Source: Halorubrum persicum
GTDB lineage: Archaea; Halobacteriota; Halobacteria; Halobacteriales; Haloferacaceae
NCBI RefSeq assembly: GCF_002727125.1
Contig: NZ_NHOA01000084.1
Coordinates: forward strand, 62,001 to 126,000
Direction of reading: 5' to 3'
Length of the DNA: 64,000 nt
The position numbers and the translations under genes are program-made. Under the pieces are notes generated by a model. The model was not told where the DNA came from. It did no database searches and saw nothing but the letters and a program-made list of their open reading frames with translations. Positions 1 through 64,000 of this stretch are shown in pieces (positions within the stretch are counted from its first letter, which is position 1; every line of letters starts with the position of its first letter).

Positions 1-1
1 C

Positions 2-55
2 GAGGAGATCGCGCCGAATCCGCACGGCGACGGAACGCTCTCGGTCGACTGGTAG
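2..55 (+). CDS. C-terminal end of an unidentified protein (5' truncated by window edge)
   Basis: Only the last 17 codons and a TAG stop are inside the window. The residues end in a Gly-Asp-Gly-rich stretch finishing Ser-Val-Asp-Trp. The codons have the G/C-rich third positions of the neighbouring genes, so this is probably a real gene tail, but nothing here identifies a family. Confidence 0.4.
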   Translation, partial: EEIAPNPHGDGTLSVDW

Positions 56-149
56 GGCACAAGCGGCGATGAGCCGGACCGCCGGTGCACCGGCGAGCCC
101 CCGGGACATCCGAAAGGGGTTTGACCCCGCCGCGGGAATCCGGATCCGC

Positions 150-234
150 GCGGGGGTGGCTGAGCCTGGCCAAAAGCGGCGGACTTAAGATCCGCTCCTG
201 TAGAGGTTCGAGGGTTCGAATCCCTTCCCCCGCA
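150..234 (+). tRNA. tRNA-Leu (UAA anticodon)
   Basis: The acceptor stem GCGGGGG (150-156) pairs with CCCCCGC (227-233), followed by discriminator A at 234. The anticodon stem 179-183/191-195 encloses the loop CTTAAGA with TAA at 186-188. The long variable arm expected of a leucine tRNA lies between the anticodon and T arms, and the T loop is TTCGAAT. CCA is not encoded and no intron is seen. The 3' end is followed two bases later by a strong hairpin, and the last 23 nt are repeated 115 bp downstream. Confidence 0.96.
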
Positions 235-237
235 TAT

Positions 238-266
238 CGCGGCGCTCACAGGTCGTGAGCACCGCG
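238..266 (+). other. Hairpin directly after the tRNA-Leu 3' end
   Basis: CGCGG (238-242) pairs with CCGCG (262-266) and GCTCAC (244-249) with GTGAGC (255-260), separated by one C-A mismatch, around the loop AGGTC. It begins three bases after the repeat ends. It could help 3' processing or termination, or be part of the duplicated unit. There is no U-tract immediately after it. Confidence 0.6.
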
Positions 267-327
267 TCTCGGATTAGAAGGGATTCGAAGCAGGGAACGA
301 AGCGAGCGCAGCGAGCGGAGTGACCGA

Positions 328-350
328 GGTTCGAATCCCTTCCCCCGCAT
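328..350 (+). repeat. Detached copy of the tRNA-Leu 3' tail (direct repeat of 213-235)
   Basis: These 23 bp are identical to positions 213-235, covering the T arm, the 3' acceptor strand and one following base. No 5' half of a tRNA precedes them, so this is not a second tRNA gene. A 13-nt inverted copy of the T-arm segment (GAAGGGATTCGAA) also lies at 277-289. Tail copies like this are typical scars of integrases that target tRNA 3' ends, but no integrase gene is in the window, so that origin is inference. Confidence 0.85.
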
Positions 351-352
351 TC

Positions 353-376
353 CTGCTGCGAGCGACTCGCGAGCAG
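353..376 (+). other. Hairpin directly after the duplicated tRNA tail
   Basis: CTGCT-GCGAG (353-362) pairs with CTCGC (366-370) and AGCAG (372-376), with a single bulged G at 371 and loop CGA. Like the hairpin at 238 it begins three bases after the repeat, yet the stem sequences differ. An 11-nt word, TTCGAAGCAGG, then follows in both units (284-294 and 398-408), so the two tails look like diverged copies of one unit of about 115 bp. Confidence 0.55.
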
Positions 377-464
377 CGGAAATCGGACACGCAGGAGTTC
401 GAAGCAGGTCGAACGCTCCCCTCCCCGTCGACTTCCGCCCGTTCCGACAGCGACGAGATCGCCC

Positions 465-1802
465 TCAGCAGGCGCAGTAGTAGTCGCGGTCGACGAACTC
501 CGTCTCGAACAGCTTCGCGGCCGGGGCGGGGTCGGAGGGGCGGTAGACGCCGGTCGTCAGGTCTCCCTCGCGCTCGAACTCGCCGGCGACGAGCCGCCGC
601 CAGTCGGCGCGCGACAGCTGGTCCCAGAACGCGTCGTCGCCGGCGAGCAGCGCGAGGTAGTCGCGGAGGTACACCCACCGCGTCGGTTCGATCCCCGGCG
701 ACTCGTACTCGGCGTCGGTGACGCCGGCGTACGCCGCCATCGGCAGGTTCGCCCCCGCGGCGACGGGCATCCCGATCCACTTCCACGGGCGGGTGTTGAC
801 GTCGAGGAGGAGGAACTCACCGCGATCGTCGTCGTACACGAACTCCGCCTCGCTGATCCCGTGGTAGCCGGCGTCGTCGAGCACCGCCAGCGCGCGGGCT
901 TCGATCTCCGGCTCGTCGGCGGTCTCGACCAGACAGGAAGTGCCGAACTGCTGCGGGAACCGCACCGCGGCGTTGCCGACGACCCCGAGCGCGTCCTCGA
1001 TGCCGGAGGGCGGGACGTACGACGCGAGCGAGTGGTCCCTCCCGGTCGCGATGTCGACGCGCTTCTGCGCCATCACGGCGACCCCCGCCTCGCGGGCGGC
1101 CGCGACCGCGTCCGCGAACTCCTCGCGGTCGGCGACCTCCAGCACGTTGGTGCCGAACGCCTCCTCGAAGTCGCGCTTGAGTTCGGGTTTCACGACGAGC
1201 GGGAACCCGAGCGCCGCGGCCGCCTCGTCGAGTGTGGCGTCGGGGTCCGGGTCGCCAGTCGCCGCGTCCGCGGTCTCCGCGAGCCGGTACGTCTCGGGGT
1301 ACGGGACGCCGAGCGCCTCGCAGGTCGCGTACAGCTCCGACTTGTTCAACACGTCGTCGAGCGTGTCGATCCCCGCGAAGGGGAGGCGGACGCCCTCGGG
1401 GTCGGCCCGCGCGTACGCCAGCGCCCACTCGTCCATGCAGCCGAACGCGACCGCCTCGCGGCCGATCGCGTCGACGATCGCCTCCACGTCCTCGCGGAAC
1501 CCGTCGAGGTCGTCGAGGGGGTACGTCACCGCGCCCGCGAAGTCGACCGCGTCGGACGGGGGTGCGAGCCCGTCGTGGCGGCGGGCGCCGTCGTCGCTCG
1601 CCGCGCCGCCGCCGCTCCCGCCGTCGGTCGCATCGCCGCTCGGCCGGTCGAGCGCGATCACGGGCACGTCGTGCGCGTCGAGCGCGCGAGCGACCCCGAG
1701 TCCGGTCACGTGTGCGTTGCTGACGAGGGCCGGCGGCCGGTCGAACGAGGCGTCCGCGAGCGCGTCGATCAGCGCCTCAGTCGAGCGAAACTGCGCTGCC
1801 AT
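465..1802 (-). CDS. ATP-grasp carboxylate-amine ligase-like protein
   Basis: A 445-residue protein of the ATP-grasp superfamily, whose members join a carboxylate to an amine or thiol through an acyl-phosphate. The ATP-binding lysine region is near residue 205 (LVVKPELKR). The metal-binding C-terminal lobe has the pattern LLLDVNTRPWKW. A Gly/Asp-rich low-complexity insert lies at about residues 56-80, and the chain ends Tyr-Tyr-Cys-Ala-Cys. The start at 1802 was chosen because a TATA-like stretch (CTTTGTAT) sits about 27 nt upstream and the next in-frame ATG upstream is 117 nt away in non-coding-like sequence. The substrate cannot be told from sequence and no operon partner lies alongside. Confidence 0.82.
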   Translation of the reverse strand: MAAQFRSTEALIDALADASFDRPPALVSNAHVTGLGVARALDAHDVPVIALDRPSGDATDGGSGGGAASDDGARRHDGLAPPSDAVDFAGAVTYPLDDLDGFREDVEAIVDAIGREAVAFGCMDEWALAYARADPEGVRLPFAGIDTLDDVLNKSELYATCEALGVPYPETYRLAETADAATGDPDPDATLDEAAAALGFPLVVKPELKRDFEEAFGTNVLEVADREEFADAVAAAREAGVAVMAQKRVDIATGRDHSLASYVPPSGIEDALGVVGNAAVRFPQQFGTSCLVETADEPEIEARALAVLDDAGYHGISEAEFVYDDDRGEFLLLDVNTRPWKWIGMPVAAGANLPMAAYAGVTDAEYESPGIEPTRWVYLRDYLALLAGDDAFWDQLSRADWRRLVAGEFEREGDLTTGVYRPSDPAPAAKLFETEFVDRDYYCAC

Positions 1803-1953
1803 ACCGCTCCTCGTCGGTCCGGATACAAAGGCGCACCAGTATCGGCTCGGCGTGCCACCACCGGTGACGGCGGCGAGGCGGACGGGCGGGGGACCGCGCC
1901 ACCGCCACCCCCGACACAACGCGCTTTTACTCGCGTGTCGCCTCCGATCGGGT

Positions 1954-2517
1954 ATGAGCGAGCGCGAGAGCGAAGCCGAGACCGAGACCGACCCCGCGGG
2001 GGAGAGTGCGGCCGACGGCGACGGGGGGCTCCCGGACCGCGTCCGCCGCGCGTTCGGGGACCACGGCTCCTTCGAGCCCGCGGGCGACGACGTCTGGACC
2101 GCGGAGACGACGCCCTTCGACGCCGAGGTGCGCGCCGAGCCGGCCGGGGACGGCCGGGTCCGGTTCGCGGTGACCGTCCGGGTGCCGACGCTCTCGGCGA
2201 CCGCGGCCGACGAGGTCGCCGACGTGGTCGAGGAGGGGTGGATCGAGACGTTCGAGCTCCGCGTCGTCGACGTGGGCGGGGTCGTCCGCGGGGACCACGA
2301 GTTCGACCCGACCGTGGCCGTCGGCGACGACGAGATCGCGGTCGACTTCGAGCTGACGGAGATTAACGAGCGGCGCGGCGTCGACGACGCCGGGGCGCTG
2401 ATCGACTTCGTCGAGGGGACCTACGTGCAGGGCGTCATCCCCGGCTACGAGTACACGGGGCCGCTCGACGGGCTTCTCTCCGCGGCGCGCCAGCAGGGGA
2501 ACAGCGGCGGGTTCTAG
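1954..2517 (+). CDS. Conserved haloarchaeal protein, probable DUF5813 family
   Basis: This 187-residue acidic soluble protein starts with a Glu/Asp/Thr-rich tail of about 25 residues. An alpha/beta region follows and the chain ends in a Gln/Gly/Ser-rich tail. I recognise the pattern of a haloarchaeal family I believe is DUF5813, of unknown function. A GCTTTTAC box about 27 nt upstream supports a leaderless start at 1954. It is divergent from the ATP-grasp gene and followed by a small membrane protein on the same strand. No signal peptide, membrane helix or catalytic motif is visible. Confidence 0.75.
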   Translation: MSERESEAETETDPAGESAADGDGGLPDRVRRAFGDHGSFEPAGDDVWTAETTPFDAEVRAEPAGDGRVRFAVTVRVPTLSATAADEVADVVEEGWIETFELRVVDVGGVVRGDHEFDPTVAVGDDEIAVDFELTEINERRGVDDAGALIDFVEGTYVQGVIPGYEYTGPLDGLLSAARQQGNSGGF

Positions 2518-2588
2518 CCCGGCGGGGGGACAGGTCTCGGGCCAGCCCCGGTCGATAGGGGCAAATGCCGGGAGCCCGTACGGCAGGT

Positions 2589-2912
2589 ATGCTCGCGCTG
2601 TTCGGGTTCGTCAGCCTCCTCGCCCTCGTGGTCTTCCACACGCTGATCGCCGGGGTGGCGACCCGCTTCTTCCGGCTCCGGCTGAACACCTCGTGGGGGT
2701 CGGTCGTGTACACCCTCGTGTTGACCCCGATGCTGCTTCTGATCTCGATGCTGGTGTTCACCGGCGTCCTCAACGTCGGCATCGGGATCAACCTCGGCAG
2801 TCCAACCCTGGTCATCGCGCTGCTCGTCGGGCTCCCCCTCGTGCTCGGAGCGGCGATCGACTACCTCTACGTCCCGTCACCGGACGAGGTCGAACTGCCG
2901 GACACGAACTGA
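2589..2912 (+). CDS. Small integral membrane protein, three predicted helices
   Basis: A 107-residue protein with hydrophobic segments at about residues 1-20, 38-60 and 72-92, and an acidic C-terminal tail (SPDEVELPDTN). Starting at 2589 puts the first helix at the N-terminus. The in-frame ATG at 2565 would add eight residues, and the choice is not certain. It lies about 70 bp after the preceding gene on the same strand. Function unknown; similar small membrane proteins are common in haloarchaea. Confidence 0.7.
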   Translation: MLALFGFVSLLALVVFHTLIAGVATRFFRLRLNTSWGSVVYTLVLTPMLLLISMLVFTGVLNVGIGINLGSPTLVIALLVGLPLVLGAAIDYLYVPSPDEVELPDTN

Positions 2913-2957
2913 GGGGGACCGCCGTCTCAGCCGCGTCACAGACGGTGGCGGCGCCAC

Positions 2958-3551
2958 CTACGCCCGCACCAGCTCCGCGACCAGCTCCTCGATCCGCTCG
3001 ATGACCACCTCGGGGGACTGCGAGGCGTCGACGCGGACGAATCGCTGCGGCTCGGCGTCGATCAGCCGCTCGTAGTTCTCCCGGACCGAAGCGAGGTAGC
3101 CGTCCTGCTCGAACTTGTTGGTCCGGCCGGCGCGCTCGGCGGCTTCGCGGGCGTCGAGATCGAGGTAGATCGTCGCGTCCGGCGGCCTCGAGAAGGCGGT
3201 GTGGATACCCTTTATATACTCCAGCGGACGGTCGATGTCGACGCCGCTGGCTTCGAGCGTCGCCGCCTGATAGGCGAACCGAGAGTCCGAGTACCGGTCG
3301 GAGATCACGAGGTCGCCGTCGGCGAGGGCGGGCTTGATCGTGCGGGAGAGGTGGTCAGCGTGGTCGGCCGTCAACAGGAACAGCTCCGCGAGCGGGTCGG
3401 CGTCGTCGGCCGCGATCGACCGATCGACCGCCTCGCCGTACCAGCTGTCGGTGGGCTCGCGGGTGAACGTCGCGCCGGGATAAACGTCGTGGAGCGCCTC
3501 CCAGGCGGTGGTTTTCCCGCTTCCGTCGAGTCCCTCCAGCGTGATCAGCAT
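2958..3551 (-). CDS. tmk: Thymidylate kinase
   Basis: A 197-residue dTMP kinase, phosphorylating dTMP to dTDP in dTTP synthesis. The P-loop GLDGSGKTT is at residues 7-15, the TREP phosphate/nucleoside segment is near residue 34, and the [12 protein letters not shown] segment corresponds to the conserved dTMP-binding and LID-proximal region. Length fits the family. A GTTTATTC box lies about 27 nt upstream of the ATG at 3551. It is divergent from the CNNM gene and convergent with the small membrane gene. Confidence 0.95.
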
Positions 3552-3635
3552 AGTCGCGCTCCGACGCGGCGAGGAATAAACGACGCGGGTTCCGACGGAC
3601 CCCCTTTTTAGTTGCTCCGGGTGGAACCGCTGGTC

Positions 3636-3701
3636 ATGACCGCCGCCCGTCACGTACGCCACGCACGTCACGCTCCCGCACCGCGGAGGCACGGATGGTA
3701 G
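3636..3701 (+). CDS. Short leader ORF (21 aa) overlapping the start of the CNNM gene
   Basis: ATG at 3636 lies about 28 nt after the centre of a TTTTTAG box (3605-3611), which is where a leaderless transcript would begin. The 21 codons, rich in His and Arg, end with TAG at 3699-3701, four bases beyond the first base of the downstream ATG (3695). Translation of the main gene could therefore depend on termination and re-initiation. The peptide is basic, unlike most haloarchaeal proteins, so its sequence may not matter. It could equally be chance. Confidence 0.35.
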
Positions 3702-5047
3702 CTGTCGCGATCTCCGTCACGCGGGTGGTCGCGGCGCTGGTGTTGGTCGTCCTGAACGGCTTCTTCGTCGCCTCCGAGTTCGCGTTCGTCCGGGTCCGCT
3801 CGACGTCGGTCGAACAGTTGGTCGAGGAGGGGCGTCCCGGGTCCGGGGCGCTGCAGGACGTGATGGGGAGCCTCGACGACTACCTCGCCGCGACCCAGCT
3901 CGGGATCACGATCGCCTCGCTCGGGCTCGGGTGGATCGGCGAGCCCGCGGTCGCCGCGCTGATCGAGCCGGTGCTCGGGCCGCTGCTGCCCGCGAACCTC
4001 GTCCATCTCGTCGCGTTCGCGATCGGGTTCAGCGTCATCACGTTCCTCCACGTCGTCTTCGGCGAGCTGGCGCCGAAGACGATCGCGATCGCGCAGGCGG
4101 AGCGCGTCGCGATGCTGCTGGCCCCCCCGATGAAGGTCTCCTACTACCTGTTCTCGCCCGGCATCGTCGTGTTCAACGGGGCGGCGAACGCCTTCACGCG
4201 CATGCTGGGCGTCCCGCCGGCCTCGGAGACGGACGAGACGATGGAGGAACGCGAGATACGCCGCGTGCTCGCGCGCTCCGGCGAGGCGGGGCACGTCGCC
4301 GACGCCGAGGTGGAGATGGTGAACGCCGTCTTCGAGCTCGACGACACCGTCGTCCGGGAGGCGATGGTGCCCCGCCCCGACGTGACGAGCATCTCGGCGG
4401 ACGCCGACCTCCCCGCGATCCGCGCGACCGTGCTTGACGCGGGCCACACGCGCTACCCGGTCGTGGCGGCCGACGACGCGGACCGTGTGGTCGGCTTCGT
4501 CGATGTGAAAGACGTTCTCCGTGCCGGCGAGGCGGGCGACGAGTCGGTGACGGCCGCCGACCTCGCGCGCGACCTCGTGATCGTCCCCGAGACCACGTCG
4601 CTGAGCGATCTCCTCGTGCAGTTCCGCGACGAACACCGACAGATGGCCGCGGTCGTCGACGAGTGGGGCGCCTTCGAGGGGCTCGCCACCGTGGAGGACG
4701 CGGTCGAGACGCTCGTCGGCGAGCTCCGCGACGGCTTCGACGCGGCGGGCACCGAGCACGCGATCCGGAAGACCGGGGCTGGCTCCCACGAGGCCGACGG
4801 CTCGGTGTCGCTGTCCGTCGTGAACGACGCGCTCGGCACCGACTTCGACGGCGACGGGTTCGAGACGCTCGGCGGGCTCGTGCTCGACCGGCTCGGCCGC
4901 ACGCCGGAGACCGGCGACACCGTCACCGCCGGCGACTACGCCTTCGAGGTCACGGCCGTCGACGGCGCCCGCATCTCGACGGTCCGGATCGAGGAGCACG
5001 GCGGAGACGATGACGAGCGCGGCGCCGGCGAGTCGCTCGACGCCTGA
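3695..5047 (+). CDS. CNNM/CorC (HlyC) family membrane protein with CBS pair
   Basis: The 450-residue protein has a DUF21/CNNM membrane domain (about residues 1-190, four helices, including the [10 protein letters not shown] segment). A paired CBS module follows (about 215-330, with the TRYPVV and VDEWG signatures), then a C-terminal CorC/HlyC transporter-associated domain (about 350-435). Family members export or regulate Mg2+/Co2+, with the CBS pair sensing adenine nucleotides. The old name hemolysin does not imply cytolysis. A 60-nt leader with a short ORF precedes it. It ends 78 bp before a UspA gene. Confidence 0.9.
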
Positions 5048-5125
5048 TCGTCGCCCTCGCTATCCGTTACTCCCGCGCGCGAACCGCCGCGGCCCTTTTT
5101 ACCCGCAGGCCGCGACCGTGGGCAT

Positions 5126-5995
5126 ATGTTCGACCGCATCCTGTTCCCGACCGACGGCAGCGACGGGGCGACCGCCGCGTTCGACCACGTCCTCGATCTC
5201 GCGGCCGACCACGACGCGACGGTCCACGTCCTCAACGTCGCCGACACGACCCACGACAGCGTCACGCAGATCGGCGGCGATGTGGTTGACGTGCTCGAAC
5301 GCGAGGGCGAGGAGATCGTCGAGGCGGCCGCGGACCGCGCCGCCGACAGGGGCGTCGAGGCGGTGACCGAGGTGCTGCAGGGCGGCGTCGCCGAGACGAT
5401 CGCCGCGTACGCCGGGGAGTACGGAGTGGATCTCGTCGTGATGCCGACCCGGGGGAGGACGGGGTTCGACCGCCTGCTCCTCGGGAGCACCACCGAGCGC
5501 GTCGTCCGGGAGTCGACCGTCCCGGTGCTCAGCATCCGCCCCGACGGAGAGCCGGCGCAATACCCCTACCAGAACGTCCTCGTCCCGACCGACGGGAGCG
5601 ATCCCGCCGGCGACGCCCTCGATCGGGCGCTGACCCTCGCCGACCACATGGGGGCGACGGTCCACATCCTCAACGTCGTCGGCGTCGGAGCCGTCGGCCA
5701 GGAGGGGTATTCGGGCGTGGAGGGGTTGGTCGAGGGGGCCGAGGAGACGGTCTCGGCGGCGGCGGCGACCGCCGAGGAGGCGGGCGTCGAAGCCGTGGAA
5801 GCGGTCGAGGTCGGCTCCTCCGCGGCGCGAGGCATCGAGGCGTACATCGAGGAGCACGACATCGATCTCGTGGCGATGGGGACGCAGGGGCGGACCGGCG
5901 TCAAGCGGTACCTGCTCGGGAGCGTCGCCGAGCGGACGGTCCGCACGTCCCGGGTGCCGGTGTTGACGGTGCCCGACTCGGACGACGAGGACTGA
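5126..5995 (+). CDS. Tandem universal stress protein (two UspA domains)
   Basis: A 289-residue cytosolic protein made of two UspA repeats (about 1-140 and 150-289). Each ends in an ATP-binding signature: PTRGRTG then GSTTERVV in the first, GTQGRTG then GSVAERTV in the second. Both keep the G-x2-G-x9-G-[ST] spacing of nucleotide-binding UspA proteins. A CTTTTTAC box about 27 nt upstream supports a leaderless start. It is one of five UspA genes in this window. The physiological signal is unknown. Confidence 0.92.
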   Translation: MFDRILFPTDGSDGATAAFDHVLDLAADHDATVHVLNVADTTHDSVTQIGGDVVDVLEREGEEIVEAAADRAADRGVEAVTEVLQGGVAETIAAYAGEYGVDLVVMPTRGRTGFDRLLLGSTTERVVRESTVPVLSIRPDGEPAQYPYQNVLVPTDGSDPAGDALDRALTLADHMGATVHILNVVGVGAVGQEGYSGVEGLVEGAEETVSAAAATAEEAGVEAVEAVEVGSSAARGIEAYIEEHDIDLVAMGTQGRTGVKRYLLGSVAERTVRTSRVPVLTVPDSDDED

Positions 5996-6085
5996 TCCGG
6001 GTCCCGCTTCCGTCCCGAGGACCCCCGCCCTCACCGCGTCTGTCATCGCGGTAGGTTTACGGGCGTTCCGTCCGATGGAGTGTGC

Positions 6086-6982
6086 ATGAAAGTGTTGGTA
6101 GCCGGCGGAACCGGATTTATCGGGTCGTACCTCTGCCGCGCGCTCGCAGACGGGGGCCACGAGGTGACGGCCCTCTCGCGATCGTCGAGCGACACCCCCG
6201 AAGGGGTCGCGTCCGCGACGGGCGACGTCACCGATTACGACTCGATCGCCGGGGCGGTCGACGGACAGGACGCCGTGGTGAACCTCGTCGCGCTCTCGCC
6301 GCTGTTCGAGCCGAAGGGCGGGAACGTCATGCACGACCGGATCCACCGCGGCGGCACCGAGAACCTCGTGCGCGCGGCCGAGGAGGGGGGCGCCGATCGA
6401 TTCCTCCAGCTGAGCGCGCTCGGAGCCGACCCCACCGGCGACACCGCGTACATCCGCGCGAAGGGCGAAGCGGAAGCGATCGTCCGCGAGAGCGGCCTCG
6501 ACTGGACGATCTTCCGGCCCTCGGTCGTCTTCGGCGAGGGCGGCGAGTTCGTCTCGTTCACCAAACGGCTGAAGGGGATGTTCGCGCCGGGCGTTCCGCT
6601 CTACCCGCTTCCCGGCGGTGGGAAGACCCGCTTCCAGCCGATTCACGTCGAGGACCTCGTCCCGATGTTGGTGGCGGCGCTGGAGGAGGACGAGCACGTC
6701 GGCGAGACGTACGAGGTGGGCGGCCCGGAGGTCCTCACCCTGCGCGAGGTGACCGACCTCGTATACGAGGCCGAGCGGAAGGGAGTCACGATCGTTCCCC
6801 TGCCGATGCCGCTCGCCCGGATCGGGCTCAGCGTCCTCGGCGCTGTCCCCGGATTCCCGATGGGCGCCGACCAGTATCGATCGCTGAAGTTCGATAACAC
6901 GACCGCCAACAACGACGCGGCGGCGTTCGGCGTCGACTCAGAGGACCTGACCACGCTCGGAACCCACCTCGGGGTGGAGTAG
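6086..6982 (+). CDS. NAD(P)-binding NDUFA9-like / atypical SDR protein
   Basis: A 298-residue Rossmann protein with the dinucleotide-binding GGTGFIG at residues 7-13 and a later LQLSALGAD segment. The active-site Tyr-x3-Lys appears only as Tyr-Ile-Arg-Ala-Lys. Atypical SDRs of the complex I NDUFA9 subfamily look like this; haloarchaeal members are soluble and of unsettled function, possibly quinone or carotenoid related. The GTTTACGG box about 27 nt upstream supports the ATG at 6086 over the GTG at 6080. A four-codon ATG-TGA mini-ORF (6075-6089) also overlaps this start, as can occur by chance. Confidence 0.85.
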   Translation: MKVLVAGGTGFIGSYLCRALADGGHEVTALSRSSSDTPEGVASATGDVTDYDSIAGAVDGQDAVVNLVALSPLFEPKGGNVMHDRIHRGGTENLVRAAEEGGADRFLQLSALGADPTGDTAYIRAKGEAEAIVRESGLDWTIFRPSVVFGEGGEFVSFTKRLKGMFAPGVPLYPLPGGGKTRFQPIHVEDLVPMLVAALEEDEHVGETYEVGGPEVLTLREVTDLVYEAERKGVTIVPLPMPLARIGLSVLGAVPGFPMGADQYRSLKFDNTTANNDAAAFGVDSEDLTTLGTHLGVE

Positions 6983-7100
6983 TGGCGACAGATCGGCGGA
7001 GATCCGGAGGACTGCGCCGCCGCGCTGGCGCGACGCCGGGCGCCGGCGACCAGCTCGTGTCAACGAGTCGAATATCACGGGTAATAACGGCAACCGAAGG

Positions 7101-7145
7101 CTTAAATACGCGATCGCGTTCTGTTCATTCCAAACGCGGAGGGAG
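7101..7145 (+). promoter_or_regulatory. cetZ1 promoter (TATA box) and Shine-Dalgarno-like sequence
   Basis: CTTAAATAC at 7101-7109 is a good haloarchaeal TATA box and predicts transcription from about 7130. The resulting short leader contains GGAGGGAG at 7138-7145, placed 6-13 nt before the ATG. This is one of the few genes in the window that appears to have a leader with an SD-type site. Confidence 0.6.
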
Positions 7146-7151
7146 CACACG

Positions 7152-8330
7152 ATGAAACTTGCAATGATCGGATTCGGACAGGCGGGGGGGAAAGTTGTCG
7201 ACAAATTCCTGGAGTACGACAAGCGGACGGGCTCGGAGATCGTCCGGGCGGCCGCGGCCGTCAACACGGCCAAAGCCGACCTCATGGGCCTCGAGCACAT
7301 CGCCGAGGACCAGCGCGTACTCATCGGCCAGTCGCGGGTGAAGGGCCACGGCGTCGGCGCCGACAACGAGCTCGGCGCTGAGATCGCCGAGGAGGACATC
7401 GACGAGGTGCAGGGGGCCATCGACTCGATCCCGGTCCACGAGGTCGACGCGTTCCTCGTCGTCGCCGGGCTCGGCGGCGGGACCGGCTCCGGCGGCGCGC
7501 CGGTGCTCGCGAAACACCTCAAACGGATCTACACCGAACCCGTCTACGGGCTCGGCATCCTGCCGGGCAGCGACGAGGGCGGTATCTACACCCTGAACGC
7601 GGCCCGCTCGTTCCAGACGTTCGTCCGCGAGGTGGACAACCTGATGGTGTTCGACAACGACGCCTGGCGGAAGACGGGCGAGTCCGTGCAGGGCGGCTAC
7701 GAGGAGATCAACGAGGAGATCGTCCGGCGGTTCGGCATCCTCTTCGGCGCCGGCGAGATCCAGCAGGGCCAAGAGGTCGCGGAGAGCGTCGTCGACTCCT
7801 CCGAGATCATCAACACGCTCTCGGGCGGCGGCGTCTCCACGGTCGGCTACGCCGAGGAGGAGGTCGAGGAGCGCTCCTCGGGCGGGCTGCTCTCGCGGCT
7901 CCGCGACGACAGCGGCGAGGACGAGCTCGACAGCGCACACACCACGAACCGGATCACCAGCCTCGTCCGGAAGGCCGCGCTGGGCCGGCTCACGCTCCCC
8001 TGTGAGATCGAGGGCGCGGAGCGCGCCCTCCTCGTGCTGGCGGGGCCGCCGGAGTACCTCAACCGGAAGGGTATCGAGCGCGGGCGGAAGTGGCTCGAAG
8101 AGCAGACCGGCTCGATGGAGGTCCGGGGCGGGGACTACCCGTACCGCGGCGCCGGCTTCGTCGCGACCGTCATCCTGCTCGCGGGCGTCACGAACGTCCC
8201 GCGGATCAAGGAGCTGCAGCAGGTCGCCATCGAGGCGCAGGACAACTTAGACGAGATCCGCGAGGAGAGCGACGAGAACCTCGACGACCTCGTCAGCGAC
8301 GACAGCGACGAGCTCGAATCGCTGTTCTGA
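7152..8330 (+). CDS. cetZ1: CetZ1, tubulin/FtsZ-family cell-shape GTPase
   Basis: The 392-residue protein begins MKLAMIGFGQAGGK and keeps the tubulin-superfamily GTP signature GGGTGSG at residues 108-114. The T7-loop acid falls at Glu218 (DSSEII), the position shown in Haloferax volcanii CetZ1 to be needed for GTPase function. The acidic tail ends DSDELESLF. CetZ1 polymerises under the membrane and controls rod development and motility in haloarchaea. cofC follows after only 13 bp, so the two are probably co-transcribed. The paralogue assignment (CetZ1 rather than another CetZ) rests on N-terminal and T7 similarity. Confidence 0.93.
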   Translation: MKLAMIGFGQAGGKVVDKFLEYDKRTGSEIVRAAAAVNTAKADLMGLEHIAEDQRVLIGQSRVKGHGVGADNELGAEIAEEDIDEVQGAIDSIPVHEVDAFLVVAGLGGGTGSGGAPVLAKHLKRIYTEPVYGLGILPGSDEGGIYTLNAARSFQTFVREVDNLMVFDNDAWRKTGESVQGGYEEINEEIVRRFGILFGAGEIQQGQEVAESVVDSSEIINTLSGGGVSTVGYAEEEVEERSSGGLLSRLRDDSGEDELDSAHTTNRITSLVRKAALGRLTLPCEIEGAERALLVLAGPPEYLNRKGIERGRKWLEEQTGSMEVRGGDYPYRGAGFVATVILLAGVTNVPRIKELQQVAIEAQDNLDEIREESDENLDDLVSDDSDELESLF

Positions 8331-8343
8331 GACGCCCCTCCCG

Positions 8344-9003
8344 ATGGAGGTCCTCGTCCCGTTTTCGACCGACCACCCCAAGTCGCGACTCTCGGCCGTC
8401 CTCACGCCCGACGAGCGCGCCGCCTTCGCGCTCGCGACGCTCCGAGACGTGCTCGACGCCGTCGCGGCGGCCGGCGGCGAACCGCGGGTGTTGGCGACCG
8501 GCCCGGTCGACGCCGACCTCCCCTGTCCGGTGACGGTCGACGAGCGCCCCCTGACCGACGCCGTCAACGCGGCGCTAGATGCGCGACTCGAGAGCGAAGC
8601 GAACGGGCGCGTGGCGGTCGTCATGGCCGACCTCGCGCTCGCCACGCCGGACGCCCTGCGACGGCTGTTCGCGACCGGGCGCGAGGCCGACGTGGCGATC
8701 GCCCCCGGGCGCGGCGGCGGCACGAACGCCCTCGTCGTCGGCTACCCGGCGTTCCGGGTCGATTACCACGGAGCGTCCTATCTCGACCACCGCCGGATCG
8801 CCGACGAGGTCGGTGCGAGCGTGCGCGTCGTCGACTCCCACCGGCTCGCGACCGACGCGGACGAGCCGGCCGACCTCGCGGAGCTGCTGATCCACGCCGA
8901 CGCGGACGCCGACGGCGAGGGGCCGAGAGCGGCGCGGTGGCTCCGGGAGGCCGGCTTCGCGCTCGACACGACGGACGGGCGGGTCGGCGTCGAGCGGGAG
9001 TGA
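8344..9003 (+). CDS. cofC: 2-phospho-L-lactate guanylyltransferase CofC
   Basis: A 219-residue nucleotidyltransferase that activates 2-phospholactate (or a related three-carbon acid) with GTP to make the side-chain donor for coenzyme F420. Visible family elements are the N-terminal VPFSTDHPKSRL (nucleotide binding), VVMADLALATP, and APGRGGGTNAL. Length matches archaeal CofC. It follows cetZ1 by 13 bp and is followed by cofG, another F420 gene, so the pair forms a functional unit. Confidence 0.93.
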   Translation: MEVLVPFSTDHPKSRLSAVLTPDERAAFALATLRDVLDAVAAAGGEPRVLATGPVDADLPCPVTVDERPLTDAVNAALDARLESEANGRVAVVMADLALATPDALRRLFATGREADVAIAPGRGGGTNALVVGYPAFRVDYHGASYLDHRRIADEVGASVRVVDSHRLATDADEPADLAELLIHADADADGEGPRAARWLREAGFALDTTDGRVGVERE

Positions 9004-9092
9004 GGTCGGCGTCGAGCGACAGATCGGTCCCGGCGACGCGCTCGGATCCGCGACCGCGATCCTTTTTGACTCCGGACCGCGGAGGGAGGGAC

Positions 9093-10265
9093 GTGTTCGC
9101 GGCCGCCGCGGAGTACGGGATCGAGATCGAGCCCGACGCCGGACGCGTCGAGCGGCTGCTCTCGGTCGGGCCCGACGACGTCGAGTCCGCCGACCGGCTC
9201 ACGTTCGCCCGGAACGTTTTCGTCCCGCTGACGACCGCCTGCCGGTACACCTGCACCTACTGCACCTACTACGACGTGCCCGGCGAGGCGTCGCTGCTGT
9301 CGCCCGAGGAGGTCCGGCGGCGCTGTCGCGTCGGGGCCGACGCCGGCTGCACGGAGGCGCTGTTCACCTTCGGCGACGAGCCCGACGACCGATACACCGC
9401 GGTCCACGACCAGCTCGACGAGTGGGGGTACGACTCGGTCCTGGAGTACCTCTACCGCGCCTGCGAGATCGCCCTGGAGGAAGGGCTCCTCCCCCACTCG
9501 AACCCCGGCGATCTCACGGAGGCGGCGTTCGCGGAGCTCCGCGAGGTGAACGCCTCGATGGGCGTCATGCTGGAGACCACCGCCGACGTCGACGCCCACA
9601 GCGGGGGCCGCCGGAAGACCCCCGGCCAGCGGCTCAACACGATCCGCGCGGCGGGCCGGCAGGGCGTCCCGTTCACCACGGGCATCCTCGTCGGCATCGG
9701 CGAGGGCTGGCGCGACCGCGCGGAGAGCCTGCTGGCGATCCGCGAGCTTCACGAGCGACACGGCCACGTCCAGGAGGTGATCGTCCAGAACGTCGTCCCG
9801 AACGAGCGGTCGGACTTCGCGAAGCCCGACCTGGAAACGATGCGCCGGGTCGTCGCGATGGCGCGGGCCGCGCTCCCGTCGGAAGTGTCGGTGCAGGTCC
9901 CCCCGAACCTCTCGCCCGCGGCCGACCTCGTCGACTGCGGAATCGACGACCTCGGCGGCGTCTCCCCGGTCACCGACGACTACGTCAACCCCGACTACGC
10001 GTGGCCCGACCTCGACGGCCTCCGCGCGGTCGCCGACGCGGGCGGGATGCCGCTGCGAGAGCGGCTCCCGACCTACGCGCGATACCTCCCCGACGGCCTC
10101 AGACCCGCGGACTCGGAGCCGGCGGCCTCACCGCCCGACCGCGACGCGTGGATTCCCCCGACGGTCCGCGACCGAATACACGCGAACGACCCGCACGGGC
10201 GGCGGCTCCGGGGCGTCGCACACGGGGACGGCCCGCTCGACCCCCGACCGGCACGCGGCGACTGA
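9093..10265 (+). CDS. cofG: FO synthase subunit CofG (radical SAM)
   Basis: The 390-residue 7,8-didemethyl-8-hydroxy-5-deazariboflavin synthase subunit joins the tyrosine-derived CofH product to the ring to form FO, the F420 chromophore. The radical-SAM cysteines C-x3-C-x2-C are at residues 50, 54 and 57 (CRYTCTYC). GTG at 9093 was chosen because CTTTTTGA (9062-9069) sits about 27 nt upstream and GGAGGGAGG directly precedes it; no in-frame ATG is suitable. CofH is not in the window. The C-terminal 40 residues are Pro/Arg-rich and probably disordered. Confidence 0.93.
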   Translation: MFAAAAEYGIEIEPDAGRVERLLSVGPDDVESADRLTFARNVFVPLTTACRYTCTYCTYYDVPGEASLLSPEEVRRRCRVGADAGCTEALFTFGDEPDDRYTAVHDQLDEWGYDSVLEYLYRACEIALEEGLLPHSNPGDLTEAAFAELREVNASMGVMLETTADVDAHSGGRRKTPGQRLNTIRAAGRQGVPFTTGILVGIGEGWRDRAESLLAIRELHERHGHVQEVIVQNVVPNERSDFAKPDLETMRRVVAMARAALPSEVSVQVPPNLSPAADLVDCGIDDLGGVSPVTDDYVNPDYAWPDLDGLRAVADAGGMPLRERLPTYARYLPDGLRPADSEPAASPPDRDAWIPPTVRDRIHANDPHGRRLRGVAHGDGPLDPRPARGD

Positions 10266-10373
10266 CCCCGGTGTCTCACGGCGATCGACCGCGGCGTCGG
10301 AGCAGCGACTGACCCCGGATAAACAACTGCGCTGCCAGTAGCTTCTTTAAATACCTCTCCGAAAGGGGGGTTG

Positions 10374-11234
10374 ATGCTACCACTACAGTTCGGACTGACG
10401 GGGCTGGCGGCGGCGGCCACGGGGTTCCTGTTCACCGCGTTGCTGTTCGTCGTCGGGTTCGTCGCGACCCTCGTGATCGGGAAAGCGATCTTCGTCCCCG
10501 GCGTGGACCGAGCGCTCGCGTCCCGAGGGTTGGAGGAGGCCGTCCGAAGCCTCACGTCGAGCGTGGCGAACGCGGTCGTCTGGGTCGCCGCAGTGGCGAT
10601 CGGGTTCACGATCGCGGGCTACGGCGCGTTCCTCTCGGCGTTCGCCGTCTTCGGCGGCGCCATCGCGCTCGCGGTCGGGTTCGCGGCACAGGACCTCCTC
10701 GGGAACTTCGTCGCCGGAGTGTTCATCCTGAAGGACAAGCCGTTCGAGGTCGGCGACTGGATCGAGTGGGACGGGAACGCGGGGCGCGTCGAGGACATCG
10801 ATCTGCGCGTCTCGCGGGTTCGGACCTTCGACAACGAGCGGGTCACGGTGCCGAACGGCGACCTCGCGAACAACGCCGTCACGAACCCGGTCGCCTACGA
10901 GACGCTGCGCCAGAAGTTCGTGTTCGGGATCGGCTACGAGGACGACATCGCCGAGGCCACCGACATCATCGTCGAGAAGGCCGAGGCGCACGAGGGGATC
11001 CTCGCCGACCCGGCGCCCTCGGTGCGGGTGGTCGAGCTGGGTGACTCCGCCGTCGGGCTGCAGTCGCGCTGGTGGATCGACGAGCCCGACCGCGGGGACT
11101 TCGTCCGCGTGCGCTCCGAGTACGTCACGGACGTGAAGGAGGCGTTCGACGACGCCGGCATCGACATGCCGTACGTCCACCGGCAGCTCACCGGGAGCGT
11201 CGAGGTCGTCGAATCGGTCGCAGACGGCGAGTAG
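10374..11234 (+). CDS. MscS-family mechanosensitive channel
   Basis: A 286-residue membrane protein with three hydrophobic helices (about 8-32, 58-82 and 85-110). The third is the Gly/Ala-rich pore-type helix (FGGAIALAVGFAAQD). The cytoplasmic MscS beta domain follows (FEVGDWIEW, VPNGDLANNAVTNP). Such channels release solutes on hypo-osmotic shock. TTTAAATAC lies about 25 nt upstream, giving a leaderless or near-leaderless ATG at 10374. It is preceded by cofG and convergent with the MATE gene. Confidence 0.93.
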   Translation: MLPLQFGLTGLAAAATGFLFTALLFVVGFVATLVIGKAIFVPGVDRALASRGLEEAVRSLTSSVANAVVWVAAVAIGFTIAGYGAFLSAFAVFGGAIALAVGFAAQDLLGNFVAGVFILKDKPFEVGDWIEWDGNAGRVEDIDLRVSRVRTFDNERVTVPNGDLANNAVTNPVAYETLRQKFVFGIGYEDDIAEATDIIVEKAEAHEGILADPAPSVRVVELGDSAVGLQSRWWIDEPDRGDFVRVRSEYVTDVKEAFDDAGIDMPYVHRQLTGSVEVVESVADGE

Positions 11235-11304
11235 CCGCCGCGACCGCGCTTTTCTCGCGACTGTCGGGTGACGCCACCGCCGACACGGAGACGGCCAGCC
11301 TCCG

Positions 11305-12777
11305 CTACTTCGCTGACGCGTCGTCGTCCACCGGATCAGGGCGGTACTGCCGACTGACCGCCTGCCACCGATCCGATCGGAACCGCGCGAGGTTCAGCCC
11401 CGCCGGCACCAGCTTCTCGGCGATCACCGCCGCGTACAGCCCGCCGACGCCGAGCGGCGTGACGAGCCCGAGCAGCGCGGCGGGGAGCGCGACGACGTAG
11501 AGCCCGACCATCGAGGCGAGGAACGGCCACCGGGTGTCGCCGGCGCCGCGCAGCGACCCGGTCACCGAGCCGTCGACGCCGAACGGGACCGCCGAAACCG
11601 CGGCGACGACGACGAACGCCGCGGTGGCCGCCACGGCGTCCGGGTCGTCGACGAAGACGCCCGCGATCGGAGCGGCGGCGAGGAGCACGGCGGCCGAGGC
11701 GAGGACGTAGACGAGCGCCGACAGGCGGATCACGTCGCGGCCGTACTCGGTCGCGAGCGCCTCCTCGCCGGCGCCGAGCCGCTGCCCGACGAGCGTGCTC
11801 GCGGCGATGGAGAACCCCCAGCTGAAGCTCCCCAACAGCGCCCGGACGCGCCGGCCCACTTCGAGGGCGGCGACGGTCGCGGAGCCGAACGAGGAGGCGA
11901 TCCACAGGAGGGGGAAGACGGCGATTCCCTCGGCGACCCGACGCCCGATCAGGGGCGCGGAGACGCGGAGGAGCTGCCGGACGAGGTCGGCGTCGATCCA
12001 CGGGCCGTCGCGCCCGATCGGGACCGGCGAGGCGCCGCGCCCGAAGTACGACCGCCCGGTCATCCCCCACGAGAGCGCGATGCCGACGGCGGCGATGGAG
12101 CTGGCGGTTCCGAGCCCCGCGCCGAGCACGCCGAGGCCGACGCCGAGGACGAGCCAGACCGTGAGGACGACGTTCAGGAGCGCGCCGCCGGCCCGGACCA
12201 CCATCGGGGTGAAGGTGTCCCCGACGCCGGCGTAGGTGCGGCTCGCGATCATGTTGAAGAACTCGAAGGCGAGCGCCGGCGCGGTGACGACGAGGTAGGT
12301 CGCTCCGGCACGAAGGGCGGTTCCCTCGCCGCCGACGAGCGCGATCAGGGGCTCGGCGAACGCGACGTAGCCGACCGCGATCGGTGCGACGAGCGCCAGC
12401 GCCACGAGCAGCGACGCCTTGACGACGAGCGCGGCGCGGTCGCTCTCGCCGCCCCCGTAGTTCTGCGACACGAGCGACACCGTCCCGCCGGCGAGGCCGA
12501 TCGAGACGAACTTCGCGAGCTGCCAGTAGGCGAACGCGAACGCCAGCCCGGCGACCGACGGCGCTCCGAGCGCGATCCCGACGACCGCCAGGTCCACGGT
12601 GTTCTTCGACATGATCGCGAACCCGGTGACGATCCGCGGCCACGCCAGATCGAGGGTCTCGCCGAGCCGCGCTCGGTCGATGACGCCGGCTCGGTCGAGC
12701 GCGCTCGCGGTCGCCGAACCGAGCCGAGAGAGCGCGCCTCGGAGTCGGACGGCCGCGGCCCTGAGTCGTGATCGCAT
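11305..12777 (-). CDS. MATE-family multidrug/organic cation exporter
   Basis: A 490-residue polytopic protein with about twelve hydrophobic segments in two homologous MatE halves (about 40-200 and 265-425). Recognisable elements include SQNYGGGE in the first half, GAGDTRWPF in the second, and a repeat-like VGQRLGAGEE segment. Such proteins use H+ or Na+ gradients to expel drugs or metabolites. The start at 12777 gives a basic, amphipathic N-terminus. The longer reading frame upstream adds a non-membrane, Pro-rich stretch, so the true start is uncertain. It is divergent from thiE. Confidence 0.88.
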   Translation of the reverse strand: MRSRLRAAAVRLRGALSRLGSATASALDRAGVIDRARLGETLDLAWPRIVTGFAIMSKNTVDLAVVGIALGAPSVAGLAFAFAYWQLAKFVSIGLAGGTVSLVSQNYGGGESDRAALVVKASLLVALALVAPIAVGYVAFAEPLIALVGGEGTALRAGATYLVVTAPALAFEFFNMIASRTYAGVGDTFTPMVVRAGGALLNVVLTVWLVLGVGLGVLGAGLGTASSIAAVGIALSWGMTGRSYFGRGASPVPIGRDGPWIDADLVRQLLRVSAPLIGRRVAEGIAVFPLLWIASSFGSATVAALEVGRRVRALLGSFSWGFSIAASTLVGQRLGAGEEALATEYGRDVIRLSALVYVLASAAVLLAAAPIAGVFVDDPDAVAATAAFVVVAAVSAVPFGVDGSVTGSLRGAGDTRWPFLASMVGLYVVALPAALLGLVTPLGVGGLYAAVIAEKLVPAGLNLARFRSDRWQAVSRQYRPDPVDDDASAK

Positions 12778-12885
12778 CGGCTTCGGTACGCCCCCCGACG
12801 GCTTGGGTCTGTTCCACGCCGGCGCTCCGGCGGCGCCGACGCGAAAGCGGTAGTTTTTCACTGCGACCACCAACAGATACAACTA

Positions 12886-13521
12886 ATGAATACCGAATGG
12901 CGAACGTATCTCGTGACACAGGAGAGTCGGTCGGCGGGCCGCGAGACCGCGGCGATCGCCGAGGCCGCGCTTGCGGGCGGCGTCGACGCCGTCCAGCTCC
13001 GCGAGAAGGGCCGACCGGCGCGGGAGCGGTACGAGCTCGGTCGCCGGCTCCGCGATCTCACCGCCGACGCCGGCGTCCCCCTCATCGTCAACGACCGCGT
13101 CGATCTGGCCGCCGCGCTCGGCGCCGACGGCGTCCACCTCGGGCAGTCGGACCTGCCGGTCGGCGTCGCCCGCGAACGCCTCGGCGACGAGGCGATCGTG
13201 GGCGTGTCGGCGTCGACGGTTCCGGAGGCGCGGGCGGCCGCAGACGCCGGCGCGGACTATCTCGGGGTGGGCGCGGTGTACGCGACCGACACGAAGGACG
13301 TGCCGGCGGAGACGAACGGCGTCGGCCCCGAGCGCGTCGGCGCGATCGCCGACGCCGTCGACCTCCCCGTGGTCGGGATCGGGGGTATCGACGCCACCAA
13401 CGCGGCTCCGGTCGCTGAGGCGGGCGCGGCCGGGGTGGCGGTGGTCTCGGCGGTCACGGCCGCCGACGATCCGCGTGCCGCGGCCGCGGCGATCCGGGAG
13501 GTGGTCGACGATGCGCGATGA
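12886..13521 (+). CDS. thiE: Thiamine-phosphate synthase
   Basis: The 211-residue TIM-barrel enzyme joins HMP-PP to thiazole phosphate to make thiamine phosphate. Conserved stretches are VQLREKGRP, NDRVDLAAALGADGVHLGQ, GVSASTVPEA and GIGGI with the phosphate-binding glycines. AGTTTTTCA about 27 nt upstream suggests a leaderless mRNA, so no TPP riboswitch can precede the start within the transcript. It overlaps thiM by 11 bp, indicating an operon for thiazole salvage and coupling. Confidence 0.95.
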   Translation: MNTEWRTYLVTQESRSAGRETAAIAEAALAGGVDAVQLREKGRPARERYELGRRLRDLTADAGVPLIVNDRVDLAAALGADGVHLGQSDLPVGVARERLGDEAIVGVSASTVPEARAAADAGADYLGVGAVYATDTKDVPAETNGVGPERVGAIADAVDLPVVGIGGIDATNAAPVAEAGAAGVAVVSAVTAADDPRAAAAAIREVVDDAR

Positions 13522-14359
13522 GCCCGTCGACGACGCGCTCGTCGCGGCGGCCCTGTCGGCGGTCGAGTCCGCCGCGCCGCTGGTCCACCACCTGACGAAC
13601 GACGTGACGACGAGCGAGACCGCGAACGTCACGCTCCACTGGGGCGGGCTCCCGGTGATGGCCGACGCCCCGGCGGAGGCGGGCGACATGGCCGCCGGCG
13701 CGGACGCGGTCGTGATAAACACGGGGACGGCGTCGACGACCGATATCGACGCCATGGTCGACGCGGGCCGGCGCGCCAACGAGGCGGGCGTCCCGGTCGT
13801 GCTCGATCCGGTCGGCTACGGCGCCACGCCCCACCGCGTCGAGTCGGTCGGACGGCTGCTGGACGCGGTGGCGTTCGACGTGATCAAGGGGAACGCCGGG
13901 GAGGTCCGCGGGCTCGCCGGCGAGGAGGCGACCGTTCGCGGGGTCGAGTCCGTGGGCGAGAGCGACGCGGGCGTTCCGGACGCGGCGCGGGCGCTCGCGG
14001 CGGAGACGGGGGCGGCCGTCGTCGCCTCCGGCCCGACGGACGTCGTCGCCGACGGCGAGGGCGCGTACGCGCTCTCGGTCGGCCACGAGCGCATGGGGTC
14101 GTTCGTCGGGTCGGGCTGTATGCTCGCGAGCACGCTCGGAACGCTCTCGGCGGTCGTCGGCGAGCGGGAGGGAGCGCCGGCGTCGACGACCGAGGCCGCG
14201 CTCGCCGCGTGCGCCGCGTACGGGCTCGCCGGGGAGCGCGCCGCGGAGGCCGATCCCGCGGGACCGGCGAGCTACCGGACGGCGTTCATGGACGCGGTCG
14301 CCGCGGTGGCGTCGGAGCGGCCCGCGCTCGACGTCGCCTCCCGGGTCGAACGGGTCTGA
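13511..14359 (+). CDS. thiM: Hydroxyethylthiazole kinase
   Basis: A 282-residue ribokinase-fold enzyme that phosphorylates 4-methyl-5-hydroxyethylthiazole, supplying ThiE. The N-terminal HHLTNDVTTSETAN, the VVLDPVGYGAT segment and the VIKGNAGE motif are all typical. The catalytic cysteine is Cys203 in VGSGCMLAS, where bacterial enzymes usually have GTGC. The ATG at 13511 lies inside the end of thiE, and translation is probably coupled. The gene ends 33 bp before the convergent SDR gene. Confidence 0.95.
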   Translation: MRDEPVDDALVAAALSAVESAAPLVHHLTNDVTTSETANVTLHWGGLPVMADAPAEAGDMAAGADAVVINTGTASTTDIDAMVDAGRRANEAGVPVVLDPVGYGATPHRVESVGRLLDAVAFDVIKGNAGEVRGLAGEEATVRGVESVGESDAGVPDAARALAAETGAAVVASGPTDVVADGEGAYALSVGHERMGSFVGSGCMLASTLGTLSAVVGEREGAPASTTEAALAACAAYGLAGERAAEADPAGPASYRTAFMDAVAAVASERPALDVASRVERV

Positions 14360-14392
14360 GACAGCCGGGACCGGTCGGGCGCGTTGCGGGCC

Positions 14393-15106
14393 CTACCGCG
14401 TCGCCGCCTTCCACTCGCGGAGGCCGAGCCGCTCGCCGTTCAGCTCCTCGGCGGGCGCCTCGGTGGCGGCCCAGACGAACAGCGGCGCGACGCTCTCGGG
14501 ATCTCGGGCGCGCTCCTTGCCCGTCAGGTCGGTCGCGACGAGCCCGGGATCGACGACGCCGACGGTGGCCGAGAGGTCGGCCGCGAACCCCCGCGCGACC
14601 GCCTCGGCCGCCGCCTTCGAGACGGCGTACGCGCCCATTCCCGGACGGGACTCCCGTGCGACGCCGCCGGAGGGGACGACGACTCGCGCGTCCTCGGCGA
14701 GGTGCGGGACGGCCTCCGAAACCGTCGCGAAGACGCCGCGGGCGTTGGTCCGCATGGTGTCGTCGTAGTCGGTGTAGCTCGTCTCGTCGATCGGGCGCTC
14801 GCCCGGACCGCCGTGGAAGACGGCCGCGTTCGCGAACACCACGTCGATCGGCCCGGCCTCCCGGGCGACGCCCTCGAAGAACCGCTCCAAGTCGAACTCG
14901 TCGCGCACGTCGACGCGGGCGCCCCACGCGACGCCGGCGGGGTCGTCGCCGTCGCCCCCGCCCTCGTTCAGCGCCGCGACCGCGCGGTCGACCGCGTCGC
15001 CGTCGCGTCCGGAGACGGCGACGAACGCCCCCTCGTCGACGAACGCCTCGGCGACCGCCCTACCGATCCCGCTCGTTGCGCCGGTGATCGCGACCGTGGG
15101 ATCCAT
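14393..15106 (-). CDS. Short-chain dehydrogenase/reductase
   Basis: A 237-residue classical SDR. The cofactor-binding TGATSGIG is at residues 8-15, the Asn-Ala-Ala motif near 93, and the catalytic Ser146, Tyr160 and Lys164 (YAVSK) are in place. Ser-Gly-Arg at 32-34 after the second strand suggests NADP preference, but this is inference. A CATAAG box about 27 nt upstream supports the start. It lies divergently next to the bacterioruberin operon, but there is no direct evidence that it acts on carotenoids. Confidence 0.88.
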   Translation of the reverse strand: MDPTVAITGATSGIGRAVAEAFVDEGAFVAVSGRDGDAVDRAVAALNEGGGDGDDPAGVAWGARVDVRDEFDLERFFEGVAREAGPIDVVFANAAVFHGGPGERPIDETSYTDYDDTMRTNARGVFATVSEAVPHLAEDARVVVPSGGVARESRPGMGAYAVSKAAAEAVARGFAADLSATVGVVDPGLVATDLTGKERARDPESVAPLFVWAATEAPAEELNGERLGLREWKAATR

Positions 15107-15222
15107 GTGCGGATCGGTACGGCCGTCGCCGACTTATGCGTACCCACTGCCGGCGGTTTCTCTCGTGGTCGCCACGATTCCCGCCGCCGTCGCCCGGCTC
15201 GTGTCCCCGACCGTCTGGCCGG

Positions 15223-15231
15223 TATTTATAC
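15223..15231 (+). promoter_or_regulatory. TATA box of the crtI-lyeJ-cruF operon
   Basis: TATTTATAC is centred 27 nt upstream of the crtI ATG, predicting a leaderless operon mRNA starting at the A of the start codon. Confidence 0.65.
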
Positions 15232-15253
15232 CGCTCCCGCCGTAGGATCAGAC

Positions 15254-16753
15254 ATGGACGTGGCCCCGGACATCGACGCCGTGGCCGGCGAATCCGTCGC
15301 GGTGATCGGCGGCGGATTCGGTGGCCTCTCGACCGCGTGTTACCTCGCGGACGCCGGCGCGGACGTGACTCTGTTGGAGAAAAACGAGCAGCTCGGCGGG
15401 CGCGCGAGCCGGCTGGAGGCCGACGGCTTCCGGTTCGACATGGGACCGTCGTGGTACCTCATGCCGGACGTGTTCGAGCGCTTCTTCGACCACTTCGGCC
15501 GGGAACCGTCGGACTTCTACGAGCTGGAGCGGCTCGACCCCCACTACCGGGTGTTCTGGAAAGACGGCGACAGGGTCGACGTGCTCCCGGACCGCGAGGC
15601 GAACAAGGCCCTCTTCGAGGAGTACGAGCCCGGCGCGGGCGAGGCGTTCGACGAGTACCTGACGGAGTCCGAGCGCACCTACGAGATCGGGATGGAACAC
15701 TTCGTGTACGAGGACCGCCCGCGGCTCCGCGACTACGTCGACAGAGACGTGCTCCGTTACTCGTGGGGGCTCTCGCTTCTCGGCAAGATGCAGGGGCACG
15801 TCGAGCAGTACTTCGATCACCCGAAGCTCCAGCAGCTGATGCAGTACACGCTCGTCTTCCTCGGCGGGTCGCCGACCAACACCCCCGCGCTGTACAACCT
15901 GATGAGCCACGTCGACTACAACATGGGCGTCTACTACCCCGAAGGCGGGATCGGCGCCGTCGTCGACGGGATCGTCGAACTCGGCGCCGAGCTCGGCGTG
16001 GAGTACGTCACCGACGCCGAGGTGACGGCCATCGAGGGGCGCCGCGGCGGGTTCGCGCTCGACACCGCGAACGGCGAGCGCTACCTCTCTGACCTGGTCG
16101 TCTCCGACGCCGACTACGCCCACACCGAACAGGAGCTGCTCCCGAAACACAAGCGCCAGTACAGCGACGAGTACTGGGAGTCCCGGACGTACGCGCCCTC
16201 GGCGTTCCTGCTGTACCTCGGCGTCGAGGGCGACGTGCCGAACCTCGAACACCACACCCTGGTGTTGCCGACGGGGTGGGACCGCCACTTCGAGCAGATC
16301 TTCGACGACCCCGCGTGGCCGGAGGACCCGGCCTACTACCTCTGTGTCCCCTCCGAGACCGACGACACGGTCGCGCCCGAGGGACACAGCAACCTGTTCG
16401 CCTTGGTTCCCATCGCGCCCGGCCTCGAAGACACCCCCGAACTCCGCGAGGAGTACCGCGATCTCGTGTTGGACGACATCGCCGAGAACACCGGCACCGA
16501 ACTGCGTGACCGGATCGTCTTCGAGGAGACGTTCTGCGTCGACGACTTCGCCGACCGGTACAACAGCTATCAGGGGAGCGCGCTCGGGCTGGCGCACACC
16601 CTGCGCCAGACCTCGCTGCTCCGGCCGTCGCACCGGTCGGACGCCGTCGACGGGCTCTACTTCACGGGGTCGACGACGACCCCCGGTATCGGCGTCCCGA
16701 TGTGTCTGATCAGCGGACAGCTGACCGCAGAGGAGCTGTCGAAGACCGCGTGA
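15254..16753 (+). CDS. crtI: Phytoene desaturase / carotenoid 3,4-desaturase (CrtI family)
   Basis: A 499-residue FAD-dependent carotene desaturase. The N-terminal dinucleotide site GGGFGG is at residues 19-24, followed by LLEKNEQLGGRASRLEADGFRFD written here only in outline, and the C-terminal FAD segment is LYFTGSTTTPGIGVPM. In haloarchaea, CrtI-family members located next to lyeJ and cruF act as the 3,4-desaturase (CrtD) of bacterioruberin synthesis, so the exact desaturation step is uncertain. Its stop overlaps the GTG of lyeJ by 4 bp. Confidence 0.9.
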   Translation: MDVAPDIDAVAGESVAVIGGGFGGLSTACYLADAGADVTLLEKNEQLGGRASRLEADGFRFDMGPSWYLMPDVFERFFDHFGREPSDFYELERLDPHYRVFWKDGDRVDVLPDREANKALFEEYEPGAGEAFDEYLTESERTYEIGMEHFVYEDRPRLRDYVDRDVLRYSWGLSLLGKMQGHVEQYFDHPKLQQLMQYTLVFLGGSPTNTPALYNLMSHVDYNMGVYYPEGGIGAVVDGIVELGAELGVEYVTDAEVTAIEGRRGGFALDTANGERYLSDLVVSDADYAHTEQELLPKHKRQYSDEYWESRTYAPSAFLLYLGVEGDVPNLEHHTLVLPTGWDRHFEQIFDDPAWPEDPAYYLCVPSETDDTVAPEGHSNLFALVPIAPGLEDTPELREEYRDLVLDDIAENTGTELRDRIVFEETFCVDDFADRYNSYQGSALGLAHTLRQTSLLRPSHRSDAVDGLYFTGSTTTPGIGVPMCLISGQLTAEELSKTA

Positions 16754-17649
16754 TCGGAGCCGTGAGCGACACCGCGACCGACCCCGGCCGACGCTCGATC
16801 GGAGACCTCCTCCGGTACCTGCTGGTGCTGTCGCGCCCGCGGTTCTGGCTGTACCTCGCCGGTCCCGTCGCCGTCGGCGTCACCTACGGGATCGCCGACG
16901 TGAGTGAACTGTTCACGCCCGTCACGGTCGGCCTCGCGGCGTACTTCCTCGTGCCGGCGAACGTCTTCCTCTACGGCGTCAACGACGCCTTCGACGCCGA
17001 CATCGACGAGGAGAACCCGAAGAAGGAGGGGCGCGAGGCGCGCTGGCAGGGGGACCGCCTCGTCGCGGTCGCGGTGGTCGCCGCCGGCGCGCTCGGGCTG
17101 GCCGCGTTCGCCATCACGCCGCGGGTCGCGTGGCCGTACCTCGCCGGCTTCCTGCTGCTCGGCGCCGGCTACAGCGCGCCGCCGCTGCGGTTCAAGACGA
17201 CGCCGTTCCTCGACTCCGCGTCGAACGGGCTGTACGTGCTGCCGGGCGCGGCGGCGTACGCCGCCGTGACCGGGACACATCCGCCGACCGCGGCGCTCGC
17301 GGGCGCGTGGCTCTGGGCGATGGGGATGCACACCTTCTCCGCGATCCCCGACATCGGGCCCGACCGCGCCGCGGGGATCCGGACGACGGCGACGCTGCTC
17401 GGCGAGGGGCGGACGTACGTCTACTGCGCCGCCTGCTGGGTCGCCGCCGCCGTCGCGTTCGCCGCGCTCGATCCCAGACTCGGCGCGCTGCTCGCCGTCT
17501 ACCCGGCCTTCGCGGCGTGGGTCGCCCTGTCGTCGATCGCGGTCGACCGCGCGTACTGGTGGTTCCCGGCGCTGAACACCGCCGTCGGCACCCTGCTGGC
17601 GATGGGGGGACTCTGGCGCGTCTACCCGGTCACGGAGGCGGTCGCGTGA
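16750..17649 (+). CDS. lyeJ: Lycopene elongase/hydratase (UbiA prenyltransferase family)
   Basis: This 299-residue membrane prenyltransferase adds C5 units from DMAPP and hydrates the ends of lycopene on the route to C50 bacterioruberin. The first Asp-rich motif is NDAFDADIDEE (Asp79, 82, 84, 86) and the second is DIGPDRAAG (Asp201, 205), as in UbiA proteins. About eight helices are visible. GTG at 16750 overlaps the crtI stop (GTGA), the same arrangement as at its own 3' end with cruF, showing a tightly coupled operon. Confidence 0.92.
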   Translation: MIGAVSDTATDPGRRSIGDLLRYLLVLSRPRFWLYLAGPVAVGVTYGIADVSELFTPVTVGLAAYFLVPANVFLYGVNDAFDADIDEENPKKEGREARWQGDRLVAVAVVAAGALGLAAFAITPRVAWPYLAGFLLLGAGYSAPPLRFKTTPFLDSASNGLYVLPGAAAYAAVTGTHPPTAALAGAWLWAMGMHTFSAIPDIGPDRAAGIRTTATLLGEGRTYVYCAACWVAAAVAFAALDPRLGALLAVYPAFAAWVALSSIAVDRAYWWFPALNTAVGTLLAMGGLWRVYPVTEAVA

Positions 17650-18527
17650 GCGACCACACCGGCTCCGCCTCGGCGTCCGGAGGGCTCGCCGCGCTCCGCG
17701 CCCGGCTCCCCGACAGCCGCGGCGAGGCCGAGCGCCTGCTCGACCGGATCGTCCGCGAGAACCGGTTCACCATCGCCGTGCTGTTCCCCCTCGTCGGGGC
17801 GATCGCGCTCGTCGGCAGCGCGGAGGGGTGGGTGCCCGAGCCGCTCGCGTTCAACCCGTGGTTCGTGCTGTTCGGCGTGCTGGTGATGCGCTCGCCGCTC
17901 GTCGTCGGGGTGTTGCCCGCGATCGACCGCCGCGCAGTCGGGTGGATCGGCGTCCTCATCGCGTACACCTACGCGATCGAACTGCTCGGCGTCGCGACCG
18001 GGTGGCCGTACGGCTCGTTCGAGTACATCGTGAGCCTCGGGCCGATGCTCGGCGGGGTGCCGCTGGCGCTCCCGGTCTTCTTCATCCCGCTCGTGGTGAA
18101 CGCGTACCTGCTCTGCCTCCTGCTTCTCGGCTCGCGGGCGTCGAACGGGTGGCTGCGGCTCGCGACCGTGATCGCCGCGGTGGTGGCGATGGACGTGGTG
18201 CTCGACCCCGGCGCGGTCGCGCTCGGCTTCTGGAGCTTCGGCGGCGGCGCCTTCTTCGGCGTCCCCCTCTCGAACTACGCCGGATGGGTGTTGTCGGCGA
18301 CCGTCGCGGTGGTCACGCTCGACCGCGCGTTCGCGATCGAGGGGCTCGGCGACCGACTGCGCGACTGCGAGTTCATGCTCGACGACATGGTGAGCTTCGT
18401 GATCCTCTGGGGCGGGATCAACCTCTGGTACGGGAACCTGCTCCCCGCCGCCGTCGCGGTCGCGTTCGGGCTCGGCCTCGTCCGCGCCGACCGGTTCGAC
18501 GCGACCCTGTTCACGCAGTGGCGGTGA
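17646..18527 (+). CDS. cruF: Bisanhydrobacterioruberin hydratase CruF
   Basis: A 293-residue polytopic membrane protein of the CruF (carotenoid 1,2-hydratase, DUF422) family, which completes bacterioruberin by hydrating the terminal isoprenes. Seven to eight hydrophobic segments are visible. Family-conserved acidic stretches include YAIELLGVATGWPYGSFEY and VAMDVVLDPGAVALGFW. GTG at 17646 overlaps the lyeJ stop by 4 bp. A soluble N-terminal tail of about 40 residues precedes the first helix. Bacterioruberin gives haloarchaea their red colour and protects membranes. Confidence 0.92.
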   Translation: MSDHTGSASASGGLAALRARLPDSRGEAERLLDRIVRENRFTIAVLFPLVGAIALVGSAEGWVPEPLAFNPWFVLFGVLVMRSPLVVGVLPAIDRRAVGWIGVLIAYTYAIELLGVATGWPYGSFEYIVSLGPMLGGVPLALPVFFIPLVVNAYLLCLLLLGSRASNGWLRLATVIAAVVAMDVVLDPGAVALGFWSFGGGAFFGVPLSNYAGWVLSATVAVVTLDRAFAIEGLGDRLRDCEFMLDDMVSFVILWGGINLWYGNLLPAAVAVAFGLGLVRADRFDATLFTQWR

Positions 18528-18607
18528 CGCGACGACACCACCGCCGGACGAGCCCGCCGCGGCCCGACTCGGGACACCTTATATACGCCCCGATCGTTCA
18601 CGGAGGT

Positions 18608-18652
18608 ATGAGCGTTCACGCCGCAGACCACCGACCGGAGGGGACCGAATGA
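18608..18652 (+). CDS. Short leader ORF (14 aa), ATGA-coupled to the diadenylate cyclase gene
   Basis: TTATATA at 18579-18585 predicts transcription from about 18608, exactly at this ATG. The 14 codons end in TGA at 18650-18652, overlapping the ATG of the next gene (18649) in an ATGA. The main gene is in another frame, so a leaderless ribosome starting at the mRNA end would read this peptide first and have to re-initiate. Termination-reinitiation at ATGA overlaps is established in Haloferax volcanii; its use here is inference. Confidence 0.45.
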   Translation: MSVHAADHRPEGTE

Positions 18653-19206
18653 GCGGGCTCGCGATCGAGTACGGCACCCACGAGCGGGTCCGGGAGATCC
18701 TCGACCGGCTGACCTACTGTGCCGAGCACGTCAGCATCTCGTTCGACGGGTGGGACGAGCCGCACGTGAAGGGGCCGGGGCTCTACTTCGCGGTCGTCGC
18801 CGACCGGGACTACGGCGACTACGCCGACCCGATGGGCGAAAACCGGTGGCCTCGAGAGAGCTGTCCGTCCGCGCTCGCGGAGGACCGGTTCGTCGAGGCG
18901 GCCGAGTCGGTGAGCCGCCAGCAGGACGGCGGGATCGTCGTCGCGGTCGACGGCGAGATCGAGGCGCAGATGGTCCGATTCCGCGATCTGGGCACCAGAA
19001 GCGACGAGACGGAGCTGGTCGACGACGTGAGCTACGAGCCGTGGATGGGGTCGCGCCACATGAGCGCGATCGAGACCTCGGTCCGCCCGGAGGTCGTCGC
19101 GACCGTGACGCTGAGCGAGGAGACGGGGCGGGTGAGCGTCTTCCGCGACGGCGACGCGGAATCGATGGAGCGCGACGAGCTGGGCGGGGAGTGGCGCGCG
19201 GAGTGA
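18649..19206 (+). CDS. dacZ: Probable diadenylate cyclase, DisA_N-like (DacZ type)
   Basis: A 185-residue soluble protein resembling the DAC domain that makes cyclic di-AMP. Residues 93-95 read Asp-Gly-Gly where the canonical motif is DGA. Residues 136-138 read Arg-His-Met where it is RHR, within a GSRHMSAIETS segment followed by VTLSEETGRVSVFRDG as in DisA. Haloarchaeal DacZ regulates c-di-AMP linked to osmotic homeostasis. The assignment is by motif pattern, and both motifs deviate, so activity is not assured. A short ATGA-coupled leader ORF precedes it. Confidence 0.7.
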   Translation: MSGLAIEYGTHERVREILDRLTYCAEHVSISFDGWDEPHVKGPGLYFAVVADRDYGDYADPMGENRWPRESCPSALAEDRFVEAAESVSRQQDGGIVVAVDGEIEAQMVRFRDLGTRSDETELVDDVSYEPWMGSRHMSAIETSVRPEVVATVTLSEETGRVSVFRDGDAESMERDELGGEWRAE

Positions 19207-19274
19207 TCGGCGAGCCGCCGCGGCGCTCGCCGTCACCCCGCGTCGTCAAGTAGGCCCCTCGCGTACGGGGGCGC

Positions 19275-19718
19275 ATGCTCGTCGAGGACGTGATGACGAC
19301 CGACCTCGTCACCTGTGACGCCCGCGCGCCGGTCAGGGTGGCGGTCGAACGGATGCTCCGGAACCGCGTCGGCAGTGTGGTCGTCACGAACGGGGGGAGC
19401 CCCGCCGGGATCGTCACCGAGGCCGACGTGCTCCACGCGGGGTACGCCACCGACGACCCGTTCTCGGAGATACCGCTTCGAAAGACGATGAGCAGCCCGC
19501 TCGAGACGATTCAGCCGAGGAAACCACTCCGGACCGCGACCGACCGCATGCGCACGGAAGGGATCAAAAAGCTCGTCGTCGTCGACGGGCTGACGCCGGT
19601 CGGCATCGTCACGACCGGCGACATCGTCGACAACTACGCGGGGATCAAACGCGAGGTGCGCGACCTGGCGAGCGACGCCGAGCGCTGGTCGAGCCGCGGC
19701 GATCGGTTCGACGAGTGA
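19275..19718 (+). CDS. CBS-domain pair protein
   Basis: A 147-residue stand-alone tandem CBS protein: the first repeat covers about residues 1-60 (VEDVMTTDLVTC, GSVVVTNGG) and the second about 68-130 (KKLVVVDGLTPVGIVTTGDIV). Such proteins bind adenine nucleotides or S-adenosylmethionine and act as regulators of partners not visible here. A weak TCAAGTA box about 27 nt upstream suits a leaderless start. It is convergent with norB, separated by 24 bp. Confidence 0.9.
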   Translation: MLVEDVMTTDLVTCDARAPVRVAVERMLRNRVGSVVVTNGGSPAGIVTEADVLHAGYATDDPFSEIPLRKTMSSPLETIQPRKPLRTATDRMRTEGIKKLVVVDGLTPVGIVTTGDIVDNYAGIKREVRDLASDAERWSSRGDRFDE

Positions 19719-19742
19719 GCGCCGGAGTGCGGGGAGCTCCGC

Positions 19743-22031
19743 TCAGTCGTCGTCGATGATCCCCTCCGCGACGGCCATGTCGTCGACGCTCGGGTCCGCG
19801 GCGGAACTGCGCAGGACGAACCGCTTGCGGATCAGGTCCGCGAAGTAGATCACGGTCCCGAGGATGAGCATCGTGTCCCCCGGGAGCCGCGCCCAGAACA
19901 GCGTCTGGACGAGCGACCCCTCGTAGAACGCGAGGCTGCGCGCCGCGGCGTAGCTCTCCGTGAACGCGACCTCCAGCTGGAGGAAGCCGACGGGGAGGAC
20001 CGAGACGAACACCATCAGCGCGAGCCCGACGTTCCACAGCCAGAACGACGCCCGGAGCCACGAGCCGTCCCAGCGCTCGGGATCGATCGACAGCTGGAGC
20101 ATGTACGCCACCATTCCCAGCGCGAGGAACCCGAACGCGCCGAACATCGCGGCGTGGGCGTGGCCGACGGTGAGGTAGGTGCCGTGCTCGTAGTAGTTGA
20201 TCAGCGGGAGGTTGATGAAGAAGCCGAGCACCCCCGCGCCGACGAAGTTCCACACGCCGCTGGCGACGATGAACATGAAGGGGAGCTTGTAGGGGAACCC
20301 GCCGGACTCGGTCATCGCCCGGTACTGCCCGATCGCCTCGTACAGGATGAAGATCAGCGGGAGCAGCTCCAGCGTCGAGAAGACGCTCCCGATCGGCACC
20401 CAGTAGTCGGGCATCCCGATCCACCAGTAGTGGTGCGAGACGCCGATGACGCCGGTGCCCATCACGAGCAGGGCCTGCAGCATGACCGCCTTCTCGGCGC
20501 TGCGCCGCGTGAGGAGGTTCATCGACACCAAGGTGAGCCCGATGATCGCGACGATGAAGAACTCGAAGGCGCCCTCGACCCACATGTGGACGACCCACCA
20601 CCGCCAGAACTCGGTGACGGCCATGTTCGTCGACGGCGTGAACATGAAGCCGGCGACGAACAGCAGGGTGATCGAGCCGCCGGCGTAGAGGATCATGTGC
20701 GCGAGCCCGTACACCGGCTCGCGGTCGAGCAGCGGCTTGAGCCCCCGGATCGCGAGGACCGCCCAGAGGACGAAGCCGACGAGCAGGCCGCCCTGCCACA
20801 CCTTCCCGACCTCGAGGTACTCCAGCCCCTCGTTGCCGAGGAGCCACCACAGCTGGCCGTCGAAGTAGCCGTTCGCGCCGAGCCAGATGCCGCCCATCCC
20901 GCCGACGACGACGGTCACGAGCGCGCCGAGCAGGACGTTGACGTACGTCGACTGACGCTTCGGCTCGTGACCCGTGAGGAGGGGCGGGAGGAACAGCCCG
21001 GCGCCGAGCCACGTCGACGCGATCCAGAGGATTCCCAGATCGATGTGCCACGTCTTCGCGATCGAGAACGGGAGCAGCTGCAGGACGTGGACGCCGAACA
21101 GCTCCTCGATCCCGAAGAAGCCGGCTCGCTCGATGTAGAAGTGCGCCAGTAACCCCCCGAGCAACACCTGCGCTAAGAACAGCCCGGCGGCGATCGGAAC
21201 GAAACGGAGCGCCGCGCGCTGGCTCAGGAAGACGCTCACGTCGCCCGGCTCCGGCACGGCGATCCCCTCGGCCGACGGCTCGGGGAGCTTCACCGACTTG
21301 TAGAGGAGGATCGCCGCGCCCGCGGCGCCGACGAGCAGCACCATCGCGATCACGCTCCACGTCATCGCGGCGCCGGTCGCGTCGTTGCCGGCGCCCGGCG
21401 AGTAGGGCCACTCGTTCGTGTAGGAGTTGTCGCCGTCGGGGCGGTCGGTGTGGGAGAACCACGCGGTCCACAGCGCGAAGTCGGCGAACTCTTCGGCCTC
21501 CTCGGTCGAGTCGATCATCCCGACCGGGACGCCGCGGTCGTGGTCCCCCTCGTGGTAGCGCTCGACGTACGTCTCGCGCACCTGCTCGTGGGCGTACGCC
21601 TCCGCGGCGGAGTACCGGACGGTGTCGCTCCCGTCGTGCGCGCTGTCGAGGTCGTCGCGAACGGTCTGGTCGACCGCCGCGCGCTCGGCGGAGCTGAGGG
21701 TGTCGTAGCCGGAGCCGTACGCCTCCTGCGCGTAGTAGTCGCGCATGTGCTCGGTCTTCAACTCCAGCGTCTCGGCGGTGTAGTCCTCGCCGTAGTACGC
21801 GCCGTTACCGAGGATCGACCCGTGGTTCATCAGCCCGTACTGCTGGAACGCCGCCTTCCCGTCCTGCACCGTCTCCGCGGTGGCGATCGTCTCGCCGTCG
21901 GGCCCGACGACCTCCTCGGGGATTGGCGGCGCCTCCTGGTACGCGAACCACGCCCCGGCGCCCATGACGGTCAAGTTCAACAGGAACGCCGCGACGATGA
22001 CCTTCGCGATCGTCTCGCGTGTGAGTTCCAT
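19743..22031 (-). CDS. norB: Quinol-dependent nitric oxide reductase, large subunit (qNOR)
   Basis: A 762-residue single-chain NO reductase of the haem-copper oxidase superfamily, reducing 2 NO to N2O with electrons from quinol. The N-terminal extension (about 30-240), with GLMNHGSILGNGAYY, is the fused NorC-like periplasmic part of qNOR, lacking a haem c CxxCH motif. About 12-14 helices follow, with haem and FeB histidines in VHMWVEGAFEFF, SHHYWW and GHAHAAMFGAFG. CTAAACT about 28 nt upstream is a TATA candidate, with a CGAAC-type inverted repeat just upstream of it. It is divergent from the MoaD-like gene. Confidence 0.95.
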   Translation of the reverse strand: MELTRETIAKVIVAAFLLNLTVMGAGAWFAYQEAPPIPEEVVGPDGETIATAETVQDGKAAFQQYGLMNHGSILGNGAYYGEDYTAETLELKTEHMRDYYAQEAYGSGYDTLSSAERAAVDQTVRDDLDSAHDGSDTVRYSAAEAYAHEQVRETYVERYHEGDHDRGVPVGMIDSTEEAEEFADFALWTAWFSHTDRPDGDNSYTNEWPYSPGAGNDATGAAMTWSVIAMVLLVGAAGAAILLYKSVKLPEPSAEGIAVPEPGDVSVFLSQRAALRFVPIAAGLFLAQVLLGGLLAHFYIERAGFFGIEELFGVHVLQLLPFSIAKTWHIDLGILWIASTWLGAGLFLPPLLTGHEPKRQSTYVNVLLGALVTVVVGGMGGIWLGANGYFDGQLWWLLGNEGLEYLEVGKVWQGGLLVGFVLWAVLAIRGLKPLLDREPVYGLAHMILYAGGSITLLFVAGFMFTPSTNMAVTEFWRWWVVHMWVEGAFEFFIVAIIGLTLVSMNLLTRRSAEKAVMLQALLVMGTGVIGVSHHYWWIGMPDYWVPIGSVFSTLELLPLIFILYEAIGQYRAMTESGGFPYKLPFMFIVASGVWNFVGAGVLGFFINLPLINYYEHGTYLTVGHAHAAMFGAFGFLALGMVAYMLQLSIDPERWDGSWLRASFWLWNVGLALMVFVSVLPVGFLQLEVAFTESYAAARSLAFYEGSLVQTLFWARLPGDTMLILGTVIYFADLIRKRFVLRSSAADPSVDDMAVAEGIIDDD

Positions 22032-22070
22032 CGGGTGGGCGTTACTTCCACACGGACTATCAGTTTAGTG

Positions 22071-22082
22071 GCAACATGTTCG
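22071..22082. promoter_or_regulatory. Inverted repeat upstream of norB (CGAAC-N2-GTTCG type, 10/12)
   Basis: GCAACATGTTCG matches CGAACATGTTCG at 10 of 12 positions. It lies immediately upstream of the norB TATA-like sequence (22061-22068 on the minus strand), where haloarchaeal activators usually bind. From memory, a CGAAC/GTTCG inverted repeat has been described at denitrification promoters controlled by NarO in Haloferax volcanii. The spacer length there should be checked. Confidence 0.5.
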
Positions 22083-22158
22083 GACGCCGTTCCCAGCGAC
22101 TGACAGCACCCCTCGTCGCGGACGCGACGAACGGAACCCGCCCCGCGGCCCGACGACG

Positions 22159-22170
22159 CGAACATGTTCG
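22159..22170. promoter_or_regulatory. Perfect palindrome CGAACATGTTCG upstream of the MoaD-like gene
   Basis: A perfect 12-bp palindrome 38 bp upstream of the ATG at 22209 and just upstream of a weak TATA-like GGCTTACC. It lies 88 bp from the related site in front of norB, so both divergent genes have their own copy. The same half-sites recur at the multicopper oxidase promoter and upstream of the FeS/NrfD operon. Confidence 0.6.
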
Positions 22171-22208
22171 TGCGGTGGCTTACCGGAGAACGCCCCGTAT
22201 CGCCGCGT

Positions 22209-22631
22209 ATGCCAACGACCAGCGAGGCGGCGGCGCCGGAGGCGGAGAGCGCCGCGGAGTCGACCGCCGAGACCACGGTTACCGTGCGGTGCACCGGGCA
22301 CGTCCGCACGGAGCTCGGGAAGTACGAGTTCGAGTACAGCTTCGAGGGGGACACCCTCCGAGAGTTCCTCGACGAGCTGTTCGCGGAGTATCCGGAGCTA
22401 CAGGAGATGCTGATCGCGGAGAGCGAGGCCGAAGCCACCCACAGCGGGTGGGCGCCGACGCCCGAGGAGCTGCCGGGGACCTGGACGAAGAACCCGGTCG
22501 GCGAGCAGACGATCGCGTACGCCCGGATCCTCGTGAACGGTCACTTCAACGAGAACGAGAGGGGGTTCGACACCGAACTGGAGGACGGCGACCGGGTCGC
22601 GCTGGTGTACCCGTTTATGTTCTGCTGTTAG
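22209..22631 (+). CDS. MoaD/ThiS-type beta-grasp protein ending in Cys-Cys
   Basis: A 140-residue protein with a Ser/Ala/Glu-rich N-terminus followed by a ubiquitin-like beta-grasp fold. Landmarks are EYSFEGDTLREFLDELFAEYP, NGHFNENERGFDTELEDGDRV and ALVYPF. True MoaD, ThiS and SAMP proteins end in Gly-Gly for adenylation; this one ends Phe-Met-Phe-Cys-Cys, so it cannot be activated the usual way. Its divergence from norB, with paired regulatory palindromes, links it to NO reduction. A role in copper or haem handling or assembly is speculation. In-frame upstream ATG (22164) is less likely than 22209. Confidence 0.8.
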   Translation: MPTTSEAAAPEAESAAESTAETTVTVRCTGHVRTELGKYEFEYSFEGDTLREFLDELFAEYPELQEMLIAESEAEATHSGWAPTPEELPGTWTKNPVGEQTIAYARILVNGHFNENERGFDTELEDGDRVALVYPFMFCC

Positions 22632-22697
22632 TCCGCCGTTCGTCCGCGCGGGTGGGGGAATCGGCGTCCCCGAGGCCGCCCGGCGAGTCGGGCCGAA

Positions 22698-23894
22698 CTA
22701 GGCCTCGTAGCCCGCCATATCCATCACGGAGGCGAACTGCTCGGTGTCCATCACGCTCTCGTACACCATCCCGCCGATCATGCCGCCGGGGTAGGTCTCG
22801 CCGTTCATCGCGTGGTTCACCTTGTGGCAGTGGAGCGCGTAGACGCCCGGATCGGCGCTGGCGGTGAACTCGATCGTCTTGCGTTCGGCGGGCGCGATGG
22901 GGATCACGTCCTCGCGGTGTCGCGCGGCCTCGGGGATGACGCCGCCGTCCTTCTCGACCACGGTGAAGCCGTGGTTGTGGGTGTGCATCGCGTGCGACTC
23001 GTAGCCGGCGTTGACGAAGTGGATCCGGACCTGATCGCCCTCCTCGACGATCAGGGGAGAGCCCTCCTCCGGGTGGAACGTGTACGGGGCGCACCGCCCG
23101 TCGACCGTGAACACGTCGGGGGTCCGGTCACGATGGCTGAACTCCACGTCTCCGCCGGCGGTCGACGCCGAGAGCCGGCTGTCCCAGTCTTTGATCGTGC
23201 GGAAAACCTCCTTGTCCGCGGGCTCGTACCCCTCCGGATCGACGCGGAGGATCCCGTACATCCCCATATCGAGGTGGTTCTGGGTCTGGTAGTGACAGTG
23301 GTAGAGGTGGGTGCCCGGCTGGTTCGCGTCGATCTCGTAGGTGTACTCCTCGCCCGGCGCGACCTGCTGTCCCGTCGTCGTCGGGACGCCGTCGTCCATC
23401 CAGTCCTTGCTGAGCCCGTGGACGTGGAAGGTGTGCGGGCGGTTGTGCTCCGAGTTGTCGTACGTGATCTCCAGTTCGGTCCCCTCGGTGACGCGGAGCA
23501 GCGGGCCGGGAACGCTCGGGTCCGTGTCCGGGGTCTGCCACGCCCAGACCTCGGGGAGCTCCCACGGGCCGCCCTTCGTCTCCTCGCCGAGCAGCCGGTG
23601 GCGACACGGGGTCGTGGACACGGTGAGGGCGCCGTCCCGCTCGTCCAGATCGATCGTCGTTCGCGGGGAGGTGTACGGGTGGTCCGTCTCGACGGCCGTC
23701 GAGTCGCTGCCGGACCACGCCGATACCTGCTCTTGGGCCGCCTCGCTGCTGACGGCGTTTTCCGCCCCCTCTCCGGCGTCCGCTCTCGGGGCGCCACACC
23801 CCGCGAGGCCGACCGTCCCGAGCGCCGCGGTCGCCGAGATGAATCCGCGTCTGGAAGCCATGCGCCGACCGGCGCCGTCATCGTCTCTCGTCAT
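22698..23894 (-). CDS. Tat-exported two-domain multicopper oxidase next to norB
   Basis: A 398-residue lipoprotein. Twin Arg at 15-16 and a LAGC lipobox ending at Cys33 give Tat export and lipid anchoring. Cupredoxin domain 1 (about 80-225) has HTFHVH (154-159) and HCH (199-201) followed by His207 and Met212, a type 1 copper set. Domain 2 (about 255-385) has HAMHTH (301-306) and HCH (355-357). The HxxHxH and HCH motifs in both domains are those of trinuclear-cluster multicopper oxidases. Classical NirK has HCA-type ligands instead. Its place beside norB suggests nitrite or NO chemistry, or copper-linked protection. TTTATAC is 27 nt upstream (leaderless). Confidence 0.85.
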   Translation of the reverse strand: MTRDDDGAGRRMASRRGFISATAALGTVGLAGCGAPRADAGEGAENAVSSEAAQEQVSAWSGSDSTAVETDHPYTSPRTTIDLDERDGALTVSTTPCRHRLLGEETKGGPWELPEVWAWQTPDTDPSVPGPLLRVTEGTELEITYDNSEHNRPHTFHVHGLSKDWMDDGVPTTTGQQVAPGEEYTYEIDANQPGTHLYHCHYQTQNHLDMGMYGILRVDPEGYEPADKEVFRTIKDWDSRLSASTAGGDVEFSHRDRTPDVFTVDGRCAPYTFHPEEGSPLIVEEGDQVRIHFVNAGYESHAMHTHNHGFTVVEKDGGVIPEAARHREDVIPIAPAERKTIEFTASADPGVYALHCHKVNHAMNGETYPGGMIGGMVYESVMDTEQFASVMDMAGYEA

Positions 23895-23897
23895 GTC

Positions 23898-23925
23898 CGA
23901 ACATGAACGGGAGACACGTATAAAC
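23898..23925 (-). promoter_or_regulatory. Promoter and operator of the multicopper oxidase gene
   Basis: On the minus strand GTTTATACGTGTCTC (23911-23925) contains the TATA box, and CGTTCATGTTCG (23898-23909) follows it, ending 3 nt before the ATG at 23894. The second element shares the GTTCG half-site of the norB palindromes but lies between TATA and start, a position more typical of repressor operators. Confidence 0.55.
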
Positions 23926-23972
23926 TAGAATCAGGATCTACAGACCGTGAGAACGCGATTGTCGGTCGAACG

Positions 23973-23998
23973 GTTTATACGCGCTCAGTCCCGTTCAT
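23973..23998 (+). promoter_or_regulatory. Inverted second copy of the multicopper oxidase promoter
   Basis: GTTTATACGCGCTC (23973-23986) and CCCGTTCAT (23990-23998) repeat the minus-strand promoter at 23903-23925, with two substitutions and a four-base insertion, but facing the other way. No start codon follows directly. Transcription from here would run into the phosphoesterase gene, which also has its own TTTTATC box about 27 nt before its ATG and another TTTATAA near 24008. Confidence 0.45.
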
Positions 23999-24073
23999 CG
24001 GCGCGGATTTATAAACGAACGATCCTGATCGACGGCGGCTTTTATCCCCGCCCGGCGCGACCGTCGAGGTGAG

Positions 24074-24634
24074 ATGCGGATCGGCATCGTCTCCGACACC
24101 CACGACGACCTCGCCGCCGTCGAGGCGGCCGTAGCGCTGTTCGAACGCGAGGGCGTCGACGCCGTCGTCCACTGCGGCGACTTCGTCGCGCCCTTCTCGG
24201 TGACGCCGTTCGACGTCGGGAACGGCCCGGACGCCGGCTTCGACTTCTACGCCGTCCGGGGCAACAACGACGGGGAGTGGGCGGTCGAGTCGACCGTCGA
24301 CTCCTTCGGCACGTACCTCGGTGAGGCGGGGACGCTCTCCTTCGGCGGCGCCGACGACGGTGACGGCGCCGTCGATGTCGCCGTCGTCCACGGGACGAGC
24401 GCGGTCGTCGTCGACGCCCTCGTCGACTGCGGCGACTACGACTACGTGTTCCACGGCCACACCCACGCCCACGGCGTCGAGGAGCGCGGCGGCACGGTGC
24501 GAGTGAACCCCGGCGGCCTCCCCATCCCCGTCGACGGCGCGGACGACGCCTTCAGGGTCGCGGTCCTCGACACCGCCGATCGCGACGGGGGCGCTGCTCC
24601 CGACGCGGTGACTCACCACGTCCTCGACGCGTAG
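24074..24634 (+). CDS. YfcE/MJ0936-type metallophosphoesterase
   Basis: A 186-residue calcineurin-like phosphoesterase with the ordered metal motifs SDTHDD (residues 7-12), HCGDF (36-40), RGNND and HGHTHAHG (Asp/His/Asn ligands). Small archaeal members hydrolyse phosphodiesters in vitro; the cellular substrate is unknown. It has no signal peptide and is presumably cytosolic. TTTTATCC about 27 nt upstream supports the ATG at 24074. Confidence 0.92.
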   Translation: MRIGIVSDTHDDLAAVEAAVALFEREGVDAVVHCGDFVAPFSVTPFDVGNGPDAGFDFYAVRGNNDGEWAVESTVDSFGTYLGEAGTLSFGGADDGDGAVDVAVVHGTSAVVVDALVDCGDYDYVFHGHTHAHGVEERGGTVRVNPGGLPIPVDGADDAFRVAVLDTADRDGGAAPDAVTHHVLDA

Positions 24635-24733
24635 GAGACCGGACGGGTGAGCCCGGCGGCGTGCGATCCCGACGCACAAACGCGGATTTGTTCTTTCGTT
24701 GACCTTTTGGGTGATCCGGTCTGAGGCCTCTGT

Positions 24734-25543
24734 ATGGACAGGCGCGCGTTCCTCCTCCGAGCGGTCGGCCTGGGGGCCTGCGGCGGGCTCGCGGGCTGTG
24801 CCGACCTCGTCGACGCCGGAAACGGCGGCGGCGTCGCGGAGCGCGACCCGCCGGACCGCCCCGACGAACTCGCGCCCGAACCGGTCTCGGAGTACGTCGC
24901 TACCTACGAGGAGGTCCGCGTGCACAACCGTCACGCCGCGGAGGGGGCGGTCGAGGTGGCCGTCGAGGCCACCGCGGTCTTCGATCACGCCTCCGGAGAC
25001 GACCACTACGCGACCGCGCAACACGCCGGCTCGGTGTATTACGAGAGCGACGCCGGCGCCCGCTCCGTGGGCGAGCTGTACGCCGACCCGGTTCCGTACC
25101 TCGTGACGCCGGACCGAACGCTTCGGTTGGACGTGCGGCGGCGAGCGCTCGAGACCGACGCTCGAGACGACGGCGGGGACGTGTCCGCCGACGAGCGCGC
25201 CTCACCCCCGCTCGGCGTCCGGCTCCTCAACGTCACGGAGGAGACGCGCGAACTCGCACTGACGGTGACGCGGCGGAAGACGAACGACGGCGGGGCGGAG
25301 ACCGGCGAGCCGGTCGCCGACCTCGAGGTCGGGGTCGCCCCGGAGACGGCCGTCGAGGTGCGATCGATCACGGACGTGCGCGGGAGCTACCGCGTCACCG
25401 CTCGCATGGAAGACGACGGGGTGACCGGCCAGGGGCGGATCGAGGTCGGGCTCCCGAGCGCGGACCGGGGACCGAACGTCGACATCGTGTGCGACGGTAA
25501 CGGGGTCTCGACGTGGCATCTCCCCTCGTTCGAAGGGGTCTGA
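24734..25543 (+). CDS. Tat lipoprotein of unknown function
   Basis: A 269-residue secreted protein with the twin-arginine signal RRAFLLRAVGLG and lipobox LAGC (Cys at 22), so probably lipid-anchored outside the membrane. The mature part is acidic and beta-rich, with a VxVxVEATAVF repeat-like core and a C-terminal Thr/Glu/Val-rich Ig-like pattern. It has no cofactor motif I can name. CCTTTTGG about 27 nt upstream suits a leaderless start. It ends 25 bp before the convergent histidine kinase gene. Confidence 0.8.
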   Translation: MDRRAFLLRAVGLGACGGLAGCADLVDAGNGGGVAERDPPDRPDELAPEPVSEYVATYEEVRVHNRHAAEGAVEVAVEATAVFDHASGDDHYATAQHAGSVYYESDAGARSVGELYADPVPYLVTPDRTLRLDVRRRALETDARDDGGDVSADERASPPLGVRLLNVTEETRELALTVTRRKTNDGGAETGEPVADLEVGVAPETAVEVRSITDVRGSYRVTARMEDDGVTGQGRIEVGLPSADRGPNVDIVCDGNGVSTWHLPSFEGV

Positions 25544-25567
25544 GTCGGCGGGACGCGGGAGCGAGCG

Positions 25568-27100
25568 TCAGTCGTCGTCGACGGGTTCGACCCCGCGGAA
25601 CTCGAAGCGCGCCCCGCCGTCCGCGGCGTCGGCGAGCTCGAGCGTCCAGCCGTGCGCGTCGGCGACCTCGGCCACGATCTTGAGTCCGAAGCCGGTCCCC
25701 TCCGGATCGGTCGAGACGCCGGCGTCGAACATCTCGTCGCGTCGGTCTGCAGGAATTCCGGGGCCGTCGTCTTCGACGTAGAAGCCGTCGCCGTCGGGGA
25801 GGGTGCCGACTTCGACGCGCACCGAGTCGCCGGCGTGAGTGACCGCGTTGGCGAACAGGTTCTCCACGGCCTGGCGCAGGCGGCTTCTGTCGGCTTGGAA
25901 CCGGAGGTCGTCGGCGACGACGATCTCGGCGGCCGCGGTGTCGACGCTCTCCCAACACTCCCCGGCCAGTTCCGCGAGGGACACCGGCTCCGTCTCGTCG
26001 ATCGCGGCGCCCTGTCGCGCGAGCGTCAGCATGTCCTCCACGAGCGCCTCCATCCGTTCGAGCGAGCGGGCGACCGCGTCGATCTCGGCCAGCTCCTCGT
26101 GCTCGTCGGAGAGCTGTTCGCGGACCATATCGAGGTTCCCGGTCGCGACGTTGAGGGGGCTCCGGAGGTCGTGGGAGACGAGACTGGCGAACTCCTCCAG
26201 CCGGTCGCGCTCCCGGGCGACCTCCTGTTCGCGGACCCGGAGCTGGCGTTCTCGCTCGATGCGGACGAACACCATGGTGACGGTGGCGGCCCAGAGGCGC
26301 GCGACGGCGAGGTCGGACTCGTCGAACGCGTCCGGTTCCGTGGACCCGATGTTGATGAGCCCGTACCGGCCCAGCGGAAGGATCAGTTCGCTGCGGATCG
26401 GCGAGTCCGGATTGTGCCGATCCGAATCCTCGTGCGTGTCGGTCACGTAGGCCGGTTCGCCGGACGTGAACACGCCCCACGAGATGCTGGACGAGTCGGG
26501 GCCGAAGGTCGGGTGATTGCCGACGATCTCGTCGGCCACGTCGGTCCAGACGATCGGGTCGAGGCGCTCGTGGCTCTCGTCGTAGAGCCAGATCGCCGCG
26601 AGGGGGTGACCGAGCACGTCCTCCACGTACTCCACCGCGGCCTCCGCGGCGAACTCCCGGTCGGTCGTCTTCAGCAGGTCCTGCGTCGCCTCGTGGAGCG
26701 CCTCCAGCGTCCGCGTCCGGCGATGGAGCTCGGCCTGCTGGGCGCGCTCCTCCCTGACGTCGACGATCGTGGCGACGAGGAACGTCTCGCCGTCGTGGTC
26801 GAACGGCCCGAGGCTGAGCGTCACGGGCACCTCGCTTCCGTCCGCGCGCTGGGCGTGCAGGTCCAGGCTCGCCGCCATCGAGCGCGGCTGGGGGTCGACG
26901 ACGTAGCGGTGGAGCTCCTCGCCGGCCTCACCGCCGTCGGGGTCGTACACCAGCGTCTCGAAGTTCGTTCCCTCCACCTCCGACGGTGTGTACCCGAGCA
27001 CCGCCTCGACCTGTTTGTTGCCAGCCCGGACGACGCCGTCGTCGTCGACGATCACGACCGCGTCCGGGATGCCGTCGAGCGCCTCTGGGAACTGCTCCAT
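25568..27100 (-). CDS. PAS-GAF sensor histidine kinase
   Basis: A 510-residue soluble kinase: PAS domain (about 5-120), GAF domain (about 130-285), HisKA with SHDLRSPLN and phospho-acceptor His310, and a HATPase_c domain (about 400-500; Asn, DDGPGIP and GTGFGLKIV boxes). There are no membrane helices, so the stimulus is cytosolic or redox/light-like. No response regulator is adjacent. It starts 2 bp after the DUF5806 stop on the same strand, so the two form an operon. Confidence 0.92.
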   Translation of the reverse strand: MEQFPEALDGIPDAVVIVDDDGVVRAGNKQVEAVLGYTPSEVEGTNFETLVYDPDGGEAGEELHRYVVDPQPRSMAASLDLHAQRADGSEVPVTLSLGPFDHDGETFLVATIVDVREERAQQAELHRRTRTLEALHEATQDLLKTTDREFAAEAAVEYVEDVLGHPLAAIWLYDESHERLDPIVWTDVADEIVGNHPTFGPDSSSISWGVFTSGEPAYVTDTHEDSDRHNPDSPIRSELILPLGRYGLINIGSTEPDAFDESDLAVARLWAATVTMVFVRIERERQLRVREQEVARERDRLEEFASLVSHDLRSPLNVATGNLDMVREQLSDEHEELAEIDAVARSLERMEALVEDMLTLARQGAAIDETEPVSLAELAGECWESVDTAAAEIVVADDLRFQADRSRLRQAVENLFANAVTHAGDSVRVEVGTLPDGDGFYVEDDGPGIPADRRDEMFDAGVSTDPEGTGFGLKIVAEVADAHGWTLELADAADGGARFEFRGVEPVDDD

Positions 27101-27102
27101 CG

Positions 27103-27828
27103 CTACTCCTCGGTCGGCTGGTGGACGTGCCCGCACTCGGGGCACCGGACCTCCTCGCCGCGGAGGTCCGCCGAGGACGCGCGCACCTCCCGCATCACCT
27201 CGCTGATCCGGTCCTCGGCGTCGAGCTCGTCGGCGACCGCGAGGTCGACCCCCTCGACCTCTAACAGGAACTTCGCGACCTCCGTCACCTCGTACATCAT
27301 CTCGTCTAAGTCCTCGGCGGTGAAGAAGCCGGACATCGCGCCGTAGAGGAACGTCGCGCCCGCCTTCGTTACCTTCTCCTCGAAGGAGTAGCGCGCCTGG
27401 TTGACCGCCTGCGGCGTGTACGTGTCGGTCATGAAGGGGACGAGCTCGGGGAGGTTCTCACCGATCTTGGTCATCTCGACGCCCGTCTCGGTGCGAAAGT
27501 CGGCGCAGAGCCGCGCGATCGCCCACTCTCTGGCCGTGATGTACGTCCGATCGCGGAGGAACTCGTTGACGCGCTCGTAGCGCGCCCCGTCCATCTTCTT
27601 GAACCGCTCGTACTTGCGGACCTCGGGAGGGACCTGCTCTTGGCCCTGGTCGGCGCCGTCCGCGTCGCCATGGGCGTCGCCGGCTCCGGTGTCGTCGCCG
27701 GCGGGGGTTCCGTCGGCGTCCGTCGCCGAGGGGTCGTCGGTCGGCGCCGACCCCTCCGCCGTGGCGTCGGCGGGCTCGGCGGCGTCGTCCGATCCCGCGT
27801 CCGCCGCGGGATCGGTTGGTTCGTTCAT
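27103..27828 (-). CDS. DUF5806-type conserved haloarchaeal protein
   Basis: A 241-residue protein. The first 65 residues are low-complexity Asp/Ala/Gly/Thr and probably disordered. The conserved helical core follows (VRKYERFKKMDGARYERVN region, then AREWAIARLCADFRTETG). A C-terminal CPECGH motif suggests half of a zinc site. The family, DUF5806 as I recall it, is haloarchaea-restricted with unknown function. ACCCTTTTGTT about 27 nt upstream supports the ATG at 27828. It lies upstream of the PAS-GAF kinase with a 2-bp gap, so it may work with it. Confidence 0.8.
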   Translation of the reverse strand: MNEPTDPAADAGSDDAAEPADATAEGSAPTDDPSATDADGTPAGDDTGAGDAHGDADGADQGQEQVPPEVRKYERFKKMDGARYERVNEFLRDRTYITAREWAIARLCADFRTETGVEMTKIGENLPELVPFMTDTYTPQAVNQARYSFEEKVTKAGATFLYGAMSGFFTAEDLDEMMYEVTEVAKFLLEVEGVDLAVADELDAEDRISEVMREVRASSADLRGEEVRCPECGHVHQPTEE

Positions 27829-28057
27829 GCTACTAGTAACCTTACCGGCGAACAAAAGGGTTGTCGGTGGCCACCCCGAGCCTCGTGGCCCGTCGTGGGC
27901 GTCGAGGGCGTCGCGGGCTCGCGGACGGCGCGGCAGGCCCGGGTGCCGCGGGCGACTCGACAGTCACGGCCGGGATCGGTGATCCAACCCTGCGATCGGG
28001 TCTCACCGGTGACCGATCGGAGATCCATTTTTGTACCGGCGCACGGAGGGGAGAGGT

Positions 28058-28426
28058 ATGAAGGTGCTTTGCGGGATCGGCGGCAGCGACGACTCGTTCC
28101 GCGCGCTCGACCGAACCGTCGAGCGCGCGGCGGTCGCGGACGACGACCTCACGGTGGCGGTCGTCGAGAACCCGGACTCGTCGGTGGAGCCGGACGAGAT
28201 CGTGCAACGGGCGGAGTCGGCGATCGAAGAGGCGGGCCTCGACGCCGATGTCAGGCTGATCGAGGGCGATCCGGGGAGCCGGATCGTGGAGATCGCCGAG
28301 GCGGAGGGGTTCGAAGAGATCGTCCTCGGCGGCGGGCACACGAGCCCGATGGGGAAGATCACGATCGGGTCGATCGCCGAGTTCGTACTGTTGAACGCCA
28401 AAACGTCCGTCACGCTGGTCAGATGA
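28058..28426 (+). CDS. Single-domain universal stress protein
   Basis: A 122-residue UspA protein with the expected N-terminal beta strand ([12 protein letters not shown]). The C-terminal glycine-rich ATP segment is [10 protein letters not shown] then GSIAEFVL, a shortened form of the usual G-x2-G-x9-G signature. It has both a TATA-like CATTTTTG about 27 nt upstream and a GGAGGGGAGAGG purine run before the ATG. Its stop overlaps the GNAT start by 4 bp (ATGA). Confidence 0.88.
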
Positions 28427-28989
28427 GCGACCGTGGATATCCCGACGCGGTGGCCGACGAGTTCACCGCTCCCCCCACGGAGTTCACGGACCGGGAGGAT
28501 CGCACCGTCGAGCTCCGCCCCTACGAGAACACCGAGCGGGAGCGCGAGGCGCTCGTCGAGATGTACGACAGCTTCGACCCGGCCGACCGCGCGCAGGGGA
28601 TCCCGCCGGGCGGCGAAGAGCGGATCCGCGAGTGGCTGGACGCGATCCTCGGCGGGGAGTGCCGCAACGTGATCGCGTGGTGCGGCGACGAGGTGGCCGG
28701 CCACGCGACGCTGGTGCCCGACGGCGACGCCTACGAGCTGGCGATCTTCGTCCACCAGGAGTATCAGCGCGCCGGCATCGGGACGTACCTGATCCGCGGA
28801 CTGCTCGGTCACGGACAGGCCGAGGGGATCGAGAAGGTGTGGCTCACAGTGGAGCGCTGGAACCGCGCGGCCGTCTCGCTGTACAAGAAGATCGGGTTCG
28901 AGACCTCCGACGCCGAGAGCTTCGAGCTGGAGATGGGGCTCCGGCTGAATCCGGACGCCGAGCGAGAGGAGCCCGACGAGGATCAGTAG
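28423..28989 (+). CDS. GNAT-family N-acetyltransferase
   Basis: A 188-residue GCN5-like acetyltransferase. The acetyl-CoA pyrophosphate loop is Gln-x2-Gly-Ile-Gly ([14 protein letters not shown]) around residues 113-126, and the [18 protein letters not shown] motif closes the fold. The N-terminal 35 residues are an acidic extension. ATGA overlap with the UspA gene implies translational coupling. Substrate unknown (amine, protein N-terminus or small molecule). Confidence 0.88.
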
Positions 28990-29099
28990 CACTGGGGCCG
29001 GCCAACGGCCTCGAAGGCGGCCATCCGCGCTCCACGAGAGACCGCGTAGCGTTGGCCGGGATCTTCAAGACTTTACGTGCGGCGGGCGAGCGCTCCGGT

Positions 29100-29723
29100 A
29101 TGAGTCATCGGATCCTTCTGCTGGGGGCGCCGGGTGCCGGAAAGGGAACGCAGAGCGCGAAGCTCGCCGAGGAGTACGGCGTCGAGCACGTCACGACCGG
29201 GGACGCGCTCCGCGCGAACAAGGACATGGAGACCGAGTACGGGACGCCCCGGTCGTTCATGGAGGCGGGAGATCTCGTCCCGGACCCGGTCGTCAACGAG
29301 ATCGTCGAGGCCGCGCTGACGGACGCCGACGGCTTCGTGCTCGACGGCTACCCGCGCAACCTCGACCAGGCGGAGTACCTCTCGGAGATCACCGACCTCG
29401 ACGCCGTGATCTACCTCGATGTCGACGAGGAGGTGCTCGTCGACCGGCTCACCGGTCGGCGCGTCTGCGACGACTGCGGCGCGAACTTCCACGTCGACTT
29501 CCAGCCGCCCGAGGAGCCGGGCGTCTGCGACGAGTGCGGCGGCGAGCTGATCCAGCGCGAGGACGACACCGAAGAGACCGCGCGCGAGCGGCTCAACGTG
29601 TTCTACGACAACACCGAGCCCGTCATCGAGCACTTCCGCGACGAGGGCGACCTCGTCGAGGTCGACGGCGAGGCGGCGCCGGACGAGGTCTTCGCGCGCA
29701 TCCGCGAAGTCCTCGACGAGTAG
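29100..29723 (+). CDS. adk: Adenylate kinase
   Basis: The 207-residue enzyme interconverts AMP, ATP and ADP. P-loop GAPGAGKGT is at residues 9-17, VTTGDALR binds AMP, and LDGYPRN is the second adenine-site motif. The LID carries a zinc-finger quartet Cys123, 126, 143, 146. This is the bacterial-type (AdkA-long) adenylate kinase also found in haloarchaea. ACTTTACG sits about 27 nt upstream. The DUF106 gene follows, as is common in haloarchaeal genomes. Confidence 0.96.
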
Positions 29724-29860
29724 GGTCGACTCACCGAGACGGACGGGGAGTCAGCCGTCGGTGCCGGCGAGCCGGGACGGCGTCGTCGAGGGGAGGCGCT
29801 GACGCGCGGTCGCCGGCGATCCTGCAAGGTTCTTAACCGTCCGCCGACAACCGAGCGGTA

Positions 29861-30778
29861 ATGAGCAAGGTCGAACGGAGAGTCCGCTCGCTGATCAGCG
29901 ATGACAGCGAGATGCGAGACGCTGTCGAGGTCGTCCTCGATAACGCCACTGACGGCGAGGTCCAGTGGGTCGACGTCCGCGACGAGATCACGAGCGGCCA
30001 GTGGGGTCGGCTCATCGAGAAGGAGATCCTCGTCGACGGCGACACCGGCTTCGCGCTGGCGGACCGGGACGCCATCGAGGCGGGACTGGAGGACGACGAC
30101 GACGGCGGCCTGACCGGCGGGGGCGACGTCGACACCCCGGAGACGACCACGTGGACCAAGTGGGATAAGGTCGCCGGGGTCGCGACGCTTGGCGCGTTCG
30201 TCGGCTACGCCGTCAACCCGGTCCGGAACGCGATCGCCGGCACCTTCGACGTCGTGTTGGGACCGCTTCTCAACGTCGTTCCCTTCTACGTCGTGATCAT
30301 GGTCATCGCGCTCGCGACGGGGTTGTACTCGACCCTGCTGCGCGCGGGGCTCATGGATATGGAGAAGATGAGCCAGTACCAGGACCGGATGAAAGACATT
30401 CAGGACCGCCGGAAGGAGGCGAAAGAGCGCGACGACCAGGAGGCGCTCGACGCGATCCAGGAGGAGCAGATGGACGCGATGGGCGACCAGCTCGGGATGT
30501 TCAAAGAGCAGTTCCGCCCGATGGTGTGGATCATGTTCCTCACGATCCCGGCGTTCCTGTGGATGTTCTGGGTGATCGGCTACCGCGGCTCCGACGCCGC
30601 GTACCCCGCCGTCGCCGCCCAAGAGATCGTGATCCCGCTCGCCGGCACGGTCACGTGGGACACGGGGATCGTCGGCCCCATCCAGATGTGGATCCTCTGG
30701 TACTTCCTCTGCTCGATGGCGTTCACTCAGCTCGTCCAGAAGAGCCTCAACATCGAGATGTCGCCGTCGTCGTCGTAA
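29861..30778 (+). CDS. DUF106 (EMC3/TMCO1-like) membrane protein
   Basis: A 305-residue membrane protein with three helices (about 105-125, 140-165 and 220-245, with a fourth near 275) flanking a charged coiled coil (MEKMSQYQDRMKDIQDRRKE region). DUF106 proteins are archaeal relatives of EMC3/TMCO1 and the YidC/Oxa1 insertase superfamily, so a role in membrane protein insertion is likely. The N-terminal 95 residues are a soluble acidic region. TTCTTAACC lies about 27 nt upstream. It commonly lies near secY-adk in archaea. Confidence 0.92.
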   Translation: MSKVERRVRSLISDDSEMRDAVEVVLDNATDGEVQWVDVRDEITSGQWGRLIEKEILVDGDTGFALADRDAIEAGLEDDDDGGLTGGGDVDTPETTTWTKWDKVAGVATLGAFVGYAVNPVRNAIAGTFDVVLGPLLNVVPFYVVIMVIALATGLYSTLLRAGLMDMEKMSQYQDRMKDIQDRRKEAKERDDQEALDAIQEEQMDAMGDQLGMFKEQFRPMVWIMFLTIPAFLWMFWVIGYRGSDAAYPAVAAQEIVIPLAGTVTWDTGIVGPIQMWILWYFLCSMAFTQLVQKSLNIEMSPSSS

Positions 30779-30846
30779 CGACCTCCCCGTCGACGCTGTT
30801 TTGCTCCCGGTAACGCCGTGCTCCGCGGGGCCGACTTCCCACCTCG

Positions 30847-32211
30847 TCAGGCGTACGCCTCGAACTCCTCGCCGAAGACGAGGAAGTAGCCGGTCCCGAC
30901 GATCCCGATCGCCGCGGCGACGGTGAAGGCGACCTCCGGGCTGACGAAGTCCCAGAGGGTGCCGCCGATCGCCGCGCTCGGGATGACGATCGTGTTCCGG
31001 AGCAGGTAGTAGGTCCCGGTGACGCGGCCGCCCGCGCCCTGTTCGGCGGGACCGACGATGAGCGCCTTGTGCGAGGGAAGGCCGGCGAACCGGAGCCCGG
31101 AGAAGGCGAACACGAGGACCAGCGCCCACTGGACCGGGACGACCGAGGAGAGGGCCTCGGGAGCGTAAATGAGAACGACCGGGAACGCGCCGTACACGAA
31201 GAAGCCGAGCGCGACGACGGGTTTGAGCCCGACCCGCTCGGCGAGCCTCGCCGCGGGGACCATCGTGAGCAGCGCGACGACCATCTCGACGCCCAGCAGA
31301 TAGCCGAAGAACGCCGGCGGCGAGAGGTCCACGTCGTAGGCGAACCCGCCGACCGCGACCGTCGTCTCCACTCCCGCCGAGAAGATCTGCGTGACGACGA
31401 GCACGAAGAAGACGTACACCATCCCGTTCGCGAAGCGCACGAGGGTGTCGCCGATCAGCAGCGGGCGGAGCGGGTCGGGCATCTCGCGGAGGTCGGTGCG
31501 GATCTGCGCGACGCCCTCGAATCGCCCGCCGCCGACGGTGTCGCCGCTCGCGCCGTAGAGGAGGTGTTGCACGAGCGTCCCGACGACGCCGAAGACGACC
31601 GCCACCGCGAGCACGTACCGGAAGCTCACGGTGAACGCCGGGTGGAGGTCGATGAGAATCGCCGCGAGGACGGGGCCGATCAGGAACGCGGTGCGCCGGA
31701 ACGTCTCCGTGCTCGCGAACCCGGCGGCCAGCCGGGACGGGGCCGTCGCCTGCTTCACCACGGCGAACGTCGCCCCGAGCCCGAACGACTTCCACGCCTG
31801 CGCGAGCACCAGCCCGACGAAGATCCAGATCCACGGTTCGATCGTCGCGCCCGCGACCGTGATCGTCCCGACGGCCGGGGCGACCAGCCAGACGGCGAAG
31901 CCGACGGTGGAGACCAGTCCGAAGGCCGTCAGCGCGTACCGCGATCCGATCCGGTCGGAGATGGCGCCGCCCGGATACGGGTACAGCGCGGAGATGACGT
32001 TGCCGAAGGTGCCGAACAGCCCGACGACGAATCCGGACGCCCCGAGCGCCACCATATACTCCGGGAGGAATCGGTTCGTCATCTGGAAGCCGAGGCTGAA
32101 CGCGAACATCGCCAGCGAGACCACCAGCACGTCTCGCTCTAAGGCGAGGAACTGCCGGAACGTCTCGAACGGCGTCGTCTCCTCCGAGTCGCCGGCGGCG
32201 TCGTTGCTCAT
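30847..32211 (-). CDS. Major facilitator superfamily transporter
   Basis: A 454-residue protein with about twelve hydrophobic helices, a loop 2-3 MFS signature (GGAISDRIGSRYA) and the equivalent second-half loop (RLAERVGLKP). The large central cytoplasmic loop is typical. The substrate cannot be inferred. No TATA box is well placed before the ATG at 32211. The only good box lies about 130 nt upstream and leads to a 34-codon leader ORF that ends on this start. Confidence 0.88.
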   Translation of the reverse strand: MSNDAAGDSEETTPFETFRQFLALERDVLVVSLAMFAFSLGFQMTNRFLPEYMVALGASGFVVGLFGTFGNVISALYPYPGGAISDRIGSRYALTAFGLVSTVGFAVWLVAPAVGTITVAGATIEPWIWIFVGLVLAQAWKSFGLGATFAVVKQATAPSRLAAGFASTETFRRTAFLIGPVLAAILIDLHPAFTVSFRYVLAVAVVFGVVGTLVQHLLYGASGDTVGGGRFEGVAQIRTDLREMPDPLRPLLIGDTLVRFANGMVYVFFVLVVTQIFSAGVETTVAVGGFAYDVDLSPPAFFGYLLGVEMVVALLTMVPAARLAERVGLKPVVALGFFVYGAFPVVLIYAPEALSSVVPVQWALVLVFAFSGLRFAGLPSHKALIVGPAEQGAGGRVTGTYYLLRNTIVIPSAAIGGTLWDFVSPEVAFTVAAAIGIVGTGYFLVFGEEFEAYA

Positions 32212-32312
32212 CGTCGGGGGACGCGTGAAACTGCGGCGACGGTGTCGACGCACGGACGGAGACCGGGTCGGGACCGAGCGAAGTCGGTGGCGGTGGACGT
32301 CCCGTCTCTCAT
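32208..32312 (-). CDS. Short leader ORF (34 aa), ATGA-coupled to the MFS gene
   Basis: CCTATTTGAC (32335-32344, minus strand) is centred 27 nt before this ATG at 32312, so a leaderless transcript would start here. The 34 codons, basic and Pro/Arg-rich at the end, run without a stop to TGA at 32208-32210, which overlaps the MFS ATG (32209-32211) as ATGA. The main gene is in a different frame. This is the clearest of several such arrangements in the window. Confidence 0.45.
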   Translation of the reverse strand: MRDGTSTATDFARSRPGLRPCVDTVAAVSRVPRR

Positions 32313-32415
32313 GGTCGCGTATTCGCTCCCGTCGTCAAATAGGTTCTCACCCGATCGCCGAAGGCACACCGACCGCCGCCCCAAGGTTTACTCTCGGCTC
32401 GCCACAGGGTCGACC

Positions 32416-33351
32416 ATGCACGCCGACGAGATCGACCCGCAGGCGAAGGCGGCGATCGAGCGCCAAGAGCGGTTCCCGATCCCGCACAGCCGGTGGGGGT
32501 TGAAGCTCGCGCGCCTGCTCACGAGACCGGCGATGTGGGTCCAGAATCGGAACCCGCCAGAGGTCGGGGAAACCGCGGACGGGACGATCCCCGGGGCCGA
32601 CGGCGATCTCGACGTTCGGCTGTACCGCCCCGACGCCGACGGCCCGTTTCCGACGGTCGTGTTCTTCCACGGCGGCGGGTTCGTCCTCGGGAGCGTCGCG
32701 ACCCACGACCGGCTCTGTCGCCATCTCACGCGGGAGAGCGGCTGTGCCGTCCTCTCGGTCGACTACCGGCTCGCGCCCGAACACCCGTTCCCCGCGGCGG
32801 TCGCGGACGCGTACGCGGCGGTCGAGTGGGCGGCCGCCAACCCGGACGCGATCGACGGGACCGGGGATATCGCCGTCGCCGGCGACTCGGCCGGGGGCGC
32901 GCTCGCCGCCGTCGCCGCGCTCATGGCCGCCGAGCGCGACGGCCCCGAAATCGCGTATCAGGCGCTGTTGTACCCCGGCGTCGGCGTCGAAGTCGATCAG
33001 CCGTCGGTCGAGGAGCACGCCGGGATCGTCCTCGACGAAGCGGACCTGGAGTGGTTCATGGCGTGTTACTACGACCACGAGATCCACCAGCGAAACCCGT
33101 ACGCCGACCCGACGAACGCGGGCGACGTGTCCGGCGTCGCTCCCGCGACGGTCGTCACCGCCGGCTTCGACCCGCTCCGCGACGGCGGGAGGGCGTACGC
33201 CGAGCAGTTGGTCGGAGACGGCGTCCCGACGCGCTACGAGAACTACGCTGACCAGGTGCACGGCTTCATGACGCTCCGCGGGGTGGACCGGGCGACCGAG
33301 GCCATCGCGGACGTGGCCGACGACCTCGCCGGCGCGCTCCGAGCGGACTGA
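32416..33351 (+). CDS. HSL-family alpha/beta hydrolase (carboxylesterase/lipase)
   Basis: A 311-residue esterase of the hormone-sensitive-lipase family. Oxyanion-hole HGGG is at 85-88, nucleophile Ser158 in GDSAGG, acid Asp252 in GFDPLRD, and base His282 in VHGF. An N-terminal cap of about 50 residues is present, as in archaeal HSL esterases such as AFEST. Probably cytosolic; short-chain acyl esters are the usual substrates. GTTTACTC about 27 nt upstream supports the start at 32416. Confidence 0.93.
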   Translation: MHADEIDPQAKAAIERQERFPIPHSRWGLKLARLLTRPAMWVQNRNPPEVGETADGTIPGADGDLDVRLYRPDADGPFPTVVFFHGGGFVLGSVATHDRLCRHLTRESGCAVLSVDYRLAPEHPFPAAVADAYAAVEWAAANPDAIDGTGDIAVAGDSAGGALAAVAALMAAERDGPEIAYQALLYPGVGVEVDQPSVEEHAGIVLDEADLEWFMACYYDHEIHQRNPYADPTNAGDVSGVAPATVVTAGFDPLRDGGRAYAEQLVGDGVPTRYENYADQVHGFMTLRGVDRATEAIADVADDLAGALRAD

Positions 33352-33421
33352 TCGGGCGGCGACCGCGGGCGGTCGTCGGAGCGACCGCGCCTACTTCGGA
33401 GCGAGAGAGACAGCCGTCCCC

Positions 33422-34075
33422 TCACTCCCGCTCGTCGGCCGCGACGAACTCGCGGATCACCGCGGCCTCGGCCTTCCGAACCAGTTCGCCGGCCGTGCTC
33501 GTCGAGCAGTCGAGCGCCGCTGCCACGTCCGCGATCGTCCCGTCGCGGGGGACTTCGTAGTACCCCGCCTCGACCGCCGCCTCCAACGCGGCCCGCTGCC
33601 GGTCCGTGAGCCGCGACGGCGACGCCGCCCGCTCGAACTCGCGAACCCGCTCGATCGTGGCGTCGCTGAGGTCGGCGAGCGCCTCGTGAAACGCGCCGAG
33701 CGCACCGGTCTCGCCGACCGCCTCGAACCGCCCGGCGCCGGTGTCGAGAAAGACGACCGGCGGGAGAAATGCCACGCGGGCGGCCGCGATCGCGTCCAGC
33801 ACTGCCGGCGCGAACTCGTAGCTCTCCTGGCGGAGAAACGCGTACGTCCCGCCTCCGCCCTCGACGAGCTCGCTCGCGACGAGCGAATCGACGGCGTCGA
33901 CGACCGACGCCGTCGCGTCCGCGTCCGCGTCACACCAGAACAGCGTCGTCGCGTCCGCCGTGGGACTCCACGTCAACAGCTCGGCGCGGGTGACCGGTCC
34001 GGCCTCGGTGATCCGCCGGTGAAGCGGGTGGACGAGCCGCTCCGGATACGTCACCGAGAACTGGACGCGTTTCAT
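33422..34075 (-). CDS. Bacterioopsin-activator-like HTH regulator
   Basis: A 217-residue protein with an N-terminal sensor-like alpha/beta region and a C-terminal HTH_10 (bat-type) domain. The C-terminal domain reads SRLTDRQRAALEAAVEAGYYEVPRDG then IADVAAALDCSTSTAGE, in outline. These regulators are abundant in haloarchaea and include NarO and DmsR, so a link to respiration is conceivable, but this one sits beside an alpha/beta hydrolase. It is convergent with the esterase and followed upstream by another hydrolase on the same strand. Confidence 0.88.
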   Translation of the reverse strand: MKRVQFSVTYPERLVHPLHRRITEAGPVTRAELLTWSPTADATTLFWCDADADATASVVDAVDSLVASELVEGGGGTYAFLRQESYEFAPAVLDAIAAARVAFLPPVVFLDTGAGRFEAVGETGALGAFHEALADLSDATIERVREFERAASPSRLTDRQRAALEAAVEAGYYEVPRDGTIADVAAALDCSTSTAGELVRKAEAAVIREFVAADERE

Positions 34076-34153
34076 CCCCTCGACGTGGATCGCCGGCGGC
34101 GACGCTTCAAATCCGGTGATTCGGTCGTCGTGTCCGGCGCCGCCCACACGAGT

Positions 34154-35065
34154 TCACCGGGAGTCAGCCAGCGCGTCCGGGACGGAGCGGAGCAGCGTCC
34201 CGAGGTGGTCGGCGTCGTCGAGCACCTCCAACCGGGCGGTCGGGGGCGCAGCCTCGAACCGTCGAACGCTCTCGATCGGTACGTTGGCGTCGTCGTCGCC
34301 GTGCCAGAACCGCACCGTCGCGTCGATCGCGTCGAACTCGATGTCCCAGTCGGTCGCGGTCTGTCGGAACTCGGTCACTGCGCCGCTGCGGTGCCGGGCG
34401 AGGGCCTCGAGGAAGTCCGCCCGGACGATCTCCGCCGCGCGATCGGAGACGCTGTCGCCCGGGTCACCGGTGGTGTACTGGGCCACGACGAACGAGGGGT
34501 CGCGGCGCTCCGCGACCCACCGCTGGGCGCGCAACATCCCGGCGAGCACCGGCGGTGCCGTCGACGCGACCCCGCTCAGTACTCGCTGTACCGCGGGGCG
34601 GTCGCGAACGTACGCCGGCGGCGTCGCGCCGGCGATCACCTCCAGCCGGTCGATCCGACGCGGCGACTCCGCCGCGGCCGCGAACGCGTACGGGGCGCCG
34701 CCCGAGAACGCGACGAGGCGCGCGGCGTCGACCCCCGCGTGATCGAGCACGGCCCGGACGACCCGATCGCCGTCGCGTATCGACCGGTCGGGCCACGGGT
34801 CGGATCGACCGTAGCCGGGCCGGTCGGGCGCGAGCAGCCGGACCCCGGCGTCTCGCGCCGTCGAGTCGAACAGTTCAGCGAGCCGCCGCGACCCGGGCGT
34901 CCCGTGGAGAAACACCACCGGAGACCCGTCTGCCGCCCCGTACTCGGCGTACGCGAGCTGGCGGTCGCTTGCTCCAACCGTCGTGATCCGCACCTCGTCA
35001 CGCGCCGTCGACCGCTCCGAGGCGGGCGCCGTCTGGGCACTCATTGTGTCGAAAGACGGGCTCAT
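34154..35065 (-). CDS. Alpha/beta-fold hydrolase
   Basis: A protein of about 303 residues with HGTPGSRR (oxyanion region), APDRPGYGRSD, nucleophile Ser in FSGGAPYA, an acid in FWHGDDDANVP, and DADHLGTLL providing the histidine. The Ser-Gly-Gly-Ala-Pro form of the nucleophile elbow is common in the proline iminopeptidase and epoxide hydrolase-like groups. The start is uncertain: ATGs at 35092, 35065 and 35044 are in frame. 35065 was chosen because TTAAAAAC (35099-35106) would place transcription start near 35076. It lies 78 bp upstream of the HTH gene, same strand. Confidence 0.8.
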   Translation of the reverse strand: MSPSFDTMSAQTAPASERSTARDEVRITTVGASDRQLAYAEYGAADGSPVVFLHGTPGSRRLAELFDSTARDAGVRLLAPDRPGYGRSDPWPDRSIRDGDRVVRAVLDHAGVDAARLVAFSGGAPYAFAAAAESPRRIDRLEVIAGATPPAYVRDRPAVQRVLSGVASTAPPVLAGMLRAQRWVAERRDPSFVVAQYTTGDPGDSVSDRAAEIVRADFLEALARHRSGAVTEFRQTATDWDIEFDAIDATVRFWHGDDDANVPIESVRRFEAAPPTARLEVLDDADHLGTLLRSVPDALADSR

Positions 35066-35140
35066 CACGGGTGGGCATGGTGCCGGACCCATCCGGTGGT
35101 TTTTAACTGATGGTTCGGTCGGCGGTCAGATCGACGCTCC

Positions 35141-35252
35141 GCCGACCCACCGGGCGTGACGGCGACCCATCGGGCGTGACGACAGCCTACCGGGCGTGAC
35201 GACGGCCTACCGAGTGTGACAACGCCTTACCGCACGCGACAGCACCCCACGG
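35141..35252. repeat. Degenerate 20-bp tandem repeat, about 5.6 copies, between divergent genes
   Basis: Five consecutive 20-bp units start at 35141, 35161, 35181, 35201 and 35221, with a partial sixth at 35241. Most contain CCYAYCGGGCGTGAC at the same phase, with decay toward the right end. The array fills most of the gap between the hydrolase promoter (near 35100) and the lipoprotein promoter (CGTTTACTG near 35270). There are no unique spacers, so it is not a CRISPR. A period of 20 bp is close to two helical turns. Confidence 0.85.
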
Positions 35253-35292
35253 GACCGCAACGCTTTCGTTTACTGTCGCTGTCAGGTCCGTC

Positions 35293-36147
35293 ATGCGACG
35301 CCGCCGACTCCTCGCGTGCGGAACCGCCCTCCTCACCGCTCCGCTCGCCGGCTGTGCCCACCCCTCCGTCGTCCTCGACCTGAACGAGGCGACCGCGGAC
35401 GATGTCGCCGACGAGGTGTCGATACACGCGGAGCCCGACTCGGAGGAGTACCAGGTCGTCGCGTCGGCGCTCGAAAACGGGTCCGCCACGCGCCGCGGGC
35501 GGTACGAGCTGTTCGACCGCACCGACACCGTCCGGGTCGACGGGGCGTTCTACGAGGTCTCCGAGACGCGGGTCGCGAGCAGCGAGGTGACCGTGTACGA
35601 GGTGCTCGTCGATTTGGATCCGGAGGACGCGACGCCGGAAGTGGGCGAGATCGCGTTCGAGGATCTCCCGGAAACGGACCGACGGCGGCTCGAACCGATC
35701 CTCTCCGAGGATCCGCCCCAGCAGGACGGTTACGACATCGGCGCCGATTACGGGAGCGCCGAAGCGGTCGGGAACGACTCGGTGTTCGTCCCGGAGCGGC
35801 GGTACGACGTGCTCGTGTACAACGGGGAGCGGTATCGGATCGCGGTCGACTCGCGCACCGCGTCCGAGGCCGAGTACCGGTACGAGGCGACCGAAGTGGC
35901 GCCCGACGTCGCGGCGTTCGCCGACCGCGTCCGGGACCGGTACCTGTTCGTGCTCGCGGGGCTCTCGGACGCGGAGCGCGAGGTGGTCGAGGAGTCGATC
36001 GACGGCGCGTACTACGAGGACGACGAGGCCTTCCGATCGGTGGCCGAGCGCATCCGGGAGCGCGAAGGAATCCGCGAAGCGGACTTCTACGGGACGTGGC
36101 TGCTGGAGTACGAGGGCGCGGAGTACCTCGCCTACGTCGAGTGGTGA
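35293..36147 (+). CDS. Putative Tat lipoprotein of unknown function
   Basis: A 284-residue protein starting Met-Arg-Arg-Arg-Arg-Leu-Leu with a short hydrophobic stretch and LAGC lipobox (Cys at 21). The mature protein is very acidic, with about five Tyr-rich beta-like repeats (RRGRYELFDRTDTV, GERYRIAV, EAEYRYEATEV). No known catalytic motif is visible. The start at 35293 fits CGTTTACTG about 22-26 nt upstream. It stops 7 bp from the convergent Mrp gene. Confidence 0.8.
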   Translation: MRRRRLLACGTALLTAPLAGCAHPSVVLDLNEATADDVADEVSIHAEPDSEEYQVVASALENGSATRRGRYELFDRTDTVRVDGAFYEVSETRVASSEVTVYEVLVDLDPEDATPEVGEIAFEDLPETDRRRLEPILSEDPPQQDGYDIGADYGSAEAVGNDSVFVPERRYDVLVYNGERYRIAVDSRTASEAEYRYEATEVAPDVAAFADRVRDRYLFVLAGLSDAEREVVEESIDGAYYEDDEAFRSVAERIREREGIREADFYGTWLLEYEGAEYLAYVEW

Positions 36148-36154
36148 GCGCCGG

Positions 36155-37285
36155 TCACTCCGGCTCCGCTCCGGCGGGGACCGGGTCGCCGGGGGCGGCG
36201 TCCTCGCCCCCCTCGTCGCGCTCCCACTCGCCGACGCGCTCCGCGACCTGTCGCCGGTTCACCTCGCCGACGCGGTCGGCAACGTCGTCGACCATCGCTT
36301 CGAGGTCGGCTCGGACCGGGCTCTCGTCGTCGCGGACCGCCGGGCCGTCCGCGGTTTCCGTGTCGAAGTCCGGATGGACCGGGAGCGTGCCGACCACGGG
36401 CACGCCGTAGTCGTCGCGGATCTCGGCGGCGCCCCCCTCGCCGAACACCCGGTGGGTGTCGTCGCACTCGGGGCAGTGGAACGCGCTCATGTTCTCGACG
36501 ACGCCGAGGACGGGCGCGTCGTGGTCCGCGAACAGCCGGAGCCCCTTGCGCGCGTCCGCCACCGCCATCTCCTGTGGCGTCGTCACGACGACGACCCCGG
36601 CGATCGGCAGGGTCTGGAGCAGGTTCAGCGAGGCGTCGCCGGTCCCCGGCGGGAGGTCGACGATCAGGTAGTCGAGCTGGCCCCACTCGACGTCGTTGAT
36701 GAACTTCATCATCACGTTGTTCACCATCGGCCCCCGGAGCACGGCCGGGTCGTCGCCGTCGGGAAGCAGGTGTTCCGTGCTCATCACCATGACCCCGTCC
36801 GAGCGCGGCGGGACGATGTCGCCCTCGGGGAGCATGCCGGGCTCGTTCTCGGTCGGGAGGAGGCGCGGGACGTTCGGCCCGTGCACGTCCGCGTCGAGGA
36901 TCCCGACGCGGGCGCCGCGCTCTTTGAGCCCCGCCGCGAGGTTGGCCGCGACGGTGGTCTTCCCGACGCCCCCCTTGCCGGAGGCGACGGCGATCACGTT
37001 GCGGACGCCGGGCAACACGTCGGCGTCGAACCCGTGCTCGGACCCGAACTGCGCGCGGAGTTCGGGCTCGAGGCCGGCGTCCGAGACGACGTCGCGGACC
37101 GCGTTGCCGATCTCGATCTCGGCGGGCGCGTAGGGAGCGTTGAACGCCAGCGACACCTCGGCGCTGTCGCCGCTGACGGTCACGTCGTTCACGAGGCCCA
37201 TCGAGACGATGTCGTCGTCGTTCTGCGGGTCCTCGACGGTCGCGAGTCGGTCGAGCAGTTCGGATTCGGTGACGGTGTCTGTCAT
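36155..37285 (-). CDS. Mrp/NBP35 (ApbC)-family iron-sulfur cluster carrier ATPase
   Basis: A 376-residue P-loop ATPase. An N-terminal MIP18/DUF59 domain (about 5-90, ...VEDPQNDDDIVSMG...) precedes the Mrp ATPase with deviant Walker A GKGGVGKTT (103-111) and the cluster-binding Cys-x2-Cys at 271 and 274 (FHCPEC). It transfers [4Fe-4S] clusters to apoproteins. Directly downstream of an FeS/NrfD membrane complex on the same strand (95-bp gap), it could help build its FeS subunit. The C-terminal 30 residues are acidic and variable. Confidence 0.94.
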   Translation of the reverse strand: MTDTVTESELLDRLATVEDPQNDDDIVSMGLVNDVTVSGDSAEVSLAFNAPYAPAEIEIGNAVRDVVSDAGLEPELRAQFGSEHGFDADVLPGVRNVIAVASGKGGVGKTTVAANLAAGLKERGARVGILDADVHGPNVPRLLPTENEPGMLPEGDIVPPRSDGVMVMSTEHLLPDGDDPAVLRGPMVNNVMMKFINDVEWGQLDYLIVDLPPGTGDASLNLLQTLPIAGVVVVTTPQEMAVADARKGLRLFADHDAPVLGVVENMSAFHCPECDDTHRVFGEGGAAEIRDDYGVPVVGTLPVHPDFDTETADGPAVRDDESPVRADLEAMVDDVADRVGEVNRRQVAERVGEWERDEGGEDAAPGDPVPAGAEPE

Positions 37286-37380
37286 GGTGTTGTCGGGTGG
37301 CGGCGTGTCGGTTGCGAGCGGTCGGCCGCGCGGTGCGGCCGCGGTCGGCGAGCGATTCCGCAGCGGAGCGGGGGCGGGGT

Positions 37381-37671
37381 TCAGAAGAACACCGCCCCGA
37401 TGACCAGCGTCGCGACGAACAGCCCGCCCCACAGCACGGTCGTCAGCCCGGCGAGGTAGCCGACGCCGAGCAGGCCGGAGTCGCGGTCGCTCGGGTCGCC
37501 GATGAACCACGCGGCGACCATCGCGTACACCGGCGCGAGGACGATTCCGAAGATGAGGTAGGTGCCGGGACCGACGAACGGCAGCGTGTACTCAGGCGAG
37601 CTGGCGAGCGGGACCGGAGCGGCGGCGAACGCGAGCGACGCCGCCGCGAGCGCGGTCGACGCGAGCGTCAT
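37381..37671 (-). CDS. Small membrane subunit of the FeS/NrfD complex
   Basis: A 96-residue protein with an N-terminal hydrophobic (possibly signal-like) stretch and two membrane helices (about 35-55 and 67-95). Its start overlaps the NrfD stop in ATGA, implying coupled translation and stoichiometric production. Third small membrane subunits accompany some NrfD complexes (for example alternative complex III), but this one has no recognised family. Haem or quinone ligands cannot be seen. Confidence 0.75.
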   Translation of the reverse strand: MTLASTALAAASLAFAAAPVPLASSPEYTLPFVGPGTYLIFGIVLAPVYAMVAAWFIGDPSDRDSGLLGVGYLAGLTTVLWGGLFVATLVIGAVFF

Positions 37672-38993
37672 GGACTCACCTCCTCGTGGTCGTCTTCGAT
37701 CGCGTGCAGTTCCACGACGGGGATCACCTTCGAGACGACGAGGAAGAACAGCACGACGATCCCGATCGTCCCGAGCAGCGCCGACAGCTCGGTCGGCGAG
37801 GGGACGTACGCGCCGGGGACCCCGTCGTACAGGGCGAAGTGCGCGTGCTGGAGCCCCTCGACGACGAACAGCACCTTCTCCGCGAGGGTGCCGGCGAGCA
37901 CGCCGACGGAGAGGGCGACCATCGTCCGGATGCTAAACAGCTCCGGGCGCAGCGACGCCGCGAACGCGTACAGCATGGCGAGCGCGACGAGCCCGATCGC
38001 GACCCAGTACAGCGGCGTCGCGATCTTCACCTCGGTCGCGTGCTGGAGCGTCGTCGGCGCGGCGAAGATCCCGGTGATCACCTGCTGGAGCTGCAGCCAG
38101 AGGAAGATGAGGCTGAAGAAGCCGAGCCACTGGCTCAGCCCCCGGAACACCGCGTCCGGAATGAGCTCCTCCCAGCCGTAGGCGGTGCGGAACGCCGCCG
38201 CGACGATGATGATCCCGCTGACCGCGGAGGTCAGCGCGATGGAGAGGAACGACGGCCCCTGGACCCCGCCGGCCCAGCCGGCCATCGAGGGCAGCAGCGC
38301 GAACAGCCACGGGATCACCCCACCGTGGAGCAGCAGCGGCGCCATGATGATGATCGCGAACGCGATCCACCAGACCATCCGCTCGACGACCTCGTCCTCC
38401 TTCTCCGAGTAGCCGATCATCAACACGTCGTACAGCGGGTCGAGCAGGTTCGGCAGGCGGTCGCGGAGCCGGTGGATGTCGTAGCGGATCGTCAGCGCGA
38501 GGTACGTCGCCGTCAGCACGAAGTACGCCGTGATGACGGTCACGTCCCACATCAGCGGCGACCACTGGACGCGGGTGGGCCACGCCGGGACCACGCTCGT
38601 CACCAGCCGGTCCGGGCGACCGACGTGGATGAGGATGAACAGACCGGCGCAGGTCAGCGCCGCGATGGTCAACAGCTCGGCCAGCCGCGCGACCGGCTGG
38701 TAGGTGTCCATCCCCAGCAGGCGGACCGCCGCCGACAGGATGATCCCGCCGTGGGCGATGCCGACCCACCAGATGAACGCGCCGATGTACAGCCCCCACG
38801 GCACGCCGCCGCCGGAGCCCCAGTCCGAGAGGTTGGTGACGATCAGCCCGTGCTGGAGCTGCTGGAGGTAGAACGCCAGCCACACGCCGATCAGCCCGAG
38901 CCCCACCGCCAGCGCGGCGAGGTACCGCTTCGAGAACGTCTGGATCGGCCGGACGAGCGTCTCGCGGTCGACGCCGCTCACGTCGACGCTCAC
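37668..38993 (-). CDS. NrfD/PsrC-type membrane quinone-interacting subunit
   Basis: A 441-residue protein with nine to ten hydrophobic helices and the NrfD/PsrC fold. Conserved elements include WGLYIGAFIWWVGIAHGG, a His/Arg region (LIHVGRPDRLVTS) and MWDVTVITAYFVLTATY. Such subunits transfer electrons between the quinone pool and a cytoplasmic or extracytoplasmic FeS protein. It overlaps the FeS gene by 4 bp and the small subunit by 4 bp, forming an operon. No molybdopterin or haem catalytic subunit is encoded here. Confidence 0.9.
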   Translation of the reverse strand: MSVDVSGVDRETLVRPIQTFSKRYLAALAVGLGLIGVWLAFYLQQLQHGLIVTNLSDWGSGGGVPWGLYIGAFIWWVGIAHGGIILSAAVRLLGMDTYQPVARLAELLTIAALTCAGLFILIHVGRPDRLVTSVVPAWPTRVQWSPLMWDVTVITAYFVLTATYLALTIRYDIHRLRDRLPNLLDPLYDVLMIGYSEKEDEVVERMVWWIAFAIIIMAPLLLHGGVIPWLFALLPSMAGWAGGVQGPSFLSIALTSAVSGIIIVAAAFRTAYGWEELIPDAVFRGLSQWLGFFSLIFLWLQLQQVITGIFAAPTTLQHATEVKIATPLYWVAIGLVALAMLYAFAASLRPELFSIRTMVALSVGVLAGTLAEKVLFVVEGLQHAHFALYDGVPGAYVPSPTELSALLGTIGIVVLFFLVVSKVIPVVELHAIEDDHEEVSP

Positions 38994-40246
38994 GCGCTCT
39001 CACCTCCTTGGGTCGCGGACGCCCCCTCGTCGAGCACCTCCTTCCGGTCGTCGGTGAGCCCCATGTCCTCGTAGGCGACGGGGCCCTCGACCTGCTCGGC
39101 GTGCGGCGAGGGCTCGTTACCGACGAATCGGACGTTCGGCTCGGTGCCGCGCTCCTCCATGAGTTTGAACGTCGACGCGGTGTGCGCCTTGCGGTTGGGG
39201 AACTCCGAGAGGTCGTTCTCCTGGCCCTCCCGGTACTCGCGGAGGTGCTGGTTCGGCGGGCTCTCCGAGTCGTTGAGGTCGCCGAAGTGGATGGCGTCCA
39301 TCGCACACGCCTCCTCGCAGGCGGTGGTGCCGATCTTCTCTTCGCCCATCTGGCCGTCCTGTCGGTCGACGCAGAACGTGCACTTCCCCATGACGCCCTC
39401 CGGCGGGCGGGAGCCGACCCACCGGCCGCGGTCGTCGATCTGGTGGGCGTCGTCGACCTCGGACTCCGGTACGTCGGGCTCGCCCCACTGGAAGTAGTTG
39501 ACGCCGTAGGGACACGACACCTCGCAGTACCGGCAGCCGATACAGATGTCGTAGTCGGTGAGCACGAGGCCGTCCTCCGAGCGGGTGTGCCGGGCGCCGA
39601 CGGGACACACCTTCGTGCACGGCGAGTCCGTGCAGTGCTGGCAGGTCCGCGGGAGGAAGTTCGTCTCGTCGCCCTGCCCCTCGTCCTCGAAGGCGAAGAC
39701 GTACATCCAGTTGGCCCCGCGCGAGAGGTTGTGCTCCTGGTTGCACGCGACCATGCAGGCGAGACACCCGTCGCAGTTGTTGAGGTTGATCGTCATCCCC
39801 CAACGGGTCCCGTCGCCCTCGTCGGCGCCGGCGCCGCCGCCGTGGCCGTCGTCCTGGCCCGCGGCGGTCTGTGCGCTCCCCCAGGTGCCGACGGCCATCG
39901 CGCCGGCCGCCGCGGCGCCCTTCTTCATCACTGAGCGCCGGGACTCCTCGCCGTCGGGGTCGATCCCCTCCAGCGCGGAGCCGATCCGGTCGAGGAACCC
40001 CACGTCGTCCGGCTCGGCCTCGTCCGGGTCCGGGAGGTCGATCTCGCGGTCGTCGATGTCGAACTCCTCGACGATGCGGTCGTGGTACCGACGGTAGAAC
40101 TCGAGCTCGGAGAGCTCGCCGGCCGACACGCGCTGGGCGTCGCGGCCCATCTCCAAGCCGAGCTCCGTGTCGTGCTCCGTCTCGTCGAGGAGACGCCTGT
40201 ACCGCTCCTCGTCGTCGCCGGGTGGCGGTGACTCGTCTGTGCTCAT
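38990..40246 (-). CDS. Four-cluster ferredoxin-type electron-transfer subunit with internal Tat motif
   Basis: A 418-residue protein. Sixteen cysteines in four groups (C-x2-C-x2-C-x3-C from Cys158, CQHCTDSPCTKVC, CIGCRYCEVSC, CTFC with CEEAC) make four [4Fe-4S] clusters as in DmsB/PsrB. Unusually the Tat-like RRSVMKKG with hydrophobic run is at residues 103-125. It is preceded by a 100-residue acidic domain with conserved-looking helices (DETEHDTELGLEMG region). I recall haloarchaeal annotations of a 4Fe-4S ferredoxin N-terminal domain like this. Whether it is exported is therefore uncertain. Confidence 0.9.
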   Translation of the reverse strand: MSTDESPPPGDDEERYRRLLDETEHDTELGLEMGRDAQRVSAGELSELEFYRRYHDRIVEEFDIDDREIDLPDPDEAEPDDVGFLDRIGSALEGIDPDGEESRRSVMKKGAAAAGAMAVGTWGSAQTAAGQDDGHGGGAGADEGDGTRWGMTINLNNCDGCLACMVACNQEHNLSRGANWMYVFAFEDEGQGDETNFLPRTCQHCTDSPCTKVCPVGARHTRSEDGLVLTDYDICIGCRYCEVSCPYGVNYFQWGEPDVPESEVDDAHQIDDRGRWVGSRPPEGVMGKCTFCVDRQDGQMGEEKIGTTACEEACAMDAIHFGDLNDSESPPNQHLREYREGQENDLSEFPNRKAHTASTFKLMEERGTEPNVRFVGNEPSPHAEQVEGPVAYEDMGLTDDRKEVLDEGASATQGGESA

Positions 40247-40716
40247 GAGTGATCGTGGTGGCAGTGTGCGGCTGCGAGCGGGGCTCCCAGCCGGGGGACC
40301 GGTGTCGCCCGTGCGCCGCCGCTCCGAACCGCTGCGGGCGTCGGCGTTCGCGACCTCCGTCTGGCGGCGGGCACGGCGTGACGACCCCGTCATCGATCAT
40401 GGGAAACCGACCCCGTGAATCGTGTCTCGCGTTCCAACACGTTGGGAAGGTCCCCGAACGAGTTCGACCGCGGGGTGATAAACGCCGGACGGAACGGGCC
40501 GACGTTACGCCGTGACGGCCCGAGCGACCGCCGATGAACGAGGCGACGCGCGAGGCGGTCCGAACGCGAGCGCGATCGCACCGGGCGCGGCTGCTCTCGG
40601 TCCCGCGCGTGCAGTACCCCGACGTGCTGGCCGACCGCGGCTACCGTTTGCCCCACCCGACCACCGGAGGCCCGCAAACCGGTGAGTGGCGGCCCCTCGT
40701 CCCGTCACCCCCCGCC
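40247..40716. other. 470-bp intergenic region between the FeS/NrfD operon and the DICT gene
   Basis: This gap holds the CGAACGAGTTCG palindrome (40455-40466), a TATA-like GATAAACG on the plus strand (about 40477), and a short plus-strand reading frame from 40534. I see no TATA box in the 200 bp directly before the FeS gene start at 40246 on the minus strand. A 42-codon GTG-initiated frame ends on that start as ATGA, but without a promoter to support it. Confidence 0.4.
40455..40466. promoter_or_regulatory. Perfect inverted repeat CGAACGAGTTCG upstream of the FeS/NrfD operon
   Basis: Both five-base arms CGAAC and GTTCG match the palindrome between norB and the MoaD-like gene exactly; only the 2-nt centre differs (GA against AT). 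It lies 209 bp before the FeS subunit start and just upstream of a plus-strand GATAAACG. Shared arms at distant respiratory genes suggest one regulator. Confidence 0.5.
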
Positions 40717-40722
40717 TCACAG
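40534..40722 (+). pseudogene. Possible gene fragment, about 50 codons of coding-like sequence
   Basis: From ATG 40534 about 50 codons have the G/C-rich third positions of local genes. They give a basic peptide with VPRVQYPDVLADRGYRLPHP. The frame then runs without a clear end into the antisense of the DICT gene, so the boundary given is arbitrary. It may be a 5' remnant of a lost gene, or a spurious frame. I recognise no family. Confidence 0.2.
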
Positions 40723-41484
40723 CGCCGTCGCGATGTGGCGTTCGATCCGAGCGACCAGCTCCGGGCGGAACGTCCAGAACCCGTCCCACACGTTCGGCTC
40801 GTCTTCGAGGGCGACGAGCGCGGCGTGGCGGCCCGCGTCGGCCGCCGGCGGCGGGGTGAAGACGACGAACCACGACCGGCGGTAGGGGTACGACCGGCCC
40901 TGGTGGACCGTCACCGGGAGCGTCGCCCCGGGGTCGGCGTCGCCGACCCCGTAGACGTGGACGTCGACGCCGGCGTCGCCGACGGCCTCGTACACGTCGC
41001 GGGTGCCGCGTTCGTCCTCCAGCCGTGAGAGACGCTGGAAGGACGCCCTGAGCGTCCCGCCGCCGGTCTCGGCCGCGATCCGCTCGATCACCCGGGAGAC
41101 GACGATCAACAGCAGCTTCTCCTTGTTCGAGTGGGGGTAGCCGCGGAGTCGGAAGGGGACCTCGTCGAGCCCTGCGAGCACGTCCGGAAGCGCGATCTCG
41201 TCGAGATCGACCGCGCCGGTCTTGTACAGATCGGAGTTGATCAGCAGGACCGATTCGAGCAGTTCGTCGAGCGCGGAGCGGGCGATAACCTCCTCGTCTT
41301 CGATGAGGAGAACGACATCCGTGTCCGTCTCCGGGAGGTCGCGCTCGCTGATCGCGACCGACTGGTCCTCCAGCAAGGCGTCGAGCAGGTTCCGAACCGG
41401 CTGCGGCTCGGTCCGGTTGACGACCACGAGCGACCGGCTCGGGGCGTCGATCTCGTCGAAGAAGCCGCGCAGGCTGCCCGTCAT
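40717..41484 (-). CDS. DICT sensory-domain protein
   Basis: A 255-residue protein matching the haloarchaeal DICT family (domain found in diguanylate cyclases and two-component systems). Recognisable stretches are VVVNRTEPQPV, VLLIEDEEVIARSALDELL, LRGYPHSNKEKLLL and RRSWFVVFTP. DICT proteins often act with bat-type or light/redox regulators. It has no membrane helix. No TATA box directly precedes it; a leader ORF ends on its ATG. Confidence 0.85.
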   Translation of the reverse strand: MTGSLRGFFDEIDAPSRSLVVVNRTEPQPVRNLLDALLEDQSVAISERDLPETDTDVVLLIEDEEVIARSALDELLESVLLINSDLYKTGAVDLDEIALPDVLAGLDEVPFRLRGYPHSNKEKLLLIVVSRVIERIAAETGGGTLRASFQRLSRLEDERGTRDVYEAVGDAGVDVHVYGVGDADPGATLPVTVHQGRSYPYRRSWFVVFTPPPAADAGRHAALVALEDEPNVWDGFWTFRPELVARIERHIATAL

Positions 41485-41618
41485 CGTCGGGCGAGCGCCG
41501 AGCCGCGTCGCTCCGAGTGGCGGCGCCGTTCCGGCGGGACGCGCCCTCCGTTCGTACCGTTCGCTCCGGCGGCAGAGGTCGTCGGCATCGTGACTCCGTG
41601 AGTGTCTCGTGTTACCAT
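41481..41618 (-). CDS. Short leader ORF (45 aa), ATGA-coupled to the DICT gene
   Basis: On the minus strand ATG at 41618 (or the in-frame ATG at 41588) opens a Thr/Arg/Ser-rich frame that ends in TGA at 41481-41483, overlapping the DICT ATG as ATGA. GTTTCTTGAG at 41631-41640 is the only TATA-like box. It predicts transcription near 41610, between the two possible starts, so support is weaker than at 18608 or 32312. Confidence 0.3.
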   Translation of the reverse strand: MVTRDTHGVTMPTTSAAGANGTNGGRVPPERRRHSERRGSALARR

Positions 41619-41659
41619 ACCGGCGCCGGACTCAAGAAACCCAGCACGCGGGGTGCCTG

Positions 41660-42409
41660 TCACTCGTCGCCCCAGTCGCGGTGAACCGGCGTTTCGCTCG
41701 CGTTCACGTTCGCCAGGAGCCACGCCGCCGCCTCGTCGAGCGCGCGCTCGTCGGTCGCGGTCACCTTCAGGCGGTTGTGCCCCCCCTCGCGGTCCGGGTA
41801 ACAGCCGACGGCGACGTCGAAGCGCTCGCCGGCGGTCTCCAGCGCGGGAACGATGTCCGCCTCGGGCTCGACGGTGTAGAGGAACCGCGACTGCCGGTCG
41901 CCCGCGAACTCGTCGGCGACCGATTCGAACATCGCCTGCAGCTCCTCGGGGATCCCCGGCATGACGTAGACCCCTTCGAGGACGCAGCCCGGCGCGAGCC
42001 CGGGGTCGTTCAGCAGCGGGCGGCTCCCGGCCGGGATCGCGGCCTCCGCCTCAACGTCCACGTCGACGTCGCTGTCGGGGAGCCGCTCGCGGATCTCGGC
42101 CAGGTGCCGCTCGACCGCCTCGCGGGTCAGGTCGGTCGGGGCCAGCTCGCGGTCGAACGCGTCGGCCACCGCCTCCATCGTCACGTCGTCCGGGGTGCCG
42201 CCGATCCCGCCGGTGACGATCACGGCGTCGAACGCGTCGGCGTACGCCCGAGCGTGCTCCGCGATGACGGCCCGATCGTCCGGCACCGAGAGGATCCGCT
42301 TCACGGCGACGCCGCGGTCGCTCAGCTCCGCGGCGAGCCAGTTGGCGTTCGTGTTCACCGTGTCGCCCGCGAGCAGTTCGTCGCCGACCGTGATCAGCGC
42401 GACCTCCAT
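41660..42409 (-). CDS. Molybdopterin-binding (MoaB/CinA-N) domain protein
   Basis: A 249-residue protein with the MoCF-biosynth fold: VGDELLAGDTVNTNANWL at the start, IVTGGIGGTPDDVT (phosphate-binding) and VYVMPGIPEEL near residue 170. This is the stand-alone archaeal version of the CinA N-terminal domain. Family members bind molybdopterin or act as nucleotide pyrophosphatases, so a direct molybdenum-cofactor role is possible but not proven. The start at 42409 is well defined by similarity (MEVALITVGDE). It is divergent from the penicillin acylase. Confidence 0.88.
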   Translation of the reverse strand: MEVALITVGDELLAGDTVNTNANWLAAELSDRGVAVKRILSVPDDRAVIAEHARAYADAFDAVIVTGGIGGTPDDVTMEAVADAFDRELAPTDLTREAVERHLAEIRERLPDSDVDVDVEAEAAIPAGSRPLLNDPGLAPGCVLEGVYVMPGIPEELQAMFESVADEFAGDRQSRFLYTVEPEADIVPALETAGERFDVAVGCYPDREGGHNRLKVTATDERALDEAAAWLLANVNASETPVHRDWGDE

Positions 42410-42476
42410 CGCGCGACGGTAAGGGCGGCGCACGGATGTGCGTTTCCCGTCCGCCACCCGATTCACCGGAATAATA

Positions 42477-44942
42477 ATGAGCGATCGGCGGCTGAGTGAC
42501 GGCGTGACGAACGACACCACCCGCCGCGCCGTCCTCGGCGCCGCGCTGGCGGCCGGCACCGGGGCGGTCGCGACCTCGTCCGCGGCCGACCTGCTCGACT
42601 CGTTCGCGCCGCTCTCCGGCGAGGCGTGGGAGGCGGCCGACCGGCCGCTCCCCGAGACCGTTTCGAGCCCGCACGGCGACGCGAGCGTGCGGGTCGACGG
42701 GTACGGCGTCCCGCGCGTCGCGGCCGACGACGAGGCCGCGGCGTACTTCGCGGTCGGCTACCTCCAGGCGTTCGACCGGCTCTTCGCGATGGACCTCCAG
42801 CGGCGGGTGATGCGCGGGCGCCTCTCCGAGGCGGTCGGCGAGTCGACCGTCGAGAGCGACGAGTTCCACGTCGCGATGGGGTTCGCCGAGGCCGCCGAGG
42901 CCACGTGGGACCTGGTGCGCGAGACCCCCGCGGGCCCGCTGGTCGAGGCGTTCGCCGACGGCGTCAACGCCGCGATCGACGCCGAGCCGCTCCCGCTCGA
43001 GTTCGCGCTGGTCGGTTACGAGCCGCGTTCGTGGACGCCCGTCGACTCGATGCTGATGGAGAAGCAGATCTCGTGGACGCTCACCGGCGACTTCTCGGAG
43101 CTCCGCCGGGCGGTCGCCGTCGAGCGGCTCGGTGCCGACCGAGCGGCCGACCTGTTCCCCCGGCGCCTCGACCACGACGCGACGATCCTGGACGGGGACG
43201 AGGAGCGACTGGGCGGCGACGCCGCCGACCGCGGCGCCGGCGGCGAACGGAAGCGGGCGAGAGCCTCGGACCCCGTCGACGCCGACCTGACGGCGTGGCT
43301 CTCCGGGTTCGAGCCCCCGACCGGAGTCGGATCGAACAGCTGGGTCGTCTCCGGCGAGCACACCGCGAGCGGGACGCCGATCCTCGCGTACGACCCGCAC
43401 CTGTCGCTGATGGCCCCGCCCCTGTGGTACGAACAGTGGGTCGAGACCCCGGAGCGGTCCGTCCGAGGCGCGACGTTCCCCGGGGTGCCGTTCGTCATCG
43501 CGGGCGCCAACGACCGCGGCACGTGGTCGTTCACCAACGTCGGCGCCGACGTGCTCGACTGTTACCGCTACGAGATCGACGACGCGGGCGAGCGCTACTG
43601 GTACGACGGCGAGTGGCGCGAGTTCGACTCCGAGACGCGCACGATCCCGGTGTCCGGCGGCGAGGACCGCCGGATCGAAGTGAAGCGCACGGTCCACGGC
43701 CCCCTGATCGAGCGGGAGGAGCGGCGGGTCGGCGTCGCGTGGACCGGCCACACCGCGACCCGAACCACGGTCGCGATCGACGAGCTGGGACGCAGCGCGG
43801 GGGTCGACGACGCGCTCGCGGCCACGCGGAAGTTCGACCTCCCGACCCAGAACCTCGTGTACGCCGACGCCGACGGGCGGACGCTGTACTACGCGACCGG
43901 GAAGCTCCCGATCCGCGAGGTCGACGGCGAGGTCGTTCCCGGCGACCGGATCTTCGACGGCTCGGCGGGCGAGGGGGAGTGGACGGGGTTCGAGCCGTTC
44001 GGGCGGTCCTCGTGGGACGGGTTCGTCCCCTTCGAGGAGAAGCCCCACGCGATCGACCCGGACGTGCTCTCGACCGCGAACCAGCGCGTGATCGACGACC
44101 CGCGACACTACGTCGGCGTCGCGTACGCGGCCCCCTATCGCGGGATGCGGATCGCCGACCGGCTCGACGACGCCGTCGAGGCGGGCGAACCGACCGATCC
44201 GGCGTTCCACCGCGCGCTCCAGCGAGACGTGCGAGACGCGCGCGCGGCCCAGTTGGTCCCCGACCTGGTCGCGGCGGTCGAGGCGGCCGCCGGTGACCCC
44301 TCGGACCGCGCCGTCGCGGCGGCCGACGCCCTCGCCGACTGGGACTACCGGATGGAGAGGGACTCCTGCGCCGCGCTCGTGTTCGCGCGGTGGCTCGCCC
44401 GGTTCCGCCGGCTCGCCTTCGAGCCGACGTTCGGCGCGGTCGACCTCGACGAGACGTACCACCCGAACGACTGGGTGCTCGCGACGCTGTCCGCGGACGA
44501 CCCCGTCTTCGCCGACCGCTCGCGCGCGGAGACCATGGTCGCGGCGCTGGAAGCGTCGCTCGCGGCGATCGACGACGCCGGCTGGGAGGTGTACGGCGAC
44601 TGGAACTCCACGCGGTCGATAACCCACCCGCTCGGCGGCGAGGCACCGTTTCTGAACTACGACGAGCTCCCGGCCGACGGCTCCCGGGCCACGGTGATGA
44701 ACTACCGGGTCGACGACGCGGTGGGGTCGAGCTGGCGGATGGTCGTCCGCCCGGGGACCGACGCCACGGCGGTGATCCCGGGCGGCAACTCCGGCGACTT
44801 CTTCTCCGACCACTACGACGACCAGCTCCGGGCGTGGCTGGAGAACGACCAGAAGCCGATGCCGGTCGGCGGCGACGGCACCGCCGGCGACGAGGCGGGC
44901 GAGACCGGAGCGACGGTCGCGTTCGAGGGTGAGTCGTCGTGA
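42477..44942 (+). CDS. Tat-exported penicillin acylase-family hydrolase
   Basis: An 821-residue Ntn-hydrolase precursor. A Tat signal (TTRRAVLGAALAAG, about residues 14-28) directs export. The precursor has an alpha-like region to about residue 285, then Gly-Ser286-Asn-Ser-Trp, where autocatalytic cleavage would leave Ser as N-terminal nucleophile. The beta chain carries the conserved Asn/Arg regions (GANDRGTWSFTNVGAD, NYDELPADG). Members deacylate beta-lactams or N-acyl homoserine lactones, and the natural substrate here is unknown. An internal Asp/Gly/Arg-rich linker (236-266) probably marks the spacer. It overlaps the next gene by 4 bp. Confidence 0.92.
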   Translation: MSDRRLSDGVTNDTTRRAVLGAALAAGTGAVATSSAADLLDSFAPLSGEAWEAADRPLPETVSSPHGDASVRVDGYGVPRVAADDEAAAYFAVGYLQAFDRLFAMDLQRRVMRGRLSEAVGESTVESDEFHVAMGFAEAAEATWDLVRETPAGPLVEAFADGVNAAIDAEPLPLEFALVGYEPRSWTPVDSMLMEKQISWTLTGDFSELRRAVAVERLGADRAADLFPRRLDHDATILDGDEERLGGDAADRGAGGERKRARASDPVDADLTAWLSGFEPPTGVGSNSWVVSGEHTASGTPILAYDPHLSLMAPPLWYEQWVETPERSVRGATFPGVPFVIAGANDRGTWSFTNVGADVLDCYRYEIDDAGERYWYDGEWREFDSETRTIPVSGGEDRRIEVKRTVHGPLIEREERRVGVAWTGHTATRTTVAIDELGRSAGVDDALAATRKFDLPTQNLVYADADGRTLYYATGKLPIREVDGEVVPGDRIFDGSAGEGEWTGFEPFGRSSWDGFVPFEEKPHAIDPDVLSTANQRVIDDPRHYVGVAYAAPYRGMRIADRLDDAVEAGEPTDPAFHRALQRDVRDARAAQLVPDLVAAVEAAAGDPSDRAVAAADALADWDYRMERDSCAALVFARWLARFRRLAFEPTFGAVDLDETYHPNDWVLATLSADDPVFADRSRAETMVAALEASLAAIDDAGWEVYGDWNSTRSITHPLGGEAPFLNYDELPADGSRATVMNYRVDDAVGSSWRMVVRPGTDATAVIPGGNSGDFFSDHYDDQLRAWLENDQKPMPVGGDGTAGDEAGETGATVAFEGESS

Positions 44943-45274
44943 CCGACTCGGACGGGCTCCTCGCCCGGATTCGGACCGACCCCCGGACGCACGCCGTCTC
45001 GCTCGGCGTCGCGCTCGCCGCCGGCGTCGCGCTCGCGTCCGTCCACTGGCTCGGGCTCGTCGCCGCTGGCGCGGCCGCCGCGCTCGTGGCTCCGACCGTC
45101 CGCCGCGGTGTCGGGTACGCGCTCGTCGCGGGGGTGCTCGCGCTCGTCGCCTTCGCCGTCGCGCTCGGCCCCGCGGCGGCGGTCGTCCCCGAGATGCGCC
45201 CCGTCGTCTACGTCACCGTCGCCAGCGCCCTCGGGCTCCCGGTGCTGGGGTCGCTCGCGAGGGGCGTGGGCTGA
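44939..45274 (+). CDS. Small membrane protein coupled to the penicillin acylase gene
   Basis: A 111-residue protein with three to four Ala/Val-rich helices (about 18-45, 57-80 and 84-108). GTG at 44939 overlaps the acylase stop (GTGA), implying co-translation. The family is unknown; it may help export or anchoring, but that is inference from position. Confidence 0.7.
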   Translation: MTDSDGLLARIRTDPRTHAVSLGVALAAGVALASVHWLGLVAAGAAAALVAPTVRRGVGYALVAGVLALVAFAVALGPAAAVVPEMRPVVYVTVASALGLPVLGSLARGVG

Positions 45275-45311
45275 CCGCGGCCGACGGGCGCCGCTCCGGA
45301 GCCCTATTGAG

Positions 45312-45512
45312 ATGTCCGTGATCGCCGCGCGCCGCCAGCGGGAGCACGCGTCGAACGAGCGAGAGCTCGCGATCGACGGCGATATCGACATTCCCACCTA
45401 CCTCTATCAGGACCTCTCGACGACGTACCCCGTGCTGGCGACCGTCGGCGCGGTCGGCGACCGGCTCGACGGTCTGAAGCGCCGGATCGAGCGCGCGATG
45501 GCCGAGGCGTAG
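45312..45512 (+). CDS. Small conserved-type protein, 66 residues
   Basis: A 66-residue mostly helical protein (MSVIAARRQREHASNERE... IDIPTYLYQDLSTTYPVL), with a charged N-terminus and basic helical tail. The third-position GC and length suit a real small gene 37 bp after the membrane protein, on the same strand. I recognise no domain. No promoter of its own is apparent, so it is probably the last gene of the acylase operon. Confidence 0.55.
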   Translation: MSVIAARRQREHASNERELAIDGDIDIPTYLYQDLSTTYPVLATVGAVGDRLDGLKRRIERAMAEA

Positions 45513-45557
45513 CGGAGCGCGTCACGGCCACCACCCGAGAGCGAATCGGTCGGCGGC

Positions 45558-46886
45558 CTACTCGGCCGCGGCCGCCGAGTCCGTCACCAACCCGGAGCCG
45601 CTCGGCGGTCGGAGCAGGAGCGCCGCCACCCCCGCGGCGATCGCGAGCCCGCCGCCGAGCGCGAACGTCGGAACCCAGCCGGCGGTCGCGACGAGGTAGC
45701 CGGTCACGGTGCCGGCGAACACCCCGCCGCCGACCTTCGCGGTGTAGAGGACCGCGTAGTTGCCGGAGGAGTTGGCCGCGCCGTAGTAGTCCGCCAGGAG
45801 CGACGGGAAGTAGACGTACAGCGGCGAGGAGAAGAACATCGCGCCGAGGACGAACGCGACGAAGACGGCGCCGTTGCCCGCCTCGCCGGCGCCCACCAGC
45901 CCGATCCGGAACGCCCCGGCGAGGAGGAACGATCCCGCCATCACGCGCTTCCGGCTGAACCGGTCGATCGCCTCGCCGAGGATCAGCCGCGAGACCCCTG
46001 CGGCGACGGGGAGAAGCGTCGCGGAGAGCGTGGCGATGAGCGCCGCGAGCCCGAAGTTCTCCGCGAACCGAACCACGTTCGCGATGACGATGAGGTCGGC
46101 GCTCGCCATCGCGATGAACATCGCGTACAGCAGCCAGAACTGCCACGTCGAGAGCATCTCCCGCGTCGAGTAGTTGCGGCCGCGGATCGACGCGGCGACC
46201 CCCTCGTCGTCGCCGTCGGCATCGTCCACGCGGTCCAGCCAGCCCTTCGGCGGGTCCCGGAGGAGGAACGAGCCGACGAGCGTCACGACCAGAATCCCGA
46301 TCCCGATGTTTCGGAGGACGTCCCCGTAGGCCGCGACGGTGGCGTTCGCGCGCACGTAGGGCACCACGAGCGCGCTCCCGGCCGCGAACGCCATCGTGCC
46401 GACGCCCGTCGTCAGTCCCGTCCGGTCGGGGAACCACTTGACGGCGGTGTTGACCGCGACCGTGTACACGATCCCCACGCCGATCGCGCCGAGCGAGTAC
46501 AGCAGGTACAGCTGCCAGAGGCTCGTCGCGTACGCGAGCCCGATGTACCCGCCGCCGGCGAGCAGGGCGGCGAGGAACGTGAGCGCGCCCGGCCCGCGGC
46601 TGTCGCGCCACTTCCCGGCGGGGAACTGCGAGAGCGACTGGAACACGACGTAGAAGGAGAACACCGCGCCGAGCGCCGGCAGAGCGATGTCGAGGCGCTC
46701 GGCCAGCGGCTGTTCGATCGACGACCAGACGTACTGGTAGGGGCTGACCGCGGCCATCATCCCCGCCGCGGCGACGATCTGCCACCAGCGCGAGAAGCCG
46801 AGGGCGTCCGCCGCGCGCCCGGCGTAGTCGAGGCCGTCGCCGCCGTCGGCATCGGGGGTGGCCGAGGGAGCGTCGTCGTCAGCCAT
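45558..46886 (-). CDS. OFA-family MFS transporter (oxalate/formate antiporter-like)
   Basis: A 442-residue protein with twelve helices. The first-half MFS loop GKWRDSRGPGALT, the OFA-type WFPDRTGLTTG, and the second-half DRFSRKRVMAG are all present. OFA members exchange small carboxylates such as oxalate, formate or monocarboxylates; the substrate is not determinable. ATG at 46886 (MADDDA) is preferred to GTG at 46892. A minus-strand TTTTATC box at about 46994-47000 would give a leader of roughly 85 nt that contains a 15-codon ORF (46879-46926) overlapping this start. Confidence 0.88.
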   Translation of the reverse strand: MADDDAPSATPDADGGDGLDYAGRAADALGFSRWWQIVAAAGMMAAVSPYQYVWSSIEQPLAERLDIALPALGAVFSFYVVFQSLSQFPAGKWRDSRGPGALTFLAALLAGGGYIGLAYATSLWQLYLLYSLGAIGVGIVYTVAVNTAVKWFPDRTGLTTGVGTMAFAAGSALVVPYVRANATVAAYGDVLRNIGIGILVVTLVGSFLLRDPPKGWLDRVDDADGDDEGVAASIRGRNYSTREMLSTWQFWLLYAMFIAMASADLIVIANVVRFAENFGLAALIATLSATLLPVAAGVSRLILGEAIDRFSRKRVMAGSFLLAGAFRIGLVGAGEAGNGAVFVAFVLGAMFFSSPLYVYFPSLLADYYGAANSSGNYAVLYTAKVGGGVFAGTVTGYLVATAGWVPTFALGGGLAIAAGVAALLLRPPSGSGLVTDSAAAAE

Positions 46887-46926
46887 CGTCACCGTCGGCC
46901 TCGCGACCGATCGTGTCGTGGTTCAT

Positions 46927-47284
46927 GGGTGCCTCAGAGGCCGGTCCGACCGCCGCACCGGCGATTCGTGTTCGGACGCTGTCGACACTCGGAGATAAAA
47001 CGCGCCGTCGGGGAGGTTCTTGCCCCCTCGTCGGCGGCGCGGCGCCCGACCGGCGCACGAGAACACTTCGGAGCCGACCGCAGACAGATCGCGCAGTGAT
47101 CGGTTACGTCGCTGTCGACTGGGTGTTCAGGCGGCGTCTGAGACAAGATATTGACAAACGAGACACCAAGGCCGATAGATGATGATAATCGTTTATCCTG
47201 TCGAAAATCGTTAAGGCGCCCGCAGCGCAACGTGGAGCCGAGAACGCGGCCTCCGAGACCCGGAGCCGCCGAGAACACGTATCC
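46927..47284. other. Intergenic promoter region between the OFA transporter and UspA genes
   Basis: About 360 bp without a credible gene. It holds a minus-strand TATA TTTTATCTCC (46991-47000) for the transporter. An AT-richer stretch (47135-47200) includes a GTTTATCC box (47191-47198), and TTAAGG (47211-47216) points to UspA. Two in-phase boxes 20 bp apart could give alternative starts. Downstream of them is a UspA leader of 40-60 nt without an obvious SD site. Confidence 0.4.
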
Positions 47285-47806
47285 ATGTCCGCCGACCGAG
47301 ACACCGCCGACGGGACCGCCGAATCGCTGACCGCCGACGACGGGACCGCCGAATCGCTGACCGCCGACGACGGCGCCGCCGTCGCCGACCGTTTCGATCG
47401 CGTCCTCGTCGTCACCCGCGACGACGAGGCGGGGCAGGCGGCGGTCGAGACGGGTGTCGAGCTCGCGGCGGCTCACGGCGCGACGGTCGACGCGCTGTTC
47501 GTCGTCGACACCGCCGTGGGGTGGGACGTGGTCGTCGAGCGGCGCGAGCGCACCGGCGAGCGGCTTGTCGAGGGCGCCGCGGAACGCGGGGCAGCGACCG
47601 GGGTGGACGTCGAGAAGTGGTTCCGCTACGGCACCCCCCACGAGGAGGTGCTCGACTTCGCCGCGGCACACGACGCCGACCTCATCGTCGTCGGCTCCGC
47701 GCGACGCAGCGGACTGGACCGGTTCGTCAACCCCGAGCGCGTCCCGATTCGGGTTCAGCGCGGCGCCTCGACGCCGGTGATGGTCGTCGGTCCAGACGGG
47801 GGGTGA
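47285..47806 (+). CDS. UspA protein with a duplicated N-terminal linker
   Basis: A 173-residue UspA protein. The UspA core begins near residue 36 (FDRVLVVTRDDEA) and ends with VGSARRSGLDR then VQRGASTPVMVVG. The first 35 residues are an acidic Ser/Thr/Asp/Ala tail that contains the ten-residue unit DGTAESLTAD twice, matching a perfect 30-bp DNA duplication. The tail is probably disordered and tolerant of repeats. It resembles the N-tail of the UspA at 58641. Core ATP-binding glycines are only partly conserved. Confidence 0.85.
   Translation: MSADRDTADGTAESLTADDGTAESLTADDGAAVADRFDRVLVVTRDDEAGQAAVETGVELAAAHGATVDALFVVDTAVGWDVVVERRERTGERLVEGAAERGAATGVDVEKWFRYGTPHEEVLDFAAAHDADLIVVGSARRSGLDRFVNPERVPIRVQRGASTPVMVVGPDGG
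47311..47370 (+). repeat. Perfect 30-bp tandem duplication inside the UspA gene
   Basis: Positions 47311-47340 and 47341-47370 are identical. The duplication is in frame and adds ten residues. No synonymous differences exist between the copies, which suggests a recent event. Confidence 0.95.
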
Positions 47807-47875
47807 GCGGGTCGACTCCGGCGGCCGGGGCTCCCCGAGCGACCGGTTAAGTGGCTTCGCTCCCTTCCAGTGATC

Positions 47876-48913
47876 GTGACACACATCGGCATCGTCGGCG
47901 CGGGCGCGGGGGCGGCGGCCGCGGCGTTCACCGTCGACGGCGCGGTCCCGGACGCGGACGTGACAGTTTTCGAGAAGTCGGGCGGCCTCTGTGGCCGCGC
48001 GGCGACCCGTCGCGACGGCGAGCTGACGTACGACTACGGCGCGAACTACCTGAAGGCCGACGACGAGCGCGTCGTCGAGCTGATCACGGAGACGCTCGAC
48101 GACGAGGGGCTCGTCGACATCGCGGAGCCCGTCCATGTGTTTGACGCCGACGGCGACGTCTCGCCCGGCCGCGAGGCGGACGAGCACAAGTGGAGCTACC
48201 GACGGGGGCTCACCCAGATCGCGAAGCGGCTGTTCGGTCGGACCGACGCGACGGTCCACCGCCGGACGCGGATCGAGGCGGTCAGGCGAGTCGGGGAGCG
48301 CTGGGAGGTCGAGGACGCCGACGGCGAGACGAGGGGACCGTTCGACGCCCTCCTGTTGAATCCCCCGGCGCCACAGACCGCGGACCTCCTCCGAGACGCG
48401 GAGTGGGACTCGCCCGTCCGCGAGGCGCTCGTCGACGCGGTCGGCGACGTGCCGTACCGCACCGTCTGGACCGCGGTGCTGCACTACCGCTTCCCGCTGG
48501 ACGCGCCCTACTACGGCCTCGTCAACACCGACAAAGCGCACGCGGTCGGCTGGCTCTCCCGCGAGGAGTGCAAGCCCGGCCACGTCCCCGACGGCGAGAG
48601 CCTGCTCGTCGTGCAGGCGAACCACGACTGGTCGGTCGACCACTACGATGCGGACGCCGCCGAAAACGTCGCGGCGTTGGCCGAACACGCGGCCGAGATC
48701 GTCGGCGACGACCGACTCGCGGACCCCGCGTGGACGGATCACCAGGGGTGGCGGTACGCGCAGCCGGAGTCGGGAGTCGCTGAGGGGCCGATCGACGCCG
48801 CCCGACGTGAGGGACTGTTCCTCCTCGGCGACTGGGTCGCGGGCGAGGGGCGGCTCCACGCCGCGCTCGCGAACGGGCTCGACGTGGGCGAACGAGTCGC
48901 CGACGGGATCTGA
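47876..48913 (+). CDS. Renalase/amine oxidase-like FAD-NAD(P)-dependent oxidoreductase
   Basis: A 345-residue protein with an N-terminal Rossmann FAD motif (GIVGAGAGAAAAAF, residues 5-18), a FEKSGGLCGRAATRR segment typical of renalase-like flavoproteins, and a C-terminal FLLGDWVAGEGRLHAALANGLD FAD-contacting region. The GTG start at 47876 is favoured because GGTTAAGTG (47845-47853) is centred 27 nt before it. GTG at 47870 would add two residues. Substrate unknown; oxidation of isomeric NAD(P)H forms is the renalase activity. Confidence 0.85.
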   Translation: MTHIGIVGAGAGAAAAAFTVDGAVPDADVTVFEKSGGLCGRAATRRDGELTYDYGANYLKADDERVVELITETLDDEGLVDIAEPVHVFDADGDVSPGREADEHKWSYRRGLTQIAKRLFGRTDATVHRRTRIEAVRRVGERWEVEDADGETRGPFDALLLNPPAPQTADLLRDAEWDSPVREALVDAVGDVPYRTVWTAVLHYRFPLDAPYYGLVNTDKAHAVGWLSREECKPGHVPDGESLLVVQANHDWSVDHYDADAAENVAALAEHAAEIVGDDRLADPAWTDHQGWRYAQPESGVAEGPIDAARREGLFLLGDWVAGEGRLHAALANGLDVGERVADGI

Positions 48914-48996
48914 GTCGCGGGCGAGTCGGAGAAGAAGGCGTTCGATCGCCGGTCGGCTGACGGCTGTGCGGTCGTCAGTTCCCCGTCGTCGCGCCG

Positions 48997-49275
48997 TCAC
49001 CCCCGGGTGAAGCGGTACTCGACCGTGCCCAGTCCGGGGAGACTGACGCGGCCGACCGTCTCGGGGGCGACGTGCCGGACGAACGAGCGCGCCATGGCCG
49101 CGAGCGCGACGACCGCGGTCAGGACGGCGAGCGAGGCGAGCGGGTAGGCGGCCACGAGGACGCCCAGCGCGACGACAGCGAGGAACGCGAACGAGACGCG
49201 GACGCTGCCGTCGGGCGAGACGTTGGGACCCGGCGCCTGGCCGGCGGCCGTGAGCCCGTCTTTCATTGGTTGCAT
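48997..49275 (-). CDS. Small membrane protein with two predicted helices
   Basis: A 92-residue protein: a short Gly/Pro-rich N-terminus, a hydrophobic hairpin (about 28-62), and a beta-like C-tail (LPGLGTVEYRFTRG). GTATTTATC about 27 nt upstream gives a leaderless start at the ATG at 49275 (MQPMKDG) rather than 49266. No family recognised. Confidence 0.7.
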   Translation of the reverse strand: MQPMKDGLTAAGQAPGPNVSPDGSVRVSFAFLAVVALGVLVAAYPLASLAVLTAVVALAAMARSFVRHVAPETVGRVSLPGLGTVEYRFTRG

Positions 49276-49398
49276 AGACACGCGTAGGTCGCCGGGCGAT
49301 AAATACCTTTCATATCGCAAATATTTTTTGAGACTCATTCACACACGACACACCACGAAACGGTCTGAAACGGTCGTTAATGCGGTGTAATCGGTGAC

Positions 49399-49533
49399 AT
49401 GGTAGTCGTTCATACACCAGTAACAGAACTATCAAGTGCGGCCGAGACGGCGCCGGATCGATCGAAGCGGGGAGAGGCCTCGGGCCGGCGATCGGAGGGC
49501 TTCTCACCGTCGCCCGCCACTGTCCGAGCATGA
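49399..49533 (+). CDS. Short leader ORF (44 aa), ATGA-coupled to the membrane protein at 49530
   Basis: From ATG 49399 a Thr/Ser/Arg-rich frame ends in TGA at 49531-49533, overlapping the ATG at 49530 as ATGA. TTAATG at 49377-49382 is only about 20 nt upstream of the ATG, short for a leaderless start, so a start a few bases into the ORF is possible. It might encode a real peptide or be chance. Confidence 0.35.
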   Translation: MVVVHTPVTELSSAAETAPDRSKRGEASGRRSEGFSPSPATVRA

Positions 49534-49934
49534 CCAGTGCTCCGACGGTCGGCAGACGGGGGAACGTCCCCTACTGGACGACGGTCGCCGTCGCCGCGCT
49601 GTATCTGCCGGCCTCGATCATCGCCCGCGCGTTGGTCGACCCGGCGTACGCGGCTGGCCGGCGGGGCGTGCCCCCGGCGGTCGTCGACGCGGCGGGTACC
49701 CTCCCTGCGACGCTCGGCGGCGGCGCGCTGTGGATCGCGGTCGCCGGCGCGTTCCTGTACGCCTTCGCCGCGGAGCTCGACGCGATGCGGACCCGGACCG
49801 CGTGGTCGCCGCCGGACAAGGGGTACCTGATCCTCGCGGCCGGCTCCCTGCTGGCGCATCCGCTCACCGGGGTTCCCCTCCTGTTTCTCCTCGTTCCCGG
49901 GTACACGCTTCATCGCGGACTGCGAGTCCGATAG
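49530..49934 (+). CDS. Small membrane protein with three to four helices
   Basis: A 134-residue protein with hydrophobic segments at about 16-36, 57-78, 96-112 and 113-126, and a basic tail. There is no recognised family. Its ATG overlaps the stop of a 44-codon upstream frame. The neighbour downstream is a small HTH-like protein, same strand, 70 bp away. Confidence 0.65.
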   Translation: MTSAPTVGRRGNVPYWTTVAVAALYLPASIIARALVDPAYAAGRRGVPPAVVDAAGTLPATLGGGALWIAVAGAFLYAFAAELDAMRTRTAWSPPDKGYLILAAGSLLAHPLTGVPLLFLLVPGYTLHRGLRVR

Positions 49935-50004
49935 CGGGGCGCGAACCGTTCACACACGCAGTACTTTTATTCGTCGCAAACGGTAGTGTAGATACGAACA
50001 GTCA

Positions 50005-50307
50005 ATGGTAGTGACACACAACGCCGCCTCCGAAGAGACGGAGACCGTCGCAACGCCGGCGCACCGCCGCATCATCGCCGGCCTCGCGGACGAAGCGGTC
50101 GAGACGGTGGAGGACCTGCAGGTCCGCGGTCGGGCCGACGAGATCGCGGCCGAACTCCGGGAGTCTCACCTCCCCGCCTTGGAGGAGGCCGGGTACATCG
50201 AGTGGGACCGGGAAGCGGGGACGATCGAGCCCGGTCCGAACTTCGAGGAGGCGGCCGAACACGTCGCCGACCTCCCGAACCCGGACGGGGAGCCCGCGGA
50301 CGACTGA
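50005..50307 (+). CDS. Small winged-helix-like protein (DUF7344-type, tentative)
   Basis: A 100-residue acidic protein with a helical core: TPAHRRIIAGLADE, then ADEIAAELRESHLPALEEAGYIEWDREAGTIEPG in outline. This has the layout of haloarchaeal winged-helix proteins (helix, recognition helix, beta wing with Tyr-Ile-x-Trp). TTTTAT about 25-30 nt upstream gives a short leader. DNA binding is inferred from pattern only. Confidence 0.65.
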   Translation: MVVTHNAASEETETVATPAHRRIIAGLADEAVETVEDLQVRGRADEIAAELRESHLPALEEAGYIEWDREAGTIEPGPNFEEAAEHVADLPNPDGEPADD

Positions 50308-50419
50308 CCGGCGAGACGCCGGTCGGGTCCGTCGCCGAGGTGCTCCGTCGACCCGCACGCCCCCGTCCGAGCCACGCCCGAGACGTTTATACGCCGCGAC
50401 GGGCGACTCCAGACATCGC

Positions 50420-51346
50420 ATGGCCGAGCCGATACTGAAGTGGGCCGGCGGGAAGCGGCAGCTCCTCGACGAGCTGTACGCCCGGTTCCCGGCGACGCAC
50501 GGTCGCTACCACGAGCCGTTCCTCGGCGGCGGCGCCGTGTTCTTCGACCTCGAACCGCCGGACGCGACGGTCAACGACGCGAACGCGCGACTGGTGAACT
50601 TCTACGAGCGGGTGCGCGACGATCCCGAGGCGCTGATCGAGCGGCTGGAGTCGTTCGACGACCCGGAGGCCGACCCGGATCCGGCGCTCCCGTACGCCGA
50701 GGAGACGGCCCGCGGCCGCGAGGTGGAGAGCTACTACTACCAGCAGCGCGCGCGGTTCAACAGGCGCCCGTACGAGGGGACGTTCGACCCGCTCGAAGAG
50801 GCCGCGCTCCTCCTGTACCTCAACCGCACCTGCTACAACGGGCTCTACCGCGAGAACGCCGACGGCGGGTTCAACGTCCCCGTCGGTCGGTACGCGAACC
50901 CGGACTGGGTCCAACGCGACCGCATCCGCCGTGCGAGCGACGCGCTCGCGGGCGCGACGATCCGAAACGGCGACTTCGGGTACGTCCTCGACGCGGCGGA
51001 GCCGGGCGACCTGGTCTACTTCGATCCCCCCTACGAGCCGATGAGCGCGACCGCGAGCTTCAACGAGTACAGCGCCGAGGGGTTCGACCGCGAGGACCAG
51101 CGCCGGCTGCTCGACGTCGCGAACGACCTCGACGAGGCCGGCGTGTGGGTCGTCCTCAGCAACAGCGGCGTGATGTACGAGCCGTACGCGGAGGCGGGGT
51201 TCCGCGTCGAGATCGAGGGCGCGACTCGCGCGATCAACAGCGACGCCGGAAACCGCGACGAGGTCGACGAGATCGTCGCGACCAACGTCCCGCCGAGCGA
51301 GCGACGCGCGGCCGGGCAGCGCGACCTCGCCGAGTTCCGAGGATGA
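50420..51346 (+). CDS. Orphan Dam-family DNA adenine N6-methyltransferase
   Basis: A 308-residue D12-class methyltransferase with KWAGGKRQLL (residues 7-16; N-terminal SAM loop), EPFLGGGAVFF (32-42), NRTCYNGLYREN (135-146) and the catalytic DPPY at 202-205. It lacks a neighbouring restriction endonuclease, so it is solitary. Dam-family enzymes often target GATC, but the target here cannot be deduced. TTTATACG lies about 27 nt upstream. Roles could be replication/repair timing or phage defence by marking. Confidence 0.92.
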   Translation: MAEPILKWAGGKRQLLDELYARFPATHGRYHEPFLGGGAVFFDLEPPDATVNDANARLVNFYERVRDDPEALIERLESFDDPEADPDPALPYAEETARGREVESYYYQQRARFNRRPYEGTFDPLEEAALLLYLNRTCYNGLYRENADGGFNVPVGRYANPDWVQRDRIRRASDALAGATIRNGDFGYVLDAAEPGDLVYFDPPYEPMSATASFNEYSAEGFDREDQRRLLDVANDLDEAGVWVVLSNSGVMYEPYAEAGFRVEIEGATRAINSDAGNRDEVDEIVATNVPPSERRAAGQRDLAEFRG

Positions 51347-51416
51347 GCGCGCCCGGTCGTCGCGGCGGCGACCGCAGAGGGCGGGCTTTTTGCCCTCCCC
51401 CGCCGACGGGTCGCGT

Positions 51417-51866
51417 ATGACCGATCTCGACATCGACCTCGTCCTCGTGTCGGTGGACGGCAGCGAGGAGTCCCACGAGGCAGTCGACTACGCGATCGCC
51501 GTCGCCGCCGAGTACGGCGCGAGCGTCCACGCCCTGTACGTGCTCGACGAGGACGTGGTCCGCGCGATCGACCACGGCGTGGTGGACGAGGACGACGTGG
51601 CCGACGACACCGAGGCGTTCACCGACTCCGTGGCGCGGCGCGCGGAGGCCGCCGGCATCCCCCACAGCAACTCCATCGCCTACGGCTTCTCCACCGAAGT
51701 GAAGACGGTCCACCCCGGGAGCGTCGTGCTCGACACAGCCGAGGAACTCGAGTCGGACTTCATCGTCGTCCCGCGCGAGCCCGTCTCGGGCGACCCCGGC
51801 GAGGTGCTCGGGAAGGCGGCGGAGTACGTCCTCCTGTACGCCAGCCAGCCCGTGCTGTCCGTCTGA
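51417..51866 (+). CDS. Universal stress protein
   Basis: A 149-residue UspA-like protein: VLVSVDGSEESHEAVDYAI at the start, and a C-terminal region IVVPREPVSGDPGEVLGKAAEYVLLYASQPV. The usual G-x2-G-x9-G ATP signature is replaced, so nucleotide binding is doubtful. A CTTTTTG box about 27 nt upstream supports the leaderless ATG. Its TGA shares one base with the DUF63 ATG (TGATG), so the two are coupled. Confidence 0.85.
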   Translation: MTDLDIDLVLVSVDGSEESHEAVDYAIAVAAEYGASVHALYVLDEDVVRAIDHGVVDEDDVADDTEAFTDSVARRAEAAGIPHSNSIAYGFSTEVKTVHPGSVVLDTAEELESDFIVVPREPVSGDPGEVLGKAAEYVLLYASQPVLSV

Positions 51867-52684
51867 TGGTCGGCGGCCTCCTCTCGTTCCTCCCGGCGGG
51901 GACGACCCTGCCGCCCCTCCCGTACCTCGTCGTCGTCCTGCTCGCGACCGGCGGGGTGGTCGCCGCGCTCCGCCGACGCCGCCCGCGGGTCACCGGCCGA
52001 CGCGTGCTCGCGCTCGCTCCGTGGATGGCGCTCGGCTCCGCGGCCCACGTCCTCTACGTCCTCGACGCGCTCCCCGCCCTCGTCTTCCCCCTCGCCGGGT
52101 CGCCGACCGTCTACCTGACGGTGGGATCGCTGGCGGGCGCGGCGTGGATCGCCGCCGACGCCGCCCGTCCGGACCGGGTGGCGGAGAGCCTCGCGGTGTC
52201 GGGCGCACTCCTCCTCATCCCGGTCGTCGCGGTCGCGCTCGCGACCGACCTCTCGCCGACGGGGGCTCGCTGGTCGACGCTCGCGGTCGCGCTCAGCCTG
52301 CCGATCTCGGGCGTCGCCTGGGCCGCCCTGACGCGGCTCCGGCCCGAGACTACGATCACCGGCGGCGTCGGCGCCCTCGCGGTGTTCGGCCACGCGCTCG
52401 ACGGCGTCTCGACCGCGGTCGGGACGACCCAGCTCGGCTTCGGCGAGCGCACGCCCGTCTCGCGGATCCTGCTGGAGTTCGGCTGGATCCCCCCCATCCC
52501 GGTGCTCGGCGAAGGGTGGGTGTTCCTGCTCGTGAAGCTCGCGGTCGCGAGCGCCGTCGTCTGGCTGTTCGCGGCGTACGTCCGTGAGACCCCGGCGGAG
52601 GGATACCTACTCCTCGGGTTCGTCGCGGCGATGGGGCTCGGGCCGGGGGCTCACAACCTGCTGCTGTTCTCCGTCGCCGCCTGA
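51866..52684 (+). CDS. DUF63 integral membrane protein
   Basis: A 272-residue protein with about seven helices, fitting the archaeal DUF63 family of unknown function. Characteristic segments are GHALDGVSTAVGT, LLEFGWIPPIPVLGE and GFVAAMGLGPGAHN. It overlaps the UspA stop by one base. Family members occur widely in Euryarchaeota and are sometimes near lipid or isoprenoid genes; no such neighbour here. Confidence 0.85.
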   Translation: MVGGLLSFLPAGTTLPPLPYLVVVLLATGGVVAALRRRRPRVTGRRVLALAPWMALGSAAHVLYVLDALPALVFPLAGSPTVYLTVGSLAGAAWIAADAARPDRVAESLAVSGALLLIPVVAVALATDLSPTGARWSTLAVALSLPISGVAWAALTRLRPETTITGGVGALAVFGHALDGVSTAVGTTQLGFGERTPVSRILLEFGWIPPIPVLGEGWVFLLVKLAVASAVVWLFAAYVRETPAEGYLLLGFVAAMGLGPGAHNLLLFSVAA

Positions 52685-52716
52685 CCGCGGAGCGATACCC
52701 ACCGCTCCGGGTCAGC

Positions 52717-53199
52717 TCACCAGACGGCGATCGCGAAGACGACGGCGACGCTCCCCAGCATGACCGCCTGAACGAACGCGCTGGCGAGGACGCCGACGGC
52801 CGCGTACGCCGCCTGACGAGCGGCGGCGTCCGGATCGGCGTCGTTCCGGTAGAGGGCGGTGACGAAGACGGTGCCGGCCAACCCGACGACGAACCCGATC
52901 GGGCCCAAGGGGAGCAGGAGCGCGATCCCCACCAGCGTGCCGACGACGACGGTCCGCGTCGACGCGCCGCCGATCTTCCCGGAGACCATGCCGGACAGCA
53001 GATCCACGGCGGAGGCCAGAAGCGAGACGAACACGAGCGCCAGCAACAGGACGAGGCCCGGCTCGGCGAAGCCGGTGGTGTACGCGTACCCGACGACGGT
53101 CAGCGCCGCGAGGACGCCGCTCGGCACGAACGGGACGAACGCACTGGCCGTCCAGACGACGAGCAGGAGGATCGCCGTTTCGGCCGCGGGGAACGCCAT
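52717..53199 (-). CDS. DUF456 membrane protein
   Basis: A 160-residue protein with four to five helices and the Gly-rich loop GKIGGASTRTVVVGTLVGI plus LPLGPIGFVVGLAGTVFV, the pattern of DUF456. Unknown function. CTGTTTTG about 27 nt upstream supports the ATG at 53199. It is convergent with DUF63. Confidence 0.82.
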   Translation of the reverse strand: MAFPAAETAILLLVVWTASAFVPFVPSGVLAALTVVGYAYTTGFAEPGLVLLLALVFVSLLASAVDLLSGMVSGKIGGASTRTVVVGTLVGIALLLPLGPIGFVVGLAGTVFVTALYRNDADPDAAARQAAYAAVGVLASAFVQAVMLGSVAVVFAIAVW

Positions 53200-53352
53200 A
53201 CGACACGCAGGCCGCGCGGGGGCAAAACAGTTCACCCCGGGCGATGCCGGGACCCGTCGCCCTGGTCGGTCGCGGGTCCGGTGGTCCGGCGGCCCGACGG
53301 CTCACCGAACCGGGGTGAGCCGCGAGAAGCGAAATCGGGCCGACCGCCGGGA

Positions 53353-53934
53353 TCAGTCCTCTTCTTCGACGACTTCCGGGTCCTCGATGGCCGACTGGAG
53401 GGAGTCGAGCCCGTTGACCCACTCGGAGACGAGCCCGTACTCCAGATCCTCGACGAGCTCGATGTCGAGGGGCTCGCCGTCGATGATTCGGGTGCCGGCC
53501 TGCACGACGTAGCCGAGCGCGGCGTCGAGGTCGTCCTCGGCCTCGGCGTCGGCGGCCGCGCGCACGAACTCGCTCACGTCGCCCTCGACGACGCCGCCGA
53601 CGACGTACTCCTCGGCCGCGTAGAAGACGGGGACGAGCGAGGTCTGGACGCCGTCGATCAGCATGACCTTGTCCTCGTCGTCGAACTCCACGTCGGCGAG
53701 CACGATGTCGCGGACGGTGTGGATCTCCTCGACCGCGCGGTTCTCGTCGATGCGCCCGTCGTCGAGCGCCGCGAGCACCTTCACGATCGCGATCGCGGCG
53801 TCGTCTTGGAGGTTCAAGAGGAGGCGCGCGGAGTCCTCGTTTTCGGGGTCTAAATCCTCTTCTTCGAGCCTGTCGAGCCAGTTCTGCCACCGTTCGTCGG
53901 TATAGAACGTTTCGACGGCGTCGTCGTCGGTCAT
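53353..53934 (-). CDS. DUF2150 family protein
   Basis: A 193-residue highly acidic, mostly helical cytosolic protein (FYTDERWQNWLDRLEEEDLD start). I assign it to DUF2150, a haloarchaeal and methanogen family of unknown function. GCATTTGAG about 27 nt upstream fits a leaderless start at 53934. There is no operon partner. Confidence 0.85.
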   Translation of the reverse strand: MTDDDAVETFYTDERWQNWLDRLEEEDLDPENEDSARLLLNLQDDAAIAIVKVLAALDDGRIDENRAVEEIHTVRDIVLADVEFDDEDKVMLIDGVQTSLVPVFYAAEEYVVGGVVEGDVSEFVRAAADAEAEDDLDAALGYVVQAGTRIIDGEPLDIELVEDLEYGLVSEWVNGLDSLQSAIEDPEVVEEED

Positions 53935-54137
53935 GTGCTGTACGTCGCCCGGACTACTCAAATGCCTTTCCTATCGATCGCCCCGAGAGAGGGCGTCTCA
54001 CCCGCTCGACGCCGGGATTCAGGTGCCGTGCTCCAGTCCTGCGTTCGGGTCGGGCCCCGGCCCCGATCGGACGGTCGGGGGGTCGGGCGGTCGCTGCCTG
54101 AGGAGGCTCGCCGCGGAACGGACCCGTCGCGCTCCAC

Positions 54138-55259
54138 TCAGACCATCGGGTCGTCGCCGACATCGGGGTTCTCGCGGGCGAACGCCACGAGTCGGTCGAC
54201 GTACGACTCGAACGGGGGGACTGAGACGCCGGTCCCGGCCAGCGCGTCCCGCGCGTTCGGGCAGCGATAGCGCGTCGGATGGTCGAAGTAATCTATCGTC
54301 GCCGGCTCCACGTCGACGCCCGCGGCCGAGAGCAGGCGGGCGGCCGCCTCCGCAACCCGCTTCGGCGTCGGGACGGTCACCGTCCGGCGGCCCGCGGCGT
54401 CGCTCAGCGCCGCGACGAACGCCGGGACCGTCAGGGGCGCGGGGTCGCAGAGCTGGTACGTCTCGCCGACGGCGTCCGCCCGCCCGCTCAGCTCCGCGAT
54501 CGCGTCGACCACGTAGTCGCGCGGTACGACGTTCAGTTCGGTCTCGTCCGCGCCCGGGACCGAGAAGGCGAACGCCAGCCGTTCGGGCTGGGCCGTGAGC
54601 AGCCGGAGGAGGTTGTACGGCCCGTCGAGCTTGTCGGTCTCGCCGGTCCGGCTGTCGCCGACGGTGATCGCCGGGCGGTAGACGGTCGCCGGGAGCCCGT
54701 CGGCCATGCGCTCCCGCACCGCGACCTCCGCGCGGTGCTTCGACGCCTCGTAGTGGTTGTTGAACGACTGCCCCTCGCGGAGGTGACGAGCGGTGAAGAC
54801 GCCGTCGTACCGGCCGCTGACGTAACACGTGCTCACGTAGTGGAGGCGGTCGACCGCCAGCCGGTCGCACGCGTCGAGGACGTGTTGGGTCCCGCGGACG
54901 TTCACCGCCTCCGCGAGGTCGGCGTCGACGCCGAGGTCGTACACCGCCGCGAGGTGGTACACCTCGCCGACCTCCGCCAGCAGGGCCGGGTCGTCGAGCG
55001 CCCGCCCGAGCCCGAGGTCCGGTTCCGTGATGTCGCCCTCGTAGAGGTGGACCGCCGCTTCGCCCGGAGCGTCGCTCTCGACCGCCGCGACGATCTCCCG
55101 CGCACGCCTCTCGGCCAGGTCGCGGTACTGCGGCTGGATCAGGCACGCTACCGGCCCGTCGCCGCGGGCGAGGACCCGCCGGAGGAGCGCCGAGCCGAGG
55201 AAGCCGGGGAACCCCGTGAACAGGACCTCCGGCGGCGGGGCGGCGGGGGGATCGCTCAC
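54138..55259 (-). CDS. NAD-dependent epimerase/reductase-like (extended SDR) protein
   Basis: A 373-residue protein with TGFPGFLGS as nucleotide-binding loop (residues 15-23), HLAAVYDLG, and catalytic-type Tyr-Glu-Ala-Ser-Lys (YEASK) after FNNHY. The layout resembles fatty acyl/thioester reductase-like and male-sterility-type extended SDRs (GFPGFLG, VDRLHYVSTCYVSG, YRPAITVGDS). The GTG start at 55259 overlaps the TatD-like stop (GTGA). The substrate is not clear. Confidence 0.85.
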   Translation of the reverse strand: MSDPPAAPPPEVLFTGFPGFLGSALLRRVLARGDGPVACLIQPQYRDLAERRAREIVAAVESDAPGEAAVHLYEGDITEPDLGLGRALDDPALLAEVGEVYHLAAVYDLGVDADLAEAVNVRGTQHVLDACDRLAVDRLHYVSTCYVSGRYDGVFTARHLREGQSFNNHYEASKHRAEVAVRERMADGLPATVYRPAITVGDSRTGETDKLDGPYNLLRLLTAQPERLAFAFSVPGADETELNVVPRDYVVDAIAELSGRADAVGETYQLCDPAPLTVPAFVAALSDAAGRRTVTVPTPKRVAEAAARLLSAAGVDVEPATIDYFDHPTRYRCPNARDALAGTGVSVPPFESYVDRLVAFARENPDVGDDPMV

Positions 55260-56116
55260 GGTGTCGGCTCCTCCAGCGTTCCCTCGGTGTCGATCCCGTA
55301 CACCGCCTCGGGCGTCTCGACGTGGGCGGTGCGGACCGCGTCGTCGTACCCCTGCTCCAGCAGCCAGCGGACGCGGCGCGGGACCGTCTTCGGGCCGAGC
55401 ACCATCCCCGGCTTCTCGGGGTCGTCGACGAAGTCCGTCTCCATCAGGAACGGTTCGCCCGCCTCCGCCGCGCGCCGCAGGCGGTCCTTCTCGCTCATCA
55501 CGCTCGGAGTCGGTCCCGCGAGCCGCCCCTCGGCGTAGTGTTTCACGACGTTGGTCGGATCGAGTCCGGACTCCTCGGCGACGGCGGCCAGATCGGTGAG
55601 GTCCTCGCTGGCCTCGGTGTGGAGCTGGACGGCGCAGTCGAGCGCGGCGCCCAGCTCGAACGCGCGCCGCGTCACGGCGTTCGAGGCGTCCCAGACCGCG
55701 TCGCTCACGTCGTAGTGCGGGCGTCCCGACTTCAGCGCGAGCGCGTCGCCGTCGGCGACGAACTCGCCCGCGACCTCGATCCCGCCCTGCATCAGGTCGC
55801 CGGCGTCCTCGGGCGAGAACCCCCGCTCGTCGACGAGCCGACTGATAAGGCCGGGGTGGACGCCGAGGACGGGCCACGCGCGTCCCGGAAGGGCGTCGTT
55901 CGCGGCCGCGACGGCGTCGAGCGTCTCCTCGAAGACGGCTCGGAAGTCGCCCGGCTCGTCCGGCTCGACGCCGAGGTGCCACGACGGCTTGTTCACCACG
56001 AGCAGGTGGGTGCCGCCGAGCCGGACGAAGTCCTCGACGGCGTCGATCCCGCGCCCGTGACGCGGGTCGAGGTGGAGGTGGTTGTCGAGCACCGGCGTGT
56101 CGAGGTCGTCGGTCAT
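55256..56116 (-). CDS. TatD-family metal-dependent hydrolase
   Basis: A 286-residue TIM-barrel hydrolase of the TatD/amidohydrolase type. The N-terminal metal motif is DNHLHLD (residues 11-17), later ligands are in LGVHPGL, HTEASED, KHYAEG and the C-terminal ETDFVDDP (Asp). Family members are DNases or deglycosylases. TTTATAAG about 27 nt upstream supports the ATG at 56116. Tight coupling to the SDR suggests a shared pathway, which I cannot name. Confidence 0.88.
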   Translation of the reverse strand: MTDDLDTPVLDNHLHLDPRHGRGIDAVEDFVRLGGTHLLVVNKPSWHLGVEPDEPGDFRAVFEETLDAVAAANDALPGRAWPVLGVHPGLISRLVDERGFSPEDAGDLMQGGIEVAGEFVADGDALALKSGRPHYDVSDAVWDASNAVTRRAFELGAALDCAVQLHTEASEDLTDLAAVAEESGLDPTNVVKHYAEGRLAGPTPSVMSEKDRLRRAAEAGEPFLMETDFVDDPEKPGMVLGPKTVPRRVRWLLEQGYDDAVRTAHVETPEAVYGIDTEGTLEEPTP

Positions 56117-56341
56117 GGACGGAGAAGGGGCCGGACGACGCTTATAAACAACGACCGCGGGTGTCGCGACGCGGTTCGCGAGCCGACGGGTTCGCGCGGA
56201 ACGCAGCAAGCCCGGCGCGAGGACGGGAGGGTGGACAGCACCGAGCGTCGGTCCGCGTTGCCGCACCGCCGCGCCGAATGCGGTCACCGCCTGGTCTGGG
56301 AGATAGACACATTTTTCATGAACGATCGCGGATACCTCGCT

Positions 56342-56665
56342 ATGGCAGTCCGTAGCAACCGAGAGGAAAGCGGGGGCGCTGCCACGTTGCCTGCCGTGGT
56401 CCCGTTCGACCTGGCTCACCTGACCCGACAGAGTTGGGAGCTGGGCAAATCCACCGTGCAAGGCGATCGGGCGACCACTCTCGGGACGTGGACACACCAG
56501 AACAGCGCGTGGCGGCTGTCGGTTCACCAGGTGACGACCGCGACCGTCATCATCTGTCTCCGGACGCCCGTCGGCCGGGAGCGATTTTACGGGGCGATGC
56601 GCTCGGAGTTCGACGCCGCGACGGAACACCTCGAAGCGAGTCCGTCTTGGCGGCGAGTTCGGTGA
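56342..56665 (+). CDS. Small protein of unknown function, 107 residues
   Basis: A Ser/Thr/Arg-rich protein (VVPFDLAHLTRQSWELGKS, TTLGTWTHQNSAWRLSVHQV) with helical then beta pattern and ending in an Arg-rich tail. ATTTTTC about 27 nt upstream favours ATG 56342. An in-frame ATG at 56318 would add eight residues. No family recognised. Codon use is less skewed than its neighbours. Confidence 0.6.
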   Translation: MAVRSNREESGGAATLPAVVPFDLAHLTRQSWELGKSTVQGDRATTLGTWTHQNSAWRLSVHQVTTATVIICLRTPVGRERFYGAMRSEFDAATEHLEASPSWRRVR

Positions 56666-56785
56666 GCTGGCGACCTGTTCCCGCCACCGGTCGTCTCTTA
56701 TAAACCGCAAGTCCGCGTTCCGTCCCGTGATCGAAGAGAGAACCCTCTTCGATGGCGAGACGGTCGCTCGTTGCGGACCCGCCGG

Positions 56786-57178
56786 CTACGCCGTTTCAGC
56801 GTCGCCGTCGCGACCGGTGACCTTCCGGATACACGAGGAGCCGAAGGGGCCGAGCTCGCCGGCGTCCAGTTTCACGAAGTGGCCGGTCGAGATCGTCGTC
56901 CCGCAGCGGCGACAGTCGAACTCGCCTTCGCGCTGGACCACTTGGCTCTCGTAGTTCACGTACGTGCCGCCGCGCTGGACGCGGAGCCGGGCGTTCTCGC
57001 GCTCGATGACGCCGCGCTTCTCGGCGGCGTCGAGGATCTCGCGGGTGAGCGACGGGCTCGTCGTCACCGTCTCGATCCGGTCGATCGCGGCCGGCAGCGC
57101 CAGCTCCTCGTGTTCGAGGTGGGCCAACAGCTCGACGCCGAGCTCCAGCTTCTCCTCGCGCGAGGCCGACTCGTTCAC
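56786..57178 (-). CDS. DUF5830-type protein with C-terminal zinc-ribbon-like cysteines
   Basis: A 130-residue protein: a helical winged-helix-like N-terminal half (ELALPAAIDRIETVTTSPSLTREILDAAEKRGVIERE, in outline) and a C-terminal half with FDCRRCGTTIS and a lone SSCIRKV cysteine. The N-terminal half matches what I recall as DUF5830; the cysteine half may bind metal. The GTG start at 57178 is set by CTTAAGG about 27 nt upstream. It is divergent from pus10. Possibly a transcription or translation regulator. Confidence 0.7.
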   Translation of the reverse strand: MNESASREEKLELGVELLAHLEHEELALPAAIDRIETVTTSPSLTREILDAAEKRGVIERENARLRVQRGGTYVNYESQVVQREGEFDCRRCGTTISTGHFVKLDAGELGPFGSSCIRKVTGRDGDAETA

Positions 57179-57302
57179 GCCCGCCGAAACGATGCGAACC
57201 GCCTTAAGTCGGGCGGGAGGCGGTCGGGGGGACGCCCGCGGCCCTGCCGTCGACAGCCTGCGATGTAGTAAGACAGTTACCACGGGGGACGCTGGGGACG
57301 GT

Positions 57303-58586
57303 ATGGACGTACTCGAGGTCGCGGCGCGGGCCACCGGAACGGGACCGGTGTGCGACGCGTGTCTCGGCCGCCTCGTCGCCGACCGGAGCTTCGGGCTGTC
57401 GAACGCCGAGCGGGGGTCGGCGCTGCGCACCGCGCTCGCGCTCCGCGACGACGAGGACCACGAGCCGGTCGACACCGCGGACTGCTGGGTGTGTGAGGGG
57501 CGCTGTACCGAGTTCGACGAGTGGGCCGAGCGCGCCGCCGAGGCGGTCGAGGGCGTCGAGTTCGCCACCTACAACGTCGGCACCCGCCCCCCGCCGCTGA
57601 TCGAGGAGAACGAGGCGCTCCTCCGCGAGGAGGCCGGGCTCGACGACGACGCCGGGGAGCCGTTCAAATCGGAGTTCAACCGCGAGGTCGGCAAGCGGGT
57701 CGGTCGGCTCACGGACGCCGAAGTCTCCTTCGACCGCCCGGACGTGCAGTTCACGATCGACCTGGCCGAGGACGCGATCGACGCCAAGGTGAACTCCACG
57801 TTCGTGTACGGGCGCTACCGGAAGCTCGAACGCGACATCCCCCAGACGGAGTGGCCCTGCCGGGAGTGTAAGGGCTCGGGACGGCAGGGCGCCGACCCCT
57901 GCGACCACTGCGGCGGCTCCGGCTACCTCTACGACGACAGCGTCGAGGAGTACACCGCGCCGATCGTCGAGGACGTGATGGACGGGACCGAGGCGACGTT
58001 CCACGGCGCGGGCCGCGAGGACGTGGACGCCCTGATGCTCGGCACCGGGCGCCCGTTCGTGATCGAGGTCGAGGAGCCCAGGCGCCGCCGGGTCGACGTG
58101 GAGCGCCTGCAGGCCGACATCAACGCCTTCGCCGACGGCGCCGTGGAGGTCGAGGGGCTCCGGCTCGCGACGTACGACATGGTCGAGCGCGTGAAGGAGC
58201 ACGACGCCGCGAAGCGCTACCGCGCGCAGGTGGCGTTCGACGCCGACGTCGAGGCCGACGCGCTCGCCGCCGCGGTCGGGGAGCTGGAGGGGACGACCGT
58301 CGAGCAGTACACCCCGAACCGGGTGGACCATCGCCGGGCGAGCATGACGCGCGAGCGCGACGTGTACGAGGCGACCGCCGAGCTCGGCGACGCCCGACAC
58401 GCGACCGTCGAGATCCACGGCGAGGGCGGACTCTACATCAAGGAGCTGATCTCCGGCGACGAGGGCCGGACGGAGCCGAGCCTCGCCGGCCTGCTCGGCG
58501 TCGGCGCCGAAGTCACCGCGCTCGACGTGGTGGCCGTCGAGGGCGAAGCCGAGCCGTTCGAGCGCGAGGAGTTTTTCCGCGACTGA
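57303..58586 (+). CDS. pus10: tRNA pseudouridine(54/55) synthase Pus10
   Basis: A 427-residue enzyme that makes pseudouridine at positions 54 and 55 of the T loop of archaeal tRNAs. An N-terminal Cys4 zinc module (CDACLG near residue 18, CWVCEGRC near 63) precedes the THUMP-like region. The catalytic part carries the FHGAGREDVDALMLGTGRPF motif (catalytic Asp) and a DnaJ-like Cys cluster (CRECKGSG ... CDHCGGSG), which belongs to the family. CAGTTACC about 27 nt upstream is the likely TATA. The stop precedes a UspA gene by about 54 bp. Confidence 0.94.
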   Translation: MDVLEVAARATGTGPVCDACLGRLVADRSFGLSNAERGSALRTALALRDDEDHEPVDTADCWVCEGRCTEFDEWAERAAEAVEGVEFATYNVGTRPPPLIEENEALLREEAGLDDDAGEPFKSEFNREVGKRVGRLTDAEVSFDRPDVQFTIDLAEDAIDAKVNSTFVYGRYRKLERDIPQTEWPCRECKGSGRQGADPCDHCGGSGYLYDDSVEEYTAPIVEDVMDGTEATFHGAGREDVDALMLGTGRPFVIEVEEPRRRRVDVERLQADINAFADGAVEVEGLRLATYDMVERVKEHDAAKRYRAQVAFDADVEADALAAAVGELEGTTVEQYTPNRVDHRRASMTRERDVYEATAELGDARHATVEIHGEGGLYIKELISGDEGRTEPSLAGLLGVGAEVTALDVVAVEGEAEPFEREEFFRD

Positions 58587-58615
58587 CACGTCGGCTGCGG
58601 GACCAACGGGATTTA

Positions 58616-58631
58616 TCAGACGCACGTCTGA
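58616..58631. promoter_or_regulatory. 16-bp palindromic operator-like site in the UspA promoter
   Basis: TCAGACGCACGTCTGA is a perfect 7-2-7 inverted repeat beginning at the end of the TATA box GATTTATC (about 58609-58617) and ending 9 bp before the ATG at 58641. A protein bound here would block transcription initiation, so a repressor operator is the simplest reading. Confidence 0.6.
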
Positions 58632-58640
58632 CGATAGGGC

Positions 58641-59339
58641 ATGAACGGGAGCGACGCCGACGGTGGGGGCGGCGGAGCGACTGGGTCGCAGATGGACGGA
58701 GACACCGGCTCAGGGAGATTGAACGCCGAGACCGCTGACACCGACGCCACGGTCGGCGATCCGATCGTCGAGTCGACCGTGGCGGAGGCGGCCGCGTCGG
58801 CGCCCGCCGCGGCCGACACGACGCTCGAAGGCCTCGACCGCGCGTCGCGTCCGGACCGCGTTTCGTCGGTCCTCGTCGCCGTCGGTCACGGTCCGCACTC
58901 GGGGGCGACCGTCGACGTGGCGCGGGCGCTCGCGGACGCGACCGACGCGTGGCTCGAGCTGTTTCACGTCGTCCCCACCGACGCTGCGCTCGCGGACGCT
59001 CAAACGGGTGCCGACGGGGGCGCAGGCGCCGACGCCCGGGAGGCGGGAGGCGGCGAGCGCGACGACTACGCCGCGACCGGGGAACGAGTCCTCGACGCCG
59101 CCCGCGACCGACTCGGGGAGTTCGACCGGGTCGACCGCTGGCTGGTCGAGGACCGGTCGGCCGCGGGCGCGATCGTCGAGCAGTCGCCGTACTACGACCT
59201 CGTGGTCGTCGGGGCTCCCACGACCGGGACGGTCGGGCGCTTCGTGTTCGGCTCCACGACCGACACCGTCGTCGACGACGCCGCGGTCCCCGTGGTCGTC
59301 GTCGAGGCGGACGGGGACGCCGCGCTCGACGGCGCGTAG
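58641..59339 (+). CDS. UspA protein with a long N-terminal extension
   Basis: A 232-residue protein. Residues 1-75 are Asp/Gly/Thr/Ala-rich low complexity, and the UspA domain begins near residue 77 (VSSVLVAVGHGPHSGA). A Gly/Ala/Asp-rich insert follows at about 125-145. The C-terminal GAPTTGTVGR then GSTTDTVV retains the nucleotide-binding signature. It has a TATA box and a palindrome in its promoter. Fifth UspA in this window. Confidence 0.85.
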   Translation: MNGSDADGGGGGATGSQMDGDTGSGRLNAETADTDATVGDPIVESTVAEAAASAPAAADTTLEGLDRASRPDRVSSVLVAVGHGPHSGATVDVARALADATDAWLELFHVVPTDAALADAQTGADGGAGADAREAGGGERDDYAATGERVLDAARDRLGEFDRVDRWLVEDRSAAGAIVEQSPYYDLVVVGAPTTGTVGRFVFGSTTDTVVDDAAVPVVVVEADGDAALDGA

Positions 59340-59418
59340 AGCGGTTCCCGTCGCGACCCTTTCCGGGCGAGATGGCCGAGATACAAGCATAAAGTAGCTA
59401 TGCCACGCACCCCCCGGT

Positions 59419-59892
59419 ATGGCCGACGAAGCGATCGACGACGTGGATAGGGCGATCCTGTACGCGTTACAGGAGGACGCTCGGAACATGTCGTCCGGAG
59501 ACATCGCGGAGCGAACCGGCACGTCCGACAGCACCGTCCGGAAGCGCATCCAGCGCCTCGAGTCCGACGGGATCATCAAGGGGTACAGCGCCGAGGTGGA
59601 CTTCCAGGGGTCGGGGTATCCGCTCCGGATGCTGCTCTACTGCACCGCATCGATACCCGAGCGCGGCGACCGCATCCCGGAGATCCTGGCGATCGACGGC
59701 GTCGTCTCGGTCCAGGAGCTGGTCACCGGCGAACAGAACCTCCTCGTGACGGTGGTCGGCGAATCGGACGACGACATCACGCCCGTCGCGCAGGAGCTCC
59801 TCGACATGGGGCTCACGGTCGCCGACGAGGTGCTCGTTCGGAGCCACGAGACGACGCCGTTCGGCAGGTTCGACGCCGAGACCGATTCGTAG
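59419..59892 (+). CDS. Lrp/AsnC-family transcriptional regulator
   Basis: A 157-residue regulator with an N-terminal HTH (IDDVDRAILYALQEDAR, SDSTVRKRIQRLESDGIIKGY) and a C-terminal RAM/AsnC ligand-binding domain (about 65-150). Haloarchaeal members control nitrogen, amino acid and oxidative responses and often autoregulate. GCATAAAGTA about 27 nt upstream makes a leaderless start likely. It is 12 bp from the convergent amidohydrolase gene. The target is unknown. Confidence 0.92.
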   Translation: MADEAIDDVDRAILYALQEDARNMSSGDIAERTGTSDSTVRKRIQRLESDGIIKGYSAEVDFQGSGYPLRMLLYCTASIPERGDRIPEILAIDGVVSVQELVTGEQNLLVTVVGESDDDITPVAQELLDMGLTVADEVLVRSHETTPFGRFDAETDS

Positions 59893-59903
59893 CCGGGGGC
59901 CCG

Positions 59904-60920
59904 CTATCCGACGACCCGGTTGACGTCGAGCGCGGTCGCGCGCCGGACGACCGCCTCCACCGGGTCGACCGAGTCGGCCAGATTGTCCGACGCGCCGTCG
60001 AGGACGAGGAGCGACGCCCGGCGGCCGGGCGCGATGACGCCGCAGTCGAGCCCCGCGATCTCGGCCCCGGCGGCGGTGGCCATCCGCAACACCTCGCGGG
60101 CGGTCACGTCGAACCGCGTCGCCGTGTACGCCATCTCGCGGAACATCGACGGCACGTTCAACATCACGTTGTCGGTGCCGAGCGCGACCGTCGTGTGTTC
60201 GAGCAGGTCCCGGATCGGCGCGTCGCCGACGCCGAGGACGGTGTTCGCGCGGGGACACACCGCGATCGGGACCGACTGGTCCGCGACGCGTTCGAGGTGC
60301 TCCCGCTCCGCGTGCACCATGTGAACGAGCAGGTCCGGGTCCAGGTCGAGCGCCGGGTGGATGTCGGTCGCGTCCGGTTCGCCCGCGTGGATGGCGAAGG
60401 GAACCCCGCGGTCGGCGCACGCGGCGCGTTGGTCCGCGAACTCGTTGTCGTTCGCCCCCGACGCGCCGTATCCGTCGGCGACGTCGAGGACGGCGGCGTC
60501 GTCGCTCCCGAAGATGAACGGGTCGACGGCGACCGATGAGGCGGCCTCGCGGAGCGCCCGCGCCCCGTACACGCCGTTCTCGCGGAAGTCGAGACACGAG
60601 ACCGTTCCGGTCTGTCGCATGAACCGAAGGGTTCGCCGCATCGCCGCCACGAGGTCGGCGCGATCGGCGGCCGCCAGCCGCCGGTGTTTGCGGCTGTCCG
60701 GCGGGGCCACCGCCTCGTCGAGCGACAGCCCGACGGCGGCGTCCTTCGCCACGGAGTCGCCGAGGTGCGTGTGGGCGTTGACGAACGCCGGCAGGACGAT
60801 GTCCGTCGACTCGGTGTCGGCCTCCTCGATCGCCTCGATCCGACCGTCCTCGACGACGAGGCGGCCGCGGATCGGCTCGAACGACTCCCCGGCGAGGATC
60901 GTCCCCGTGACTTCCTCCAT
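59904..60920 (-). CDS. Amidohydrolase (cytosine/adenosine deaminase-type)
   Basis: A 338-residue metal-dependent TIM-barrel hydrolase. The metal motif AHTHLGDS is near residue 50 (HxH), FAIHAGEP near 200 gives the next His, LVHMVHAE near 223 the third, and GTDNVML the catalytic Asp. Overall layout resembles cytosine deaminase/TRZ-ATZ hydrolases. A GTTACC/CATATC stretch lies about 27 nt upstream. Substrate (pyrimidine, guanine or s-triazine-like) cannot be fixed. Confidence 0.87.
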   Translation of the reverse strand: MEEVTGTILAGESFEPIRGRLVVEDGRIEAIEEADTESTDIVLPAFVNAHTHLGDSVAKDAAVGLSLDEAVAPPDSRKHRRLAAADRADLVAAMRRTLRFMRQTGTVSCLDFRENGVYGARALREAASSVAVDPFIFGSDDAAVLDVADGYGASGANDNEFADQRAACADRGVPFAIHAGEPDATDIHPALDLDPDLLVHMVHAEREHLERVADQSVPIAVCPRANTVLGVGDAPIRDLLEHTTVALGTDNVMLNVPSMFREMAYTATRFDVTAREVLRMATAAGAEIAGLDCGVIAPGRRASLLVLDGASDNLADSVDPVEAVVRRATALDVNRVVG

Positions 60921-61283
60921 ACGGGCACACCGGGGCCGGTAACGATATGGTTTTCTGAACGCGCACATCGAACGACTCGGTAATTATCTCCCCCTTCCGG
61001 TGCCGGGTCGCCGCGGCAGACGGACCGGCCCGGAGCGGGACCGACGGTGAGACACCTCTCAGCGCGCGGTCGATCCGCGGAACGAGAAACGGAAACGGAG
61101 CGGCTGACGCTCCCGACCTCGAATCCATAATGTTTTATAATGTTCTATTACCCACCGTATTTCGAACGTTTTGTGAGTATAGATAGATTTAATAGACAAT
61201 CTGTTCTTTACTGTGAGCGAAGACGACCAGTCCCGGTCCGGCGGCGCGCGTCGGCACCGCGGGACGGTCGGACGGACTGAACG
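60921..61283. other. Intergenic region and dab promoter
   Basis: About 360 bp without a convincing gene. Two copies of ATAATGTT (61127-61134 and 61137-61144) lie one helical turn apart in an AT-rich patch, followed by GATTTAATAGAC (about 61186-61197), the best TATA box. This predicts transcription near 61213, where a GTG opens an 80-codon frame overlapping the dabB start. The GTG frame is shifted from dabB, so the leader may affect dabB translation. Confidence 0.4.
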
Positions 61284-62749
61284 ATGGCAGGATCCACCTC
61301 GAAACCGACGGTCGGAGCGCTTCCGGACACGGCGGCGGAGTCGCCGTACGTGCCCGCCGCACTCACGCTGCTCATGTGGTCGCTGTTCGCCACGAGCGTT
61401 GCGGTCCTCTTCGCGCGAGTCCGATTCGGCTTCGCTCCGGAGATTCCCGGCGTGATCGCCGTCGACGGACTGACCGTCCTGATGTGGGTGGTCGTCGCCT
61501 TCTTCGGCGGGATCGTCCTCAGCTACTCCCGCCGCTACATGGCGGGGAGCGCCCACGAGACGACGTTCTTCCTCGCCGTGTTCGGGTTCGCGGCGACCGT
61601 GATGACGCTCGTCGCCGCCGACCACCTCGCCCTGTTCGGGCTGCTGTGGCTGGCGATGGGGCTGGTGATGGCGACGCTGATCGGCATCGTCAGCGAGTGG
61701 GAGCAGGCGCAGGCGGCCGCGGCGGTCGCCCGGCGGTACTTCGTCGCGAGCAGCGCGCTCCTCGGCGTCGCGCTGGCGGCGCTCTGGTGGGCGACCGGCG
61801 CGACGACGATCTCCGGGGTCGCGGCGGCCGCCGGGACGCTCGGCGGTCCGGTCTGGCTCGTCGCCGCCGCCGCGCTCGTCCTCGCGGCGATGATCCAATC
61901 GGCGCTCGTCCCGTTCCACGGCTGGCTGCTCTCGTCGATGACCGCCCCCACGCCGGCGGCGTCTTGCTGGTCCGCTTCGCCCCGGTCGTCACGGTCAGCG
62001 AGGCCCTCATGCTCGCGATCGTCGCGGTCGGTGCGACCAGCGCGCTGCTCGGAAAGCTCCTCAAATCCGTCCGCCCCGACGTGAAGAGCAAGCTCGGCTG
62101 CTCGACGGTCGGACAGATGGGGTTCATGATCATGCAGGCCGGGCTCGGGTTCTTCGGAGCGGCCCTCACCCACCTCATCCTGCACGGGTTTTACAAGGCC
62201 TACCAGTTCCTCAGCTCGGGCGCACAGGTCGAGCGGACGACCCCGGACAAAAAGGCGGGCCGCTCGGCGGACGGCTCCGCCGTCGCCGCCGTCGCCGCGA
62301 CCCTGGCGACCGGACTGGCGGGCGGCGCGGTGTTCGTCCTGCTAACCGGGAAGGGGACGAGCGTCGACAGCGGCCTCCTGCTCGTCCTGTTCGTCGTGTT
62401 CACCACCCTCCACGCGGCGCGCGGCGCGGTGGGGCGGTCGTCGCTCCCGGCGACGGTTCGCTACGGGGCGGTGCCGCTGGTGTTCCTCCCGGCCATCGCG
62501 CTGTACGCGCTCGTGTACCGTGGCGTCTCGGCGGCTCTGACCGGCGTCCCGGTCGTCACGGCGCCGACGGAGCTGACCGCGCTCCACGGCCTCGTGGCCG
62601 TCGCCTTCCTCGGCACGTACGTCGCGATCGAGGCGGGCGTCCACGAGCGGAGCCGGCGGCTGTACGTCGCGCTCCTGAACGCGAGCCAACCCTCGCCCGG
62701 CACCCTGCTGACGAACGCTGAAGAGTACGACGACGGAGGCGCCCAATGA
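61284..62749 (+). pseudogene. dabB: DabB-like proton-channel subunit of DAB inorganic-carbon pump, frameshifted
   Basis: A NuoL/MrpA-type membrane protein beside dabA. The first frame (from 61284) gives about 222 residues with NADH-dehydrogenase-like helices and reaches SSMTAPTP. The second frame continues GGVLLVRFAPVVTVSEALML through KSKLGCSTVGQMGFM to the stop at 62749. At the junction (61950-61958) the conserved SALxHAGxxN segment expected between TPx and AGG is missing and the frame changes. The pattern matches a 37-nt deletion between two copies of ACGCCGG. The protein should be truncated unless this is a sequencing error. Its stop overlaps the dabA ATG as ATGA. Confidence 0.85.
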
Positions 62750-64000
62750 GCACCCAAACCACCATCGAAGACGGTATCGACGACGCGGCGGCGACGGTCG
62801 GGTCGGTCTGGCCGATCCACTCGTTCGTGACCGCCAACCCCCTCTCGGGGTTCGAAGACCTGCCGTTCGGCGAGGCGGTGACGCAGGCCGCCGACCTGCT
62901 TGGCGGCCGCGGCTACCCGAGCCGCGAGGCGTTCCGGGCGGCGCTCGACGACGGCCGGATCGACCCGGACGCGCTCGAATCGGAACTCGCCGACCGCGGC
63001 TACGAGGCCGATCCGGCGACCCTGCTCGAACGCATCGACACGAGCGTCGAGTCGGAGCCGACGGACGACGGCACCGACGCCGAGCGCGTCGACCGCGTGC
63101 TGTCGAAGTGGCTGTCCGCCTTCCTCGACGAGGGCCACGCCAAGTGGTCGATGCCGGACCGCGACGACGGGTTCTACGCCGCCTTCAGGGAGGTCGCCCC
63201 GCACGACGCCGAGGTCCCCGATTCGGGGGTCGTCGCGTCGCTGCCCGCGGACCCGATCGAGGCCATCGAGGCCGCCCTGGAGCCGTACCCGGAGGGGCAG
63301 TGGGTGCCCGTCTTCGAAGAGCAGCTGGCGGCGCTCCCGGGGTGGACCGGACTCATCAAGCAGCGCGCGGACGACGAGGGGGCGTGGCAGTCGGCGTGCC
63401 CGATCACGCTCACGGAGTACCTCGCGGTCCGCCTCGCGCTCCTCGACGGGGTCGGCGTCGACCTCGAGCCGTCCACGGGGCCCGACGCTCCCGGCACCGA
63501 CTCGTCCGACGAGCTCGCCGAGGCGTTCCTGAGCGCGTGGGAGGCGAGCTACCGGTCCGAGGTCGTCGAGCGCGTCGCCGCCGAGAGTCGGGAGCGGGCC
63601 AACAGCGAGCCGTCGGGTCGCCCCGACGCGCAGCTGGTGTTCTGTATCGACACCCGCTCGGAGGTGATCCGCCGGCACATCGAGGCCGCGGGCGCGTACG
63701 AGACCCACGGCTACGCCGGCTTCTTCGGCGTCCCGATGGAGTATCGGGGGTACGACGCGGCGGCTCCGGTCGACGCCTGCCCGCCCATCGTCGACGCGGA
63801 ACACCGCATCAGCGAGGTTCCGACCGACGATGACACGCGGGAGCGTCACGACCGGTGGTCGAGCGTCCGCGAGGTCGCGGGCGAGGTCGTCGCGAAGCTG
63901 AAGGCGAACCCCGCCAGCGCCTTCGGCTTCGTCGAGAACGCCGGGAGCGGCTACGGGCTGGCGCTCGCGGCGCGCACGCTCGTCCCCGGTCGCGTCCGCG
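62746..64000 (+). CDS. dabA: DabA (DUF2309) carbonic anhydrase-like subunit of DAB pump, 3' truncated
   Basis: The first 418 codons of a DUF2309 (UPF0753) protein, running off the window. DabA binds zinc in a beta-carbonic anhydrase-like site and hydrates CO2 vectorially, driven by the DabB cation channel. FCIDTRSEVIRRH at 299-311 supplies the first Cys300-Asp302 ligand/catalytic pair with Arg304; the remaining His and Cys ligands lie beyond the end. N-terminal elements VWPIHSFVTANPLSGF and YETHGYAGFFGVP are typical. ATG at 62746 overlaps the dabB stop. The dabA portion seen is intact. Confidence 0.92.
   Translation, partial: MSTQTTIEDGIDDAAATVGSVWPIHSFVTANPLSGFEDLPFGEAVTQAADLLGGRGYPSREAFRAALDDGRIDPDALESELADRGYEADPATLLERIDTSVESEPTDDGTDAERVDRVLSKWLSAFLDEGHAKWSMPDRDDGFYAAFREVAPHDAEVPDSGVVASLPADPIEAIEAALEPYPEGQWVPVFEEQLAALPGWTGLIKQRADDEGAWQSACPITLTEYLAVRLALLDGVGVDLEPSTGPDAPGTDSSDELAEAFLSAWEASYRSEVVERVAAESRERANSEPSGRPDAQLVFCIDTRSEVIRRHIEAAGAYETHGYAGFFGVPMEYRGYDAAAPVDACPPIVDAEHRISEVPTDDDTRERHDRWSSVREVAGEVVAKLKANPASAFGFVENAGSGYGLALAARTLVPGRVR

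Follow-up and report, generated by a model that had tools for sequence, protein, structure and literature searches.

Likely recent inactivation of dabB by a 37-nt deletion between short direct repeats in a Halorubrum lineage

Introduction

Does Halorubrum persicum still encode a working DabB, the proton-channel subunit in the membrane half of the CO2-uptake complex DAB (DabA/DabB), and if not, how and how recently was it lost? The question is raised by one locus in a stretch of 64,000 nucleotides (the window, meaning the whole stretch of DNA that was analysed), in which the reading frame of dabB is broken next to a whole dabA. A first-pass annotation had proposed that a microhomology deletion of 37 nt inactivated dabB, that DabA is intact and that the pump was recently lost. 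From the analysis described here, we consider it highly probable that dabB in this Halorubrum lineage became inactive recently, through the loss of 37 nt between short direct repeats. A single pseudogene of a known gene is an ordinary case of recent gene loss. This one would show cleanly how a heterotrophic archaeon begins to lose its CO2-uptake system.

Layout of the dab locus

The locus contains the following features.

61284..61955, + strand: dabB 5' piece, 224 codons, ending in APTP; PF00662 and the first part of PF00361
61950..61958, + strand: deletion junction ACGCCGGCG, the single remaining copy of a short direct repeat, where 37 nt of the relatives are absent
61952..62749, + strand: dabB 3' piece in a shifted frame, 265 codons plus stop; PF00361 positions 127-226
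62746..64000, running past the window end, + strand: dabA, intact, 811 codons in all, with an ATGA overlap with dabB
59904..60968, - strand: divergent neighbour of the amidohydrolase family, context only; it identifies the matching chromosomal site in G001, a related Halorubrum species that has lost dab

The identification of the gene as dabB is supported by its matches to PF00361 and PF00662, by Halothiobacillus neapolitanus DabB2 (9rd0_B) as the best solved relative, and by the adjoining dabA. Frame 1 from 61284 ends with the residues ...LLSSMTAPTP (GWLLSSMTAPTP) at 61955, and the homologous reading restarts one frame over at 61952, as AGGVLLVRFAPVVTV, and reaches its stop at 62747-62749. 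This places the frame break at 61950-61958, as had been proposed. When dabB is read from its start codon, the 5' piece is followed by nonsense residues up to a stop codon at 62082-62084. The 3' piece is open and carries no further lesions.

The dabA product matches PF10070 along its full length and has equivalents of Cys351, Asp353, His524 and Cys539, the described zinc site of DabA (PMC13144422), their positions being computed from a sequence alignment. DabA is accordingly intact, in agreement with the earlier claim.

A 37-nt deletion within dabB

We compared the locus with 80 named haloarchaeal dabB loci (L031-L110) and 29 whole-genome loci (L002-L030), the genomes of which partly overlap. 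In these relatives, the end of the 5' piece is separated from the start of the 3' piece by exactly 33 nt in frame, encoding ASALMHAGFVN. This spacing was seen in all of L002-L030 and in every named locus but one (79 of 80); the exception, L050, has 36 nt only since its match to the 5' piece ends one codon early. In the window, the two pieces overlap by 4 nt, and therefore 37 nt are missing. The DNA alignment likewise shows a clean 37-nt gap at the junction, with no inserted bases.

In all 80 named loci, the frame stays open through the site and the motif SALMHAGFVNAG is kept, and the missing segment is present in all 80 named and 29 whole-genome loci, none of which carries the junction of the window. 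The deletion in dabB is thus confirmed as a real observation, and so are the earlier statements that 37 nt and the conserved SALxHAGxxN segment are absent.

Junction repeat and origin of the deletion

How were the 37 nt lost? In the proposed mechanism, replication slippage or short-homology repair between short direct repeats would have deleted 37 nt and left one of the repeats behind at the junction. Perfect copies of the 9-nt junction repeat ACGCCGGCG lie 37 nt apart, at this very site, in 5 of the 80 named relatives, where the Asn-Ala codons are AACGCC; a junction repeat of at least 7 nt is present in 12 of the 80. The seven closest species use GCG for this Ala, and their repeat matches over 4 nt exactly, or over 9 nt with a single mismatch. 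Because the exact match there is only 4 nt long, the strength of the microhomology depends on the Ala codon of the ancestor: with GCC as the lost codon, the ancestral repeat would have been perfect over 9 nt, and with any other it would have been imperfect.

The short exact match in the closest species is what favours a different origin, in which the gene is truly broken but the repeat played no part in the loss of the 37 nt, as in transposon excision or random end joining. Against it, a random 37-nt deletion in dabB would have junction homology of at least 4 nt at just 2-3% of positions; for homology of at least 9 nt, the share falls to about 1% (this same site) or to zero. The perfect repeat at distance 37 in several relatives and the clean gap also argue against a loss of this kind, which we regard as unlikely. 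On the other hand, about ten repeats of 9 nt or more, within 200 nt, occur in the full-length dabB of each relative, which makes the deletion site a favoured one but not a unique one. A likely, but not proven, origin of the deletion is accordingly slippage or short-homology repair. The earlier interpretation is supported overall, though its repeat, given as ACGCCGG (7 nt), is better stated as the 9-nt ACGCCGGCG.

Genome context and age of the loss

The genome is a draft of 3.58 Mb in 158 contigs, 97.65% complete, and encodes one DabA and one split dabB. Neither a second dabA or dabB nor a copy with the intact motif was found across its contigs, so there is no backup copy at a second dab locus, for which the first-pass annotation had advised a search; the intact-motif pattern used as a probe matches 109 of 122 fetched loci. 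In a codon-usage Viterbi scan of the 64 kb, only at dabB did one long coding segment pass into another on the same strand, in a different frame, without a stop, and no other clear split genes were seen in the window. A generally error-rich assembly is thus not supported.

Branch dN/dS was estimated by a simple Nei-Gojobori triplet count with L040-L042 as outgroups, so that the values are approximate. It is not raised in the 3' piece (0.21-0.33 in the window vs 0.26-0.56 in relatives) or in dabA (0.36-0.45 vs 0.29-0.52), and at most mildly raised in the 5' piece (0.42-0.65 vs 0.29-0.79). Selection on the dabB pieces and dabA shows little or no relaxation. A long-standing pseudogene was rejected, considering that there is no second lesion and that dN/dS of the 3' piece and dabA is not raised.

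Near-normal dN/dS and the lack of a second stop or indel indicate that the loss is recent, as was claimed earlier, or that it is an artefact. These same observations would be equally expected if the gene were intact in nature and the deletion were an assembly artefact, a minority variant or a mutation of the laboratory culture, the species itself having a working dabB. The 158-contig draft also leaves room for this explanation, and a single scan of named genomes turned up no further genome of the species. However, assembly graphs do not collapse at repeats as short as 9 nt, the intact motif lies on no other contig, the window has no other clear frame break, and a 37-nt loss does not resemble a homopolymer-type error. 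We consider such an origin unlikely, and we infer that the deletion sits in the organism rather than in the assembly.

Consequences for the complex

In the alignment with DabB2, Ser256 and His260 pair with the serine and histidine of SALMHAG, which are deleted in the window. This Ser/His pair is present in 80 of 80 named relatives. In DabB2, both residues belong to a proton path that is also found in NuoL, and an alanine at either position significantly impairs DAB2 activity (PMC13144422). Since the pair is deleted, we consider dabB of the window to be a pseudogene and not a working DabB. The intact H. salsamenti query retains the tested residues further downstream (Lys310, Ser316, His339, His343 and Lys347), and the stretch equivalent to Lys310-Lys347 is encoded by the 3' piece of the window only; neither piece therefore has the full proton path.

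That a shortened 5' product or an internally started 3' product still works with DabA, or that the frame is recovered in translation, might be suggested by the near-normal evolution of both pieces and dabA, but it is very improbable, considering that the 12-residue segment is kept in every relative, that the proton path is divided as described, and that frame recovery could not rescue dabB because its product would still be without the two residues needed in DabB2 and the protein is truncated at 62084. Inactivation of dabB by the deletion is thus the reading that we retain, and the DAB complex of the window is predicted from sequence to be non-functional. The machine itself is better named a proton-motive-force-driven CO2-hydrating complex than a plain pump.

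The effect may extend to dabA. In haloarchaea and bacteria, adjoining genes that overlap in ATGA are translationally coupled (PMC6728339, PMC10666635). With dabB broken, this coupling to dabA would be broken as well and dabA translation would fall; the output of DabA is probably reduced too.

Other dab loci in relatives

In G001 (L121:3936-4340, G001:C5, minus strand), dabB is gone and a short N-terminal stretch of dabA is fused in frame to about the last 110 residues. The scar adjoins the same divergent amidohydrolase gene as in the window. As judged from these remains, G001 is an independent, more advanced dab loss at the same chromosomal place. Split or remnant DabA matches were also observed in three other genomes of the order, G285, G088 and G310, and are possibly further decaying dab loci. 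G069 was rejected as a second remnant, its locus being masked sequence (2433 N) and not a loss. Another Halorubrum genome, G015, has two separate full-length dabA genes, on contigs C8 and C11.

Carbonic anhydrase and the distribution of DAB

The genome of the window encodes one beta-carbonic anhydrase (beta-CA) with the zinc-ligand motifs CSDSR and HTGC. Carbonic anhydrase is interchangeable with MpsAB, the DAB of staphylococci (PMC6689103, PMC8552792). The remaining beta-CA would then have made the loss of dab tolerable, and it may make DAB dispensable here.

At the level of the order, we used 292 genomes of at least 95% completeness. Beta-CA is missing from 25 of them, 24 of which have DabA; DabA is missing from 118, with beta-CA present in 117. 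Five genomes lacking carbonic anhydrase were identified by comparing the DabA and beta-CA lists. The pattern gives a Fisher p = 2.7e-5, not corrected for phylogeny and with gamma-CA not counted. At the genus level, a missing beta-CA and the presence of dabA showed no significant link (11/11 vs 33/41, p = 0.18). One genome among the 292, G043, appears to be without both.

Almost every sampled haloarchaeal genome thus keeps at least one of DabA and beta-CA, which provides a testable rule. Tentatively, it is possible that in haloarchaea, DAB and beta-CA are interchangeable supplies of inorganic carbon and that DAB is repeatedly lost where beta-CA stays, the window representing the first step, with dabB broken and dabA whole.

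Comparison with known systems

In sequence and in its PF00361 and PF00662 matches, dabB of the window resembles H. neapolitanus DabB2 (PDB 9rd0 chain B) and Haloferax volcanii HVO_2411, as it does in the dabB-dabA order with an ATGA overlap and in the conserved proton-path residues downstream of the lesion. Unlike them, it is without 12 residues, including the S256 and H260 equivalents, and its frame is broken. DabA is full length and keeps the equivalents of Cys351, Asp353, His524 and Cys539, like H. neapolitanus DabA2 (9rd0 chain A) and HVO_2410 (PF10070), but its genome encodes no intact DabB partner for it.

With staphylococcal MpsAB, the dab genes of the window share the same two-gene system and the functional overlap with beta-CA (PMC6689103, PMC8552792). 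They differ in that MpsAB and carbonic anhydrase rarely occur together in Firmicutes, whereas DAB and beta-CA often do so in Halorubrum, and in that dab is the broken one in the genome of the window.
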